Shown here: one piece after another, positions 1-64,000 of the stretch
Numbering within the stretch: position 1 is the stretch's first letter
Layout: every line of letters starts with the position of its first letter
Source: Candidatus Ruthia sp. Cpac_8_S14
GTDB taxonomy: Bacteria; Pseudomonadota; Gammaproteobacteria; PS1; Pseudothioglobaceae
Length of the DNA: 64,000 nt
Reading direction: 5' to 3'
NCBI GenBank assembly: GCA_021730205.1
Contig: CP072533.1
Coordinates: forward strand, 1,021,380 to 1,085,379
Made by a program: the position numbers and the translations under genes
The notes under the pieces: generated by a model
What the model was told of the DNA's origin: nothing
What the model saw: only the letters and a program-made list of their open reading frames with translations
Databases searched by the model: none

Positions 1-699
1 ACCCCCATTGAACTACCCAGTGCAAAGATTATTAATGCCAAACGCATCGAAACATTCAAACAAAACATAGCACAAACCATCAACAATCAAAACTTAGACA
101 TATTTGAAAAATTAGTCAGCGAATTTCAACAAGAAAACCCAGAAATTGAAGTCTCAAAAATCTCTGCCGCCTTAGCATTCATTGCACAAGGCAATGAACC
201 ATTGCTATTATCAGAAAAAGAGCCAAACTTTGGCGGCAATCAAACACCAAAAGAAGAAGAAATTTCCACCAAGGCCGATCAACTAAAAGACTTTCCTAAA
301 ATTCCAATGTGCCGCTATAAGATTGAAGTGGGCAATAATAATAATGTCAAGCCAGGCAATATTTTAGGTGCCATTGTCAATGAGGCTGACATGGACAGTG
401 AATATATTGGCTCAATTCAAATTTTTGATCATTTTTCAACCATTGACTTGCCAGATGAGATGCCAAACGAGGTATTTGAGGTTTTAAAAAAGACCGTGGT
501 TTGTGGCAAACACTTAAACATTGTCGAACTCACTGAAAAAAACAACAAGGTCACTGTTGGAGTACGAACGAGAAAACGTAATTTTGGTCGTGGAAAGTTC
601 TCCAAGGGCAAAAGCAACAATCGACGTAACAATAAAGACTATCACGGTAAAAGCAAAAGAGACGACAAACACGGCAGAAAACCAAAATTTTCACGCTAA
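1..699 (+). CDS. deaD: DEAD-box ATP-dependent RNA helicase DeaD/CsdA, C-terminal part (cut by window start)
   Basis: The reading frame is open from base 1 to the stop at 699, about 232 residues, and the gene begins outside the window. The visible part has an alpha-helical linker (FKQNIAQTINNQNLDIFEKL), then a DbpA-type RNA-binding fold (CRYKIEVGNNNNVKPGNILG, then IQIFDHFSTIDLPDEM), and a basic Arg/Gly/Lys tail. This order is typical of the DeaD/CsdA cold-shock helicase that helps ribosome assembly and mRNA unwinding. The helicase core is not visible, so the assignment rests on the tail. An ATG at 202 lies inside the frame and is not the real start. A decayed SulP gene follows 13 bp downstream. 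Confidence 0.85.
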   Translation, partial: TPIELPSAKIINAKRIETFKQNIAQTINNQNLDIFEKLVSEFQQENPEIEVSKISAALAFIAQGNEPLLLSEKEPNFGGNQTPKEEEISTKADQLKDFPKIPMCRYKIEVGNNNNVKPGNILGAIVNEADMDSEYIGSIQIFDHFSTIDLPDEMPNEVFEVLKKTVVCGKHLNIVELTEKNNKVTVGVRTRKRNFGRGKFSKGKSNNRRNNKDYHGKSKRDDKHGRKPKFSR

Positions 700-712
700 G
701 ATTTAAAATACA

Positions 713-2260
713 ATGAAGTTCTCACGTTTTTTTCTTTTCTAAGCTTGTCAACAAAGCCTTTCTTAAAGCAGATCTAATTTCAGGATTAACTAGCTCTGTT
801 ATTGTCCTACCCCAGAGTGTCGCATTTGCCACTATCGCTGGATTGCTCCCTGGATATAGGCTATATACTTCGATGGTTACCCCAATCATTGTTGCACTAT
901 TCGGCTTATCATTGCATCTGGTTTCAGGGCCAACTATAGCCATTTCTATCGTGTTTCTTTCACTATTAATCATCACGCCAAGCCAGACAGTGCTGAATTT
1001 GTATTCTTAGCGTTCACACTTACTTTTCTTGCTGGCGTTTATCAACTGGCATTTGGCTTAGCACATTTAGATGTAATGGTTTTGTTTCGCACACGGTCAT
1101 TATTGGCTTTACGGCAGGTACAGCTATTTAATTGCCAGTAGCCAATTAAAGCACATTACAGATATCTTTGTACCCAAAGGTGGGTTTTTATTATTCATAC
1201 TTTGATAGGCCTGTATCAAGGTGCTGGAGATACCAATATGTATTTGATTATTACTGCCTTAGTAACTTTAATTACAACTATTTTGACCAAAGAATTCTTT
1301 CCAAAATTGTCTAATTTATTATTAAGGCATGGTTGTTGGGAGTCTACTTGCCTACCTTTATTACCATCAAAATACTGGCACCCGAAGCACTTACTGTCGC
1401 CTTACTTGGTTTAATCGAGGCGGTTTCAATTAGTCGCGCTGTGGCAACAAAATCCAACCAGCGCATTTATACCCTAGCTAAGAGTTTATTGGCTAAGGCA
1501 TGCCAAATATATTTGGCAGTTTTATGTCTAGTTATGCAGGCTCTGGTTCATTTACACGTTCAGGACTTAGCTTTGAATCAGATGCAAGAACACCCTTATT
1601 CGCTATTTTTTCTGCCATTATATTAATGATTATTGTGCTACTTATTGTGCACCACTCACTGCCTATCTACCCATTACTGCGATGGCGAATGCTATCCCTT
1701 ATGGTTGTCTATAATTTAATTGATTTTCACCACATTCGTGAAACCTTAAGTTTTAGCGTAGAAGAATCTGCCATCCTAATAACCACCTCTCTAGCAATTC
1801 TCTTTCTTGAGCTAGAATTTGCTATTTACTTAGATGTTTTACTTTCATTAGTTTTATTCCTTAGCAAAATTTCCACACCTGTCACATTCCTGCCCTATCC
1901 CTAGATAATACCCAAGTCAATGGTAAAAAGAAATTCATCAATATTAACAAAAAACGCATCAAATAATGCCCCAACTCAAAATTATTCGCATTGACATGTC
2001 CATTTATTTTAGCTCAGTTAATCACATTCAAAAACGCACTAATCATATTTTAATTGTTGCTAGTGGCATTAATTTTATTGACTTGACAGGTACAGAAGCA
2101 CTCATTTCAGGAAACAATCGCTTAGTAAAAACAGTAGTGGCTTTATATTAGGCCACACTTTTTCGATTCAAAATCACAAGCCATTAATCATACTTATAAA
2201 AAACCAGAAAAAAAGTGTACAACCTGCCAAGCACTTATTTTTAACGAATATCAACCTTAA
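713..2260 (+). pseudogene. SulP-family anion permease with STAS domain, decayed
   Basis: Fragments in all three forward frames line up in order as one SulP permease. They are the N-terminal SulP signature (LISGLTSSVIVLPQSVAFAT, then AGLLPGYRLYTSM), a transmembrane stretch with SGPTIAISIVF, a segment with GFTAGTAI, SYAGSGSFTRSGLSFES, YNLIDFHHIR, and a STAS core (ASGINFIDLTGTEALIS). A short Cys-containing tail (CTTCQALIFNEYQP) ends at 2258-2260. I count at least five frame changes, the first in the T-run near 727, so no functional protein can be made. SulP proteins import sulfate or bicarbonate; the substrate of this one is unknown. Confidence 0.9.
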
Positions 2261-2398
2261 TGACAAAAAAAGTGTGCTAAAATTAGCATTGCTGGTAAAG
2301 GATACAGCTGCTATTTATATCTATGTTGTTGATTGATTCATTGTCGGTTTTCGTACTCTATAAAAGGTAGTCTATTTTTTCGGTAATTTTTAACTTAT

Positions 2399-2404
2399 AG
2401 GAGA
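2399..2404 (+). promoter_or_regulatory. Shine-Dalgarno site of the cold-shock gene
   Basis: AGGAGA lies 4 bases before the ATG at 2409. The 140 bases between the SulP remnant and this site hold no reading frame and probably carry the promoter and a structured 5' leader, as is usual for csp genes. I see no clear promoter match. Confidence 0.6.
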
Positions 2405-2408
2405 CACA

Positions 2409-2612
2409 ATGTCTACAACAGGAAAAGTCAAATGGTTTGACGCAAAGAAAGGGTTTGGTTTTATTGAGCAAGAAAGTGGCGATGATGTATTTGTTCACTT
2501 CCGTGCTATTCAAGGCGATGGTTACAAATCATTAGAAGAAGGTCAAGAAGTGGAATTTGACCTAGAAGATGGTGAAAAAGGTCCGCAAGCTGCGAACGTT
2601 TACCCAAAATAA
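2409..2612 (+). CDS. cspA: Cold-shock-domain RNA chaperone, CspA family
   Basis: A 67-residue protein of the usual size for single-domain cold-shock proteins. It has [18 protein letters not shown], which contains the RNP1 motif KGFGFI, and DVFVHFRAI, which contains RNP2. These bind single-stranded RNA or DNA and melt secondary structure. The C-terminus ([10 protein letters not shown]) matches the family. The gene stands alone between two pseudogenes with its own ribosome binding site and terminator, so it is probably monocistronic. Which csp paralogue it is cannot be decided. Confidence 0.95.
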
Positions 2613-2630
2613 TTTGCTAATTATTTAAAT

Positions 2631-2660
2631 AAAAAACCCGGTTTAATCGCTGGGTTTTTT
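2631..2660 (+). terminator. Rho-independent terminator of cspA
   Basis: ACCCGG and CTGGGT form a 6-bp stem (one G-U) around an 8-base loop, extended by A/T pairs and followed by a T-run. It begins about 20 bases after the cspA stop. Confidence 0.75.
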
Positions 2661-3021
2661 ATTATCTATAATAATATACCTTGTTCTAAGAGTTTCTCAT
2701 ACCATAGCCTGCTTTATATCTATTAAGTGTAGTTATTGCATTTTTTGTGTTGCTATTTAAATTTTATAGCAAATAGGCTAATCTAAATTTAACTCTATTT
2801 TTATTATTTGTTGTTATAGAGTGTGGGTTAAACTATATTAGCTGGACGAAAATCCACTACAGTTCCAAGATATTGACTGATAGCAATGGTTTTTTTCTTG
2901 GTCTGAGCACATAAACAACACAACCTTACCAGTCAATATAATCTGTTCTAAATAAAATCAAATTTACACTACTAAATGCACATTCTGATTGGTCAAAATC
3001 AGCCAAAAGATGCAACTAAAA
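2661..3021. other. Gene-free stretch between cspA terminator and CARDB pseudogene
   Basis: I find no coding remnant that I can name. The only structure is a perfect 10-bp inverted repeat, ATATTGACTG at 2870-2879 and its complement at 2930-2939, about 50 bases apart. It is probably chance or the tail of a dead gene. Confidence 0.5.
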
Positions 3022-3840
3022 TTAATCACAAGCTGTGTTAATTTTTGCTCTTGTGTTTGTTCCAATTTTACCATCTACGGTTAGACTATTTGCGCTTTGA
3101 TAATCTTTTTACTGCTGATTCTATTCCAGCACCAAAAATCCCATCTATACCATTAGGGTCAAAGCCAAAAAGTTTTGCAAGTCTTTAATTTGTGTTTTAT
3201 TTCCTCCAACAGCTGTACCACCTTGTCCACGCTCTAAATTTTCTGTAATTACATCACCTACAGAATAATCCGAAAAGTCGTAAGACGGAGAATTTGTTGT
3301 AAATCTAACATATTTAATATTATTATTCTCATTAGTTTCGCTAAATTTATTATCATAACCTGCTACAAATAATATATACCAGTATCTCAAGATGATAAGT
3401 TGCTTGGCGTATTTAATGTTTGATATTCTCTATCTGATGTATCATCAGAAGCTATACTAGAATCGTCAGTATCTAGGGGTTCGTCTGAGCTATCAAGGCG
3501 TGTGTTCTCCGATGAATAATACCCAATTTTAACACTGTCCATATCATTATTTAAAACATTGCCTGAATAACATAAGCAGTTATTTTTCCACCAACTTCAA
3601 CAGAAGTTCTATTTAGGCTTTCGTCGCTTAAATAGAAATCATGCGTTTCTGAGCCTTCTTCTATTTCAAAATATTTATAGTTAGAATGATTGCCACTCAC
3701 ACGAGCTCTAATTTTTACTTTATAACGATGTCCTACTGTTAAATTAGAAATCACTACTTTCAGTCGTTACCTCAACCGTTTCAATATTGTCATTATAATA
3801 CCCTCTAACTTTAACTGACACTCAATATTGTAAAAACTTA
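3022..3840 (-). pseudogene. Secreted protein with CARDB domains and C-terminal peptidoglycan-binding domain, decayed
   Basis: Reading the minus strand downward from about 3840, fragments follow in order. A beta-rich segment (ISNLTVGHRYKVKIRARV, SDESLNRTSVEVGG) is followed by a CARDB-type repeat (VKIGYYSSENTRLDSSDEPL, WYILFVAGYDNKFSETNENN). A PG_binding_1 domain ends the gene (LAKLFGFDPNGIDGIFGAG, then ANSLTVDGKIGTNTRAKINT) with a stop at 3022-3024. CARDB is an extracellular adhesion-like fold, and PG_binding_1 anchors proteins to the cell wall. At least three frameshifts separate the pieces and no start is recognisable. It was probably a surface or cell-wall protein, now dead. Confidence 0.8.
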
Positions 3841-3960
3841 AAAGTTAATTCTTATGAGTTAATTGATATTATTTTAGAAAGTCTAAATTCAATAATTTTT
3901 GCTTAAATTTAGACACAGTGAGCATATTTTCAAATAAATAATACGTTAGACTAATCACCC

Positions 3961-5376
3961 ATGAAAACATTTTATTGGTATGACTATGAAACTTTTGGCA
4001 TTTCGCCAAGAATAGATAGAATCTCTCAATTTGCTGGTATCAGGACTGATGAAAATTTTAATATTTTAGATGAGCAGATGTTTTACTGCAAGCCAACTCA
4101 TGATTGTTTGCCATCGCCTGAAGCTTGTTTTATAACTGGTATTAGCCCACAATTGTGTGAACAAAAAGGCATAATTGAACATGAATTTATTAAAAAAATT
4201 CATGTTCAACTTTCAACACCAAATACCTGTGTTGCAGGTTACAATTCAATTCGTTTTGATGATGAATTTACTCGTTACACGCTGTATCGTAATTTTATAG
4301 ATCCTTATACTTGGCATTGGAAAAATGGCAATACTCGCTGGGATATATTAGACGTTGTGCGACTGTGCTACGCACTTAAAAAAGATACAAGCCTTAAATG
4401 GGTTCATGATGAACAAGGCAAACCAGTCTTTAAACTTGATCAATTGTCACTTACTAATGACATTGAACATGCAAATGCACATGATGCTTTAGCTGATGTG
4501 CGCGCCACTATTGCCATTGCTAAAATTATCAAGCAAACACAACCTCAATTGTTTGACTATAGCTTTAGTTTAAGAGAAAAGAAAACAGTCGCCTCTAAAA
4601 TTAGCCTATTTGAGCCAATGTTACATACAACTGGTATGTATCCAGCACAACTATCTTGTACTCGATTGTCCGTTGCACTGGCTTATCATCCTGAGTATAA
4701 CGACCGAGCGCTGGTTTTTAACCTTGATCAAGACCCTTGTGTTTTACTAGAACTTGACATTGAAGCACTTAAAACCTTGATATTTACCAAGCAATCTGAA
4801 CTACCAAAAGAGCAAGAAAGATTACAAATTAAAGAGTTAATTTTTAATAAAAGTCCGATGTTTGTCCCTAATGTTTATAAACTTGGGCCAAAAATTATTA
4901 AGCAGTTAAATATTGATACGAATCAATGTATGCGGCATCTCACTTTTATCAAAGACAACCAACTCAAGATTAGTAAAGTCGTACAAGATTTATACAAAAA
5001 TGATCAAAAACGCGTTGCAACAAAAGATATAGACCAATCGCTTTATGATGGTTTTATTGACAATGCTGATAAGCGTATTTGTAACCAAATTCAAGTCTTA
5101 TCTGTTAAAGAATTAGGCGTGTTTCATCCAAAATTTAAGGACAAAAAACTCTCAACATTACTTATGCACTTTAAAGCTAGAAATTATCTCAACGCTTTAA
5201 CCGAAGACGAAAAAGAAGACTGGTTTGAAACTGTACAAGGGCGAGTCCAAACAGGTGAAAATGGCTATACAGCTATTGATGATTACCTAGCAAAAATTAA
5301 CGCAATGAGGCAACAACACCCAGAACAAGAAGAATTATGGCAACAACTTGAAACTTATAGCAAGTCGTTCTTTTAG
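3961..5376 (+). CDS. sbcB: Exodeoxyribonuclease I
   Basis: A 471-residue protein, essentially the E. coli ExoI length. The DEDD exonuclease motifs are present: YDYETFG at residues 6-12 (ExoI), NSIRFDDEFTRY (ExoII), and NAHDALADVRATIAIAKI (ExoIII, with the catalytic His-Asp). The rest matches the ExoI SH3-like and C-terminal helical domains (LYDGFIDNADKRI, FKARNY). It degrades single-stranded DNA 3' to 5' in mismatch repair and recombination. The ATG at 3961 gives a complete N-terminus. The neighbour nth, 72 bp downstream, is also a repair gene. Confidence 0.95.
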   Translation: MKTFYWYDYETFGISPRIDRISQFAGIRTDENFNILDEQMFYCKPTHDCLPSPEACFITGISPQLCEQKGIIEHEFIKKIHVQLSTPNTCVAGYNSIRFDDEFTRYTLYRNFIDPYTWHWKNGNTRWDILDVVRLCYALKKDTSLKWVHDEQGKPVFKLDQLSLTNDIEHANAHDALADVRATIAIAKIIKQTQPQLFDYSFSLREKKTVASKISLFEPMLHTTGMYPAQLSCTRLSVALAYHPEYNDRALVFNLDQDPCVLLELDIEALKTLIFTKQSELPKEQERLQIKELIFNKSPMFVPNVYKLGPKIIKQLNIDTNQCMRHLTFIKDNQLKISKVVQDLYKNDQKRVATKDIDQSLYDGFIDNADKRICNQIQVLSVKELGVFHPKFKDKKLSTLLMHFKARNYLNALTEDEKEDWFETVQGRVQTGENGYTAIDDYLAKINAMRQQHPEQEELWQQLETYSKSFF

Positions 5377-5448
5377 GGTATTTTGCCTTAAATTTAAATA
5401 CAAGGTATAATGTTCGGCATTGAGAAAAAAAATAGGCAAAGAAAAAAA

Positions 5449-6081
5449 ATGAACGCCGAGACACGTACAGAAATGTTTGGAAGGTTGCTTAAAAAGATAC
5501 CAAATCCAACCACAGAATTAAACTATTCAACACCATTTGAACTATTGGTGGCCGTGACATTATCCGCCCAAGCGACTGATAAAAGTGTTAACAAGGTCAC
5601 TGATAAATTGTTTCCAATTGCCAATACACCTAAAACTATTTTTGAATTAGGCGAAGATACACTCCGAGACACCATAAGAAGCATTGGTTTGTTCAATTCA
5701 AAAGCCAAGCACATTATTCAAGCTTGTAAAATTTTGATTGAGAAACACAACTCAGGTGTGCCCGAAACTCGTAAAGAGTTAGAAGCATTACCTGGTGTTG
5801 GTCGTAAAACTGCCAATGTTGTGCTTAATACTGCCTTCGGTCATCCAACGATTGCGGTTGATACGCATATTTATCGTGTGGCAAATCGCACTGCTATTGC
5901 GAGTGGCAAAACTGTATTAGAGGTGGAGAAAAAATTGGTTAAATTCATCCCTGATGAATACCGAGTACCTGCGCACCACTTAATGATTCTACATGGTCGC
6001 TATACTTGTAAAGCCCGCTCTCCATTATGTACAGAGTGTATTTTGCTTGACCTTTGTGAATACGAAGAGAAAAACTTATAA
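5449..6081 (+). CDS. nth: Endonuclease III (DNA glycosylase/AP lyase)
   Basis: Starting at the ATG at 5449 gives 210 residues, beginning MNAETRTEMFGRLLKKIPNP and aligning with E. coli Nth from its first residues. The in-frame ATG at 5410 would add 13 basic residues unlike the family. The helix-hairpin-helix is LEALPGVGRKTANVVL with the catalytic Lys (GRKTA), and the catalytic Asp is in AVDTHIYRVANR. The four cysteines of the [4Fe-4S] cluster are at the C-terminus (CKARSPLCTECILLDLC). It removes oxidised pyrimidines in base excision repair. Confidence 0.95.
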   Translation: MNAETRTEMFGRLLKKIPNPTTELNYSTPFELLVAVTLSAQATDKSVNKVTDKLFPIANTPKTIFELGEDTLRDTIRSIGLFNSKAKHIIQACKILIEKHNSGVPETRKELEALPGVGRKTANVVLNTAFGHPTIAVDTHIYRVANRTAIASGKTVLEVEKKLVKFIPDEYRVPAHHLMILHGRYTCKARSPLCTECILLDLCEYEEKNL

Positions 6082-6085
6082 ACTT

Positions 6086-6297
6086 TTAAGTATTTTACAC
6101 TTCAAGATAGAGCACAACAACAACGATTCCTTACTAATGCTTGGCAAAAGTTCTTAAACAAGCATCACTTAATCCGTTGGAAGCTCAGCTCACTCAAGTG
6201 ATTGAAATACATCCTGAATATCACAAACTGATTAGTGGCATTAAGTCTGACTATTTTCCAAAAAGTGGTGAGGTTAATCCTTATTTACATTGCTCCC
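6086..6297 (+). pseudogene. DUF1841 protein, 5' remnant
   Basis: FTLQDRAQQQRFLTNAWQK in one frame continues after a one-base shift as LNPLEAQLTQVIEIHPEYHK and GEVNPYLH. This is the conserved N-terminal two thirds of the DUF1841 family, whose hallmarks are PLExQ and HPEYH. The C-terminus is missing and the frame runs straight into a fructosamine-kinase-like sequence, so a deletion has joined two dead genes. The family's function is unknown. Confidence 0.7.
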
Positions 6298-6320
6298 TTA
6301 GGGATCATCAATCTAACCCT

Positions 6321-6999
6321 AACCAACAATTTATTCAACAAGAAAAAGAGTTGCAATTATTAGGAAAAACCATTACTACGCCCAAAGTGTTAGGGTGTTG
6401 TGAATATTACCTAATTTTGGAATGGATAAATGAATCTCTTAACCCAAATCTGCAATCTCAAGCTGGTACAGCTCTTGCTTATTTACATCAAAATACACAT
6501 GATTATTGGGGTAAATAACAAAATCGGCCAAACTGACTAATTTAATGCGGTAGGTGGCAATATTACGAATTGGTCAGAGTTTTATTGGGAATATCGTCTT
6601 TTATATTAAATCGAACTTGCCTTTGAGAACAACTTACTAAGTTATGATAACTATCAATAGCTACTTAATTATAGAAATAAAACTGCTTCATTTATTAAAC
6701 AATAGTATTATAAGCCTATTGCTACACGGCGATTTATGGTCAGGAAATCTTATTAGTGGCAAAAACAACCCTTATTTTATTGATTCTGCTAGTTATTATG
6801 GTCATTGTAGAATAGATTTTGGTACTAACCTTTATGTTTGATGGATTTTCAGATTATTTTTTATCGTTCTTATCATAAAATTAACCCATCAAGTGCTGAC
6901 TCTAATCATAGAAAACTGTTATATATGTTGTATCATTATCTCAATCATTTAAATATACCAAAATGTGATGAGTTACTACCACGCTTTATAGGTTATTAA
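6321..6999 (+). pseudogene. Fructosamine-3-kinase-like protein, decayed
   Basis: Pieces in several frames match the fructosamine kinase family: FIQQEKELQLLGKTITTPKV and YYLILEWINE (N-lobe), TALAYLH, a segment with NWSEFYWEYRL, and the kinase catalytic-loop signature LLHGDLWSGNLISG. A metal-binding segment (FIDSASYYGH) and a C-terminal LYHYLNHLNI follow, with the stop at 6997-6999. Stops and shifts between pieces rule out function. Intact relatives phosphorylate ketosamines to repair glycated proteins. Confidence 0.8.
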
Positions 7000-7000
7000 A

Positions 7001-7250
7001 ATGGGTGAATTAACACAATTAAAAGGTTTAGGTGATAAATTTTAGGAAAGCTCAACAAAATAGGCGTTTATAGTAAACAAGATTTACAAGCAGAAGGTAC
7101 TGTTCCTGCTTTTGTTGAATTAGGCGAGCCTCATTTGTGCTTTTTATATGCCTTGGCAGGTGCACTTGAGAATAGGAGCTGGTTAGTTATTTTGTACAAA
7201 ATGACAAAACTCGACTTATTATCGAGCTGGATAATTATAAAACCAAATAA
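7001..7250 (+). pseudogene. TfoX C-terminal-domain protein, decayed
   Basis: MGELTQLKGLGDK, then after a shift LGKLNKIGVYSKQDLQAEG and FLYALAGALENRSW, then after another shift QNDKTRLIIELDNYKTK with the stop at 7248-7250. This is the helical TfoX C-terminal domain found alone or in the competence regulator TfoX. At least two frameshifts are visible within 250 bp. It follows the kinase remnant by one base, so the two probably once formed an operon. Confidence 0.75.
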
Positions 7251-7262
7251 GGCAAGTCTTTG

Positions 7263-7880
7263 TTAAATCTGCCAACTAACAAAATTACTAAGCAATTGCA
7301 AACCATCGTGCTGTGACTTTTCAGGATGAAACTGCACTGCAAATAGTTTATTTTGAGCAATGGCACAAGTGAAATCAACACCATAATTGGTTGAACCAGC
7401 AATCACGTCTGCATGACTGGCTTCTATATAATAACTATGCACACTATAAAAGCGTGCATAGTTATTAATATTATGCCAAAGCGGATGCTCTATTGATTGT
7501 TTCACCGTATTCCAGCCCATGTGTGGCACTTTGAGGTTATTTTTAGCAAATTTAACAACATTACCTGAAATGATAGACAAACCATCAATACCGTTATTTT
7601 CCTCGCTATGATCAAATAAAAGTTGCAACCCTAAGCAGATGCCCAAAAATGGTTTTTCATCAACACAACGCTTGATAACATCTACTAACCCATGTTGTGT
7701 TAATGCTTTCATACATGCGCCCATTGCGCCTTGTCCTGGAAAAACAATGCGATCAACGTTTGTGATTAAATTAGCATTATCAGTCAAAAAAACTTTATCA
7801 TTGGGAGCGACATGCTCAAGTGCTTTTTGCACGCTACGCACATTGCCCATGCCATAATCAATAATTGCAATACTTTGCAC
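7263..7880 (-). CDS. hisH: Imidazole glycerol phosphate synthase, glutaminase subunit
   Basis: A 205-residue class I glutamine amidotransferase. The N-terminus is IAIIDYGMGNVRSVQKALEH. The nucleophile Cys is in FLGICLGLQLLF and the His/Glu pair in AVQFHPEKSQHDGLQLL. With HisF it forms IGP and AICAR in histidine synthesis; HisF is not in this window. It follows hisB by 6 bp on the same strand, so the two are likely co-transcribed. hisC and hisA lie elsewhere in the window, so the his operon is broken up. Confidence 0.95.
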   Translation of the reverse strand: MQSIAIIDYGMGNVRSVQKALEHVAPNDKVFLTDNANLITNVDRIVFPGQGAMGACMKALTQHGLVDVIKRCVDEKPFLGICLGLQLLFDHSEENNGIDGLSIISGNVVKFAKNNLKVPHMGWNTVKQSIEHPLWHNINNYARFYSVHSYYIEASHADVIAGSTNYGVDFTCAIAQNKLFAVQFHPEKSQHDGLQLLSNFVSWQI

Positions 7881-7886
7881 GAATGT

Positions 7887-8474
7887 TTAAAGCAAGCCTT
7901 TGGTGGAAGGAACCATGCCTTTTTGACGTTCGTCTTTGGTTATTGCCATACGTAATGCTCTGCCAAATGCTTTGAAGATAGTTTCAGCCTGATGATGAGA
8001 ATTAACGCCTTTAAGGTTGTCAATATGTAGTGTAATCAGCGCATGGTTCACAAAGCCTTGGAAGAATTCTGAAATCAAATCAACATCGAAAGTGCCAATC
8101 ATAGTGCGCATAAAACTCACGTTTAAATCCAAACTAGGGCGACCAGAAAGGTCTAGCACAACACGTGATAGCGCTTCATCCAGTGGCACATAAGAATAAC
8201 CATAACGGGTAAAACCTTTTTTATCACCGATTGCTTGAACAAAGGTTTGACCCAATGTAATGCCAATATCTTCAACACTGTGGTGATCATCAATTTGTGT
8301 ATCACCATCGCATTTAATGGTTAAATCCATTAAACCGTGACGTGCAACTTGATCCAGCATATGATTCAAAAATGGCACACCAGTATCTATATTTGCTTGA
8401 CCTGTGCCATATAAATTGAGCCCAACACTAATATCGGTTTCATTGGTTTTTCTAGATACTTTAATCATATGCAT
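7887..8474 (-). CDS. hisB: Imidazoleglycerol-phosphate dehydratase (monofunctional HisB)
   Basis: A 195-residue stand-alone dehydratase without the phosphatase domain of the E. coli fusion. The metal-binding motif is [15 protein letters not shown], and the second His cluster is [35 protein letters not shown] also matches. It converts IGP to imidazole acetol phosphate. Two starts are 6 bases apart (ATG at 8474 or 8468); the second gives [13 protein letters not shown], the commoner N-terminus. It shares a transcript with hisH. Confidence 0.95.
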
Positions 8475-8616
8475 TCTGCAAGTTCATTATTTTTTTATTA
8501 TAACTATTGACAGCAATAATCAAAGCGTCAATAACACTTGCATAAAACAGCCCGATTGGCCCTAAAAATATGGCAACAACAAGGCTTTTAGTGGGTAGTT
8601 TTTGTGGTGACACGAT

Positions 8617-9642
8617 TTATAAATACTTCTCAATTAGAATTTCAGCGATTTGTATCGTATTAAGTGCTGCACCTTTGCGAATATTATCAGAAACCACCCA
8701 TAGATTTAAGCCTTTCTCATGGGAAATATCCTCACGGATACGGCTCACAAACGTATCATCATGGTTAATTGCCTCAACAGATGGTGTGGCATAACCACCA
8801 TCGTCGCGTTTGTCCATAACTGTAACACCATTCGCTTTTGACAAAATATTAGTGGCTTCAGCCGCAGTAATTTTTCTTATAGTTTCGATATTAATCGCTT
8901 CAGAATGTCCATAAATAACAGGCACACGCACCGCTGTTGGATTAATTGAAACGTCTTCATCCTCAAAAATCTTTTGCGTCTCCCACACCATTTTCATCTC
9001 CTCCTTGGTATAGCCATTATCTTGAAAGACATCAATATGTGGGATGACATTAAACGCAATCTGCTTTGGATAGACTTCAACATCAATCTCAGTATTGCCA
9101 TTTAATAATTTGGTTGTTTGGTCGATTAATTCACTAATCGCCTCCTTGCCAGAACCCGACACCGCTTGATAAGTCGCCACATTAATGCGCTTAATCCCTA
9201 CCGCATCATAAATCGGCTTGAGTGCCACCAGCATTTGAATGGTTGAACAATTTGGATTGGCAATAATATTGCGCTTCGTATAATCTGCAATTGCATGTGG
9301 ATTTACCTCTGGCACGACCAAAGGAATATCCTTATCACGACGAAAATATGCCGTATTATCAATCACCACACACCCTGCCTCAGCCGCAATCGGTGCATAT
9401 TTCTCAGAAATACTACCACCTGCTGAGAACAACCCTATTTGCACTTTCGAAAAGTCAAAAGCACTTAAATCTTGCACTGTCCAACTTTTACCCTGACAAA
9501 ATACTTTCTTACCAGCAGAACTGACACTCGCTAAAGGATATAAATTATTAATTGGAAAATCGCGCTGTTCTAAAATAGAAAGAATCGTCTCACCCACCAC
9601 GCCTGTTGCGCCCACAACACAAACATCAAATTTCTTACTCAT
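8617..9642 (-). CDS. asd: Aspartate-semialdehyde dehydrogenase
   Basis: A 341-residue protein. The NADP-binding N-terminus is VVGATGVVGETILSILEQRD, the active-site Cys is in NPNCSTIQMLVALKPI, and the substrate-binding part is RVPVIYGHSEAINI, with GLNLWVVSDNIRKGAA at the C-terminus. Length and motifs fit the Asd type of Pseudomonas and many other bacteria rather than the longer E. coli enzyme. It makes aspartate semialdehyde for lysine, threonine, methionine and diaminopimelate. The gene stands alone, 142 bp upstream of hisB on the same strand. Confidence 0.95.
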   Translation of the reverse strand: MSKKFDVCVVGATGVVGETILSILEQRDFPINNLYPLASVSSAGKKVFCQGKSWTVQDLSAFDFSKVQIGLFSAGGSISEKYAPIAAEAGCVVIDNTAYFRRDKDIPLVVPEVNPHAIADYTKRNIIANPNCSTIQMLVALKPIYDAVGIKRINVATYQAVSGSGKEAISELIDQTTKLLNGNTEIDVEVYPKQIAFNVIPHIDVFQDNGYTKEEMKMVWETQKIFEDEDVSINPTAVRVPVIYGHSEAINIETIRKITAAEATNILSKANGVTVMDKRDDGGYATPSVEAINHDDTFVSRIREDISHEKGLNLWVVSDNIRKGAALNTIQIAEILIEKYL

Positions 9643-9774
9643 AGTATAGAAATGTAAAACCTAAAAAGAGAGTATTATACTTAAAGTTTTAATCGGTATT
9701 TTCTTTGTCAAAATCTGATTATTGTTGGGTTGTTTAGCTTTTGTCCAACATGTTGCTTAATTTTTGTTCGCAAG

Positions 9775-10137
9775 TCATCGTAATATACTAATAAGTCCAA
9801 AAACAAAAAGTGTTAAAGAAATATAACCTTCGTACTGAAAATTCTCATTGTCTAGACTAAGTATACCAAAGACAAGCAAAACAAGATAAAAGAATACTAA
9901 CAAACTAACAAGCAGTAATTCCTCATAACGCAAAATTTTACCGATGAGACGTAACTTTATCGCTATGTTTATTTTGTTGTAATTTTTAGCCTGTTTAAAA
10001 TCTGAGTAAAAGATATCATTGTCAATATCTTCATGTATCTCAATAATTCTTTCGATATTGCTAATAATGATTGAAATGCTAAATATGTAATAAAAATATG
10101 TTTCTTGTAATCTCTTTTGTAAGAATAATCGTGTGCC
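9775..10137 (-). pseudogene. Small membrane protein, unrecognised, probably broken at its start
   Basis: On the minus strand a frame without stops runs for about 120 codons and contains no ATG. It reads about RLFLQKRLQETYFYYIFS, a charged middle (IERIIEIHEDIDNDIF), then hydrophobic stretches (LLLVSLLVFFYLVLLVFGIL and YISLTLFVFGLISILR). A nearby ATG in another frame (MAHDYSYKR, start near 10138) would join it through a one-base shift. I do not recognise a family. It may be a recently frameshifted protein with two or three membrane segments. The remaining bases between this frame and asd hold nothing I can support. Confidence 0.4.
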
Positions 10138-10191
10138 ATGTTTTAGACAAGCGTTTAAATATGGGTAGAGTTTCTAATCGGCATGCCTAAG

Positions 10192-10932
10192 TTAAACATG
10201 ATTATCAATATCAATAAATTGACGCTTAAGCCCAAATTTATCGCTTAGGTATTGGCATAAAGCTTGTACGCCATAGCGCTCAGTGGCATGGTGTCCTGCA
10301 GAGATAAAAGCAATATTGTTTTCTTTAGCAATCGCCGGGATTTGCTCAGAGACTTCACCCGTAATAAAACAATCGGCACCAATGTTAATAGCGTGCTCAA
10401 TGTAGGTTTGTGCACCGCCACTGTACCATGCGATACGTTTTAATATTTTATCATCCGCACCAAAAACTAACGGCGTGCGGCTCAAGGCTTGTTTTATGGT
10501 ATTGGAAAAACTGCCTAGCGTAGTGTCAACTTCTCCTTGCCAGACTAACGTATCGCCAATCGGCGCGGGGTTTTTAATGCCAAAGCGTTGGGCAAGTTGG
10601 GCATTGTTGCCTACTTTTGGATGAGCATCGAGTGGCAGGTGGTAGGCGAATAAATTAATATTGTGTTTTAATAGTGCTTTAATGCGGTTTCTTTTGATGC
10701 CTGTTATGGCTGAATTTTCATTTTTCCAAAAAAATCCATGATGAACAAACAGTGCATCTGCCCCTTCATCAATTGCTCTATCAATCAAACCTTGATTGGC
10801 ACTCACGCCTGAGATGATTTTAGTAATATTAGGCTTGCCTTCAATTTGTAAACCATTCGGGCAATAATCATGAAATGCATCTACATTAAGATAATCATGG
10901 CAATACTTAGATAATGTTTTATTGTCAATCAT
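10192..10932 (-). CDS. NIF3-like dinuclear metal-centre protein (YbgI/DUF34)
   Basis: A 246-residue protein. Metal-ligand regions are visible as ALFVHHGFFWKN near residue 60, LPLDAHPKVGNNAQLA near 100, and AGHHATERYGVQAL near the C-terminus. This order is that of the YbgI/NIF3 family, which forms a hexameric ring with two metals per subunit. The reaction is not settled; GTP cyclohydrolase-like and repair roles have been suggested for relatives. Its start overlaps the end of hisC by 8 bp, so it is the last gene of the folB-folK-dsbA-thiD-hisC run. Confidence 0.9.
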   Translation of the reverse strand: MIDNKTLSKYCHDYLNVDAFHDYCPNGLQIEGKPNITKIISGVSANQGLIDRAIDEGADALFVHHGFFWKNENSAITGIKRNRIKALLKHNINLFAYHLPLDAHPKVGNNAQLAQRFGIKNPAPIGDTLVWQGEVDTTLGSFSNTIKQALSRTPLVFGADDKILKRIAWYSGGAQTYIEHAINIGADCFITGEVSEQIPAIAKENNIAFISAGHHATERYGVQALCQYLSDKFGLKRQFIDIDNHV

Positions 10933-11986
10933 AGAAACTTTTTACAATGTTGATAAATTTTTGATTTTGCTCTTCAGTACCAATTGTCACACGTAAGCAA
11001 TCAGTTAGTTGCTTCGTAGCGCTTAAATTTTTAATTAATATGCTATTTTCTTTCAAAAATTCAAATAGTTCGTTTGCATTAGGCGCTTTAAATAAAATAA
11101 AATTTGCTTGTGATAGATGAACTTTTAAAAAATTTATTTTGACAAGTTCATCAAACAATGTCTGACGCTCAGCAAGAATAATACTGACGTTGGCATTAAT
11201 CGTGTTTTTTTCTTGCAAAAGAAAATTAGCGCTCACTTGGGTTAAGGTATTAATGTTGTAAGGTAGGCGTAATTTATCTAATTGGCTGACTGTGTCTTGC
11301 GTGGCAATTAACAAACCTAAGCGCAAACCTGCAAAGCCAATTTTAGAAATCGTTCTAAGCAAAACCAAGTTTGGATACTGAGCAATATCGGCTAAAAAAC
11401 TGTCCGTTGCATACGCATAATAAGCCTCATCAAGCACCACCATTGCCTTGGTTGAAGTGATAATACGCTCAATAACTGTGCGATTAAATACATTACCTGT
11501 TGGATTGTTTGGATAAGCAATAAAAATTAATTTAGGATTGTGGGTCTCTATCGCCTTTTGCATGGCACCAGCGTCAATCTCAAAATCATTCGTCAATGGA
11601 ATGCTTTGATAATTAAGATGTGCAAATTTTGCAATCATCTCATACATCACAAAGCTTGGCTCAACGCTTAAAACGATGTCTTGCGCATCACATGCCAATG
11701 CCAATAATTGAATCAGCTCATCCGAACCATTGCCCAATAGCACGCCAAATTCATCAGGAATATCCATCAACTTACGCAAAGTTTGTTGTAACTCGTTAGC
11801 ACTAGCGTTTGGATAGCGATTAAGCTGTGCATCGGCTAGATAGGTCAAATATTGACCTGTTAACTCATCAGATAAAGGAAATGGCGACTCCATCGCATCC
11901 AACTTCACCATATTGGTAGAAGGAGGCGCATGATAAGCATTAACTGCTTTAATGTCGGGACGTAGCCAGTTGTTAATAAAACTCAT
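10925..11986 (-). CDS. hisC: Histidinol-phosphate aminotransferase
   Basis: A 353-residue fold-type I PLP enzyme. It has LGNGSDELIQLLALACDAQD, AYPNNPTGNVF, VVLDEAYYAYA, and the Schiff-base Lys in LRTISKIGFAGLRLGLLIA. N-terminal MDAxESPFPL-like and RYPNASANELQQTLR segments fit HisC. It transaminates imidazole acetol phosphate in histidine synthesis. It overlaps thiD by 4 bp upstream and the nif3-like gene by 8 bp downstream, so translation is probably coupled. It is far from the other his genes. Confidence 0.95.
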   Translation of the reverse strand: MSFINNWLRPDIKAVNAYHAPPSTNMVKLDAMESPFPLSDELTGQYLTYLADAQLNRYPNASANELQQTLRKLMDIPDEFGVLLGNGSDELIQLLALACDAQDIVLSVEPSFVMYEMIAKFAHLNYQSIPLTNDFEIDAGAMQKAIETHNPKLIFIAYPNNPTGNVFNRTVIERIITSTKAMVVLDEAYYAYATDSFLADIAQYPNLVLLRTISKIGFAGLRLGLLIATQDTVSQLDKLRLPYNINTLTQVSANFLLQEKNTINANVSIILAERQTLFDELVKINFLKVHLSQANFILFKAPNANELFEFLKENSILIKNLSATKQLTDCLRVTIGTEEQNQKFINIVKSFYD

Positions 11987-12735
11987 GATGGTTTTTGTCT
12001 ATTAGGATGAAACTGCATTCTACCAATACTCTTGGCGTTTAACAAAGTTTGATAAGTATATTCCAGAGCGCACTTGCAAGCAATTTCAACACCCAAGCCT
12101 GATGCAATTAATGCACTGATTGCACTAGAAAGTGTACAACCAGAGCCATGATAATTACCAGGCAACTTTTGATAAATAAAATTCTGAACTAGTGTTTCGT
12201 GGTGATACAACCGATGTTCAATGACATCGTCAGATACATCAGTTTTGGTGAGTAAAATCCAATTACAAAAGAGTTTTTTAATGGCCTTTTGTTCATCTTG
12301 CTCATCTGCTAAAATTTGTAATTCTGCCAAATTAGGCGTGATAACTTTTGCCAGTGGTAACAATTGTTGTTTTAAAGCATCAATTAAAACAACATCTAAA
12401 AAACCACAATCACTACTAGATTTCACAATTGGATCAAGAATGATGGTTTTATTTCTAACCAACTTGGTAATGGTTCTAATTTGCTTAATTGAAGATAATA
12501 AGCCAATTTTCACCACTTCAAAATCAACGTCGGCTTGCAAATGTTTAAACTGCCTAATAAGTAAATCGCAATCCACCTTATTCAAGCTTTTAATTGATAC
12601 TGTATTTTGTACCGTAAGGTTAGTAATAATAGGTAACGGTGTTACACCAAATTGATTAATGGTTTCAATATCAGCAACCAATCCTGCACCGCCACAAGGG
12701 TCAAGCCCTGATAAGACTAAAACTGTATCATTCAA
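11983..12735 (-). CDS. thiD: Hydroxymethylpyrimidine/phosphomethylpyrimidine kinase
   Basis: A 250-residue ribokinase-fold protein. [20 protein letters not shown] is the N-terminal substrate/phosphate site (most homologues have SGSDPSGGAG, here GLDPCGGAG). The C-terminal anion-hole and catalytic region is [15 protein letters not shown], where the Cys or Asp position reads GSGC as in the family. It phosphorylates HMP twice in thiamine synthesis. It overlaps dsbA by 8 bp and hisC by 4 bp. Confidence 0.9.
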
Positions 12736-13348
12736 GTTTGCTTTCTTTTTTAATTAAGAAATCCACCACTTTAAGCATACCAGTATGCGAACCTGTATGT
12801 GTGGCATCGGTTAAATATTTACCATTAATAATCATAACTGGCACACCAGTAACCTTATATTTAAGTGTGTTTAGCTTAGACTTATTCACTTTAATTTTCA
12901 CACTAAAGGAGTCAAATGCTTTTTCTACCTTATTTTTATCAACACCAAAACTTGCCACCCAGTCAACAAAACTCTCTTTAGAGTTAAAGCGCCTATTCTT
13001 TACGTGGATTGCATCAAATAACACCTCGTGTAATTTTTCAACTAGGTTTAATTCTTCTAATACAAAGTAAAAAATCGCCCCATTTAACCAACGCTTAGAA
13101 AACATCGCTGATTGACGCACAAACTCAACATTACTAGGCTTAGTTTTAAGCCAACCGTTTATTAGCAGTTCAAGATTATAACAATGTGGACAATAGTACC
13201 AAAATAACTCACGCACCTCAATTTTATCGCCTGTTGTCGTTTTAACTGGCTTATCAAGTACTATATAATCTATACCAGCCTCATAATTTTGTGAAAATGC
13301 AAAACTAGAAAGCGAAATTAGCAGGATAAATAGTGTCTTTTTCATCAT
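12728..13348 (-). CDS. dsbA: Thiol:disulfide interchange protein DsbA
   Basis: A 206-residue protein with an N-terminal signal peptide ([18 protein letters not shown]), so periplasmic. The redox motif CPHC sits in [13 protein letters not shown] at about residues 53-56, and the cis-Pro loop is in [15 protein letters not shown]. It oxidises cysteines of exported proteins, with DsbB as the usual partner (not in the window). It starts at the folK stop (1-base overlap) and overlaps thiD by 8 bp. Confidence 0.92.
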
Positions 13349-13830
13349 TATTCCTTGTTTAAGATTCTAATATTATACGATTTTAACTCATTCATAGTTG
13401 CACGTAACTGAGCATAGGTCTTATGCTGTTGTGGGTGGATTAAATTTGGACTTAATTCTGCCAGTGGTATAAGTACAAAGTTATACTTCAGAATATCGCC
13501 TCTTGGCAGATTGTGACGTTGATTAATAACTTCATCATACAAAGTTAAGTCAAGGTCAATTGAGCGTGATGAAAATTTTGGTACTTCTCTATCTCTACCA
13601 AGATTATCTTCAATGTCATGCAAAACACTGACCACTTTAGAAATTGTTAAATGAGTGGTTGCATTAATACCAATGTTATAAAAATCATCACCTTTAAACC
13701 CAAAGGCTTTAGATTCATAAACCCTAGAAAAAACTGTATTTTCAAATACTGTTTGAATGGCGCCAATAGCCTTAGACAAATTTTCCCTACGATTTTGATT
13801 TGAGCCGATATTGATATGGATATTAGCCAT
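13348..13830 (-). CDS. folK: 2-amino-4-hydroxy-6-hydroxymethyldihydropteridine pyrophosphokinase
   Basis: Starting at the ATG at 13830 gives 160 residues beginning [18 protein letters not shown], the family N-terminus. An ATG 12 codons upstream would add unrelated residues inside folB. Motifs include FEGKDFYNIG-like [13 protein letters not shown] and the catalytic segment [17 protein letters not shown] with the two metal-binding Asp. It transfers pyrophosphate in folate synthesis. It overlaps folB by 8 bp, so the two are coupled. Confidence 0.93.
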
Positions 13831-14176
13831 TACTACGCTCAATAATGACACCCACTCCGCGTGCACCTGTCAATACTTTGCCTTTATTCAAAGTGAGTTT
13901 TATCCAAGTAACTTCAAATTCTTTCAATACAATTTGGGTAATCTTTTCTGCCAAAGTCTCGACCAACTGGCACTCACTATTTTGCACAAAATTAATCAAA
14001 CGCTTTGACACCGCCTTATAATCCAAGGCTTGGTCAATATGATCAGTTTTACTAGCCGCTTTAATATCAGTTGACATCTCAATATCTAGCACAATATCTT
14101 GACGAATTTTTCGCTCCCAATCGTAAATACCAATAACGGTGTCAATTTTTAATCCTTGTACAAATACAATATCCAT
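13823..14176 (-). CDS. folB: Dihydroneopterin aldolase
   Basis: A 117-residue tunnelling-fold protein of the usual size. It has the substrate Glu/Lys region (IGIYDWERKIRQDIVLDIEM), the middle segment ALDYKAVSKRLINFVQ, LVETLAEKITQIVL, and the C-terminal KLTLNKGKVLTGARGVGV. It makes hydroxymethyl-dihydropterin for the next gene, folK. It is the first gene of the minus-strand overlapping run. The 53 bp to the divergent plsY must hold promoters for both. Confidence 0.93.
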   Translation of the reverse strand: MDIVFVQGLKIDTVIGIYDWERKIRQDIVLDIEMSTDIKAASKTDHIDQALDYKAVSKRLINFVQNSECQLVETLAEKITQIVLKEFEVTWIKLTLNKGKVLTGARGVGVIIERSNG

Positions 14177-14229
14177 AGTAACATTTTGAGCAACTAAAAT
14201 TACTCATTCAATTAAACTAAGAAAGCATC

Positions 14230-14823
14230 ATGTTACCTGAGTTACCCTTTGCCATTCTTCTTCTCATTAGTTATCTAATCGGCTCAATTTCAACAGCAAT
14301 TATTGTTTGTAAGATGCTTAACCTACCCGATCCTAGAACTCAAGGGTCAAACAACCCAGGCGCAACTAATGTATTGCGTATTGGTGGCAAAAAAGCGGCC
14401 ACAATCACACTCATTGGTGATGGGCTCAAAGGTGCAATTCCAGTATTAATCGCCCACTACCTAGCCTTTAACATGTTTGATATTACTTGGGTTATTTTGG
14501 TGGCATTTTTAGGCCATGTATACCCCATTCTCTTTGGCTTGAAAGGTGGAAAAGGGGTTGCGACTTTTTTAGGCGCTTTGCTTGCTCTTAGTTATCTTAC
14601 TGGGTTTGGCTTTATCATCACTTGGGTTTTTGTGACAAAAGTACTGAAAATTTCATCACTCTCAGCACTAATCGCTGCTGCACTCACGCCAATTTATTTT
14701 TATCTAATTACTAATAATTTAGCCTCTACTTACGTCATTACCTTAATCTGTTTATGGATTTTTTACACTCATCAAAGTAACATTAAAAGGCTGCTTAACA
14801 ACCAAGAAAATAAAATCAATTAA
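14230..14823 (+). CDS. plsY: Acyl-phosphate:glycerol-3-phosphate acyltransferase PlsY
   Basis: A 197-residue inner-membrane protein with about five hydrophobic segments. The PlsY loops are visible: YLIGSISTAIIVCKML (N-terminal), TQGSNNPGATNVLRIGG, GHVYPILFGLKGGKGVAT with the Gly/Lys catalytic loop, and the C-terminal IFYTHQSNIKRLL. It makes lysophosphatidic acid from acyl-phosphate for phospholipid synthesis. It is divergent from folB. Confidence 0.95.
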   Translation: MLPELPFAILLLISYLIGSISTAIIVCKMLNLPDPRTQGSNNPGATNVLRIGGKKAATITLIGDGLKGAIPVLIAHYLAFNMFDITWVILVAFLGHVYPILFGLKGGKGVATFLGALLALSYLTGFGFIITWVFVTKVLKISSLSALIAAALTPIYFYLITNNLASTYVITLICLWIFYTHQSNIKRLLNNQENKIN

Positions 14824-14939
14824 CATTCAGCACTCAGCATTTGTCTATCTAAATAAATAAAACAATGCATTCAATATATGATAGTATAGGTTCCATTATA
14901 ATTCACTTAGTTTTTTTGATTTACACACTACAATAAGCA

Positions 14940-15851
14940 ATGTCAATAAGAAAAAAATTTAGTAAAAAAGACGCTAAAAATAAGATAAAAAAATTACAAA
15001 ATAATGAGTATGTTATGCATAAAAACAATGTCATGTCTGGCAATGCATTGTTAAGCTTATCAAAAATAGCAGGCGATTATCCTTACGCTAAAAAGATGAG
15101 CGTTGAGGAGTACGAAAATGAAAAATATTTACTACAAACTGAACTACTAAAAGCGCAAGATTGGATTAAAAATCATAATAAAAGGATTATCTTATTATTT
15201 GAAGGTCGTGATGCAGCTGGCAAAGGTGGCACAATTAAACGTTTCATGGAACACCTCAATCCACGTGCCGCACGTGTTATTGCATTAGAAAAACCATCAA
15301 GAGTAGAGTTAGGGCAATGGTATTTCCAGCGCTACATTAAGCATTTTCCTACCAATGGGGAAATAGTACTATTTGACCGTTCTTGGTATAATAGGGCCGG
15401 TGTAGAACGTGTTATGGGCTTTTGCAAAAATTCAGAATATCTTGAGTTTATGCGGCAAGCACCTTTATTAGAACGCATGTTAGTTAATGACGGTTTTATG
15501 CTTTTCAAATATTGGTTCTCTGTCAGTCGTCAGGAACAGTTAAGGCGTTTTCACTTACGTAAAAATGACCCTTTAAAAAGATGGAAATTAAGTGGAGTGG
15601 ATTTACAGTCATTAACCAAGTGGGATCAATATACCAAGGCTAGAAAAGACATGTTCTTTTATAGTAACACCGCTGATTCACCTTGGATTGTTGTAAAGTC
15701 AGATGATAAAAAACGTGCGAGAATCAATTGTATTAGGCACTTTCTTTATCATCTAAATTATCTTAATAAAGATACTAAAATAATTTTCGAGTCTGACTCG
15801 AAAATTATTGGAAGTGTAAGTAATTTATATAAAAATAAGGAGGATATCTGA
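14940..15851 (+). CDS. ppk2: Polyphosphate kinase 2
   Basis: A 303-residue protein. The P-loop is FEGRDAAGKGGTIKRFM, followed by LEKPSRVELGQWYFQRYI and the lid and Walker B region IVLFDRSWYNRAGVERVMGF. FLKYWFSVSRQEQ-like FKYWFSVSRQEQLRRF and DPLKRWKLS complete the PPK2 core. PPK2 enzymes transfer phosphate between polyphosphate and nucleotides, mostly making NTPs or NDPs from polyphosphate. The subclass cannot be fixed from sequence reading. The stop overlaps the next start (TGATG), so the lysine-rich protein that follows is translated from the same message. Confidence 0.93.
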   Translation: MSIRKKFSKKDAKNKIKKLQNNEYVMHKNNVMSGNALLSLSKIAGDYPYAKKMSVEEYENEKYLLQTELLKAQDWIKNHNKRIILLFEGRDAAGKGGTIKRFMEHLNPRAARVIALEKPSRVELGQWYFQRYIKHFPTNGEIVLFDRSWYNRAGVERVMGFCKNSEYLEFMRQAPLLERMLVNDGFMLFKYWFSVSRQEQLRRFHLRKNDPLKRWKLSGVDLQSLTKWDQYTKARKDMFFYSNTADSPWIVVKSDDKKRARINCIRHFLYHLNYLNKDTKIIFESDSKIIGSVSNLYKNKEDI

Positions 15852-16102
15852 TGTCAAATAAGAAAAAACAACTAAAAACCGCTATACAAGTCGCCAGAAA
15901 AGCAGAAATTGGAACTTTAATTGCGATTGAAAAAGCTCAAAAAGCTGTTAATAAAATAGCAAAATTAAAAAAAGTGCTGGATGCGCAGAATAAAAAATTA
16001 GTCAAAAAAATTAAGAAAAATAAAAAAGACAACAATAAAAAAATAGAGCACTATTCTAAAAAGAAAGTGAAGAAAGCGAAAAAGAAGAAATCTTTAAAAT
16101 AA
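15851..16102 (+). CDS. Very lysine-rich small protein co-translated with PPK2
   Basis: An 83-residue protein with 31 lysines by my count. The N-terminal 45 residues form a likely amphipathic helix or coiled coil (QLKTAIQVARKAEIGTLIAI, AVNKIAKLKKVLDAQNKK). The tail is almost purely Lys with Asn and Ser. No signal peptide or membrane segment is present. The start overlaps the ppk2 stop by one base, with AAGGAGG just upstream. I do not recognise a family. Such composition suits binding to polyphosphate or nucleic acid, as with histone-H1-like bacterial proteins, but that is inference. A-rich codon use inflates lysine in an AT-rich genome, though not to this level. Confidence 0.8.
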   Translation: MSNKKKQLKTAIQVARKAEIGTLIAIEKAQKAVNKIAKLKKVLDAQNKKLVKKIKKNKKDNNKKIEHYSKKKVKKAKKKKSLK

Positions 16103-16120
16103 TTCCGTTTTCAACAATTT

Positions 16121-16152
16121 ATAGTGCTAATCTGTAAATTAGCACTATTTCT
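16121..16152 (+). terminator. Terminator after the ppk2 operon
   Basis: A perfect 11-bp inverted repeat, ATAGTGCTAAT at 16121-16131 and its complement at 16138-16148, with a 6-base loop and a following TTTCTCTT. It lies 18 bp after the stop of the lysine-rich gene. Confidence 0.75.
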
Positions 16153-16512
16153 CTTAATAATCAGAAATCAACAAATATAATGACGTTGTATGACGGTGGA
16201 AAAATAGTTTGCACCCAAATGCGGGAGCATCTTAGAGCCTCCTTAACAACAATAGTCTTATAAGTAATTCACATTACATTCCCTTATTGGTTAGAGATAA
16301 AAATAAGGTTTCTAAATGATTTTGCATACTACGAATATAGTTCACACTAAACACACTGTATACTCAAGTTTCGCAATACATTGCTGGATGGTTAACATCT
16401 GAGGCTAATGTAACTCGTAATGAATAGCTATAAGCGTTCACATTTAAAATTATCACTTACTATTTATTTGGGGTAGTTTTGTTGAGATTTCCAAAATCAG
16501 CACTTGTTGATC
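16153..16512. other. Gene-free stretch
   Basis: I see no recognisable coding remnant, RNA or repeat in these 360 bases. It probably includes the eroded 3' end of the ABC ATPase pseudogene that follows on the minus strand and perhaps its lost permease partner. Confidence 0.5.
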
Positions 16513-17205
16513 AACCTATGACAATAACGCCTTCATACTAGTTTGTTTAATTACTTTGCTCTCATTTAAAATAGTGGTATTACGACAAAGTAACTCAGCC
16601 TCTTCAAGATAATGTGTGGTTAAAATAATGGTCATACCTTGATGATTAGGTTTACTCAAAAAAACGCCACATTGAGCAACGTATTTCAACATCAACACCT
16701 GTGCGCGGTAGGCTCGTCAAGAATTAATTTTTAGGTTGGTGAATGAGTGCTCTTGCTAATATTAAACGATCTCTCATACCACCCGACAATGATTTGGCTA
16801 TATCAGAACGTTTATCCTAAAGCTTCACCTCCTTGAGTAAAAGTTCAAGCTTGAATTTTAGTTTTTGACTTAACAATACACCATAATAGCCCGTCTAATT
16901 AATCAAAATTTCCTCAATAGATTCAAAAGGATTGAAATTAAACTGTTGTGACATTAACTTAACCCAATCAATTTTTTCACCTGATTAACATGCCTATTTT
17001 GATTAAAGCCCAATATCTCAATATTGCCTGAAGTTTTATTAGGCAGCCCGAAAATAATACCAATAACTGTTGTTTTTCCTGCACCATTAACTACCCAATA
17101 ATGCAAAAAAATCACCCTGCTCAATGCAAAGATCAATACCTTTTAGTGCCTCCAATTAATTGGCGTAGGTTTTTTTAAACCTTGAATGAGTAGTGCAGCC
17201 AACAT
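16513..17205 (-). pseudogene. YadG-type ABC-2 transporter ATPase, decayed
   Basis: Read from 17205 down, pieces match E. coli YadG in order. They are MLAALLIQGLKKTYAN, LCIEQGDFFALLG, NGAGKTTVIGIIFGLPNKTS and GNIEILGFNQNRHVNQVK, then remnants of the signature and Walker B region near 16720-16810. The last are TIILTTHYLEEAELLCRNTT and TSMKALLS. Stops and shifts interrupt it about six times, and the C-terminal 50 or so residues are missing. The Walker A core survives. No permease gene is adjacent, so the transporter is lost. Confidence 0.88.
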
Positions 17206-17329
17206 AATAAATACAACCTATAAAAAAATATAGAATAAAAAATCAAAACATTTTAACATTTATCCCCTTTTATTAGCTATTTTTGCGATAATTACCCACT
17301 TTAAATTGTTTTCTAAACATGCAAAACTT

Positions 17330-18865
17330 ATGACGAGCATAAAAAATATAGCGCTGCCTGATATTGGTGATTTTAATGAAGTTGAGGTAATTGAGATTTT
17401 AGTGAATATTGGCGACAAAATAAACACTGATGACAGTATAATTACCCTAGAAAGCGATAAAGCCTCGATGGAAATCCCAAGCCCTTTTTCAGGCATTGTT
17501 ACAAAAATTGAAATCAATATTGGCGACAAAATTAAACAGGATGATGTCATTCTGAGTATTGAAAATGAAGATGATAACCTTCAAAATACTAATCAAAGCG
17601 CCAAAACCGAATATTTTAAGCCACAAATCGTACCCGTTGTTGTGCCTGATATTGGTGATTTTGACGAGGTTGAAGTGATTGAAATTTTAGTCAGTGCAGG
17701 TGATGAGTTATCTGTAGAAGATAGTATAATCACCTTAGAAAGCGATAAAGCCTCGATGGAAATCCCAACACCAGTTGCAGGCACGGTCATTGATATTAAT
17801 GTTGCACTAGGCGATAAAATTTCTCTAGGTGCATTAATTCTTAATATTGAAAGTATGGATGTAGAAAAAGAACCAAAAACACCTGCCGAGACTAAAACAG
17901 AAAGCCCAGTGCTCGCACCGACACCAACCTCCAGCACGCCAATATCCGTAATAATAAACACTAACCAAGTAGTTTCAACACTACCCAAAAACAATTCACA
18001 CGCCTCGCCTTCTATTCGTAAACTGGCTAGAGAGTTGGGTATTGATTTATCATCTGTCACTGGTACAGGACAAAAAGGAAGAATTTTAGATGCCGACCTT
18101 AAAGGCTATGTTAAACAAATAATGACCTCTGGCAATTTAGGCAGTGCCATTCCCAAAACACCAGTAATTGATTTTTCTAAATTTGGTGACACTGAAACAC
18201 TAGTGCTATCTAGAATTAATAAATTATCAGGCAAACATTTGACCGCCTGCTGGCTAAATATCCCCCACGTTACTCAATTTGACGAAGTCAATATTAATCA
18301 AATGGAAGCGTACCGACAAGAACAAAAAACTAACGATATTAAACTTACTCCTCTAGTTTTTATCATGAAAGCACTGGTTCAAACGCTACAAAACCATCCA
18401 CGTTTTAATGCCTCACTTAATGAATCAGGTGAAAACTTGATTATTAAAAAATACTTCAACCTAGGTATTGCGATGGATACGCCAAAAGGTTTGGTTGTAC
18501 CAGTTATTCGTGATGTTGAACAAAAATCCTTAATTGATTTAGCTAAAGAACTCTTTGAAATTTCAAAAAACGCACGAGAAGGCAAGCTAGAACCTGCTGA
18601 TATGCAAGGTTCAGGTTTAACCATTTCCAGTTTAGGTGGTATTGGCGGTACACAATTTACCCCCATTGTTAATGCTCCAGAGGTGGCTATTTTGGGTGTA
18701 TCACACTCGTATTTCAAACCCATTTGGGATGGTAAAAATTTCATCCCCACTTTAACGTTACCACTGGCATTATCCTACGACCATCGTGTGATTGATGGTG
18801 CACAAGGTGGGCGATTTATGGCAGAACTGAATAGTACTTTGCGAGATATGAAAGGGATTGTATGA
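17330..18865 (+). CDS. aceF: Pyruvate dehydrogenase E2, dihydrolipoamide acetyltransferase
   Basis: The ATG at 17330 gives 511 residues; a TTG 24 bases upstream is less likely. Two lipoyl domains are present, with modified Lys in ESDKASMEIPSP near residue 45 and ESDKASMEIPTP near 141. An acidic/Pro-Ala linker follows, then an E3-binding domain (PSIRKLARELGIDLSSVTGT) and the catalytic domain with LSYDHRVIDGAQGGRF. It carries acetyl groups to CoA. lpd overlaps its end by 4 bp. aceE, the usual upstream partner, is absent here and must lie elsewhere or be replaced. Confidence 0.95.
   Translation: MTSIKNIALPDIGDFNEVEVIEILVNIGDKINTDDSIITLESDKASMEIPSPFSGIVTKIEINIGDKIKQDDVILSIENEDDNLQNTNQSAKTEYFKPQIVPVVVPDIGDFDEVEVIEILVSAGDELSVEDSIITLESDKASMEIPTPVAGTVIDINVALGDKISLGALILNIESMDVEKEPKTPAETKTESPVLAPTPTSSTPISVIINTNQVVSTLPKNNSHASPSIRKLARELGIDLSSVTGTGQKGRILDADLKGYVKQIMTSGNLGSAIPKTPVIDFSKFGDTETLVLSRINKLSGKHLTACWLNIPHVTQFDEVNINQMEAYRQEQKTNDIKLTPLVFIMKALVQTLQNHPRFNASLNESGENLIIKKYFNLGIAMDTPKGLVVPVIRDVEQKSLIDLAKELFEISKNAREGKLEPADMQGSGLTISSLGGIGGTQFTPIVNAPEVAILGVSHSYFKPIWDGKNFIPTLTLPLALSYDHRVIDGAQGGRFMAELNSTLRDMKGIV
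17448..17768. repeat. 33-bp direct repeat inside the two lipoyl domains of aceF
   Basis: The same 33 bases, beginning TAGAAAGCGATAAAGCCTCG, occur at 17448-17480 and 17736-17768, with identical wobble bases. They encode the lipoylation site in both domains. Shorter identity also exists at the start of each domain (CCTGATATTGGTGATTTT). Confidence 0.9.
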
Positions 18866-20277
18866 TGATAAAAACTCAAATTGTTGTGATTGGTTCTGGC
18901 TCTGGTGGTTATACAGCTGCATTTCGAGCGGCTGATTTAGGCAAACAAGTTACGTTAATTGAGCGTTATGACGCTTTAGGTGGTGTATGCCTAAATGTTG
19001 GCTGTATCCCTTCTAAAGCACTTCTTCATACAGCTCAAGTCATCAACGAGGCAAAAGAAACCTCACATTTAGGTGTTACATTCAATGAACCAGACATTAA
19101 CATTGATGACATACGCACAAATAAAACCAACATTGTCGCCAAATTAACAAGGGGCATTAAAGCTTTAGCAAAGGCAAGAAAGGTCAACATTATAACAGGT
19201 TATGGAAAATTTATCTCAGCCAATCAACTTGCAATCGAACGTAGCAACGATATCATTGAAATTGAATTTGAACAATGTATTATCGCCGCAGGTTCGCGTG
19301 TTACCAAAATTCCCGCCTTTCCATTTGATGATGATCGCGTAATGGACTCAACAGATGCATTAGACCTAGCCAACATACCCAAACGCTTGCTTGTTGTTGG
19401 TGGTGGTATTATCGGCTTAGAAATGGCAACGGCATATCATGCACTGGGTAGTGAAATATCAATTGTTGAATTATCAAATCAACTCATTGCCAACGCTGAC
19501 AAAGATATCGTCAATCCACTATTTAGGCGCATTAAAAAACAATACGCCGATATCTTTTTAAACACCAAAGTAACTAGCATGGAAGCACTAGATGAAAGCA
19601 TCAAAGTCGGTTTTGAAGGCAAAAATGCCCCAGAATTTGACACCTTTGATAAAGTGTTAGTCGCCATCGGCCGCACTCCTAATGGTAAATTAATCGATTG
19701 CGAAAAAGCAGGCATTGAAGTCAACGATTGGGGTTTTATCCCCACAGACAAACAAATGAAAACCAACGTTCAAAACATCTATGCCATTGGTGATATTGTC
19801 GGACAACCCATGCTCGCCCACAAAGCCGTACACGAGGCAAAAGTCGCAGCAGAAGTCATTTGTGGGCACAAATCAAGCTTTGATACTCTCACCATTCCAT
19901 CCGTTGCCTACACCGATCCAGAAGTCGCTTGGACAGGCAAAACCGAAAAAGAACTCAAAGCTGAAGGCATTGCTTACGAAAAAGGCATATTCCCTTGGGC
20001 AGCTTCAGGCCGTAGTTTAAGTATTGGCAGGTCTGAAGGTATGACCAAAGGCTTGTTTGATGCAAAAATAGGTAGAATCTTAGGCATGGGTATTTGCGGT
20101 ACTAATGCAGGTGAGTTGATTGCTGAAGCAACGCTTGCCATTGAAATGGGCTGTGATATGGATGACATCGCACTCACCATCCACGCCCACCCAACCTTAA
20201 GTGAAACCACCGCCTTTGCAACTGAAATGGCACAGGGTACAATTACAGATTTATTACCGCCGAAAAAGAAAAAATAA
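18862..20277 (+). CDS. lpdA: Dihydrolipoamide dehydrogenase (E3)
   Basis: A 471-residue flavoprotein. FAD-binding is IVVIGSGSGGYTAAFRAADL and the redox disulfide GGVCLNVGCIPSKALLHT. The NAD-binding region is LLVVGGGIIGLEMATAYHAL, and the C-terminal active-site His/Glu is in IHAHPTLSETTAFA. It reoxidises lipoamide of E2. It starts within the aceF stop (ATGA overlap). The sequence AIGRTPNGKLI and IYAIGDIVGQPMLAHKA also fits the family. It may also serve 2-oxoglutarate dehydrogenase and glycine cleavage, if present. Confidence 0.96.
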   Translation: MMIKTQIVVIGSGSGGYTAAFRAADLGKQVTLIERYDALGGVCLNVGCIPSKALLHTAQVINEAKETSHLGVTFNEPDINIDDIRTNKTNIVAKLTRGIKALAKARKVNIITGYGKFISANQLAIERSNDIIEIEFEQCIIAAGSRVTKIPAFPFDDDRVMDSTDALDLANIPKRLLVVGGGIIGLEMATAYHALGSEISIVELSNQLIANADKDIVNPLFRRIKKQYADIFLNTKVTSMEALDESIKVGFEGKNAPEFDTFDKVLVAIGRTPNGKLIDCEKAGIEVNDWGFIPTDKQMKTNVQNIYAIGDIVGQPMLAHKAVHEAKVAAEVICGHKSSFDTLTIPSVAYTDPEVAWTGKTEKELKAEGIAYEKGIFPWAASGRSLSIGRSEGMTKGLFDAKIGRILGMGICGTNAGELIAEATLAIEMGCDMDDIALTIHAHPTLSETTAFATEMAQGTITDLLPPKKKK

Positions 20278-20286
20278 GGAGAGATT

Positions 20287-20940
20287 ATGAATACAAGACA
20301 AGCAAGAAAAAACGTCATTGAGCAACAAATTCGTCCTTGGGGTGGGTTAAATTATATTGCTAATAATGCGCTTAAAGATACGCCAAGAGAAGATTTCGTA
20401 CCAGAGAAATATAAAAATCTTACATTCGCAGATATTGAAATTCCACTGACTGATGAAGCGAAAATGCTTTTTCCGAAGATTGAAGGACGCTTACTAGATG
20501 CGCTTAATATTCAAAAACATGAAACTGTACTAGAAATAGGTACGGGTAGCGGCTATCTAACAGCAGTTCTGTCAAAATTATGTAAATCTGTAACCAGTAT
20601 TGAAATTGATGAGGTGCTTAGTCATAGCGCCCAAAGAAAAATCAATGCCTTGGGGGTTGATAATATTAATTTAAAAGTGGGGGATGCTTCAAAGGGTTGG
20701 CATTCTGATGATTTTTTTGATGTGGTTATTGTTGGTAGTTCAGTGCCTAAGATTACAGGTCGTTACTTTCACTTATTAAATGTAGGCGGTAGAATCTTTG
20801 TGATTGAAGGTGCTGGTAATATCATGAGTGCAAAATTAATTACTCGCATCAGTGAGCATAAATGGGATACAAAATCCTTATTTGAAACACAATTAGACAC
20901 CATGCAAGGGTTAGAATCATCGGCTAGTTTTGAGTTTTAA
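20287..20940 (+). CDS. Protein-L-isoaspartate O-methyltransferase family protein
   Basis: A 217-residue Rossmann methyltransferase. The SAM-binding motif I is VLEIGTGSGYLTAVLSKLCK. Before it are RQARKNVIEQQIRPWG and PREDFVPEKYKNLTFADIEI, which match the PCMT-like family often annotated pcm. The usual pcm substrate loop (QTISQPY) is replaced by DEAKMLFPKIEGRLLDAL, as in the shorter gammaproteobacterial relatives whose substrate is uncertain. So repair of isoaspartate is not assured. It lies 9 bp after lpd and 3 bp before the RND gene. Confidence 0.85.
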   Translation: MNTRQARKNVIEQQIRPWGGLNYIANNALKDTPREDFVPEKYKNLTFADIEIPLTDEAKMLFPKIEGRLLDALNIQKHETVLEIGTGSGYLTAVLSKLCKSVTSIEIDEVLSHSAQRKINALGVDNINLKVGDASKGWHSDDFFDVVIVGSSVPKITGRYFHLLNVGGRIFVIEGAGNIMSAKLITRISEHKWDTKSLFETQLDTMQGLESSASFEF

Positions 20941-20943
20941 ATC

Positions 20944-23325
20944 ATGAATGTTTTTTTTAACTTTGTTCTGAAAAAAGCCTTATTAGGGCTGACACTTTTG
21001 TCGCTGGTTGCTGTATTTTTTATTGCTCAAATTCCTGATTTTCAGCTGGATGCATCCTCAGATTCTTTAGTGCTAGAAGGTGATAAAGACCTATCTTACT
21101 ACCAAAGTATTAAAAAAAAATATGGGTCTGATGATTATTTAGTCATTTCCTATCAGGTTGAAGATAATTTATTAGCGCCTACTCAACTCAACCATCTTAA
21201 AAAATTTAGACAAGATTTAGCCAAAATTAATCAAGTCAAATCGGTGACGACTATTTTAGATGTGCCACTCTTTAGATCTCCCCCCTTATCTTTAGCAGAT
21301 TTAGCAGGCGAAAGTATTAGTATTGATAATGGTAATGTTAATTTGGCTTTAGCCAATGATGAATTTAAAAATTCACCTTTATATGCTAATAATTTAGTCA
21401 GCAAAGACGGCAAAACAACTGCTGTTTTAGTCACACTAAGAGACAATCAGAAGTTTAAAGAATTACGTGAAAGTCGTGACAAAATGCGTATTCAAAGGGC
21501 TAATAATAAATTGTCAGATGAGCAACAATTAAAACTTAAAATTATCGAAAAGCAGGTTTTAAAGAATGCTACTGCTCAGAGCGAATTACAAGCGCAAACA
21601 ATTGCCCAAATTCGAATCACTATTAGCCAATATTCAGACAAAGCCCATTTATTCTTGGGTGGTTTGCCTATGATAACTACTGATATTGTAGCTTATATTA
21701 GTAGCGATTTGGTTATATTTAGCTTGGCAGTTATTGGACTTATGAGTCTAATTTTAGCGATTATTTTCAAAAGCATTCGCTGGGTCATTATGCCAATTGG
21801 CATCAGCATTGTCAGTGCACTTATCATGACAGGTGTTTTGGCTTATTTAGGCTGGAAAGTTACCGTTATTTCATCTAACTTTTTCTCATTATTACTGGTG
21901 ATGACACTTTCTGTAGTTATTCATCTTGTAGTTAGATATAGAGAAATTGCCCAGCTCAACCCAGAACTTGACTCGAACCAGCTTATTAAAAATACTTTGT
22001 CACAAATGTTTAAACCTTGTCTTTTTACAACTTTAACCACGTTTGTGGCTTTTGGCTCTTTGCTTATTAGTGGCATTAGACCCGTGATTGATTTTGGCTG
22101 GATGATCTCAATTGGTGTCATCATTGCCCTAATATTATCATTTCTTGCTTTTCCGATGATCATGAGTTTACTACCAAAAGCAAAAATTGTAAAACACAAA
22201 ACCGAACTAAGCGTCGCCACTTCACTGGCGAAATTTGTGGAAAAATTTGGCCATCACTTATTAGTGGTATTAATAATATTTGTCATAGGTGCTGGGTTTG
22301 GAGTTAGTAAACTTAGTGTTGAAAACCGTTTTATTGATTATTTTAGAAAAGACACAGAAATTAACCAAGGACTAACCTTAATTGATAAAAAATTGGGTGG
22401 CACTATTCCGCTGGAAATTATTTTTGATGATTTAGCAGATGACTATTGGTTTGATGAAGATTTGCGTGATGAGATACATGAGGTTCATCAATATCTTAAT
22501 TCTTTGCAAGAAACTGGCAAGGTTTTGTCAATTGACACCCTAATGCAACTCTTAACCCAAGCCAATAATAATAAGACACTTAATGGATTTTTCTTAAATA
22601 TTATCCGTTCTCAGCTATCTGAAAGCGCTAAAACGCAAGTGTTATACCCTTATTTGTCTGAGGACAACGGGCAACTCAGAATGGTTATCCGCATTCGAGA
22701 AACTAGTAGAGAATTAAAACGTGGTGAATTGATTGATAAAATCCAACGCCATATTTCCACTAATCTAGGATTTAAGCTAGATAGTTTTCATTTAAGTGGC
22801 ATGTTGGTTTTGTATAACAATATGCTACAAAGTTTATTTGAGTCGCAAATCGAGACCATTGCCGTGGTATTTGTGATGATTTTTATCATGTTTTTATTTA
22901 TTTTCAAATCGATTAGTTTGTCTATTCTTGCATTGATTCCAAACACTTTGCCGTCGCTTTTTATTCTTGGCATTATGGGGCTATTAAATATTCCATTGGA
23001 TTTAATGACCATCACCATTTCAGCAATTGCCATTGGCATTGGTGTTGATAATGCTATTCATTACATTCATCGTTTTAAAGATGAATTTAAAAAAGATAAG
23101 GACTATATGGCGACGATGTATCGCTCTCATGCCAGTATTGGTTTGGCAATGTTTTACACCTCAATTACGGTAACAATGGGCTTTTTAATTTTAGCCTTAT
23201 CTAACTTTATACCTAGTATTTACTTTGGTGTATTTACTGCCATTGCAATGCTCAGTGCGCTACTTGCTAATTTAACCCTACTGCCTAAATTAATACTAAT
23301 GGTAAAACCAAAAATCAATCCGTAA
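20944..23325 (+). CDS. RND-superfamily exporter (MMPL type)
   Basis: A 793-residue inner-membrane protein with RND duplication. It has one N-terminal membrane segment, a periplasmic loop of about 220 residues, a five-segment cluster (residues ~245-420) and a second segment. Another loop and a second cluster (ISAIAIGIGVDNAIHYIHRF, residues ~620-780) follow. The GxxxD-type IGIGVDNAIHY is the proton relay motif of MMPL/SSD proteins. Substrate is unknown; relatives move lipids, hopanoids or sterols. No membrane-fusion or outer-membrane partner is adjacent. Confidence 0.85.
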   Translation: MNVFFNFVLKKALLGLTLLSLVAVFFIAQIPDFQLDASSDSLVLEGDKDLSYYQSIKKKYGSDDYLVISYQVEDNLLAPTQLNHLKKFRQDLAKINQVKSVTTILDVPLFRSPPLSLADLAGESISIDNGNVNLALANDEFKNSPLYANNLVSKDGKTTAVLVTLRDNQKFKELRESRDKMRIQRANNKLSDEQQLKLKIIEKQVLKNATAQSELQAQTIAQIRITISQYSDKAHLFLGGLPMITTDIVAYISSDLVIFSLAVIGLMSLILAIIFKSIRWVIMPIGISIVSALIMTGVLAYLGWKVTVISSNFFSLLLVMTLSVVIHLVVRYREIAQLNPELDSNQLIKNTLSQMFKPCLFTTLTTFVAFGSLLISGIRPVIDFGWMISIGVIIALILSFLAFPMIMSLLPKAKIVKHKTELSVATSLAKFVEKFGHHLLVVLIIFVIGAGFGVSKLSVENRFIDYFRKDTEINQGLTLIDKKLGGTIPLEIIFDDLADDYWFDEDLRDEIHEVHQYLNSLQETGKVLSIDTLMQLLTQANNNKTLNGFFLNIIRSQLSESAKTQVLYPYLSEDNGQLRMVIRIRETSRELKRGELIDKIQRHISTNLGFKLDSFHLSGMLVLYNNMLQSLFESQIETIAVVFVMIFIMFLFIFKSISLSILALIPNTLPSLFILGIMGLLNIPLDLMTITISAIAIGIGVDNAIHYIHRFKDEFKKDKDYMATMYRSHASIGLAMFYTSITVTMGFLILALSNFIPSIYFGVFTAIAMLSALLANLTLLPKLILMVKPKINP

Positions 23326-23385
23326 GACGCTAACGAATTAAAAAGAAAGGATTATGCCAACACTATTCATTTATCGTTAATACCT

Positions 23386-24945
23386 ATGCCAAAACAACAT
23401 TATTTTGACGTTTTAATCATTGGTACAGGCAGTGCAGGATTAATGAGTGCGCTACAGTTATCAGATGATTTAAGTATTGCATTAGTTGCCAAAGACAAAC
23501 TATTGGAAGGTAGTTCATACTATGCACAAGGCGGTATATCTGCCGTGCTAGATATAAATGATAATTTCACCACACACGTGCAAGATACCTTATCAACTGC
23601 GAAAGGCTTGGGCGATAAAACTGCCATTCGCTTTATGGTTGAAAATGCACCTAAAGCCATTACCTCATTAGAACGCTCAGGTGTTGAATTTACCAAAGAT
23701 AAAGATAATTACCACTTAACCACTGAAGGTGGTCATAGCCGTAGAAGAGTAGCGCATGTTGCTGATAGAACAGGACAATCAATCCAAATCAGTTTGTTCA
23801 AAAGCGTTAAAGCAAAAAATAACATAACGCTTTTTGAAAACTGTATTGCCATTGATTTATTAATTAAATCCCACGACTGTCATGGCGCTTATATTCTTAA
23901 TAAAAATACTCACCAAGTTGAAAGTTTTATTTCCCTTAAAACTGTTATTGCCACAGGTGGGGCATCAAAGGCTTATCTTTATACTTCTAACCCAGATACC
24001 TCAACAGGTGATGGTATTGCTATGGCGTATCGAGCAAAATGTGTTATTACCAATATGGAATTTACCCAATTCCACCCTACTTGCCTTTATCATCCACATG
24101 CAAAATCTTTTTTAATTACCGAGGCGCTTCGTGGTGAAGGTGGTAAGCTGGTTTTGCCAAATGGTAAAGCTTTTATGCATGAATTTGATGGTCGAGAGGA
24201 GCTTGCACCTCGTGATATTGTTGCTCGTGCAATTGATGCGCAAATAAAAATCCATGGGCTTGATTGTGTTTATTTAGACATTTCGTTTAAAGACAAAAAT
24301 TGGATTAAGCAACACTTCCCAACCATTTATAAAAAGTGTCAATCACTTGGTATTGATATCGCTATAGATGCTATTCCTGTTGTACCTGCAGCACATTACA
24401 CTTGTGGCGGTGTGCAAACCAATCTTAATGGTCAGACCAATGTGGGCAATCTATATGCCGTTGGCGAGGTGGCATACACAGGTGTGCATGGTGCTAACCG
24501 TATGGCGAGTAATTCTTTATTAGAATGCGTGGTATTTGCCAAATCTTGTGCCAATCATATCAATCAACAGTCAACGACATTAGCGCATAAAAAATTTAGC
24601 CAGTGGGATGCCTCTAGAGTGGCGCCTTCAAAAGAAAAAGTGGTGGTATCCCACTTATGGAATGAAATTCGCCGTATTATGTGGAATTTTGTTGGCATTG
24701 TGCGTTCTAACAAACGCCTAAAATATGCACAGCACCGCCTAGATCAAATTCAAGCAGAAGTAGACGATTACTACAAACTTTATTTAATTTCTAGTGATTT
24801 GATTGAGCTAAGAAATCTTGTTCAAACCGCACAATTAATTGTTCAATCTGCAATTTCCAGAACAGAAAGCAGAGGATTGCATTACAATGAGGACCATTCA
24901 CAACAAGCACAACAAGCAATCAACACCGTCATTAAAAAATCATGA
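23386..24945 (+). CDS. nadB: L-aspartate oxidase
   Basis: A 519-residue flavoprotein. FAD binding is DVLIIGTGSAGLMSALQLSD. Typical segments are YYAQGGISAVLD, EGGHSRRRVAHVADRTGQSI, FTQFHPTCLYHPH, LRGEGGKLVLPNGKAFM, PAAHYTCGGVQTNLNGQTN and GANRMASNSLLECVVFA. It makes iminoaspartate in de novo NAD synthesis. The C-terminal helical domain is complete. It overlaps def by 4 bp, and nadA/nadC are not in the window. Confidence 0.96.
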   Translation: MPKQHYFDVLIIGTGSAGLMSALQLSDDLSIALVAKDKLLEGSSYYAQGGISAVLDINDNFTTHVQDTLSTAKGLGDKTAIRFMVENAPKAITSLERSGVEFTKDKDNYHLTTEGGHSRRRVAHVADRTGQSIQISLFKSVKAKNNITLFENCIAIDLLIKSHDCHGAYILNKNTHQVESFISLKTVIATGGASKAYLYTSNPDTSTGDGIAMAYRAKCVITNMEFTQFHPTCLYHPHAKSFLITEALRGEGGKLVLPNGKAFMHEFDGREELAPRDIVARAIDAQIKIHGLDCVYLDISFKDKNWIKQHFPTIYKKCQSLGIDIAIDAIPVVPAAHYTCGGVQTNLNGQTNVGNLYAVGEVAYTGVHGANRMASNSLLECVVFAKSCANHINQQSTTLAHKKFSQWDASRVAPSKEKVVVSHLWNEIRRIMWNFVGIVRSNKRLKYAQHRLDQIQAEVDDYYKLYLISSDLIELRNLVQTAQLIVQSAISRTESRGLHYNEDHSQQAQQAINTVIKKS

Positions 24946-25496
24946 TTCTACCCATTCTAAACTACCCTGATAAACGCCTAAGAACCAAAGCCAAATACGT
25001 AGACTCGGTTGATGAAACCATACAAAATTTAATCAAAGATATGTTTGAAACCATGTATGCTAAAGATGGTATTGGCTTAGCTGCCACTCAAGTTGACCGA
25101 CATTTACAAATAGTGGTAATCGATGTGCCAGACTCACAAAATGACTATCAATTATTATTAAAAAATCGTCAAAATGATTCATACAAGCAGCCACAAAAGC
25201 AACACCCTTTGTATTTTATCAACCCAAAAATTAAAGAAAAAGATGGGCAAAGAACACACACCGAAGGTTGCCTATCTGTGCCAGATTTTCAAGCAGAAGT
25301 TCAACGCGCTAATCATATTAAAGTTGAAGCGTTCAACGAAAAAGGTGAGGTATTTACCTTGCAAGCAACCGGGCTACTTGCCATTTGCATCCAGCATGAA
25401 CTGGATCATTTAAAAGGTATTTTGTTTGTTGATTATTTATCCAAATTCAAGCAAAAACGCCTACTAGAGAAAACAAAAAAGATGATTAAAGGCTAG
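24942..25496 (+). CDS. def: Peptide deformylase, with an internal insertion
   Basis: A 184-residue metal hydrolase. Motif 1 is GIGLAATQVD, motif 2 EGCLSVPDFQAEV with the Cys metal ligand, and motif 3 IQHELDHLKGILF with the two His and the catalytic Glu. It removes the formyl group from nascent proteins. Compared with E. coli Def there are about 15 extra residues (polar, QNDYQLLLKNRQNDSYKQPQ region) between VIDVPDSQ and LYFINPK. This is a surface loop, so activity should be unaffected. It overlaps nadB by 4 bp. Confidence 0.95.
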   Translation: MILPILNYPDKRLRTKAKYVDSVDETIQNLIKDMFETMYAKDGIGLAATQVDRHLQIVVIDVPDSQNDYQLLLKNRQNDSYKQPQKQHPLYFINPKIKEKDGQRTHTEGCLSVPDFQAEVQRANHIKVEAFNEKGEVFTLQATGLLAICIQHELDHLKGILFVDYLSKFKQKRLLEKTKKMIKG

Positions 25497-25499
25497 TTT

Positions 25500-26433
25500 G
25501 TGTCAATCCAAATTGGTTCGTACAAGCTCAATTCGAAAGTATTACTCGCGGGTGTACCCATGGCTGGCACTAATGACAAGCCATTTAGGCTGTTGTGCAA
25601 ATCCCAAGGTGCGACATTAACAACCTCAGAAATGGTGGTACTGCAAATCATTTACTGGGCATTAATAAGTCCAAATACCGTCTAGACTTTGAAGGAGAAA
25701 CAGCGCCAATTAGCATTCAAATAGCTGGCTCTAGTGCTTTAGAATTAGTAGAATCTGCCAAAAAAGCAGCTAAATTTAGTGTACATATTATTGATATCAA
25801 CACATGGGTTGTCCTGCCAAAAAAAGTCTTAATAAAGCAGCAGGCTCTGCACTGATGCAAGATGAGCAGTTGGTTCAAGATATTTTAGAATCCGTTGTTA
25901 ATGCAGTTAATATTCCAGTTACCTTAAAAATGCAAACTGGCTGGAATGTTAGCCATAAAAATGTCTCAAGCATCACCAAAATTATACAAAAATCTGACAT
26001 TTAAATGCTGAGTATACTATACACAGTAGAACCAAAGAGGATAAATACAAAGGCAAGGCAGAGTATCTCACCATTAAGGATGTGGCGCATCAAGTTAATA
26101 TTCCCGTGATTACCAATGGCGATATTACCAATGGCGATATTACCAATGCGGATAAAGTCAAGCAAGCCCTAGAATATACAGGTGAAAGTGGGGTTATAGT
26201 TGGCAGGGCAACATAAGGAAATCCTTGATTTATTTATGAAATTGACCATTTTCTTAGAACTGGAGAATATGCCAAAACCACCCCACTTGAATTTAAAAAA
26301 ACAAACCATTTTTAGCCATATTCAACAAATTTATCAGTTTTATGGCGATTTTTTAGGTTTAAGACTCGCTAGAAAGCACATTTTTTGGTGTGCTACGAAT
26401 CTTGACAAAAAACATGCCCAGAGATTTTGGCAA
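25500..26433 (+). pseudogene. tRNA-dihydrouridine synthase DusB, decayed
   Basis: Fragments in order are [65 protein letters not shown] (with the family's NxGCP motif damaged), IPVTLKMQTGWN, and IPVITNGDITNGDITNADK. The end is QQIYQFYGDFLGLRLARKHI. At least five frame changes or stops interrupt it. The family reduces uridines in the tRNA D-loop. A short tandem duplication lies in the NGDI motif, and the 3' end runs in frame into a fis-like remnant. Confidence 0.9.
26112..26148 (+). repeat. 15-bp tandem duplication in the dusB remnant
   Basis: ACCAATGGCGATATT occurs twice in tandem (26112-26126 and 26127-26141), with a third partial copy. It repeats the NGDIT codons. In intact DusB this motif occurs once, so the copy arose by slippage. 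Confidence 0.9.
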
Positions 26434-26532
26434 AGCATTAATCGTGGCACATTAAAGAAAAAAATTCAACGATACAAACTCCTAACACTTTATAATTGTT
26501 TCTTAACTACTTGTCAAATTTTAAAGGAATAA
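26434..26532 (+). pseudogene. Fis C-terminal remnant fused to dusB
   Basis: After the DusB tail the same open frame reads SINRGTLKKKIQRYKL. This is very like the recognition helix end of Fis (MGINRGTLRKKLKKYGMN in E. coli). In E. coli and many gammaproteobacteria fis directly follows dusB. I infer that a deletion removed the 3' end of dusB and most of fis and joined them. The remnant has no DNA-binding function by itself. Its purH neighbour starts 1 bp after the stop. Confidence 0.55.
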
Positions 26533-26533
26533 A

Positions 26534-28075
26534 ATGTCTATACAACGCGCCTTGATTAGTGTTTCTGATAAAACTAGATTGATTGATTTTGCCCAATTTT
26601 TAGCAGATAAAAATATCGAAATTATTTCCACAGGCGGCACAGCTAAACTGTTGAATGAGCATCATATTCCAGTCATTGAAGTATCGGACTACACAGGATT
26701 TCCTGAGATGATGGCAGGTCGAGTTAGAACCCTTAATCCTAAAATTCATGGCGGTATTCTAGCGCGCCGTGGGCTTGATGAAGGTGTGATGGTAGAAAAC
26801 GACATTAAGCCAATTGATTTGGTTGTGGTTAATCTTTATCCATTCCAAGCAACGATTACTAGGGCTGACTGCACGTTGGAAGATGCGATTGAAAATATTG
26901 ATATTGGCGGCTCAGCAATGCTAAGATCAAGTGCCAAAAATCATGCATCTGTGACAGTCGTGGTAGATGAGGCGGATTATCAAAAAGTCATGAGTGAAAT
27001 TAGTAAATCAGGCGATACCACGCTTGAAACTCGAACCAAACTAGCTCTTAAAACATTTGAACATACAGCAGCTTATGACGGTGCTATTGCCAATTATTTA
27101 GGCAAAGGCGAAGATAGTTTTTCTAATACCATCAATCTGCAATTTAACAAGCTTCAATCAATGCGCTATGGGGAAAATCCACACCAAAATGCTGCATTCT
27201 ATGTTGAAAATAATATCACTGAGGCCTGCGTAGCATCCTCAACGCAATGCCAAGGTAAGGAAATGTCATACAATAATATGGCAGATGCAGATGCAGCGCT
27301 TGAGTGCGCACGTAGTTTTGATGAGCCGTGTTGCGTGATTATTAAACACGCCAATCCATGTGGTGTTGCCGTACGTGCTGACATTTTTAATGCTTACGAT
27401 GACGCTTTTAAAACCGATCCAACTTCGGCATTTGGTGGCGTTATTGCCTTTAATCGTAACCTAGACAAAAAGACAGCACAACGTATTATTGAGCGTCAGT
27501 TTGTTGAAGTCATTATTGTACCTAATGTTGATAATGACGCTAAAGAAGTATTATCAACCAAACAAAATATACGTGTACTAAAGTGTGGCGATTTGAACAC
27601 AGAAAACCCTTCGCTAGATTACAAGCGTGTGACTGGTGGCTTGTTAGTACAAGATAAGGACTTGGGCATTATCACAGAAGATGATATTAAATGCGTCAGC
27701 GATTTAGTGCCCACCAAAGACCAAATTAAAGATTTATTATTTGCTTGGAAAGTCGCTAAATCGGTTAAATCAAACGCCATTGTTTACACTAAAAACCAGA
27801 TGACCATTGGTATTGGTGCAGGTCAAACGTCTAGAGTCTACTCTACCAAAATCGCTGGTATTAAGGCAGCTGACGAATCTCTCGCTGTTGAAGGTTGCGT
27901 AATGGCATCCGATGCCTTTTTCCCATTCCGGGATAGCATTGACACAGCAGCACAAGCTGGCATTAAAGCTATTATTCAACCAGGTGGCTCAATGCGTGAT
28001 ACCGAAGTTATAAAAGCAGTAAATGAGTATGGCATTGCCATGATATTTACAGGCATGCGTCACTTTAAACATTAA
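26534..28075 (+). CDS. purH: Bifunctional AICAR transformylase/IMP cyclohydrolase
   Basis: A 513-residue protein. The N-terminal cyclohydrolase domain has [29 protein letters not shown] and [20 protein letters not shown]. The C-terminal transformylase domain has [28 protein letters not shown] and [15 protein letters not shown]. Near the end are [11 protein letters not shown] and [20 protein letters not shown]. It does the last two steps to IMP. The ribosome binding site (AAAGGAA) lies in the fis remnant. Confidence 0.97.
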
Positions 28076-28091
28076 CTGGAAAAAAACAACC

Positions 28092-28507
28092 ATGTCAGTC
28101 GAAAAAATTAAGGTCTACCCGCAAATAAATACAATGTCCATCGCGCTGATGGTAAGTTTGATGCGCTTACGCAGGAATATGAGAATGCTAAAGATTTAAA
28201 GACAATGCTAGAGTTGGGTGAACATGGTAAAAAAAATATAACTCAGTGGGTTATTAACCTTTGGTTAAACCTAAATTCATTAGTGAAGTGTTGGTAGGTG
28301 CGTTCTCTAATATCAAACCAACCAAAGAAGCGGTTATTGCAGACAATAATTATCAAAACATAAGTGGCTATTCTCAATGCAATCGAGTATTTCAATTACC
28401 CAGTGAAATTAAAACCCAAAATATTAAAACGCCTTTTCGGGTATCTTGTTAGCTATCAGATAGATAATTGGGAAATATTAAGCGTTGAACCTATTGACAA
28501 TCCTTAA
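28092..28507 (+). pseudogene. Unrecognised small protein, decayed
   Basis: An ATG with MSVEKIK starts a sequence that continues, with several shifts, as VHRADGKFDALTQEYENAK, LGEHGKKNITQWV, KPKFISEVLVGAFSNIKPTK and YSQCNRVFQLPSEIKTQNI. It ends YQIDNWEILSVEPIDNP with a stop at 28505-28507. I count three frame changes. I cannot name the family. It was probably a cytoplasmic protein of about 140 residues. Confidence 0.5.
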
Positions 28508-28518
28508 ATGTTAAATAT

Positions 28519-29955
28519 TTATGAAAGAATTCTTACTTTAAACGACCTGCCTTTTAATTTATCATGACTTATCTTTTTTAATGCAATTTTAACCAATTTT
28601 GAATTGACCGCAACATAAGACCAATGGCTAAGTATATTAATCTTACCAATCTGTTCAAAAGTAACATCCCCTTTCCCAGTCAATCCGCCCACAATGTCAC
28701 CTGGGCGTAATTTTTGTTTTTTACCGCCATCTATCTTTAAGGTTGTCATGGATGGTTTTTTAATGGGCTTATTTAAATAATGCTCACTTGGTAGTGGATC
28801 AGGAATAACCTCATTCCCAATACCTAACTCCAACGCATTGAGTTTGTAAGTTTCTCTATCGCTATACAAAGTACAAGCGATGCCAGTACGGCCTGCTCTG
28901 CCAGTGCGACCAATGCGGTTTGTATGGACTTGCTCATCATGAGCAATGTTAAAATTAATCACCATATCGAGTGAATCAATATCCAAACCACGAGCTGCTA
29001 CATCAGTTGCCACAAGAACAGATACGCTTTTATTAGAAAATCTAATCAATGCTTGATCGCGTTCTCGTTGGTCAAGATCGCCACTCATTGTTAATGCGTA
29101 AAATCCATAATAAATTAACTCATCAGTCACTTCTTGCGCATCGCGCTTGGTATTACAAAAAACCAAACTAGATTCAGGCTTGTATTTTGCCAATAAAAGT
29201 CTCAAAGCTGTCATGCGTTCATCATCCGTATTAATTTTGTAAAAATGTTGCTTAATAGCCGATTCTTCATGTACTAATGGTGCTTTAACCATAACGGGGG
29301 ACTTCATCACGCGTTGTGCAATACTAGTAATAGTATCTGGATAAGTCGCACTAAATAACAAAGTTTGTCGATTGACGGGTATTGTTCCAATAATATTGTC
29401 AATGGATTCTTGAAAACCCATATCTAGCATACGATCTGCCTCGTCAAGTACCAATGTACTAACCTGATTCAATTTAAGCGTGCCTTTTCGCAAATGCTCT
29501 TCAATGCGCCCAGGCGTACCCACCACAATATGCATACCATGCGCTAACGAGTCGATTTGTAGCCTAAAGGACGTGCCACCACACAATGCTAAAATCTTAA
29601 TATTATGAATGGCTCTAGCTAGTTTTTGAATTTCAACTGCCACCTGATTGGCTAACTCACGAGTTGGACACAAAACAATGGATTGCACTTTAAACGATTT
29701 AACATCCAATTTTTGCAACAAAGCCAAGCCAAATGTCGCCGTCTTGCCCGAACCTGTCTTGCTTTGTCCAATTACATCTTTGCCAGATAGAATGGCTGGC
29801 AAACTCAACTGCTGAATAGGCATCATTGAATCATAGCCCAAGGTGTTTAAATTTTTAAATAAATCTGGATGTAAATCCAATGAAGAAAAATCAGTTGTGT
29901 TCAAAATATAATGAAGGTCAATTAGTATGGGATGAATTTTACGCCAATCTTTCAT
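28519..29955 (-). CDS. dbpA: ATP-dependent RNA helicase DbpA
   Basis: A 478-residue DEAD-box helicase. Motifs are GQSKTGSGKTATFGLALLQK (I), CPTRELANQV (Ia), LVLDEADRMLDMGF (II), LLFSATYP (III), VLVATDVAARGLDID (V) and HTNRIGRTGRAGRTG (VI). The C-terminal RNA-binding domain (IDGGKKQKLRPGDIVGGLTG, SYVAVNS) is typical of DbpA, which acts on 23S rRNA helix 92 in 50S assembly. The first 20-odd residues exceed the E. coli length, so the true start may be the TTG at about LNTTDFSSLDL. It is convergent to the pseudogene 3' of purH and divergent to 6S RNA. Confidence 0.93.
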   Translation of the reverse strand: MKDWRKIHPILIDLHYILNTTDFSSLDLHPDLFKNLNTLGYDSMMPIQQLSLPAILSGKDVIGQSKTGSGKTATFGLALLQKLDVKSFKVQSIVLCPTRELANQVAVEIQKLARAIHNIKILALCGGTSFRLQIDSLAHGMHIVVGTPGRIEEHLRKGTLKLNQVSTLVLDEADRMLDMGFQESIDNIIGTIPVNRQTLLFSATYPDTITSIAQRVMKSPVMVKAPLVHEESAIKQHFYKINTDDERMTALRLLLAKYKPESSLVFCNTKRDAQEVTDELIYYGFYALTMSGDLDQRERDQALIRFSNKSVSVLVATDVAARGLDIDSLDMVINFNIAHDEQVHTNRIGRTGRAGRTGIACTLYSDRETYKLNALELGIGNEVIPDPLPSEHYLNKPIKKPSMTTLKIDGGKKQKLRPGDIVGGLTGKGDVTFEQIGKINILSHWSYVAVNSKLVKIALKKISHDKLKGRSFKVRILS

Positions 29956-30065
29956 GTTAAAATCCTCACACTGCTAACCTGAAAATAAAATTTATCCATT
30001 CCAAATATATATATTTTTATAAAAAATTCAATACAACATCTGAAAAAGGAGAATAATGATGAGCA

Positions 30066-30232
30066 TCTATTGTGTTTGTGATTAGTGTATCCCTGAGTCG
30101 ATAAATAAATACATCAAGAAATGCGATAGCTTACTATTGAGCAAACCCATCTGAAATGGGAAGCCTACGGTAATCTTCAAACCTCCGCCTTGAACCTTAT
30201 AGTTCAGATTTTCTTCAACACGGTACAATGGA
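30066..30232 (+). ncRNA. ssrS: 6S RNA
   Basis: No reading frame is expected here. The stretch shows the 6S pattern: the closing stem pairs CTATTGTGTTTGTGA (30067 on) with TCTTCAACACGGTACAATGG near the 3' end. The conserved CCCTGAGTCGATA (E. coli CCCTGAGCCGATA) and GCCTTGAACCTTATAGTTCA (E. coli CCTTGAACCAAGGGTTCA) lie in the right order and spacing. It sits just upstream of fthC (ygfA), the standard gammaproteobacterial position. 6S binds sigma-70 RNA polymerase. The ends are approximate. Confidence 0.9.
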
Positions 30233-30259
30233 CTTTTTTTAAAAATCTTAATACTTATT

Positions 30260-30811
30260 ATGCAGGCATTAAGACTCACACTCAGACAAAAAAGACGTGC
30301 TATTAATCATAGTAACCGAGAGAAATTCGCCAAACGCTTATTCTCCCAAACACAAAAATTAACCACTTTTAGACGCGGGCAAAAAATTGCTATTTATCTG
30401 CCAAACGATGGTGAAATTGATACTAAATATATCACTAACTTCTTAAAAATACAAGATTTTAGTATCTATTTACCAATATTAGATAATAAGATTCTTAAAT
30501 TTCAAAAAGTTAATAGGCACTTCAAAAAAAATCGACTTGGCATTAAAGAGCCTATTTCTACCCAAATTTTAAATGCCAAACAAATGAATATTATCTTCAT
30601 GCCACTGGTAGGCTTTGATAAAAACAAAAACCGAATTGGCATGGGTGGCGGATTTTATGACCGTACATTAGCTTTTACAAAATACCAACAAAATTATAAA
30701 AACCCAAAACTTTATGGCTTGGCATTTGATTGTCAAAGAGTGAATAGAATAAAAATTCAAACATGGGATATACCGCTTGATGCAGTCATTACTCCTAGTG
30801 ATATTTTTTAG
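30260..30811 (+). CDS. fthC: 5-formyltetrahydrofolate cyclo-ligase
   Basis: A 183-residue protein. The N-terminal basic segment is RLTLRQKRRAINHSN, IAIYLPNDGEIDTKYI and the substrate/phosphate loop RIGMGGGFYDRTLAF. The C-terminal GLAFDCQRV fits the 5-FTHF cyclo-ligase family. It recycles 5-formyl-THF. It is very likely co-transcribed with 6S RNA, as in E. coli. The starting ATG at 30260 has no strong ribosome binding site. Confidence 0.93.
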   Translation: MQALRLTLRQKRRAINHSNREKFAKRLFSQTQKLTTFRRGQKIAIYLPNDGEIDTKYITNFLKIQDFSIYLPILDNKILKFQKVNRHFKKNRLGIKEPISTQILNAKQMNIIFMPLVGFDKNKNRIGMGGGFYDRTLAFTKYQQNYKNPKLYGLAFDCQRVNRIKIQTWDIPLDAVITPSDIF

Positions 30812-30939
30812 ATAAACCGACTGTCTTTTGATGCTACCTAATGCAATATATTAAAAAAAATAATGCACTGTATAGCTAAATACTCTCTGTACACCTCGCC
30901 CTCCACACCTAAATTCAAAACAACAATCCTATAAAAGTA

Positions 30940-31248
30940 TCATGCCATACTCGCCCAATACAGAGCAACAACAATCCTAGATGAAATCATCCACATCTTA
31001 TGTGACGACTTACCTGAGTTGTAAACTGCAATTGACGCTGGAATTAACCAAATAAAACTAATCGCTATCAGTGTTATTTTCGTTTCTTGTAACCCGCAGG
31101 AGAATAATGTATCAATACATATAAAATAATATGCAAAAAGAACTATAAAGAAAGAACTGGTCATTTTTAAAAAACCAAGTGTGTTAACAAATCCAGCCCA
31201 AAAAGTAATGCCTAGTCCATAGTCGCCCTTAACAAATCTTCTTATCAT
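30940..31248 (-). CDS. Small membrane protein, uncharacterised
   Basis: A 102-residue protein with three hydrophobic stretches (GITFWAGFVNTLGFLK, SFFIVLFAYYFICI and ISFIWLIPASIAVY). It has a charged N-terminus, MIRRFVKGDYGLG, and a C-terminal tail with IYNSGKSSHKMW-like VYNSGKSSHKMWMISSRIVV. AGGAAAAAAAG lies before the ATG, a good ribosome binding site. Similar short proteins with a GDYGL start are known in gammaproteobacteria, but I cannot assign a function. It sits directly after a decayed gene (stop 13 bp upstream), so it survived when its neighbours did not. Confidence 0.7.
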   Translation of the reverse strand: MIRRFVKGDYGLGITFWAGFVNTLGFLKMTSSFFIVLFAYYFICIDTLFSCGLQETKITLIAISFIWLIPASIAVYNSGKSSHKMWMISSRIVVALYWASMA

Positions 31249-31260
31249 CTTTTTTTCCTG

Positions 31261-32119
31261 TTAATAAGTAGTTGAAAATATCCTATCATCAGCAAAGCCA
31301 AAAGACTCTATTTCATAATCTTGCGTGGCATGAAATTTTCCAAAATCCTCTTCTTTGATAAAATTAGTATCAAGCGAATAAAAATCATGTTCGTCTTTGT
31401 AAAACTTATCAAAAATAAAGCTTCTACCTCCAACTTCAGCTATCCGATAAAGTATTTCTCTAGGTTTGACCGATGAATAATCTTTATCCTCTTGTTTTGT
31501 GCAAAAGTATAAAAATGATAGTTATTTGTAGCATATGCACTAGATTGATGATAACTATCAAATACTAGATACCTAAAATCATCTGGTGTTTTACAAACCT
31601 TAAATCAATGCATTTAGCAATCAAAGTCGTTGCACCTCTCGCATCAAAATATCGGCATTGCCTAGTAGAGATAATGACTATTTGGTAGCCATCAAAAGCG
31701 TGCTGCTTAACTTTAAATGGCAACTTGCTTGGGCCAGGTTCTATATTTTGACTTACTACATCATTCGGCAAATAGGAATTTTTAAGTTGTTTGTCAATGT
31801 AGACCCAATGATTTTGAGCAATATAATCGAATTTTTTCTGAATTTTTCATTGTATTAAGAATAGTGTCATTTTCTTCTGTCTAAAAAAATATTATTCTCA
31901 ACTCGCTTACCATCAGCATAACCTTTATCTTGCCCTGCGAATACAGTTTTAATTGCGTTGTCAGTATCAGTATGCACAAGGTAATTAACAGGGTGAATTT
32001 CTTTTAAAGCACAAAAGCGATTTTTAGACTCACTCTGTTTGGCTTAGCTGACTGCCAAGACCATAATCCTCATCAGTATAATCGCTATTTAAAAATGCAT
32101 CTTTTGTGTTTTTACTCAT
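31261..32119 (-). pseudogene. Unrecognised protein partner of FtsK-like gene, decayed
   Basis: From ATG at 32119 the frame starts MSKNTKDAFLNSDYTDEDYG and continues through shifts as RFCALKEIHPVNYLVHTDTD, VFAGQDKGYADGKRVENNIF and DYIAQNHWVYIDKQLKNSYL. Further pieces are GPSKLPFKVKQHAFDGYQIV, TRQCRYFDARGATTLI, YLVFDSYHQSSAYATNNYHF, GRSFIFDKFYKDEHDFYSLD and EEDFGKFHATQDYEIESFGF, with a stop at 31261-31263. At least five frame changes. I do not recognise it. It lies 20 bp after the FtsK-like pseudogene on the same strand, so the two were an operon. Roughly 285 residues. Confidence 0.6.
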
Positions 32120-32138
32120 TTTTTTATTTTATCTCTAA

Positions 32139-33330
32139 CTAAAAAAATGGATTTGAATCGGACGACAAAAACTCTCCAAAACCAAAATGCTGGGACACAG
32201 AAAATAAAAGGTTTTTTGAACTGTTAGAATTACTACCAGACCAATAATAACTATAGTTATACATACCAGGGGAAACAGTGACAACTCCTTTGAAAGGCTC
32301 GTCCTTCCTTTTGGTCTTTTTAATGATTATATTCTTTAACCTTTGAATTGTTGGCAATCGCCAATCATCAAATCCCGCACAAGTAAAATTACTTGCTGCT
32401 TTTGATGCTTTAGCTTACGAATTTTTTTCACGTCTCCAATACAAGTAGATTCAATTAAAGTTTCCCCAAACCTAAACTCTTGTTCAAAAGGACATTGGGC
32501 AATCATTAGGATATCATCATTTATTTTAATTGATGCCGTGCTATTTCTAATAGTCATTCCAGAGATTTTAATAGAAGATTTATCGATGTTATTTTTAAGG
32601 TTCTTAAAACTATCTAAATCGTTAGATAGTTTTTGATCTTGAAGTATTTTTTTTTGCTTAGTTTAATTTGCTCCATAATTGCAGAATTTACCCCTGGTGA
32701 TCCAACTGCTTGAGTTGGTAGAACCAGATGAATGCCAAAAGCACCACCTTGCTTAACAATGTTTTCTAAAATATCATTAATTTATTTTTTCTGAGAGTAA
32801 TCACCTATAAATAATTTATGCACTTCATCAATCACTAATATTGTATGTGAGTTTGGTTTATTAGAGTTTAAAGCGTTGTATTTATCAATATTGATTGATT
32901 ATTTGCGTTCTCTCAAAGGCTAAATTATCAAATTCTCGTAGGACTATTTTTGCTGACTTAGCAATCTATTAATGGCAAATATTCTTTTCACAATTTGGAT
33001 AATTTTTAAACATTTTTAATTCAACTCCATGTTTAAAGTTCATCAAATATAAACTCACTTCATTACTGGTATATTTTTTAGCAATTTCGGTAATGATGTT
33101 TTCAATAAATACACTTTTACCAGAGCTTACTGTACCAGCAATAAATGCATGAAAATCTTCTGATCTATAACCTAGAAAAAACCAATACTTTGCCTACCAT
33201 CAGCGCTGGTGGCAACTGGTACAGCAAGGAAATTTTTACTTTGATAAGTATTGCCCATATCAGTTTGCAATAAATCAAACACTTTGCCAAGCAAACTTAA
33301 CTACTTAAAATGACTGGGGAATTTAATAAA
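32139..33330 (-). pseudogene. FtsK/SpoIIIE-type ATPase, C-terminal part, decayed
   Basis: Order on the minus strand is NFLAVPVATSADGRQSIGFF, LGYRSEDFHAFIAGTVSSGK with a Walker A (GTVSSGKS), SNEVSLYLMNFKHGVELKMF, NSHTILVIDEVHKLFIGDY (Walker B), and KQGGAFGIHLVLPTQAVG. A variable tail with SIKINDDILMIAQCPFEQEF and YSYYWSGSNSN ends at 32139. This is the pattern of an FtsK/SpoIIIE translocase domain, but not of chromosome FtsK (no gamma-domain end). The 5' part is missing and several stops interrupt it. It was an accessory ATPase of unknown system. Confidence 0.75.
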
Positions 33331-33381
33331 ATGGATTTAGAGCAACAAGAAAGATTAGTGAATTTCTTTTACAAGTGGCTA

Positions 33382-34563
33382 TTAAATATTAAACGGTGTA
33401 TTGCCTGAGGCTTGTTTTTGCAAGAAAGATTTTAAAGTCGAGCTTTCGTTGATTAAATTCATACCAAAGCCACGTAACCACCTAAGTGTTTCGTTATTTT
33501 CTTTATAAATCCAATTGAGTCCAGTCATAGTTTTTGCCATGAGTTCACTGTCCAATCTTCTAGCTCTGGCATATTTCCGTAATACTAAATAATCGCCTAA
33601 AGATTTATTATTAGATTGTAATTGTTGTGATAATTCTTCAACATCGGAAAATCCTAAATTAACGCCTTGACCTGCAAGGGGGTGGATGTTGTGTGCGGCA
33701 TCGCCAATTAATGCTAAATTATTTTGCACATAATCTTGTGCACTACGCTCAATGAGTGGAAAATCTTGAATATCGCTAACAACCTTAAACCGACTAAATC
33801 TATACTCAACACCTTGGGAAAGCCTGTCAGCAAACTTCTCAGTTGAAAGTTGCATAAGTTCATCAGCTAAATGATTTTCTGCCGACCAGACAATAGATGC
33901 TTGTGTGTCGCTTAAGGGTAGTAAGGCAATAATGCTGTCTGACAAAAAACGTTGCCAGGTTGTATTTTGAAAACTTTGCGATGATTCAACATTGCAAACA
34001 ATGGCTTTTTGTTGGTAATTATTCTCAACGTATTCAATGTCTGCCAATTCTCTAACGTTTGATTTAGCACCATCTGCACCAATCAATAAACTACATACTA
34101 TCTGCTGATTATTATCCAAATCAACCTGATAGCCATCATCAATTTTATGAATGGCGGTTAATTTTGTACGAATAAATTCAATATGAACTTTTTCTAATGC
34201 CGTATACATTGCAGATTGTATGGCATCATTCTCAATAATATAGCCCAATTGATTAACACCCTCATCTTCTTTGTGAAAACCTAAACTACCATGAGAGTTT
34301 TGATCCCAAACATGAGTATCAGTAAACCTATATTTACGCTCAATTAACCCCCACACGCCAATATTTTTTAATAGTGCCTCTGATTTAGGCGTAATTGCAC
34401 TAACGCGTGTATGGTGCTTATCTTGTAATTCTGGATTAGGGCAGTTAGGCTCAATAATAACAATCTTTAAGCCTTTATTAATCATAGATAAAGCAAACGC
34501 TTGTCCTACCATGCTGCCGCCGATAATGGCAATGTCGTATTGCAAATTGTTTTCAGCGTACAT
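33382..34563 (-). CDS. Ubiquinone biosynthesis FAD-dependent hydroxylase, UbiH/UbiF/UbiI family
   Basis: A 393-residue flavoprotein. FAD binding is YDIAIIGGSMVGQAFALSMI. The family signature RVSAITPKS follows, then LIGADGAKSNVREL (DG motif) and LALIGDAAHNIHPLAGQGVN (GD motif). It adds a hydroxyl to the ubiquinone ring precursor at the membrane. Which position (C1, C5 or C6) cannot be told. Its ATG overlaps the pmbA stop by one base. Confidence 0.9.
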   Translation of the reverse strand: MYAENNLQYDIAIIGGSMVGQAFALSMINKGLKIVIIEPNCPNPELQDKHHTRVSAITPKSEALLKNIGVWGLIERKYRFTDTHVWDQNSHGSLGFHKEDEGVNQLGYIIENDAIQSAMYTALEKVHIEFIRTKLTAIHKIDDGYQVDLDNNQQIVCSLLIGADGAKSNVRELADIEYVENNYQQKAIVCNVESSQSFQNTTWQRFLSDSIIALLPLSDTQASIVWSAENHLADELMQLSTEKFADRLSQGVEYRFSRFKVVSDIQDFPLIERSAQDYVQNNLALIGDAAHNIHPLAGQGVNLGFSDVEELSQQLQSNNKSLGDYLVLRKYARARRLDSELMAKTMTGLNWIYKENNETLRWLRGFGMNLINESSTLKSFLQKQASGNTPFNI

Positions 34564-35882
34564 TAAGCCCCTCCTGCGATGGTCATCTGATTCACTAAAA
34601 CAGAACCAACTTTAATATTATTACGGTGGTCAATATCTGAACCAATGCGCTCAACGCCTAATAGTATTTCTTTAAGATTGCCAGCAATTGTAATGCCTGA
34701 CACTGGGTATTGAATTTTGCCATTATCCACCCAAAAGCCCAAAGCACCACGAGAATAATCACCTGTTATATCATTTACACCTTGTCCCATCAATTCAGTT
34801 ACTATTAGACCTTGGTGCATATCTTTAACCATCTCATCAAGACCACCTTCGAATCCGTGCTCAATCATCACATTATTTACCCCACCTGCATTTGCTGTGG
34901 TTTCAAGACCTAGTTGATTGGCTGAATATTGCCCCATAATATAACTTTGAACTTGGCCGTCTTTGACAAAATATTGCCGTCTTTTTAACACGCCATCTTG
35001 GTCAAAGGGCTTAGCACCAATAGTTTTTTTAATCAATGGATTTTCTAATAAACTAATGCCATTAGGCATTACCTTTTGCTCAATACTGCCTAATAAAAAT
35101 GTTGATTTTTTATATTGACGAGCGCCACTTAATGCACCTATTAATTCTGCAAATAATCCACCAGACAAGCGTGGTGTGAAGATAACTGAGCATTTTTGCG
35201 AAACCAGTGATCTTGCACCAAGTTTATTAATGGCCAACCTTGCCACTTTTTGACCGATAACCTCTGGTAATTCTAAATCATTACTATCTAATGCTGACGT
35301 ATATTCATAAGCCGTTTGCATATCTTTGCCTTGTTTGGCGATAATGGAGCAATGAAGCGAATGCTTAGCACCTTGTTGTACTGCCATCATGCCATGCGAA
35401 TTTACATATAAACCCTTGCCTTGAAAACTTGATAGTTCGGCACCATCTGAGTTGTTAATATATTTTTGCTCTAGTGCTTTTGCTTCACAACGCATGGCCA
35501 ATTCAATGCTATCACTTGAATCTAGACCCCATGGATAGTACAAATCTAAATCAGGTGGATTAAACGCCATTAATTCTTTTGGTGCTAAACCGTTAAACGC
35601 ATCATTTTGTGTATATTTAGCAATTAGACAAGCAGATCCAATGGTTTTACTAATGCTTTGTCTGCTCAAATCAACACTGGATGCGTGTCCTTTCTTATTG
35701 CCCATATAAACATTAATACTAAAACTCTTGTCTAAGTGATATTCTAAAGTTTCAACTTTACCTAATCTGACAGCAGTAGAGATACCAGAGCCTGAACTTA
35801 ACGAAATTTCATAATCAGTAATATCATGCTCTTTTAATAAATCAATAGCAAGTTGCGCGGTGTTTTCTAATGAGGATGACAT
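34563..35882 (-). CDS. pmbA: Metallopeptidase PmbA (TldE)
   Basis: A 439-residue protein with the TldD/PmbA fold. Visible parts are YEISLSSGSGISTAVRLGKV, INVYMGNKKGHASSVDLSRQ and IGQKVARLAINKLGARS. Later ones are VIFTPRLSGGLFAELIGALS, NAGGVNNVMIEHG and YSRGALGFWVDNGKIQYPVS. PmbA pairs with TldD, which carries the zinc His-Glu motif; no TldD is in the window. The pair degrades unfolded peptides and microcins. It overlaps ubi hydroxylase by 1 bp. Confidence 0.92.
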   Translation of the reverse strand: MSSSLENTAQLAIDLLKEHDITDYEISLSSGSGISTAVRLGKVETLEYHLDKSFSINVYMGNKKGHASSVDLSRQSISKTIGSACLIAKYTQNDAFNGLAPKELMAFNPPDLDLYYPWGLDSSDSIELAMRCEAKALEQKYINNSDGAELSSFQGKGLYVNSHGMMAVQQGAKHSLHCSIIAKQGKDMQTAYEYTSALDSNDLELPEVIGQKVARLAINKLGARSLVSQKCSVIFTPRLSGGLFAELIGALSGARQYKKSTFLLGSIEQKVMPNGISLLENPLIKKTIGAKPFDQDGVLKRRQYFVKDGQVQSYIMGQYSANQLGLETTANAGGVNNVMIEHGFEGGLDEMVKDMHQGLIVTELMGQGVNDITGDYSRGALGFWVDNGKIQYPVSGITIAGNLKEILLGVERIGSDIDHRNNIKVGSVLVNQMTIAGGA

Positions 35883-35889
35883 GATAAGA

Positions 35890-36648
35890 TTATACCAAAT
35901 AATCAGAATCTGTAGACTTGAGAAAGCTTATAGTACCATGCGAATGATTCATACGCATGGTGTCAAATGTCATAGATTTAATTGGCATCCACAATGCCAT
36001 AATACCCAATACAATAATTAACAAGCCAGATAAACGCCGAGTCCAGGGTTTTTGAATTAAAAAATTCAGTTGGGCAGATAGACTTGCCATTAACAACAGA
36101 CTTGGTAATGTCCCTAGTCCAAATACCAGCATAATTAAACCACCTTCAAGCATCGAGCCAGACAGAACAGCAAAACTAAGCGCACCATAAACCAACCCAC
36201 AGGGGATGCCACCCCATAATAAGCCAGTAAAAAACGCACTTCTAAAATTTCTGATTGGCAAAAACCGTTGAGTTAGTGGCTGTAATTTTGTCCAAAGTTT
36301 GGCGCCAAGTTTTTCTAAAATTTGGATGCTGGATGACCAGCTCCCTATATACAACCCCACCATAACCATCAATACACCTGAAAATATTCGCAAAATCTTA
36401 TCAAACACATTCATTTGTAATGTTTGTACTAGTAAAGTGCCGATTAAGCCAAAAATAGCCCCCATCAGCATATAGCTTAAAATTCTACCAAAGTTATAAT
36501 TTAAATGAAAAAGTACTACTTTTTTTGGATTGGCTCTCACTTGTGGGTCAAGCCCAGCACTGAGTATAGCTACCACACCACCACACATGCTTAAGCAGTG
36601 CACACCACCTAATAACCCCATTAAAAAAACACTAATAAAAATGTCCAT
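35890..36648 (-). CDS. TauE/SafE-like membrane protein (DsbD_2 type)
   Basis: A 252-residue protein with six hydrophobic segments. The N-terminal GGVHCLSMCGGVVA motif and the internal GLLWGGIPCGLVYGAL are marks of the DsbD_2 subgroup of sulfite exporter TauE/SafE proteins, often near cbb3 oxidase copper assembly genes. Cysteines in GVHC, SMCGG and IPCG could bind copper, which is inference. It is 7 bp from pmbA and overlaps corC by one base. Confidence 0.8.
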   Translation of the reverse strand: MDIFISVFLMGLLGGVHCLSMCGGVVAILSAGLDPQVRANPKKVVLFHLNYNFGRILSYMLMGAIFGLIGTLLVQTLQMNVFDKILRIFSGVLMVMVGLYIGSWSSSIQILEKLGAKLWTKLQPLTQRFLPIRNFRSAFFTGLLWGGIPCGLVYGALSFAVLSGSMLEGGLIMLVFGLGTLPSLLLMASLSAQLNFLIQKPWTRRLSGLLIIVLGIMALWMPIKSMTFDTMRMNHSHGTISFLKSTDSDYLV

Positions 36649-37496
36649 TAAGTATTACCACCGCCCAACGAGCGTTCTACTTCAAGCAAATGGATGCGCC
36701 TAGAATCAGTTTTTAAAATTTTAAAATCAAAGCCTTGTAGTGATATTTCATCCATCTGCTCAGGCAAACGAGTAAAGCCCTTAATGACCAGGCCAGCTAC
36801 TGTGTCAATATTTTCGACCTGTAATTTCACCCCAAAGAACTCATCAAATTCTTCAATAGGGGTGTTGGCTTTAAGCAAGAATCTACCTTCACCAAAATCA
36901 ATAATGTTATCTTCTTCTAAATCGTGCTCATCTTCAATCTCACCCACGATTTGTTCCAATACATCTTCAAGCGTTACCAAACCTGCAATTTCGCCATATT
37001 CATCCATCACAATTGCCATATGTGATCTTTTTTGTTGAAAATCTCTTAACAATGCACCAAGAGTTTTGCTTTCTGGCACAAGGATAGAATCTCGCAAATA
37101 CTCTTTATAATTAAACTCAGATTTTTGGTCGCCTGCTAAAAACTCAAGCAAATCCTTAGCCAAAATCACACCTTGAATTTTGTTCTTATTGCTATTAATA
37201 ATTGGAAACCTAGAGTGTGAAGATTTAATCATAATATCAAGCAATTCTTTAGTGCTTGCTTGATGCTCAATCATCACCATTTTTGATTTTGGCACCATTA
37301 CATCGCGCACTTCTAGCTTTTCAAGCTGCATCGTACCTTCAATAATTGAGCGAGAACGGGAGTCAATGACATGGTTTTCCTCCGCCTCTTTGAGAACTTT
37401 TAAAAGCTCATTACCTGAGCGTAGTGGTGTATGCAGGCAGCGTTTTTTAAGTCTTTGTAAAAAGGAGGATCTCGATGGGGGTTGTTCTTCATTCAT
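36648..37496 (-). CDS. corC: CorC-type protein with CBS pair and CorC_HlyC domain
   Basis: A 282-residue cytoplasmic protein. A CBS pair spans about residues 60-190 (VRDVMVPKSKMVMIE, SRFPIINSNKNKIQGVILAK, MAIVMDEYGEIAGLVTLEDV), followed by the CorC_HlyC domain (FDEFFGVKLQVENIDTVAGL). There is no membrane DUF21 domain, so it is the YbeX/CorC type linked to magnesium/cobalt efflux and ribosome maturation. The usual partners ybeY, ybeZ and lnt are not adjacent. It overlaps the TauE-like gene by 1 bp. Confidence 0.9.
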   Translation of the reverse strand: MNEEQPPSRSSFLQRLKKRCLHTPLRSGNELLKVLKEAEENHVIDSRSRSIIEGTMQLEKLEVRDVMVPKSKMVMIEHQASTKELLDIMIKSSHSRFPIINSNKNKIQGVILAKDLLEFLAGDQKSEFNYKEYLRDSILVPESKTLGALLRDFQQKRSHMAIVMDEYGEIAGLVTLEDVLEQIVGEIEDEHDLEEDNIIDFGEGRFLLKANTPIEEFDEFFGVKLQVENIDTVAGLVIKGFTRLPEQMDEISLQGFDFKILKTDSRRIHLLEVERSLGGGNT

Positions 37497-37525
37497 TAAC
37501 GTTTATGTAGATTTAAAACACTATT

Positions 37526-37831
37526 TTAACAAAGTTCAAGTTTTTTACCACCACGCATCTTTTTACCTTGTGCAGCCCGCTCCTTGCGCACTGTTTTAGG
37601 GTCAGCAATCAGTGGACGGTAAATCTCAACTCGGTCTTTGTTTCTAAGTATTGCATCAAGCTTGGCAATTTTACCAAAAATACCAGTTTTGTCTTTAATA
37701 AGATCAATCTGTGGATAAATATCCAATATGCCAGATGCCTCAATCGCTTGCTTTAAAGTCACCCCTTCGTTCACTTCTAACTCAAGTAAAGTCTGTTTAT
37801 CTCTTAAAGCGTAGGCAACCTCAATTTGCAT
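37526..37831 (-). CDS. rnfH: RnfH-family (UPF0125) ubiquitin-like protein
   Basis: Starting at the ATG at 37831 gives 101 residues, beginning [20 protein letters not shown], typical of this beta-grasp family; an upstream ATG would add 30 unrelated residues inside hisA. The family signature [20 protein letters not shown] and [20 protein letters not shown] is clear. In E. coli rnfH (ratB) goes with ratA and smpB; here it overlaps the 3' end of hisA by 11 bp. Function is not established. Confidence 0.88.
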
Positions 37832-38552
37832 CGCAAAATTGTTGTGCTTGTTTAAAATCAAGCGTACCTTCATAAATCGCCCGTCCAGTAATCGCTCCCA
37901 TAATACCAAAGTGCGCCTCAACTAATAATCCAGAGATGTCTTCCATATTAGTAATTCCGCCCGAGGCAATAATGGGAATTGAGGTTTGCTTAGCAAGGTT
38001 AACTGTGGCTTTGACATTCACTCCCTGCATCATGCCATCACATGCAATATCTGTATAAACAATAGAACCCACCCCGCCTTGTTCAAATTTTTTCGATAAA
38101 TCCACCACACTCAAATCCGTTTGCTGCGCCCAACCCTGTGTTGCCACCAAACCATCATTCGCATCCAAACCCACAATCACCTTGCCAGGAAATTCACGAC
38201 ACAGCTCAGATACAAACTCAGGGTTTGTTACTGCCATCGTACCAATAATCAAATAACTAATACCCGCTTCGATATAAGTATTCGCAATCTGCATATTACG
38301 AATACCACCTCCAATTTGCACTGGCAAATCAGGAAATGCTGATACGATTTCAGTCACACTAACCGCATTGACGGGTTTGCCTTCAAACGCACCATTAAGA
38401 TCCACCAAGTGTAATCTTCGCGCACCTTGCTCTACCCACTGCGCCGCCATTTCAACAGGGTTATCAGAAAATATTGTCGTATCGGCCATCAAACCTTGTC
38501 TTAAACGAACACATTGACCATCTTTTAAATCTATTGCTGGAATAACAACCAT
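37821..38552 (-). CDS. hisA: ProFAR isomerase
   Basis: A 243-residue TIM-barrel protein. The catalytic Asp8 is in [16 protein letters not shown], and the second catalytic Asp in [15 protein letters not shown]. Phosphate sites are [17 protein letters not shown] and [15 protein letters not shown]. It opens the ring of ProFAR in histidine synthesis. It overlaps rnfH by 11 bp. hisF, which usually follows, is absent here. Confidence 0.96.
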
Positions 38553-38830
38553 ATTTTCTCTTAATTATTGTGTCAACAATATCCAATCATTTCAAGCAAA
38601 TATTGTTGATTAAAATTTTCACCACTTTTAAAACCTGACAAAAAAATCCTAGTACATAGGTGCAATTCATTAATCAAATTCTCTAAAATAACCACTTATT
38701 TCTTTCTTGTCTTTTTAGTTACATATTATAGCTTTTAGATTCTTACTCACTCTATAAGTTTTACTGCTTAATATCATTGATTTCTTTAGCCAAGTAATTT
38801 ATGTTTTATAAATCACTAATATACTCTCAT
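38553..38830. other. Gene-free stretch upstream of hisA
   Basis: AT-rich DNA with no reading frame or RNA that I can recognise. It must hold the hisA promoter on the minus strand. It may also contain remains of the 3' part of the cupin gene. Confidence 0.5.
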
Positions 38831-39508
38831 CCTCATGGATTATATTAAATCCACTTACCATGTAAACATGTATATGGGTTTTTTAAGTCAGAATTTTGTA
38901 GATGTTGTAAATCATCAAATTTAACAATAAACAATATCTGTGATGTTTTGCCCTTGACCTCTTTCAAAAAATCGGTACTTAAAATAAGTGAATAGTTAAA
39001 AAAAATTCGTAACCATTGTTTCGAATTAGCGCGTTAACCCCAATATCTGTCTTATCGCTATCTCTTTCATAGATTGGTTTTTTGTCCACCATAGCAGTCT
39101 TAAAGTCGAAGCAGATCAAGTTTATTTCTTAGGTTTTCTAACTCTATTAGATGCAAGCCTGAGCTTGTTGAGTGATAAACCCCTTTAGGTGTATGCACAT
39201 ATTTCCCAGAGGTGAGCAGTGCGCTTCTGCCATCCAAATATGATATAACGCCACTACCTTCAAGACATAGTAGCATCGTGTCTTTCCTAGGATAGCATTG
39301 CATAGAAATTTTTTGTCTTAGTAAAAATTTTTACTTCCATATATCGTACATTTGGTTGCAAGATATGCGATATTCATGGCCCCATGGTTTGTCTACTAAT
39401 TCATTTAAATATGAATTATTTTTTAAATGATTCGTTTTCTAGAACTTGATTATTTATTGCATCTTTAAGTTCTCTTGCATCATACACTGACATAGTATTT
39501 ACAATCAT
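38830..39508 (-). pseudogene. Cupin protein (sugar/surface polysaccharide type), decayed
   Basis: From ATG at 39508 the pieces are MSVYDARELKDAINNQVLEN, SYLNELVDKPWGHEYRISCN, and MQCYPRKDTMLLCLEGSGVI with YLDGRSALLTSGKYVHTPKG and VYHSTSSGLHLIELENLRNK. The motif KPWGHEY, His/Gly-rich hairpins and VYHS fit cupins of the type linked to nucleotide-sugar and LPS pathways. A C-terminal stretch (SDKTDIGVNALIRNNGYEF, then KTSQILFIVKFDDL) reaches about 38830. Several frame changes. The exact family is unclear. Confidence 0.6.
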
Positions 39509-39568
39509 AATATAGCCTCTTTATTAAATTAAGAAAAATAGGATTATTGTTATGAAAACCAACAACAA

Positions 39569-39981
39569 TTAATAAATTTTCAGATTTACCTCTACTGTTG
39601 CAATTTCCTTATCAACCTTTCCATTGGAAACATGAACAGCTTCGACTTTTACAACATATAAATTGCCTTTTCCTCCAAAACATGGTGGCAAATAAGAACC
39701 AGCTTTATCCCATTTAGACGCTTGTTGCGGTTTGACAATAAAAAATGACTCAGACAAGTTAAATGTGTGCCCTTTAACTGGAGGAATGGTTATCTCAACC
39801 ATTTTTTTGTCAATATAGTAACCAATTTTTCCGTGCCCACCAAACTTTTGAAATTGTTGCCCATCAGGTACTTTATTGCCTTTCCATGCATAATTTTCAA
39901 GAGTGGCAGCATGCTACCTCCTGCAAAAAGATTGCCAGATACGGTTACTGTTAAAGATGCTATGATTAGATTATATTTTTT
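39569..39981 (-). pseudogene. Secreted protein of unknown function, frameshifted
   Basis: The start region carries AAAGGAGC and a signal-peptide-like KKYNLIIASLTVTVSGNLFA. One shift after FAGGS (near 39910) moves the frame to ENYAWKGNKVPDGQQFQKFG. Then YYIDKKMVEITIPPVKGHTF, FFIVKPQQASKWDKAGSYLP and GGKGNLYVVKVEAVHVSNGK follow to the stop at 39569. Only one shift is needed, so this gene may have died recently or be a sequencing artefact. I do not recognise a family. Confidence 0.6.
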
Positions 39982-40008
39982 TTGCTCCTTTGATTGATTA
40001 TTAAGTTT

Positions 40009-40628
40009 TTAAAAAATCGCCTTTGCTATACTTTTGCTTGATTGAGATAATAATATTGTCATCAATCTCAGCATAATCAGACCATTCGCTTGCCTTAATA
40101 TAATTCGCACCATTTTTAAGAAATTCATCCTCTAAAAGAAATGGTTTTTTTCTTGCTCAGCCGCTATTTCTTCTTCGTTTGTAGATTCTGTAATAGAGAA
40201 CGCCCAGCACAAGTAATAATTTTCCATCTTTTAAGGTAGCGCCAATAAAACAGACTGAACCATGATAATAAACCGCAGCAATGGTTTTGTTGTCTTCATA
40301 AAAATGTTGAAGGGTATTATTGATGTTAGGTTTGTTGGATAAATCAAATATCGTGCCGTGATCCCCACGGAAAAATACTGTATCATAGTCACTAGGACTA
40401 ACTTCTGATAATTTAGAGGTGGATTGTAACGAATCTCGAATCTATGACTTGCATCCATTGTTCTGATTGTTCCTCTCTGTTGAATTGCTTTAAGGGTCAA
40501 TAGGCGCCGTTCCACCCTTCTTGTATAAGAAGTTGATAAGGAACAACGTACTCTTCTAGCCATATTCTTGTCGGCTTATCTTTTGGCATTATGCCACAAC
40601 TCATTACTATAATTAAAATTCTTTTCAT
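40009..40628 (-). pseudogene. DJ-1/PfpI-family protein, decayed
   Basis: MKRILIIVMSCGIMPKDKPT and IWLEEYVVPYQLLIQEGWNG start it. LSEVSPSDYDTVFFRGDHGT (the PfpI substrate/His segment), IFDLSNKPNINNTLQHFYED, and IAAVYYHG replace the usual AAVCHG, so the catalytic Cys of intact members is not readable. LKDGKLLL and EDEFLKNGANYIKASEWSDY follow. This is the HSP31/type 1 glutamine amidotransferase-like pattern. At least four frame changes. Intact relatives act as chaperones or glyoxalases. Confidence 0.8.
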
Positions 40629-40739
40629 TGGCGCTAACCTTTTTTTATTTAAAAAATATGTATTCTAATGCCTTTTATAATATAATTAAGATACCTCAAT
40701 TGGTATAAATATATTTATGGTTAGCTTTGAATAGTACTG

Positions 40740-41296
40740 TAGTCTCGTAGCTGTATACCAAATCTGGCACAGTGACAAGCGCCTCAGGATTTCTTTTTTT
40801 TAACGCGGCTTGGCCTGCTGTTAGTCAGCACATTAACTTCTCTATTCGTCTAGAAATAATACACCATGGTGTGGGCTGCGAAATAGTCGGATTTTTAGTT
40901 GGGTTAACCTCTAGGGGCTTGTTAGCGACTGAATGCTTGCTTGCTTGCAATAATGGCTAGCACAAGTATCCTTCGGTTGCTCGGAGTGAGCCGTCTAAGC
41001 CTGCCTAGCCTCCACTATAAAATTCAAATGAATTAATTATTAGGTTCGATTTATTCAGAAGCCAGTAGCAATCCAATGGCGATTGGCAAATCATACTCAC
41101 AACCGCTTTAAATTAGCTGAGGCAAAACTAACAATAATTCGCCCTTTGGGGAATTTGAACTTTTGGGTCATAATTGCACTGCGCCTTCAGGCAAACCGAC
41201 TATCGAAAATCTTAGTAAGCCACCTGAAATATGCACTTCAATGGTTACTAATGACGCGTCAAGCCTATTGATGCACGGGTAAATAATTTACTTAGT
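40740..41296 (-). pseudogene. ComM/YifB Mg-chelatase-like protein, N-terminal remnant
   Basis: On the minus strand SKLFTRASIGL and, after a shift, LDASLVTIEVHISGGLLRFS and IVGLPEGAVQ match the ComM N-terminus. FPKGRIIVSFASANLKRL, GCEYDLPIAIGLLLASE and ALDGSLRATEG-like GLDGSLRATEG follow in other frames. Then only broken pieces remain, and the AAA+ ATPase is gone. ComM is a helicase for natural transformation in gammaproteobacteria. It begins 1 base from the tsaD stop. Confidence 0.8.
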
Positions 41297-42367
41297 TTAC
41301 TCAATTTGGCTTAATTCCTCTAAACTCCATCTGGGTTTAATGTTAATTTCATGATGGATATCACGTTGCCCATGGCTTAGGCGAAAATGTCCAACTAGGG
41401 CTATCATAGCACCGTTGTCGGTGCAGAATTCTTGCCTTGGGTAAAAGACATTTGTACCTACCTTTTTACCCATTTGGTTAAGCTCTTTACGTAAAGATAA
41501 GTTTGCACTAACCCCACCTGCAACTACAAGCGTTGCATATTTAGTTTGTTCTAACGCCCTTCTACATTTAATCATGAGCGTTTGTGTAACAGCTACTTCA
41601 AATGCTTTAGCAATGTCTGCTTTTTTGTTAGGATACTTAGCAAAGGTGTTACGTGCAAACGTTTTAAGGCCACTAAAACTAAAATCAAGTCCAGGGCGGT
41701 CAACCATAGGACGTGGAAACTTAAACGCATCAGAGTTGCCTTGCTCAACAAGCATCGCTAAAGCAGGGCCGCCAGGATAACCCAAACCTAAAATCTTTGC
41801 TGTTTTATCAAATGCCTCACCCACCGCATCATCTAAAGACTCGCCCAAAATTTTATATTGACCAATGGCTTTAACATCAATCAGCATGGTGTGACCACCT
41901 GAAACCAGCAAAGCCACAAAGGGAAATTTAGGCTGAGACTTTTCTAACAAAGGGGCCAATAAATGCCCTTCCATATGATGCACAGCTAAAGACGGAATAT
42001 TCAAACTCCAAGCCAAAGATTTAGCCACCGCACTCCCTACCAAAAGCGCACCTGCCAAACCAGGCCCGGCTGTATAGGCAATACCGTTTAAATTTTGCAA
42101 GGTAAGTTTTGCGTCTGCTAAAACTGCTTTAATTAAAGGCGACACCCTTTGAATATGATCACGTGATGCTAACTCAGGAACCACACCACCATATTCAGCG
42201 TGGATTTTAACAGATGAAAATAATTGATGTCCAATAAGGCCAAATTCAGAATGGTACAAGCCAATGCCCGTCTCATCACAAGAACTTTCTATGCCTAGCG
42301 TAATGAAACCAAATTGGGTAGCCTGTTGATCCTGACGATTGTACATTGTAGAGATAGAACTAGCCAT
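41297..42367 (-). CDS. tsaD: tRNA N6-threonylcarbamoyladenosine transferase TsaD
   Basis: A 356-residue ASKHA protein. [20 protein letters not shown] starts the domain, with metal-binding His in [27 protein letters not shown] and [20 protein letters not shown] are family segments. C-terminal [14 protein letters not shown] and [10 protein letters not shown] complete it. With TsaB/TsaE it makes t6A in ANN-decoding tRNAs. The ATG at 42367 overlaps lptB by 8 bp; the ATG 7 codons later (MYNRQDQ) is possible and nearer to the family N-terminus. Confidence 0.95.
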
Positions 42368-43085
42368 ATTCGCCTAAATAAACCTCGCGAACTTTTTCAT
42401 TGTAAAGAACTTGCTCTTTATTACCTTGTGCAATAATCGCACCATTATGCAGCACATAGGAGTGGTCACAAGTATCCAACATTTCACGATAGTTATGATC
42501 CGTAATTAAGATACCAATATCTTTGTCTTTTAAGTGGTAAATAATTTTTTGAATATCCCCAACAGAAATTGGATCAACACCTGCAAATGGCTCATCAAGT
42601 AATACAAATTTTGGATTCATTGCCAGTGCCCTGGCGATTTCTACTCTTCTTCTTTCACCGCCAGATAGACTGATACCTTTGATATGGCGAATATACTCAA
42701 TGCTAAATTCTGCTAACAACTCTTCTAACCGATGAACTCTTTGTTTTTTATTAAAACTAGAGTTTAACTCTAACACTGCCATAATGTTGTTCTCCACCGA
42801 AAGCTTGCGAAAAATAGAAGACTCTTGAGGCAAGTAACCAAGCCCTAAATCAGCACGCTTGTGCATGGACAAATGCTCAATTCTTTTTTTGTTCAAAGAT
42901 ACTTTGCCTGAATTTGCTCTAACCAAACCACAAGCAATATAAAAACAAGTGGTTTTTCCCGCACCATTTGGACCTAACAATCCAACCACCTCGCCACCTT
43001 GTACAAAAAATGAAACATCGTTAACCACATCCCTGCCCGCGTAAGATTTACTAATATTTTGTATGCTTAAAATGTTACTAGACAT
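42360..43085 (-). CDS. lptB: LPS export ABC ATPase LptB
   Basis: A 241-residue ABC protein. Walker A is [20 protein letters not shown], the Q-loop [17 protein letters not shown], signature [19 protein letters not shown], Walker [21 protein letters not shown], and H-loop [20 protein letters not shown]. These agree closely with LptB of the LptBFGC system that moves LPS to the outer membrane. The other lpt genes are not in the window. Its end overlaps the tsaD start by 8 bp. Confidence 0.96.
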
Positions 43086-43109
43086 AGTGATTGGTATTGA
43101 TTATAATTA

Positions 43110-43355
43110 ATGATTTTAACAGTTAACCAGCTATTATGTTTAATACTAAAAAAACCTGAACCAAATAATAATCAAGAGCAAACAAGTGTTAGCACACAAA
43201 GAACTATTGTTAGTGCTGAGCAAGAACCCAATCTAAAACTCATACCTAAAGGATGTCATATTAAGAGTAATGTTTCAATAACAAACACCAAAGTAAACAC
43301 CACGCCAATCAACACTAACAAAGGTGTAAAAACTCAGATGAATAAATCGGTTTAA
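43110..43355 (+). CDS. Short polar ORF of doubtful reality
   Basis: An 81-residue frame. The first 13 codons are hydrophobic, then come Asn/Gln/Thr-rich residues (PEPNNNQEQTSVSTQRTIVS) and TKVNTTPINTNKGVKTQMNK. Reading instead from ATG at 43136 gives MFNTKK and a one-base shift at an A-run joins the same tail. It could be a dead bactofilin-like gene or just spurious. It overlaps the 3' end of birA by 41 bp in the opposite direction. Confidence 0.2.
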   Translation: MILTVNQLLCLILKKPEPNNNQEQTSVSTQRTIVSAEQEPNLKLIPKGCHIKSNVSITNTKVNTTPINTNKGVKTQMNKSV

Positions 43356-44067
43356 CACCGCATTGGGTTTCAACCAATAAAATACCTTGGTGGTTAACCC
43401 CAAGGCAAGTACCGCTAAATGACTCTGCCTTGCTTGTATACTTAACTTTCTTGCCTAATAAATAATCTACTTTCACCCACTTAGCATAAAACTCATCAAA
43501 ACCATTTGATTCAAAAATATCAAAATATTCTAAAATTTTGTTAATTAGATTTTTACTCAAATTGAGCTTATCAATCGGTGTTGAAGTTATCTTTTTTAAG
43601 TCTATCCAAGGCGTTTCACACTGAAAATTTTGATTAAAATTAACATTCAGCCCCAAGCCAATAATGACTGATTGATAATTGCCCTGCAGTGAATTCTCAA
43701 TCAAAATACCTGCTAATTTTCTACCTTCAAAATAAACATCATTTGGCCATTTGAGTTTTAAATCAGAAATACCGTATTTTTCTAACACACCAACCAATGC
43801 AAGACCAACTACCAAGCTTAGCCCGTTTAATAAAGTACTGTTAGGAAAAACACGGCGAATTGATAAAATAATACTTGTGTCTTTTTGACTCAGCCATTTC
43901 CTATCATATTGACCCTTGCCACAGGTTTGCTCAGAAGTAATGCAAACTTGAGTTTTTGTGCAAAAGGTTAACTGAGCTAGATAATCATTGGTGCTGGGTA
44001 TTGAATCAAAAGCAAAACACTTAATATTACCACTCAAATAGTTTGTTAAATCAGAATAATTAGCCAT
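43315..44067 (-). CDS. birA: Biotin--[acetyl-CoA-carboxylase] ligase, short form
   Basis: Starting at ATG 44067 gives 250 residues. FAFDSIPSTNDYLAQLTF begins the catalytic domain. The biotin/ATP loop is TSEQTCGKGQYDRKWLSQ (normally GRGRRGR, here GKGQYDRKW), and KLKWPNDVYFEGRKLAGILI follows. The C-terminal cap domain is present. The N-terminal winged-helix that lets E. coli BirA repress bio genes is absent, so this is a pure ligase. It overlaps dgkA by 22 bp. Confidence 0.93.
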   Translation of the reverse strand: MANYSDLTNYLSGNIKCFAFDSIPSTNDYLAQLTFCTKTQVCITSEQTCGKGQYDRKWLSQKDTSIILSIRRVFPNSTLLNGLSLVVGLALVGVLEKYGISDLKLKWPNDVYFEGRKLAGILIENSLQGNYQSVIIGLGLNVNFNQNFQCETPWIDLKKITSTPIDKLNLSKNLINKILEYFDIFESNGFDEFYAKWVKVDYLLGKKVKYTSKAESFSGTCLGVNHQGILLVETQCGVKPIYSSEFLHLC

Positions 44068-44402
44068 GATATAACAAGTAGCGTTAATGACAACCACACT
44101 GCTGCAGAACCCATGTCCTTTGCAGCGCCCGATAATACGTGATATTCATCACCAATTCTATCAACCACTGATTCAATAGCTGAGTTTAAAACTTCAACAA
44201 TTAAAACCAAAAATATAGGCACAATTAATAGCACTTTATCAACGGATGACTCCCCTAACAAAAATGCCAAAGGCATTAACACAATACTTAACCACAATTC
44301 TTGCTTAAAAGCTGCTTCAGATTGATAGCAAAACTTTAATCCCTTCATAGAAAAGCTAAAAGCATTAATAATTCTGCTCAATCCTGTTTGTTCATTTTTC
44401 AT
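44046..44402 (-). CDS. dgkA: Diacylglycerol kinase
   Basis: A 118-residue membrane protein with three hydrophobic helices (WLSIVLMPLAFLLG, VLLIVPIFLVLIVEVL and AAVWLSLTLLVISWLIILI). The catalytic motif VLNSAIESVVDRIGDEYH and the N-terminal EAAFKQELWLS fit the small DgkA family. It recycles diacylglycerol from membrane-derived oligosaccharide or LPS work. It shares 22 bp with birA. Confidence 0.95.
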   Translation of the reverse strand: MKNEQTGLSRIINAFSFSMKGLKFCYQSEAAFKQELWLSIVLMPLAFLLGESSVDKVLLIVPIFLVLIVEVLNSAIESVVDRIGDEYHVLSGAAKDMGSAAVWLSLTLLVISWLIILI

Positions 44403-44458
44403 GTAAACCCATTTAAATGGTTAAAATAGCTAACTTAATTTTACCAAAAAGTTGAATC

Positions 44459-45202
44459 ATGAAAATAGCATTAGGTGTTGCATACTTAGGCACAAACTTC
44501 CATGGCTGGCAGTGTCAAAAACCTAACATCCGTACTGTACAGCAAGTGGTTGAACAAGCCCTATCAAGCGTTGCCAATCATCCCGTTAGGGTGTTTTGTT
44601 CTGGTAGAACCGATGCTGGCGTGCATGCCACCTGCCAGGTTATTCACTTTGAAACCAACATCAAGCGCGAAAACAAGGCTTGGCTATTTGGTGGTAATGT
44701 TAATCTACCAAGCGATGTTAATTTCACTTGGGCAAAACACGTTGATGATAATTTTCACGCACGATTTAGTGCCACCGCTAGACAATACAATTACAAAATA
44801 CACAACACAAAAATTCGCTGCGCCATCATAACGGCCCATTCATTATGGGAGCCAAGAAAGTTGAACATAATGGCAATGGATAAAGCCAGCAAATATTTAA
44901 CTGGCGAATATGACTTTTCAGCCTTTCGAGGTAGTTTATGTCAAGCGAAATCCCCCATTAAAACCATTGAATTCATAAAACTAACGAAGTGTGATGACAA
45001 CATTTTACTAGACATAAAAGCCGATGCCTTTTTACATCATATGGTACGCAATATTGTTGGTACACTACTCAAGGTGGGTAAAGGTGAAAAATCCATTAAA
45101 TGGGTGAAAAAAGTGTTGAATAGCAAGCAGCGCAAGCAGGCTGGCCCCGCCGCCCCGCCCCAAGGGCTTTACTTTATTAAAGCTTTTTACTCCGATTTAT
45201 AA
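44459..45202 (+). CDS. truA: tRNA pseudouridine synthase A
   Basis: A 247-residue protein. The catalytic Asp is in FCSGRTDAGVHATCQVIHF. YLGTNFHGWQCQKP, FHARFSATARQYNYKIHN and FLHHMVRNIVGTLLKVGKG match the family. It converts U38-40 of tRNA anticodon stems. Its start is 56 bp from the divergent dgkA, and its stop is 1 bp from the convergent metE stop. Confidence 0.96.
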   Translation: MKIALGVAYLGTNFHGWQCQKPNIRTVQQVVEQALSSVANHPVRVFCSGRTDAGVHATCQVIHFETNIKRENKAWLFGGNVNLPSDVNFTWAKHVDDNFHARFSATARQYNYKIHNTKIRCAIITAHSLWEPRKLNIMAMDKASKYLTGEYDFSAFRGSLCQAKSPIKTIEFIKLTKCDDNILLDIKADAFLHHMVRNIVGTLLKVGKGEKSIKWVKKVLNSKQRKQAGPAAPPQGLYFIKAFYSDL

Positions 45203-45203
45203 A

Positions 45204-47480
45204 TCAATTCCTTCGAAGTTGTTGGCTGGCTAACACCATATTAGTTAATGCAAGATTTACCTCATCCCAATGTCTGGTTTTTAAGCCACAATCAGGATTA
45301 ACCCACAGCCTTTTAATAGGAATGTGTTTTGCCGCTTTTTGCATGAGTTTAACCATAGAATCAACCGAAGGAATATTGGGGGAATGAATGTCATAAACGC
45401 CTGGGCCTATTTCATTAGGGTAATCAAACTCATCAAATATATCCAATAATTCCATGTCCGAGCGAGAGGTCTCAATAGTGATAACATCAGCATCCATTTG
45501 CGCTATTGCTCCAATAATATCATTAAATTCTGAATAGCACATATGTGTGTGAATTTGGGTTTCATCACTTACACCATTGGCGCTGATTCGATAAGCCTTA
45601 ATCGCCCAATCAAGATAAGCTTGCCACTGAGATTCTCGCAATGGCAAGCCCTCTCTTAATGCCGCCTCATCAATCTGGATGATATTTATATTAGATTTTT
45701 CAAGGTCCAATACCTCATCTCTAATAGCCAAAGACAATTGCAAGCATGTTGTTTTTCTTGGCTGGTCATCACGCACAAACGACCAATTCAACATCGTAAC
45801 AGGGCCTGTAATCATACCTTTCATAGGCTTATTCGTGAGTGACTGAGCATAGGTTATCCAATCTAGCGTCATAGGTTTTGGGCGAGAAATATCACCAAAA
45901 ATAATAGGTGGCTTGACACAACGAGAACCATAAGATTGCACCCAACCAAATTGGCTAAATGCGTAACCGCTTAGTTGTTGCCCAAAATATTCCACCATAT
46001 CGTTACGTTCAGGCTCGCCGTGCACCAAAACATCTAGGCCCAAGTGTTCTTGCGCTTGCACACAATGCCTAATTTCAGAGCGTATCGCTTGTATATATTG
46101 TTCTGCTGACAATTCGCCCAATCTATAATCGCGTCTGACTTGTCTAACCTCTAGTGTTTGTGGAAACGAGCCGATGGTCGTGGTTGGATATAAAGGTAGG
46201 TTAAATTTTTCATTTTGTAATTTTGCTCTGTTCTTATAATTAGATTGACGATTACCCAGTTCATCATTCACCTTAACAATGCGCTCTTTAACTTTATCAT
46301 TATGTACAAGTGATGAATATTTTCTAGCATTAATGGCAGCAATATTATTTGCTATTTCTTTAGTTACACTTACTTGTCCTTGATTAAGCGCTTGCGCTAA
46401 TATACTTAATTCTTCTAATTTTTGCACAGCAAACCCAAGCCATGATTTAATGTCATCATCCAATTCTTGCTCGCTATCTAAATCCACAGGCACATGCAAT
46501 AATGAACAAGACGGGGCTAACCATAATCTACCCTGTAATTGCTGGTGAATAGGTGCTAGCCACAACAAAGTTGCACTTAAATCTGTCTTCCAAATATTAC
46601 GACCATTCACCACGCCCAAAGATAAAACTTGATTATCTGATAGGCTATCAATCACTAATTGAACCTCATCTTTTGCATTAATCGCATCAATATGTAATCC
46701 ATCAATAGGCAAGCCACAAGCCAAGCTTAAATTGTCCTGCAAAGTGCCAAAATAACTAGCAAGTAACAATTTAATCGGGCTATTTGCCAATATATCGTAA
46801 GCCTCCCTAAACGCCACTTGCCAATCTACTTCTAATTCTGTAACCAAAATGGGCTCATCAACCTGTATCCACTCTATGTTTAACTTTGCCAATTCATCAA
46901 ATAATTGTGCATACACCTTAACCAATGAATCTAATAAATCTAGTTTGTTGATTTTATCTTTGGACTTGCCTAACCATAAATAAGTGACTGGGCCAATAAT
47001 AACAGGCTTAGCCTTCACGCCTTGCGCTTGCGCTTGCCTAATTTGTTCAATTAGACGTTGTGCTTGGAGTGAAAAATTTGTCTCTTGACTAAACTCTGGT
47101 ACAATGTAATGATAATTGGTATCAAACCATTTGGTCATCTCGCTCGCTTGAATACAAGTACAATCAGACTCATTAGCAAAGGCACGCCCACGTGCTACTC
47201 GAAAATAGTTATCTAACTCATTATCTGATAAATTTTCAGCGCGTTTTGGGATATTGCCTAATAAAAAACTCATATCCAAGACCTGATCATAAAAAGAAAA
47301 GTCACCCACTGGCACCCAATCTAATTTATTTTGATTTTGCCAGTATTGCTTGCATAATGTACTAGCAGTTTGCAATAATTCATCCTGAGAAATAGCATTT
47401 GACCAATATTTTTCTAATGCAAATTTTAACTCCCGATGTTTACCAATACGCGGAAAACCCAGATTGTGTGTTGTAACCAT
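45204..47480 (-). CDS. metE: Cobalamin-independent methionine synthase
   Basis: A 758-residue protein, standard MetE length. The N-terminal barrel starts [20 protein letters not shown]. The C-terminal barrel has [20 protein letters not shown]. Zinc ligands are in [13 protein letters not shown] and [14 protein letters not shown], and [14 protein letters not shown] is also present. It methylates homocysteine with methyl-THF-glutamate and needs no B12. It is divergent from metR with a 99-bp control region and so under MetR control. Confidence 0.97.
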
Positions 47481-47563
47481 AATTAAGATTCCTGCTGATT
47501 AAAGTTTGGATTATTCTATAAGGGCTATTATATAAAGTAAAATGATTATTTCTAACTTAATGA

Positions 47564-47576
47564 TGAATTATATTCA
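47564..47576. promoter_or_regulatory. MetR operator in the metE-metR intergenic region
   Basis: TGAATTATATTCA fits the MetR consensus TGAA-N5-TTCA exactly, and the palindrome extends one base to ATGAATTATATTCAT. It ends 3 bases before the metR ATG at 47580, so it covers the metR ribosome binding region as well. I did not find a second, equally good copy in the 99 bp. Confidence 0.75.
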
Positions 47577-47579
47577 TAT

Positions 47580-48473
47580 ATGATAACGCTTAAACATTTG
47601 AAGATCATCCAAGCATTACATGAAAATAGTACTTTAACGCGTGCTGCAAATGTATTATATTTGAGCCAACCTGCCTTATCCCATCAAATTCGTTACTTAG
47701 AGGAAAAACTGGGCGTTCCACTTTGGGAACGAAAGGGTAGAAATTTACGCTTCACAAAGGCAGGCGAATTACTATTACAAACTGCACAACAATTATTGCC
47801 AATTTTAGAACAAACCGAGAAAACTTTGAAGGCCTATGCACAAGGTCGCCAGGGTATTTTGCGTATAGGTGTTGAGTACTATCCTTGCTATGAATGGCTA
47901 ACAAAGGTCATTGGTGTATTTTTGCAAGAAATGCCTGATGTTGAAGTAGAAATCATCAACAAATTTCAATTTTCTGGACACAAGGGGCTGCTCAATTACC
48001 ATATTGATATCCTAATTACACCTGATATAGAGAAGAAAGCAGAGATTCATATTGAAACACTCGCCCAATATAATTTGGTACTTTTAGTTGCTGATAAACA
48101 CCCACTAGCACATAAAACAATAATTACACCAAAAGACTTAGCTCATAAAACCTTATTGACTTTTCCTGTACCGCTAAAACGGCTTGATATTTTGACACAA
48201 TTTTTAAACCCAGCGCATACTAAACCCAAACATATTAAAAAAATTGAATCCATTGAGCTCATATTACAAATGACAACGCTCGGGCGTGGCGTTTGCATAT
48301 TGCCAGAATGGCTGGCAGATGAGTTTATTAAAAAGATGCCTGTTAAAAAAATCCGTATAAGCGCTAACGGGCTTAGTCAAAAACTATTTGCAATTTTACG
48401 CAAACAAGATAAAGAAATTAATTATATCCAGCGCTTTGTTAAAATTAGTAAGAAAATAGTCAATACCGCCTAA
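47580..48473 (+). CDS. metR: LysR-type regulator MetR
   Basis: A 297-residue protein. The N-terminal helix-turn-helix is ITLKHLKIIQALHENSTLTR, AANVLYLSQPALSHQIRYLE and KLGVPLWERKGR. The effector domain contains LRIGVEYYPCYEWLTKVIGV, close to MetR, and TLGRGVCILPEWLADEF. MetR binds homocysteine and activates metE. The divergent position next to metE and the palindrome upstream support the name. Confidence 0.93.
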   Translation: MITLKHLKIIQALHENSTLTRAANVLYLSQPALSHQIRYLEEKLGVPLWERKGRNLRFTKAGELLLQTAQQLLPILEQTEKTLKAYAQGRQGILRIGVEYYPCYEWLTKVIGVFLQEMPDVEVEIINKFQFSGHKGLLNYHIDILITPDIEKKAEIHIETLAQYNLVLLVADKHPLAHKTIITPKDLAHKTLLTFPVPLKRLDILTQFLNPAHTKPKHIKKIESIELILQMTTLGRGVCILPEWLADEFIKKMPVKKIRISANGLSQKLFAILRKQDKEINYIQRFVKISKKIVNTA

Positions 48474-48596
48474 AAATTACTTAGCTTAAAAATAAACATC
48501 TTTAATCAGTAAAACTTGTTAGTGGTGATTAGTAATGTTATGATTATGGTATAATTTTTCCTAGACTTTTTTTATGCTTAAAAAAAACTAAAGATC

Positions 48597-50540
48597 ATGT
48601 TTAATAAAAAAAAAATTTCAGCCATTATTTTTGCTATTTTTGCCGTATGGCTTTCAATAATTGCACCAACTACCCCCATCTCTTGGATGTTGGGTATTCT
48701 CGTATTAACAATTTACCTGTTTGCTTTTGAAGTGCTGGAAGTTGATGAAGCTTCCATTACCATTATGATTATTTTAGGGTTAAGCTCTTTACCATGGATT
48801 CATACTTTGATGGGGTTAGAAGAAGGCTTAGTTGATAATCAAAGACTGTTTGATGGATTCTCTTCTAATGCGGTTATGTCAATTATTGCGGTGATGATTA
48901 TTGGTGCAGGCTTGGATAAAACAGGATTAATGGGCAAGGTTGCTACTTTTATTCTTAGAGTAGGGGGTAGTTCTGAACCAAGAGTAATTCCAATTATCTC
49001 TTCTACCGTTGGACTTATCTCATCCTTTATGCAAAATGTGGGTGCGGCTGCACTATTTATCCCTGTTGTAAGTCGTATTTCATCACGTTCGGGCATTCCA
49101 ATCTCACGACTATTAATGCCGATGGGATTTACAGCAATTTTAGGTGGTACGATAACCATGGTGGGCTCTAGCCCTTTAATCTTGCTAAATGATTTAATTT
49201 TAGCTACCAATCAGGGATTAAAAGTTGGACAACAAATGGACACTTGGGGATTGTTCTCTGTAACCCCAATAGGTATTGCATTAGTTATAACAGGTATTGT
49301 GTATTTTGTTCTTGCTGGAAAGTTTGTCTTACCTACAGCTAAAAAGAACCAGTCAGAATCTGTATCAGCCGTTGAACACTTTCACCAAGTTTACAACATA
49401 GATTATGACTTATTTGAGGTTAATGTTCCTAAAGACTCTAACTTAATTGGCATGATGCTTGATGATATTGAGACAGTTACTAAAATCAGAATCATCGCTA
49501 TACAAACCATTGAGGGGGAAACATTTATTGGACACCATTCAGTTGAGCGTAGCACTACAATTAAGCCAGAAATGACCTTAGGTGTATTGACAACAAAAGA
49601 ACATCTGGATGCTTTTGTTCAAGACTTTCATCTTGAGTTATCAGATATCATTGAAAAATTCTCTAACCTGCTATCTACACAAGAGTGTGGAACAGCAGAA
49701 ATTGTTATTCCGCCTAACTCTTCTCTCATTAATCAAAGTGCTAGAGATATATGGTTACGCAAAACTTATGGCGTTGCCATGGTGGCGTTACATCGTAGTG
49801 GAGAAACCATGCAAGAAGGCGAAGGCATTCGTAATATACCTTTCCAATCAGGCGATACACTAATTGTCTATACACGTTGGGTTGACTTAGACAGGTTGCA
49901 ATCAAACACCGATTTTATTGTTATCACTTCTGAGTATCCAAGACAAGAAGAATATCGCCCTGAGAAAATTAAATGGGCAAGTATTTTTTTTGCCATTGCA
50001 CTTTTCTTAGTATTATTTACTGATATTAAACTCTCTATCGCGCTCATGACTGGCGCTTTAGGTATGGTTTTATCTGGTGTTATTAAAATAGAAGAAGCCT
50101 ATCGTGCAGTTTCTTGGAAAACAGTATTCTTATTAGCAAGTCTTATTCCGCTAGGCATGGCAGTATCAAAAACTGGCACTGCTTTGTGGGTTGCACAAGA
50201 AACAGTTAAAGTAGTTGGGGATATGGCATCTTGGGTTATATTGACCTCAATTGTCATATTGGCAACTTTCTTTACTTTGGTAATGTCCAATGTAGGCGCG
50301 ACCATTCTTTTAGTACCTATTGCCGTTAATATTGCCATTCAAGTAGGAGAAAACCCTGCAGTTTATGCACTAGCAGTCGCTATTGCAACTTCAAACTCAT
50401 TTTTAATTCCTACCCATCAAGTAAATGCTTTAATTATGGGCCCTGGTGGTTATAAAGTAGCAGATTTTATCAAAGCAGGGGGTCTTATGACGGTGCTATT
50501 CATCATCGTTATGGTATCAATGATGAATATTATTTTTTAA
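48597..50540 (+). CDS. SLC13/DASS-type anion transporter with two RCK_C domains
   Basis: A 647-residue protein. Membrane segments flank a cytosolic insert holding two RCK_C (TrkA-C) domains: FEVNVPKDSNLIGMMLDDIE near residue 280 and IVIPPNSSLINQSARDIWLR near residue 370. The membrane part has GTITMVGSSPLILLNDLI, and SNVGATILLVPIAVNIAI near the end, typical of SLC13 SNT motifs. The substrate is not shown by sequence; relatives move sulfate, dicarboxylates or other divalent anions. It is followed 59 bp later by a carbonic anhydrase on the same strand, which hints at carbon supply. Confidence 0.88.
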   Translation: MFNKKKISAIIFAIFAVWLSIIAPTTPISWMLGILVLTIYLFAFEVLEVDEASITIMIILGLSSLPWIHTLMGLEEGLVDNQRLFDGFSSNAVMSIIAVMIIGAGLDKTGLMGKVATFILRVGGSSEPRVIPIISSTVGLISSFMQNVGAAALFIPVVSRISSRSGIPISRLLMPMGFTAILGGTITMVGSSPLILLNDLILATNQGLKVGQQMDTWGLFSVTPIGIALVITGIVYFVLAGKFVLPTAKKNQSESVSAVEHFHQVYNIDYDLFEVNVPKDSNLIGMMLDDIETVTKIRIIAIQTIEGETFIGHHSVERSTTIKPEMTLGVLTTKEHLDAFVQDFHLELSDIIEKFSNLLSTQECGTAEIVIPPNSSLINQSARDIWLRKTYGVAMVALHRSGETMQEGEGIRNIPFQSGDTLIVYTRWVDLDRLQSNTDFIVITSEYPRQEEYRPEKIKWASIFFAIALFLVLFTDIKLSIALMTGALGMVLSGVIKIEEAYRAVSWKTVFLLASLIPLGMAVSKTGTALWVAQETVKVVGDMASWVILTSIVILATFFTLVMSNVGATILLVPIAVNIAIQVGENPAVYALAVAIATSNSFLIPTHQVNALIMGPGGYKVADFIKAGGLMTVLFIIVMVSMMNIIF

Positions 50541-50599
50541 AATAACCTTACCTTAGTACCTTTGTTATTTACCGTAAGAATAAGCCTTTTTTTAATAAA

Positions 50600-51205
50600 A
50601 TGAAACATTTAAATTCAACACAAGCAAAAAAAAGACTGGTTGATGGTAATCAACGCTTTGTTGATGGCACTGCATTGAATTATAAATTTCACCCCCATAG
50701 ATATACAAAAGACATACAGAATCAATCGCCTTTTGCGATTGTAATAGGTTGTTCTGATTCAAGAGTACCAATTGAGACTATTTTTGATCAGAGTTTTGGA
50801 GATTTGTTTATTATTCGCATTGCAGGAAATATAGTAGCCCCATCACAAATGGGTAGTGTTGAGTTTGCAATCTCAAAATTTAAGGCCTCCTTAATTATGG
50901 TATTAGGGCACTCTAACTGTGGTGCTATTAGTGCTACTATTGATGAGTGCATCAATAAAACATATTTATCAGACAGTCTTCATTCTATTACTGATAGGAT
51001 AAAGCCATCAATTCTACCCTTAATCAACTTGAATTTGCCAAATCATAAATTAATGAACAAGGCTGTTGAGGTTAATATTGTTCATTCTGTCAAACAATTA
51101 CAAAGCCAATCACTAATCATTAAAGAGGCTATCGAGAATAATAAACTAGAGGTTATAGGTGCTAGCTACTCTTTAAAATCAGGTACAGTTCAGTTTTTGA
51201 CTTAA
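50600..51205 (+). CDS. Beta-class carbonic anhydrase
   Basis: A 201-residue protein. Zinc ligands are Cys and Asp in VIGCSDSRVPIETIFDQSFG, and His and Cys in MVLGHSNCGAISATIDE. IRIAGNIVAPSQMGSVEFAI matches the fold. There is no signal peptide, so it is cytoplasmic. It hydrates CO2 to bicarbonate reversibly. Position directly after the SLC13-type transporter suggests co-transcription. It is convergent to rimM, with 34 bp between the stops. Confidence 0.95.
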   Translation: MKHLNSTQAKKRLVDGNQRFVDGTALNYKFHPHRYTKDIQNQSPFAIVIGCSDSRVPIETIFDQSFGDLFIIRIAGNIVAPSQMGSVEFAISKFKASLIMVLGHSNCGAISATIDECINKTYLSDSLHSITDRIKPSILPLINLNLPNHKLMNKAVEVNIVHSVKQLQSQSLIIKEAIENNKLEVIGASYSLKSGTVQFLT

Positions 51206-51239
51206 TTCTCTTTTAGACTTTTGGATTGAACCAATCTGT

Positions 51240-51764
51240 TTAAAAATTCTCACCCCAATCAACTAAAATAGTTTGATTATCCATATCTACTTTGATTAAA
51301 AATGGCGAGATATAAGGCACCCAATACTCTCTCTTACCATTAATCACGAGCACATTGTTTGAGCCAGTATCAACCAAATTAGACACTTTACCAAGCACAA
51401 TTTTCGCCTTATTGATTACTTCTAAACCAATTAAATCGTCCCAATAATACTCACCTGCTTTAAGTTGTGGTAATTGTAATTTTTTAATATACAGATCAGT
51501 GCCCATATAAGCCCTAGCTTGTTCTTTATCAAAAACATCTTTGATTTGCGCCACAATGGTTTTACCTTGCACGCGACCTTGAACAATCTCCAAGGTTTGC
51601 CAATTGCCATCAACATTGATATGCCACGGCTGATAAGATAAGATATTTTTTCTTGGATGGGTGTGGGAGAAAATTTTCACCCAGCCTTGAACGTCAAAAA
51701 GGCCATTAACCTGCCCGATTAATAGCCTTTTGTTGTCAGATGTAGAAAGTCCTGAATTACTCAG
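51240..51764 (-). CDS. rimM: Ribosome maturation factor RimM, probable CTG start
   Basis: The coding frame has no ATG, GTG or TTG until a GTG at 51680, which would remove the first beta strand. Between the rpsP stop and that GTG the frame stays open and reads NKRLLIGQVNGLFDVQGWVK, the conserved RimM N-terminus. A CTG at 51764 preceded by AGGAAAAGG gives a 174-residue protein starting MSNSGLSTSD, equal in length to E. coli RimM. ILSYQPWHIN and the PRC barrel (YYWDDLIGLEVINKAKIVL, DTGSNNVLVINGK) follow. It helps 30S head maturation. trmD and rplS, the usual next genes, are absent here. Confidence 0.85.
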   Translation of the reverse strand: MSNSGLSTSDNKRLLIGQVNGLFDVQGWVKIFSHTHPRKNILSYQPWHINVDGNWQTLEIVQGRVQGKTIVAQIKDVFDKEQARAYMGTDLYIKKLQLPQLKAGEYYWDDLIGLEVINKAKIVLGKVSNLVDTGSNNVLVINGKREYWVPYISPFLIKVDMDNQTILVDWGENF

Positions 51765-51815
51765 TGGCCTTTTCCTATTCTGTTGCTCAGTAGTTTTTGC
51801 TTGCTGAGTAGCAAA

Positions 51816-52082
51816 TTATGCACGCTTTTCATGAATTGAAAGGTCTTTGAACCCTTTAACAAGTTGCTTAACACGATTAGAGGTTTGTGCGCCTTGTGAT
51901 ACCCAGTACGCTAATCTATCTTCATCGAGACTCAGCCTAACTTCTTGTCCACGGGCAACTGGATTAAAATATCCAAGTCGCTCAATGTAACCACTGTCTC
52001 TACGTTTTCTAGAGTCTGTTGCTACAATTGAATAAAAAGGTTTTTTCTTAGCTCCACCTCGGGCTAGTCTAATTCTAACCAT
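51816..52082 (-). CDS. rpsP: 30S ribosomal protein S16
   Basis: An 88-residue protein with the S16 pattern [40 protein letters not shown] and [20 protein letters not shown]. It is first of the rpsP-rimM pair. Its stop is in the same frame as rimM, 51 bases before the CTG. Confidence 0.97.
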
Positions 52083-52144
52083 GGGTTTTTTTGCTCCTTT
52101 TGTGTTATAATTAACTTATACTAAAAAGATATAAGACTCGAATA

Positions 52145-53572
<1,428 letters not shown>

Positions 53573-53644
53573 TTATGATACGAAAAAAGATACAGAAATA
53601 AAATGATAAAATTATACACTTTATTATTTTGTACAAGGACTCAG

Positions 53645-56203
53645 ATGAAGTCGGCCTACCTTCAACATGTTAATGAACGCCAACAAGACAATCTACCACC
53701 GCTTGCCTTAAATGCACAACAAACCAAATCAGTGGTTGAATACTTAATCAAAGATAATGATGCGTCTTTTTATCTTGATTTACTCACTTATCAAATACCG
53801 CCTGGTGTTGATGAAGCATCCTATGTAAAAGTTAGCTTTTTAAGCAGTGTTGCTAAGGGCAATCAAACCTGTCCTAGTATTTCTCAAGCGCACGCTACTT
53901 TTCTTTTAGGTACTATGATGGGTGGTTACAACATTGAGCCTCTAATTGAACTACTAGATATTAACGCCACAAGAGAAAGTGCACAAACAGCACTGGCAAA
54001 TACCTTGTTGATTTATGAAGCATATCAAGCTATTGTTGATAAATCTCGAACCAACCCTTATGCCAAGAATGTTGTAGATAGCTGGGCAGATGCACAATGG
54101 TTTAACAAAAAAATACCCTTGTCTCAGAAAATTAAATTAAGTGTTTTTCGTGTTGAAGGCGAAATTAATACAGATGATTTATCGCCTGCAACACAAGCTT
54201 GGTCACGTCCAGACATTCCTTTGCATGCACAATCCATGTTAATTAAAAAGATGAACAAGCCACTTGAGATGATTGAAAAACTCAAGCAAAAAGGCCTACC
54301 ATTAGTCTTTGTAGGTGATATTGTTGGTACAGGTTCTTCACGTAAATCTGCCATTAACTCACTGCTCTGGCACATAGGTGATGATATTGATTACGTGCCT
54401 AATAAGCGCAGTGGTGGTGTTGTACTGGGTGGAAAAATCGCACCGATATTTTTTAATACTGCGCAAGATTCTGGCGCTCTGCCGATTGAGTGCGACGTTA
54501 CCAAAATGCAAATGGGTGATGAAATCACAATTTATCCATTCGAGGGAAAGATTATCAATAGCAAAGGTGAAACCATTTCAACTTTTGAACTTTCACCAAC
54601 CACTTTATCTGATGAAGTGCATGCAGGAGGGCGAATTCCACTTATTATTGGTAGGGGTTTAACTGATAGAACTCGCCAAGACCTCGGCTTACCCGTCTCA
54701 ACTACTTTCTTGCGCCCACAAAATGTTAACCAAAATAATACTGGCTACACATTAGCACAAAAAATTGTTGGCAAAGCTTGCGGTGTAGATGGCATTCGCC
54801 CAGGCACTTATTGCGAACCACGCATGTCTAGCGTAGGTTCACAAGACACCACAGGTGCAATGACACGCGATGAATTAAAAGAATTAGCCTGTCTTGGATT
54901 TTCAGCCGATTTAGTCATGCAAAGCTTTTGCCATACGGCCGCTTACCCTAAATCTATTGATTTAGAACTACAACACTCACTGCCTGATTTTATGCACTCA
55001 CGTGGTGGTGTGTCACTCAAGCCGGGTGATGGTATTATTCATTCATGGCTTAATCGCATGCTACTACCTGATACAGTAGGCACAGGTGGTGATTCCCATA
55101 CACGCTTTCCTATTGGCATTAGTTTTCCAGCTGGATCTGGACTGGTTGCTTTTGGCGCTTCACTTGGTGTATTGCCATTAAACATGCCTGAATCTGTCTT
55201 AGTGCGCTTTACAGGCACAATACAACCAGGCATCACCTTAAGAGATTTGGTCAATGCAATCCCATACATGGCCATACAAAAGGGTTTATTAACGGTTGAA
55301 AAATCTACTAAGAAAAATATCTTTTCAGGTCGTATTTTAGAAATTGAAGGACTGAGTGATTTAAAAGTAGAGCAAGCATTTGAACTGGCTGATGCTTCAG
55401 CCGAGCGCTCTGCCAATGGTTGCACAATTAAGCTAAATAAAGAACCTGTGATAGAATATCTAAACTCTAATATTGCTTTATTATCTTCGATGATTAATAA
55501 GGGCTATGAAGATAAAAAAACCCTCGCCAGACGCATTCAAGCCATGGAAAAATGGCTAGATATGCCTGAATTACTAGTTGCAGATACAGATTGTGAATAT
55601 GCTGCAATGATTGACATTAACTTTGATGAAATTAAAGAGCCAATTTTGGCGTGTCCGAACGATCCAGATGATGTCAAACTACTCTCAGAAGTGGCCAATA
55701 CCAAAATTGATGAAGTCTTTATTGGCTCTTGCATGACTAATATTGGTCACTTTAGGGTAGCTGCACAATTATTAAAAAACAGGTCAGAACTGACAACCGA
55801 ATTGTGGATTGCGCCACCCACCCGAATGGACGAAGCGCAACTTAGAGCAGAAGGTGTCTACGACACATTTAACAAACTAACTAAACACACCGAAATTCCT
55901 GGTTGTTCCTTATGTATGGGCAACCAAGCACGAGTCAAAGACAATGCCACAGTAATATCCACCTCAACACGCAACTTCCCTAATCGTTTAGGCGACAATG
56001 CCGATGTCTATTTATCTTCTGCCGAAGTAGCAGCAATTACTGCCAAACTAGGACACATTCCAACAAACACAGAATACCAACAAGCAATAAAGGACATCAA
56101 ACCAATGGAGATACAAATTTATCAAAATTTAAATTTTGACCAACTAGATGAATATAAAGATGAGGTAAATAGTGTGCCACTAGAAACCATCTTAAATTCA
56201 TAG
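53645..56203 (+). CDS. acnB: Aconitate hydratase B
   Basis: The ATG at 53645 gives 852 residues beginning [20 protein letters not shown], aligned with E. coli AcnB; the ATG at 53603 adds 14 residues unlike the family. The HEAT-like N-terminal domain, the swivel domain ([19 protein letters not shown]) and the core are present. The [4Fe-4S] cysteines are in [12 protein letters not shown] and [11 protein letters not shown]. It isomerises citrate to isocitrate. It is divergent from purB. Confidence 0.96.
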
Positions 56204-56208
56204 CCGAC

Positions 56209-56237
56209 AAAAAAAAGCTGCAAAAACGTCTTTTTTT
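56209..56237. terminator. Weak bidirectional terminator between acnB and rpmG
   Basis: An A8 run with G, a short loop, and C with a T7 run form an A/T-rich hairpin (56209-56237) with one internal mismatch. It lies just after the acnB stop and just after the rpmG stop on the other strand, so it could serve both. Confidence 0.4.
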
Positions 56238-56259
56238 ATTAAAATCTTATATAAGCGAA

Positions 56260-56415
56260 CTACTTAATCTTCGCTTCCTTGTATATCACGTGCTTTCTAA
56301 CAACTGGATCAAACTTTTTAACTTCTACCTTTTCTGGATGAAGACGTTTGTTTTTAGTGGTTGTATAAAAATGGCCTGTTTTGGCTGATGATACTAATCT
56401 AATTTTCTCTCTCAT
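56260..56415 (-). CDS. rpmG: 50S ribosomal protein L33
   Basis: A 51-residue protein starting [20 protein letters not shown] and continuing [20 protein letters not shown], then [10 protein letters not shown]. This is the cysteine-free (zinc-free) L33 form. It lies 9 bp after rpmB, the usual gammaproteobacterial pair. Confidence 0.96.
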
Positions 56416-56424
56416 AACTTATTC

Positions 56425-56661
56425 CTAAACCTTTTCGCCACGTGTACGAATTGCTGCTAGCACAGTGTCAATACCTTTTTTATCAATAATGCGCAATCCT
56501 TTTGCTGATAACTTTAACTTAACAAAACGATTCTCACTTTCCACCCAGAAACGATGTGTGTGAAGATTTGGATAAAAACGACGACGCGTTCTATTGTTCG
56601 CATGAGATACATTGTTGCCATTCATTGGTCGCTTACCCGTAACCACACATACCTTCGCCAT
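56425..56661 (-). CDS. rpmB: 50S ribosomal protein L28
   Basis: A 78-residue protein starting [20 protein letters not shown] with [20 protein letters not shown]. It has the family's C-terminal [16 protein letters not shown]. It lies upstream of rpmG and is cotranscribed with it. Confidence 0.97.
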
Positions 56662-56785
56662 AATTCACCTATCAGAAAAATCTAGAAGAAAGGGATTATA
56701 CTTAAAATTATACAGCTTTCAAAGCTAAATTATACAAAAATCCTATTTACTATTACCTGAACAAACGGTATTATATTCCGGCATT

Positions 56786-56875
56786 GGAGGGATGGCAGAG
56801 CGGCTGAATGCACCGGTCTTGAAAACCGGCAAGGGTTAATACCCTTCTAGGGTTCAAATCCCTATCCCTCCACCA
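56786..56875 (+). tRNA. tRNA-Ser (anticodon UGA), CCA encoded
   Basis: The acceptor arms GGAGGGA and TCCCTCC pair fully. The anticodon stem CCGGT/ACCGG encloses CTTGAAA with anticodon TGA. A long variable arm of the class II type (AAGGGTTAATACCCTT) and the T-arm TAGGGTTCAAATCCCTA are present. The 3' CCA is encoded at 56873-56875. The discriminator is A, where E. coli tRNA-Ser has G. Confidence 0.97.
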
Positions 56876-56881
56876 TTATTC

Positions 56882-57341
56882 TAATCACCCTTACCCGCCA
56901 GCAGATAAATGGCTCAGTGAATTTAAATAGCACCCATAGCATTTCATGTAAACTATTGGGGTTATATCGGCTGGCAAGACAAATTTACACATGCTGATTA
57001 TACAAAAAGACAAAAACAACATTATCAACAAGGCAATATTTCTCAAGTTTATACGCCACAAATCATTAAAAACGACAAAGAAGATAGAACTTGGCGCTAT
57101 CCACGCCTCTAAACTTTAAGTCAGAAAAAAGTAGGGAAATTAAGCTAATGTATTTGACGACATGGCTTATATTAAATTTAAATCACAAAGAAACGACTAG
57201 TACAACAACAAAACTTTAAACCATGATTTTTTGGCGCTCAATCACACGCAAAGAATCAACAAAACGCTTTGCACTGGCAGTATGGATCAACACACCACAT
57301 TTATATTAAAACCCATTCAGGCTAGTGGCAGTTGGCTTTAG
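56882..57341 (+). pseudogene. DUF1223 protein, decayed
   Basis: Just after the tRNA, PPADKWLSEFK and, in the next frame, PIAFHVNYWGYIGWQDKFTH and ADYTKRQKQHYQQGNISQVY with TPQIIKNDKEDRTWRYPRL appear. These match the secreted DUF1223 family (CPPAD and FHVxYW motifs). Further pieces are NNKTLNHDFLALNH and the family's last motif PIQASGSWL, with a stop at 57339-57341. The signal peptide and Cys residues are gone. Several shifts make it dead. Its end overlaps the pyrE end by 4 bp. Confidence 0.8.
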
Positions 57342-57982
57342 CCCTGAACACCATAATAATCTCGATACGCCTCAATGCGCTCAATTAACCCATGGTCATT
57401 GCCTTGCCTTAAATAATCAACCAAGTGTGATAAATTAATAATACTTAAAACCAAAAGCCCGAAATCTTGTTCGACTTCTTGAATAGCGGATTGCTCACCT
57501 TTGCCTTTCTCTTGGCGATTAATCGCCACAATCACGCCCTTGGCAATTGCGCCATTTGCTTTGATGATATCCATCGCCTCACGAATAGCCGTACCTGCTG
57601 TGATGACATCATCAATAATCAAAATATTGCCCTCAAGTGGATGACCGACAATATCCCCGCCCTCGCCATACGTTTTGGCTTCTTTGCGATTAAAGCTATA
57701 AGGCACATTCTTATTAAAACCATTATTAAGTACCATGGCAGTTGCAGTTGCTAGTGGAATGCCTTTGTAAGCTGAGCCAAACAAAACATCAAAATCCAAG
57801 CCACTATTTTCAATCGCTGTTGCGTAGAATTTGCCCAGTTGAGAAAGATGCTGCCCCGTATTAAATGTCCCTGCATTAAAAAAATAAGGACTAACTCGGC
57901 CAGATTTTAAGGTGAATTCACCAAACTTAAGCGCACCACTATCCAACATAAAATCTACAAAGTCTTTTTGATACTGTTCCAT
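57338..57982 (-). CDS. pyrE: Orotate phosphoribosyltransferase
   Basis: Starting at the ATG at 57982 gives 214 residues beginning [20 protein letters not shown], as in E. coli PyrE. The upstream in-frame ATG at 58126 would lie inside xthA and add 48 foreign residues. [27 protein letters not shown] and the PRPP loop [19 protein letters not shown] are clear. It makes OMP in pyrimidine synthesis. Only 24 bp separate it from the divergent xthA. Confidence 0.97.
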
Positions 57983-58006
57983 GGGTTTTTCTATAAAATT
58001 ATTCTG

Positions 58007-58777
58007 ATGAAAAGAATTATAACGGCTAATGTCAACGGAATTCGTGCCGCTGAACGAAAAGGTTTTTTTTATTGGATAAAAATCCAAAATGCAGACGTGG
58101 TTTGCTTGCAAGAAATCAAAGCACAAGAAGACCAGCTAGATGAGCGATTTTATCCAAAAGAATACCACTGCTATTATCAACCTGCTCAGAAAAAGGGCTA
58201 TTCTGGCACAGCAATCTTTACCAAACAAACGCCCATTCAAGTTATTAAAGAAAGTCCGTGGGATGATATTAATTTTGAAGGACGATTTATTCGAGCTGAC
58301 TTCGAAGATTTATCAGTTATTTCAATTTACATACATTCAGGCAGTGCCAAACAAGAGCGCCAAGATTTAAAAATGGCGTTTTTAACTGGGCGATTTATGC
58401 CTTACTTACAAGAGCTTAAGGCAAGCGGGCGCAAGGTAATTATTTGTAGTGATGTGAATATCGTACATCAAGAAAGAGATATTAAAAACTGGAAAACCAA
58501 TCAGAAAAATTCAGGCTGCCTGCCAGAGGAACATGCTTGGCTGGATGAGTTATTTTTTGAAGTTGGCTTTATTGACAGCTTTCGTGAAGTCAATAAAGAA
58601 GATGGGCAATACACTTGGTGGAGTAATCGCGGGCAGGCATGGACGAATAATGTCGGCTGGCGCATTGATTATCAAATCCTTACGCCGAATCTCAAAGGCA
58701 CGGTTAAAAGTGCTAGTATTTACAAAAATGAGCGTTTTTCAGATCATGCACCACTGATTATGGATTATCAACTATGA
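58007..58777 (+). CDS. xthA: Exodeoxyribonuclease III
   Basis: The ATG at 58007 gives 256 residues beginning [20 protein letters not shown]. The metal-binding Glu is in [10 protein letters not shown], and [10 protein letters not shown] and [16 protein letters not shown] follow. IDYQILTP and the C-terminal catalytic [12 protein letters not shown] end it. This AP endonuclease/3' exonuclease works with Nth in base excision repair. Some residues of E. coli-type XthA differ, as in the exodeoxyribonuclease III branch of Neisseria type. Confidence 0.95.
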
Positions 58778-59545
58778 AAAAACTTAGCCTACTACTGATG
58801 TTGGATTGCTTTTAATGACTACGCCGATAATCATAATTCTGCTTTAAATATAAAATATACAACTAGTAATAGCTTAATTTAACACTGATTGTTCTTGCGA
58901 CATTTAAGCCTTTAGCGTTTCTAAAGACTGGGTTTACTTGGAGCAATGACAATGTTAAATCATTAACTAAGCGATGTATTGGCGGGAATTTATGACGTTA
59001 TTGCCTCCACCTCTTGCAAATTTAAATGCGCTTATTTGAGTTCGAATAACAAGGGTCGATGGTTATAATCTATTTCATCAAGCTCAATACAAAGAACTTG
59101 GTTAAAGCTACTTAGTGCCAATGTTAACAACTCTGTAGTTGTATTGGTTGTATGTGACTATAGAGTATCTTGATTAATTGGATAAAAAAATCTGCAATCT
59201 AAGAAAGGTGGCAGGTCTCACCTATCCAAAAAAAGACGGGGCTTATTAACTTAAAAAAACTATTCGGCTCTTCTCGGTCTACCATAAGCAATTTTATCCC
59301 TATTTATTTTAGGTACAAAAAAGCCAGTGTAATAACGGTAAGCGGGAAGCCATTTTTTTTGGTTTAAAACTCATAAATATGCCACATATTTAACTGTCAA
59401 ACGATAAAATAAAGCCCACTTTCACGGAAAACTTTTATAAACTATTTGTTTCCTTAGGTTTTTTTAATGCATTTGTTATTTTGTTTTTCTTAGCAACAAT
59501 CCAACTAAATACTGTTTATGGCTTTGTACTAATATTTTGATAAAA
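58778..59545. other. Long gene-free stretch with unidentifiable remnants
   Basis: A start codon just after xthA ([11 protein letters not shown]) is stopped at once. Later, short frames such as LPPPLANLNALI and FYKLFVSLGFFNAFVILFFL with ATIQLNTVYGFVLIF suggest a dead membrane protein, but I cannot name a family. The trmB promoter should lie near its end. I see no RNA gene. Confidence 0.4.
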
Positions 59546-60220
59546 ATGAGAAAAATTAAAAGCTTTGTGCGCCGTTCTAGCAGATTAACGCTTGGGCAAA
59601 AAATAGGGCTGACTGAACTTTGGGCGGATTATGGGATTGATTTGCCAAAAGGTAAAATCAATTTAGATGCTTTGTTTGTCAAACAACAAAAAATTGTTTT
59701 AGAAGTTGGCTTTGGCAATGGTGATAGTTTGCTGGAAATGGCAATTAAGACACCTGATAGAAATTTTTTGGGCATTGAGGTGTATGAGGCAGGTATTGGT
59801 AGATTAATTAACGAGGCGCACAAACATCAATTAAGCAATCTTAAAATCATTAAAGCAGATGCCGTTGAGGTATTAACAAACTATATAGAAGACGACAGTT
59901 TTAATCGTTTTCAGCTATTTTTCCCTGACCCGTGGCATAAGAAAAAACACCATAAACGCCGAATTGTGCAAACTGATTTTCTAGATTTGTTGTCACGCAA
60001 AATAATTAAAGGTGGAAAAGTTCACATGGCAACTGACTGGGCACACTACGCCTCTACAATGATGGACACCTTAGAAAACCACCCCCACTTTAAAAAAACA
60101 CAAAACGACCCTATCTATTCACCAAGACCTAAATACCGACCCATTACTAAATTTGAACGACGAGGCCATAGGTTGGGACACGGCATTTGGGATTTAATTT
60201 TTATTAACGAGAAAACATAA
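59546..60220 (+). CDS. trmB: tRNA (guanine-N7)-methyltransferase
   Basis: The ATG at 59546 gives 224 residues; a TTG three codons upstream is less likely. The SAM site is LEVGFGNGDSLLEMAI, and FFPDPWHKKKHHKRRIVQ is the family's key substrate motif. The C-terminal TKFERRGHRLGHGIWDL fits. It makes m7G46 in tRNA. Its stop overlaps the fxsA start by 1 bp. Confidence 0.96.
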   Translation: MRKIKSFVRRSSRLTLGQKIGLTELWADYGIDLPKGKINLDALFVKQQKIVLEVGFGNGDSLLEMAIKTPDRNFLGIEVYEAGIGRLINEAHKHQLSNLKIIKADAVEVLTNYIEDDSFNRFQLFFPDPWHKKKHHKRRIVQTDFLDLLSRKIIKGGKVHMATDWAHYASTMMDTLENHPHFKKTQNDPIYSPRPKYRPITKFERRGHRLGHGIWDLIFINEKT

Positions 60221-60675
60221 TGATATTTCCTTTATTTGTTGTCATGACGCTGCTTGAGATTTATGTTTTAGTATCGGTGGGTGAGTCAATTGGTGGCCTT
60301 TCAACCATATTATTAGTTGTTATTACTGCACTTATTGGCTCAACACTACTCAAACAACAAGGGTTTTCTACCCTTGCAAAAGTACAGCAGAAAACCATGA
60401 ATGGACAAACGCCTGCTTTTGAAATGCTTGAGGGCGTGGTAATCTTAATCTCAGGTGTTTTGTTATTAACGCCTGGTTTTATCACGGATTTTATCGGCCT
60501 ACTTGGGCTTATACCTATTTCAAGGACTTATTTTATTAATCAAATTTTAAAAAAGAACGCACAAAAGATATTTAGCAAAAATCGCTCTGGTTTTATTCAT
60601 AAAACCAAAAATACCCAATCTCCTCAACAACGTCATAAAGACAACACCATTGAGGGTGAATTTTGGGAAGAGTAA
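60220..60675 (+). CDS. fxsA: FxsA-family membrane protein
   Basis: A 151-residue protein with N-terminal hydrophobic segments (IFPLFVVMTLLEIYVLVSVG, and LLVVITALIGSTLL) and the central LISGVLLLTPGFITDFIGLL. This is the FxsA pattern. E. coli FxsA reduces exclusion of phage T7 by the F plasmid; the normal role is unknown. It overlaps folC by 13 bp. Confidence 0.9.
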   Translation: MIFPLFVVMTLLEIYVLVSVGESIGGLSTILLVVITALIGSTLLKQQGFSTLAKVQQKTMNGQTPAFEMLEGVVILISGVLLLTPGFITDFIGLLGLIPISRTYFINQILKKNAQKIFSKNRSGFIHKTKNTQSPQQRHKDNTIEGEFWEE

Positions 60676-61883
60676 ACACCCTAGATGACTGGCTAAATTA
60701 CCAAGAAAACCTACATTTTCAGGACATTGATCTAGGGCTAGAACGTGTTCAAAAAGTTTATCAAAAGCTATTTCCAAAAGGTATTTCTTTTAAAGTAATT
60801 ACGGTTGCTGGTACGAATGGCAAAGGCTCTACCGTTGCTTTTATTGATAGCATTTACCAACAATCAAACTTTAAAGTGGCTAAATTTAGCTCGCCACACA
60901 TTCTTAAATACAATGAGCGCTTTGTGATTAATGGCGCGCAAGCCACTGATGAGCAGATTTGCTCAGCGTTTAATAAAATAGAGCAAATTCGAGGCAAAAC
61001 CTCACTCACTTATTTTGAATTTTCAACTTTGGCTGCGCTGATTATTTTTGAGCTAGAAAAAGTTAATGTGGCTGTATTAGAAGTGGGGCTAGGTGGTCGG
61101 TTGGATTCGGTTAATATTATCGATAACAACGTGAGCGTTATTACTAATATTGATATTGACCATGTGGATTATTTAGGCGATACTCGTGAGCTGATTGGAT
61201 TTGAAAAAGCAGGTATTATGCGCAAAAATACGCCTTGTATTTGTGCTGATACCAATCCACCTGCCTCAATTAGTCAATATGCCCATCAAATCAAGGCGCA
61301 ACTAGAATTTGTTAAGGAAAAATATACAAGTGATATAGGCTTAATCGGTAAGCACCAACAGCAAAATGCAGCTGCGGCAATACTTGCTGTGCAAAAATTG
61401 CATAAAATTCTGCCAATTAGCACTACTGAAATTAAAACGGGTATTAAATATGCGCAACTTGGTGCTAGATTTCAAATAAAAACCGTTAATAATAGAACCG
61501 TTATTCTTGATGTCGCACATAATGCAGCAGCTGTTAAAGTGTTATCAGCAGAATTGGCAAAGCAAAAATGCCCCATCATCGCCATATTTTCAGCTTTAGA
61601 AGATAAAAATATTGGCTTGATGATTAATGAAATTAGCATGATTATTAATCAATGGCTACTAGTGCCACTTGATGTTAATCGAGCAATAGGTATGAAAGCG
61701 CTTAGTAGCGAATTTGGTTTAAATCATAACATTCGCGTTTGTGATGATATGCAAGATGCTATTAATCACGGGCTTAATGATAAGCAATATCAGCGTATTG
61801 TTATTTTTGGTTCGTTTCATGTTGTGGCTGACGCATTAAAAATACTTGTACCATTTATGAAAAATGAAGAAGAAATCTTGTAA
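60663..61883 (+). CDS. folC: Bifunctional folylpolyglutamate/dihydrofolate synthase
   Basis: A 406-residue Mur-ligase-type protein. The P-loop is VTVAGTNGKGSTVAFIDSIY. SPHILKYNERFVINGAQATD, LEVGLGGRLDSVNIID and NIDIDHVDYLGDTRELIGFE follow, and the C-terminal domain begins with ILDVAHNAAAVKVLSAELAK. It adds glutamate to folates. It starts with TTG at 60663 inside fxsA (no ATG nearby gives a complete N-terminus). Confidence 0.93.
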   Translation: MGRVNTLDDWLNYQENLHFQDIDLGLERVQKVYQKLFPKGISFKVITVAGTNGKGSTVAFIDSIYQQSNFKVAKFSSPHILKYNERFVINGAQATDEQICSAFNKIEQIRGKTSLTYFEFSTLAALIIFELEKVNVAVLEVGLGGRLDSVNIIDNNVSVITNIDIDHVDYLGDTRELIGFEKAGIMRKNTPCICADTNPPASISQYAHQIKAQLEFVKEKYTSDIGLIGKHQQQNAAAAILAVQKLHKILPISTTEIKTGIKYAQLGARFQIKTVNNRTVILDVAHNAAAVKVLSAELAKQKCPIIAIFSALEDKNIGLMINEISMIINQWLLVPLDVNRAIGMKALSSEFGLNHNIRVCDDMQDAINHGLNDKQYQRIVIFGSFHVVADALKILVPFMKNEEEIL

Positions 61884-61922
61884 AATTACAGCTAATCACA
61901 AAGCACCTCTAGGAGAGATTTG

Positions 61923-62771
61923 ATGGATGAGTTTTTTACAACTATCTGGTACATAATTGAACGCTTAGTTTGGTCTGACTGGATAACCATTGCTACCTTA
62001 GCGACATTCCTAGTATTAGGCTTTAAACGTGGTATGGCAAGAGAATTCATCAATTTAGGGTTTTTATTATTAGCCATTTTAATTGCGTGGCTGCTTTACC
62101 AAATATTGGCCATAAGCTCACTCATCACTTGGCTAGTACTCTCACACCAATCTCATTTAGCCATCTCATTTGGGGTGATTTTTATTGGTGTTATGATTAT
62201 CAAAAAAATAATTTACAAACTAACACAGCTCTCCTCAACCATTGATAATCCTTGTGTGTTAAACAAACTGTTTGCACTAATGGTCGTTCTGGTGACAATC
62301 ACAATGTTTAGTTGGCGTTACTTGGAGGTTGTCGCTGGATTGGGTATTATAGAAATACTGATTGGCAATGAATCTGTTCGCATTGGCTTGTCATTTTCAA
62401 TTGTATTTGGGTTTACCTTTGGTATTTTAACCTTTATATCAAGTGTGTTAAATATCTCTATTGATGAAACCAAACCTTGTTTCTTGTCATCTTTTTTCGA
62501 AAAAATACTTGAGATTTTGCAAGCAATAGACACCAAGCTTAATGCCAAAAATATCAACAGTACTCAAAACAATTTATTAGGCTCAATTGTGGGCTTAATC
62601 AAAGGTAACTTGGTAATTTTAATCATGGTGTTGGTGTTGCAAAATATCAGTTGGATTTCACAAAAGCATTACTGGATTGAAACTCATGGCGCTTTAAGAG
62701 CTTTTCAAGATGTGGCTTCAGACATTAAACCTGAGTTGTCACAATACTTATTATTTATTGAAAACAATTAG
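61923..62771 (+). CDS. cvpA: CvpA-family membrane protein, enlarged
   Basis: A 282-residue protein against about 160 in E. coli CvpA. The N-terminal half resembles CvpA (WITIATLATFLVLGFKRGMA, REFINLGFLLLAILIAWLLY). The last 60 residues look like the CvpA end (LLGSIVGLIKGNLVILIMVL). Between are about 110 residues with more membrane segments (VVAGLGIIEILIGNESVRIG and IVFGFTFGILTFISSVLNIS) and a soluble loop. The ATG at 61923 follows AGGAGAG. Position before purF supports CvpA. Confidence 0.75.
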   Translation: MDEFFTTIWYIIERLVWSDWITIATLATFLVLGFKRGMAREFINLGFLLLAILIAWLLYQILAISSLITWLVLSHQSHLAISFGVIFIGVMIIKKIIYKLTQLSSTIDNPCVLNKLFALMVVLVTITMFSWRYLEVVAGLGIIEILIGNESVRIGLSFSIVFGFTFGILTFISSVLNISIDETKPCFLSSFFEKILEILQAIDTKLNAKNINSTQNNLLGSIVGLIKGNLVILIMVLVLQNISWISQKHYWIETHGALRAFQDVASDIKPELSQYLLFIENN

Positions 62772-62782
62772 GAAATAACTTA

Positions 62783-64000
62783 TGTGTGGCATTGTTGGCA
62801 TTTTATCTACCACTAAGAAAGATACAGCTGTTTATATTTATGATGCGTTGACTATCTTGCAACATCGTGGTCAAGATGCAGCAGGCATTGTCACTGCTCA
62901 TAAAGGTCGTTTTTATATGCGCAAGTCAAATGGCTTGGTCAGGAATGTCTTTAGAACTAAGCACATGACACGGTTGTTAGGCGATATGGGCATTGGCCAT
63001 GTACGTTATCCTACTGCAGGTAGCTCGTCTAATGCAGAGGCACAGCCTTTTTATGTTAATTCGCCATACGGCATTGCATTTGCACATAACGGCAACTTAA
63101 CCAACACTGAGCAATTGGCTCAAGAATTATTTGAGCAAGATCTTCGCCATATTAATACCAATTCTGATTCAGAGATTTTGCTAAATGTATTTGCCAGTGA
63201 ATTAGCCAAGTTACAAAAACAACGCATTAATGAGGCTGATATTTTTGCATCTGTAAAACAAGTGCATAAACGTGTACGCGGTGCTTATGCAACCATTAGC
63301 ATGATTCCAGGCTATGGTATCTTTGGCTTTAGAGATCCTAATGGTATTCGCCCATTAATTCTTGGCAAACGTACTACTAAAGGCGGTACTAAATATATGT
63401 TAGCCTCTGAAAGTGTGGCACTTAGCGCACTTGGTTATGAGATTACTCAAGATATCAAACCAGGTGAAGCGGTTGTTATTGACAGAGCAGGCAATACATT
63501 TATTAAACAATGCGCAGAAAGCCCTAAGCACTCACCTTGCATCTTTGAATTTGTTTATTTTGCCCGTCCAGATTCAGTCATTGATGATATTTCCGTATAC
63601 AAATCTCGCCTAAGAATGGGAGAAAAGTTAGCCGCAAAAATTCATAAAGAATGGGGCGTTAATGATATTGATGTGATAATCCCAATTCCCGACACCTCTA
63701 GAGTAGCTGCGCTACAACTGGCGCATAAACTAGACGTGAAATATAGCGAAGGCTTAATTAAAAATCGATACATTGCTCGCACTTTTATTATGCCAGGGCA
63801 AAAACAGAGAAAAAAATCAGTGCGTCAAAAACTCAGCACAATTGAACTTGAATTCAAAGGCAAAAATGTATTATTGGTCGATGATTCCATTGTACGTGGC
63901 ACAACCAGTGAACAAATTGTACAAATGGCTCGTGATGCTGGTGCTAATAAAGTGTTCTTTGCTTCAGCTGCGCCTGCCGTTCGTCATCCCAATGTGTATG
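62783..64000 (+). CDS. purF: Amidophosphoribosyltransferase (cut by window end)
   Basis: The first 406 residues are in the window and the frame is open at its end. The N-terminal Cys nucleophile (after Met) is in [56 protein letters not shown] and [13 protein letters not shown] follow, and the PRPP loop is [20 protein letters not shown]. It starts de novo purine synthesis. It lies 11 bp after cvpA, the E. coli order. Confidence 0.97.

Follow-up and report, generated by a model that had tools for sequence, protein, structure and literature searches.

Introduction

Ribosomal protein S16, encoded by rpsP, is required in ribosomal amounts, RimM in much smaller ones. The closest described system is the Escherichia coli rpsP-rimM-trmD-rplS operon where, as at the locus described here, rimM comes after rpsP; in E. 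coli, RimM lies far below S16 (PMC4378010, PMC8643618). According to excerpts of these two articles, ribosome density is ten-fold lower on rimM than on rpsP at an even mRNA depth (PMC4378010), and TrmD is found about 40-fold below S16 (PMC8643618), the low output of trmD being put down to a strongly folded mRNA where its open reading frame begins (PMC4378010, PMC8643618). The E. coli operon acts by translation and has trmD following rimM (PMC4378010); in contrast, trmD lies elsewhere in the genome studied here, the candidate start of rimM is a CUG and the gene carries a hairpin of terminator form.

Conserved non-canonical start codons can hold a gene below its operon partner or serve autoregulation via IF3, as reported, in the excerpts of the article available, for sigR, whose misannotated and IF3-dependent GTC start is found in 32 of 34 Streptomyces species, and for infC, which starts with AUU or AUC (PMC5472188). 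By comparison with sigR and infC, which are other genes with other codons, the rimM CTG overlaps the upstream stop codon in related genomes and is paired with a hairpin in the coding region. In E. coli, a CUG start yields 0.86% of the product obtained with AUG (PMC11497404, citing Hecht 2017), and a survey of 36 groups, covering some 69,000 ancestral starts, reconstructs just four that switched to CUG (PMC5622118, in excerpt). Internal terminators are another means of setting operon ratios; in the ABC importer operons of Ruminiclostridium cellulolyticum they combine long stems with paired U-tracts and a low U content, and a stem-loop that comes after a highly expressed first gene reduces the output of the following one, as is proposed here for rimM (PMC9045158). 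However, the available text of that article describes these terminators as intergenic, whereas the rimM stem lies within codons 12-23 of the next gene and is constrained by its codons. Among the matches listed in a literature search that covered few subscription journals, none describes a CUG start of rimM or a hairpin within its coding region, and none joins internal terminators, ribosomal proteins and stoichiometry; in the literature on this bacterial group, rimM is not mentioned among the matches listed.

The rpsP-rimM locus and the genomes compared

The window, that is, the whole stretch of DNA analysed (64,000 nucleotides; contig CP072533.1, positions 1,021,380 to 1,085,379), belongs to Candidatus Ruthia sp. 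Cpac_8_S14, whose complete genome is reduced (1.18 Mb; 1,184,132 bases) and which is most likely a thiotrophic symbiont within the SUP05/Thioglobus family, whose members are marine sulfur bacteria and symbionts of clams. The features of the locus are collected in Table 1. The end of rpsP lies 51 bases upstream of the CTG, and the end of rimM at 51240 faces a convergent gene at 50600-51205, presumably a carbonic anhydrase. RimM matches PF01782 in a profile search with 65.1 bits against a curated cut-off of 23.5, over model positions 2-82 of 84. In this genome the rpsP-rimM-trmD-rplS operon is broken up, with the sole trmD match at 754 kb and rimM at 1,073 kb; trmD is beside rimM in none of the 41 family loci that have at least 500 bases behind rimM, and directly behind it in 12 of 12 outgroup loci.

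Table 1. Features of the rpsP-rimM region (coordinates are those of the window)
Feature	Position	Strand	Basis
rpsP, ribosomal protein S16, 88 aa	51816..52082	-	Open reading frame and sister comparison
rimM coding sequence of 174 codons and a stop, subject to purifying selection	51240..51764	-	Open reading frame, Pfam match, dN/dS
CTG, inferred rimM start codon; aligned CTG in 12/12 genus members	51762..51764	-	Sister alignment
Shine-Dalgarno-like AGGAAAAGG ahead of the CTG	51768..51776	-	Duplex with 16S tail, -4.4 kcal/mol; CCTCC in 16S 3' end
Remnant of ancestral S16 tail (ATQQAK...TTEQ...), now intergenic	51765..51815	-	Alignment to sister G010
Conserved 15-bp hairpin with 5-nt loop, rimM codons 12-23, terminator-like, covarying across the family	51697..51731	- (mRNA strand)	Folding and covariation
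T5 tract closing the hairpin, invariant in 72/72 family sequences	51696..51700	-	Alignment

A RimM match was obtained in 74 of 83 family genomes and 73 loci were used, G015 being excluded for a partial match at a contig end. G060, with divergent rimM and rpsP genes and trmD beside rimM, was dropped as probable contamination, and the count of start codons (70 genomes) also leaves out G075 (contig end) and G103 (Ns). The hairpin counts rest on 72 family sequences, 51 of them distinct, the tree on the 62 loci that also hold rpsP, and the genus comparison on the window genome and 11 sisters, 12 in all.

The start codon of rimM

From the rpsP stop (TAA, 51818-51816) to its own stop at 51240, the rimM frame is uninterrupted, and a reading of the open frames in the window and its sisters confirms the original prediction that no ATG, GTG or TTG would give a full-length protein. 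As that prediction also held, rimM in the window genome is in frame with rpsP, the first standard start is the GTG at 51680, which removes LLIGQVNGLFDVQGW, and the CTG at 51764 gives a RimM of normal length. The GTG would leave 146 amino acids. A run of about 30 codons without a standard start is, by our estimate, not rare by itself in an AT-rich frame; judging from the genomes compared, what is beyond chance is an intact gene together with the same CTG recurring in its relatives. No sister has a normal ATG at the aligned place. CTG-AGT-AAT stands there in 12/12 genus genomes (with ATT for AGT in one), a finding that strongly supports the CTG as start, and in 11 of the 12 the 20 codons ahead of the conserved core contain no ATG, GTG or TTG. 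Besides its CTG, G006 carries an ATG eight codons further downstream, and G002 has standard codons 24-28 codons upstream of the core, within rpsP.

The existence of other near-cognate codons raises the question as to whether a shorter RimM might be initiated further downstream. AAG or AGG at position -1 of the core occurs in 11/12 genus genomes, ATC or ATT at +2 in 10/12 and ATT at +5 in 11/12; however, these codons sit in or at the conserved core, inside the hairpin described below, and encode conserved residues. CTG is the sole near-cognate upstream of the core common to all 12 (in one register in 11, shifted by one codon in G006). The internal GTG at 51680 is not conserved, being GTT or GTA in 5/12. 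Initiation at one of these codons is thus very unlikely, and CUG 51764 is very probably the start of rimM; translation would begin on it with initiator fMet and yield a RimM of 174 residues.

Of the 70 family genomes that could be classified, 31 have no standard start within 20 codons, and the CTG is present in all 31; the remainder comprise 8 with the CTG and a standard start, 30 with a standard start only and one in which rpsP and rimM are fused. As a standard start is nearby in 38 of the 70, eight of them beside the CTG, the CUG is not required. On the tree, most genera have the CTG, and it has changed several times to GTG, TTG or ATG; the 29 CTG-only rows need at least 9 changes, compared with 20.9 in shuffles. 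Two sets of class controls from outside the family, which may share genomes, have a standard start within 25 codons in 35/35 loci (in one of them only at -24) and in 85/88 loci. Three loci from two other gammaproteobacterial families, L179 (G162), L194 (G286) and L261 (G231), have a rimM without ATG, GTG or TTG within 25 codons of the core. The N-termini of rimM in SUP05-type bacteria and in clam and mussel symbionts may consequently be misannotated, and a CUG that several genera retain in a housekeeping gene which is still intact would offer a natural test case for the keeping of a start that, on the E. coli figure, yields about 1% of the AUG product.

Two further accounts of the missing start codon had been put forward in the original prediction. 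The first, that readthrough of the rpsP UAA makes an S16-RimM fusion, draws on the frame shared by the two genes in the window and on a distant family genome, G061, whose rpsP and rimM form a single open frame. It is contradicted by the sisters: the two frames differ in 7 of 11, and the other four (G001, G004, G005 and G008) have in-frame stops between rpsP and the CTG. The shared frame itself has a local history. In comparison with the closest sister, G010, the rpsP tail of the window has gained a 6-base insertion, the source of the TAA, and has lost stretches of 63 and 13 bases, a total that is not a multiple of three, so that rpsP and rimM share a frame here and are in different frames in G010. 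Readthrough is therefore extremely improbable as the source of RimM. In G061, the open frame (L050, 892-1500) keeps the hairpin; this is either a natural fusion or an assembly error in a repeat-rich tail, the genome being a metagenome assembly.

The second account holds that rimM is starting to fail, or that a sequencing error hides an ATG, and it would suit a reduced genome in which the S16 tail is decaying. Yet rimM is under purifying selection, with dN/dS of 0.08-0.29 against the sisters (0.076-0.159 against ten of them and 0.287 against the nearest, where dS is only 0.07); values so far below 1 indicate that the gene is not failing, and the protein stands above the Pfam cut-off. A sequencing error would have to be reconciled with the same CTG in 11 other assemblies of the genus. 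Decay or error can hardly be credited here.

A conserved hairpin within the rimM coding sequence

The CTG start is the part of the original interpretation that stands; together with readthrough and decay, its hairpin between the genes (TTGCT ... AGCAA, 51781-51814) does not, as this segment has a z of -0.23 and 75 of 200 shuffles fold as well. Overlooked was a hairpin inside rimM itself, where folding of the region gives a stem at codons 12-23 with 15 pairs, a 5-base loop and a following T5. All 15 pairs form in 65 of the 72 family sequences, and 98.8% of the cells of the alignment pair, as against at most 60.7% with slid partners. Cells changed on both sides number 48, compared with 16.7 +- 4.1 in shuffles, none of 500 of which reaches 48; the counts of doubly changed pairs (5) and of further pair types (16) are unremarkable, 60 and 74 of the 500 shuffles being as high.

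As the residues encoded by the stem are conserved, a synonymous recoding control was applied, with codons drawn from the same genus and 400 recodings per sequence. In 62/72 sequences none of the 400 recodings folds as well, and 1.3% of the recodings of the window sequence form 15 pairs. Changes in the stem across the family are compensatory and fall on third bases, and leave 120 G-U cells and no A-C cells, an asymmetry that indicates selection on the mRNA strand rather than on DNA or an antisense RNA. Leucine codons within the stem are restricted, Leu8 being CTT in 44/44 and Leu1 always either TTA or TTG, whereas five or six codons occur at leucines elsewhere. In the two sets of class controls, the corresponding region forms 4-11 of the 15 pairs in 35 loci, and 3-11 in 87 of 88 loci with 13 in the remaining one. 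An Rfam search of positions 51000-53600 of the window gave no match above chance, with one weak unrelated hit (E 2.7, plus strand). The hairpin is thus almost certainly a selected mRNA structure and, like the CTG, it traces deep into the family. A covariance model of it matched 8 of 369 class genomes, of which four are family members. The other four, all weak matches (G172, G300, G329 and G417), are palindromes resembling intrinsic terminators and lie away from rimM and rpsP, and a wider spread of the hairpin was rejected on this ground.

A long, covarying hairpin confined to the mRNA strand could be a binding site through which S16 or RimM represses the message, in the manner of a ribosomal protein leader placed within a gene, and an S16 leader upstream of rpsP-rimM has been proposed for Flavobacteria (PMC7247131, in excerpt). 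However, the stem is simple and perfect, its loop varies (columns 18-20), and no conserved unpaired motif beyond GG is seen, while in the T-tract a third base is conserved although unpaired. Such a role is quite unlikely.

A putative partial terminator

The elements of the hairpin are an A-tract, a stem with G-C pairs at its foot in most genomes and a T-tract. In 51 family loci that retain the rpsP tail, the distance from the rpsP stop to the hairpin is 22-31 bases (at least 55 in truncated ones), as would be expected of an rpsP terminator. The last Phe codon has T at its third base, which is outside the stem, in 72/72 sequences, and among 14 conserved columns with codons ending in C or T this Phe of the T-tract is the only one that never has C. 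Under the stem and T-tract rule of this analysis, 65 of 72 family sequences are terminator-like (the rule missed 7), compared with 5 of 88 class controls. A separate terminator scan of positions 51000-53600 of the window found none, probably owing to the continuation of the stem through the T-tract; the latter is short, T5 followed by G. On this evidence the hairpin would seem to be a partial intrinsic terminator, a reading somewhat better than even and well short of the confidence placed in the structure itself. Its most likely action would be on rpsP transcripts, and it may be passed or opened when rimM is translated. Since trmD adjoins rimM in none of the 41 family loci examined for it, premature termination within rimM would not cost TrmD. 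Near codon 0 of rimM, and so almost at the position of this hairpin, the unrelated gammaproteobacterium G041 (L005) carries a different terminator-like stem, GGCCAG-GTTT-CTGGCC-TTTTT, perhaps a convergent one.

Overlap with rpsP and a proposed control of RimM dosage

Family members with an untruncated rpsP have a long Ala/Lys/Glu-rich C-terminal tail on S16, the whole protein measuring 120-272 aa, and in free-living relatives the CTG overlaps the rpsP stop as CTGAGTAA; in these genomes it is partly dictated by the codons of rpsP. The family ancestor probably had the same overlap, with the CUG behind a Shine-Dalgarno site, an arrangement in which ribosomes finishing S16 could reinitiate on the CUG at low efficiency. 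The S16 tail has been lost or shortened in several symbiont lineages, among them some in which the overlap is gone and the CTG retained. In the window genome and in G001, G002, G004, G005, G006 and G008, rpsP ends 61-127 bases ahead of the core and leaves the CTG uncovered. All 7 retain CTG-AGT-AAT, though a C-to-T change would make TTG, whereas of the 27 four-fold sites whose residue is conserved only 8 are invariant in the same genomes; the CTG is thus not a mere by-product of overlapping genes. Truncation of rpsP is also seen in G090, which belongs to another genus; there the aligned codon has become the standard start TTG, as would suit initiation at this position. With tail and overlap decayed in the window genome, the CUG would now have to act from its own Shine-Dalgarno site, whose duplex is given in Table 1; genus members with an intact tail have -6.0 to -9.1 kcal/mol.

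A weak CUG start and a nested partial terminator would both lower RimM relative to S16, and this joint explanation of the two elements is the one favoured here, with some reserve. If it is correct, the need for less RimM than S16 may be met by different means in different lineages. An alternative, which is possible though clearly less likely, is that the CUG has no purpose and arose by drift within the rpsP overlap, tolerated as little RimM is needed, and that the hairpin is unrelated to rimM and serves, for instance, to protect the 3' end of the rpsP mRNA. The codon can indeed change, as in the lineages with GTG, TTG or ATG, RimM is made at a low level elsewhere too (PMC4378010), and the distance of the hairpin from the rpsP stop would suit mRNA protection. 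Such drift is harder to reconcile with the age of both CTG and hairpin within the family and with the CTG persisting in all seven genomes of the genus with a truncated rpsP, where a C-to-T change would make TTG; in G090, of another genus, the codon did change.

Beyond the joint lowering of RimM by start codon and terminator, the CUG might also act as a sensor: immature 30S subunits, or a low level of IF3 on them, would discriminate less against CUG and more rimM would be translated when 30S maturation lags, the ribosome opening the nested terminator as it proceeds. This reading is speculative and improbable; were it true, RimM would be tied homeostatically to its own job, as is infC, through a translation-gated attenuator inside the gene.

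In the Vesicomyosocius group the hairpin is at its weakest (13-14 of 15 pairs), and the Shine-Dalgarno duplex is weak or gone in four genomes of this type (-0.5 to -1.4 kcal/mol); in L033, L036, L037 and L040, Shine-Dalgarno site and hairpin are both eroding and CTG-AGT-AAT stays.
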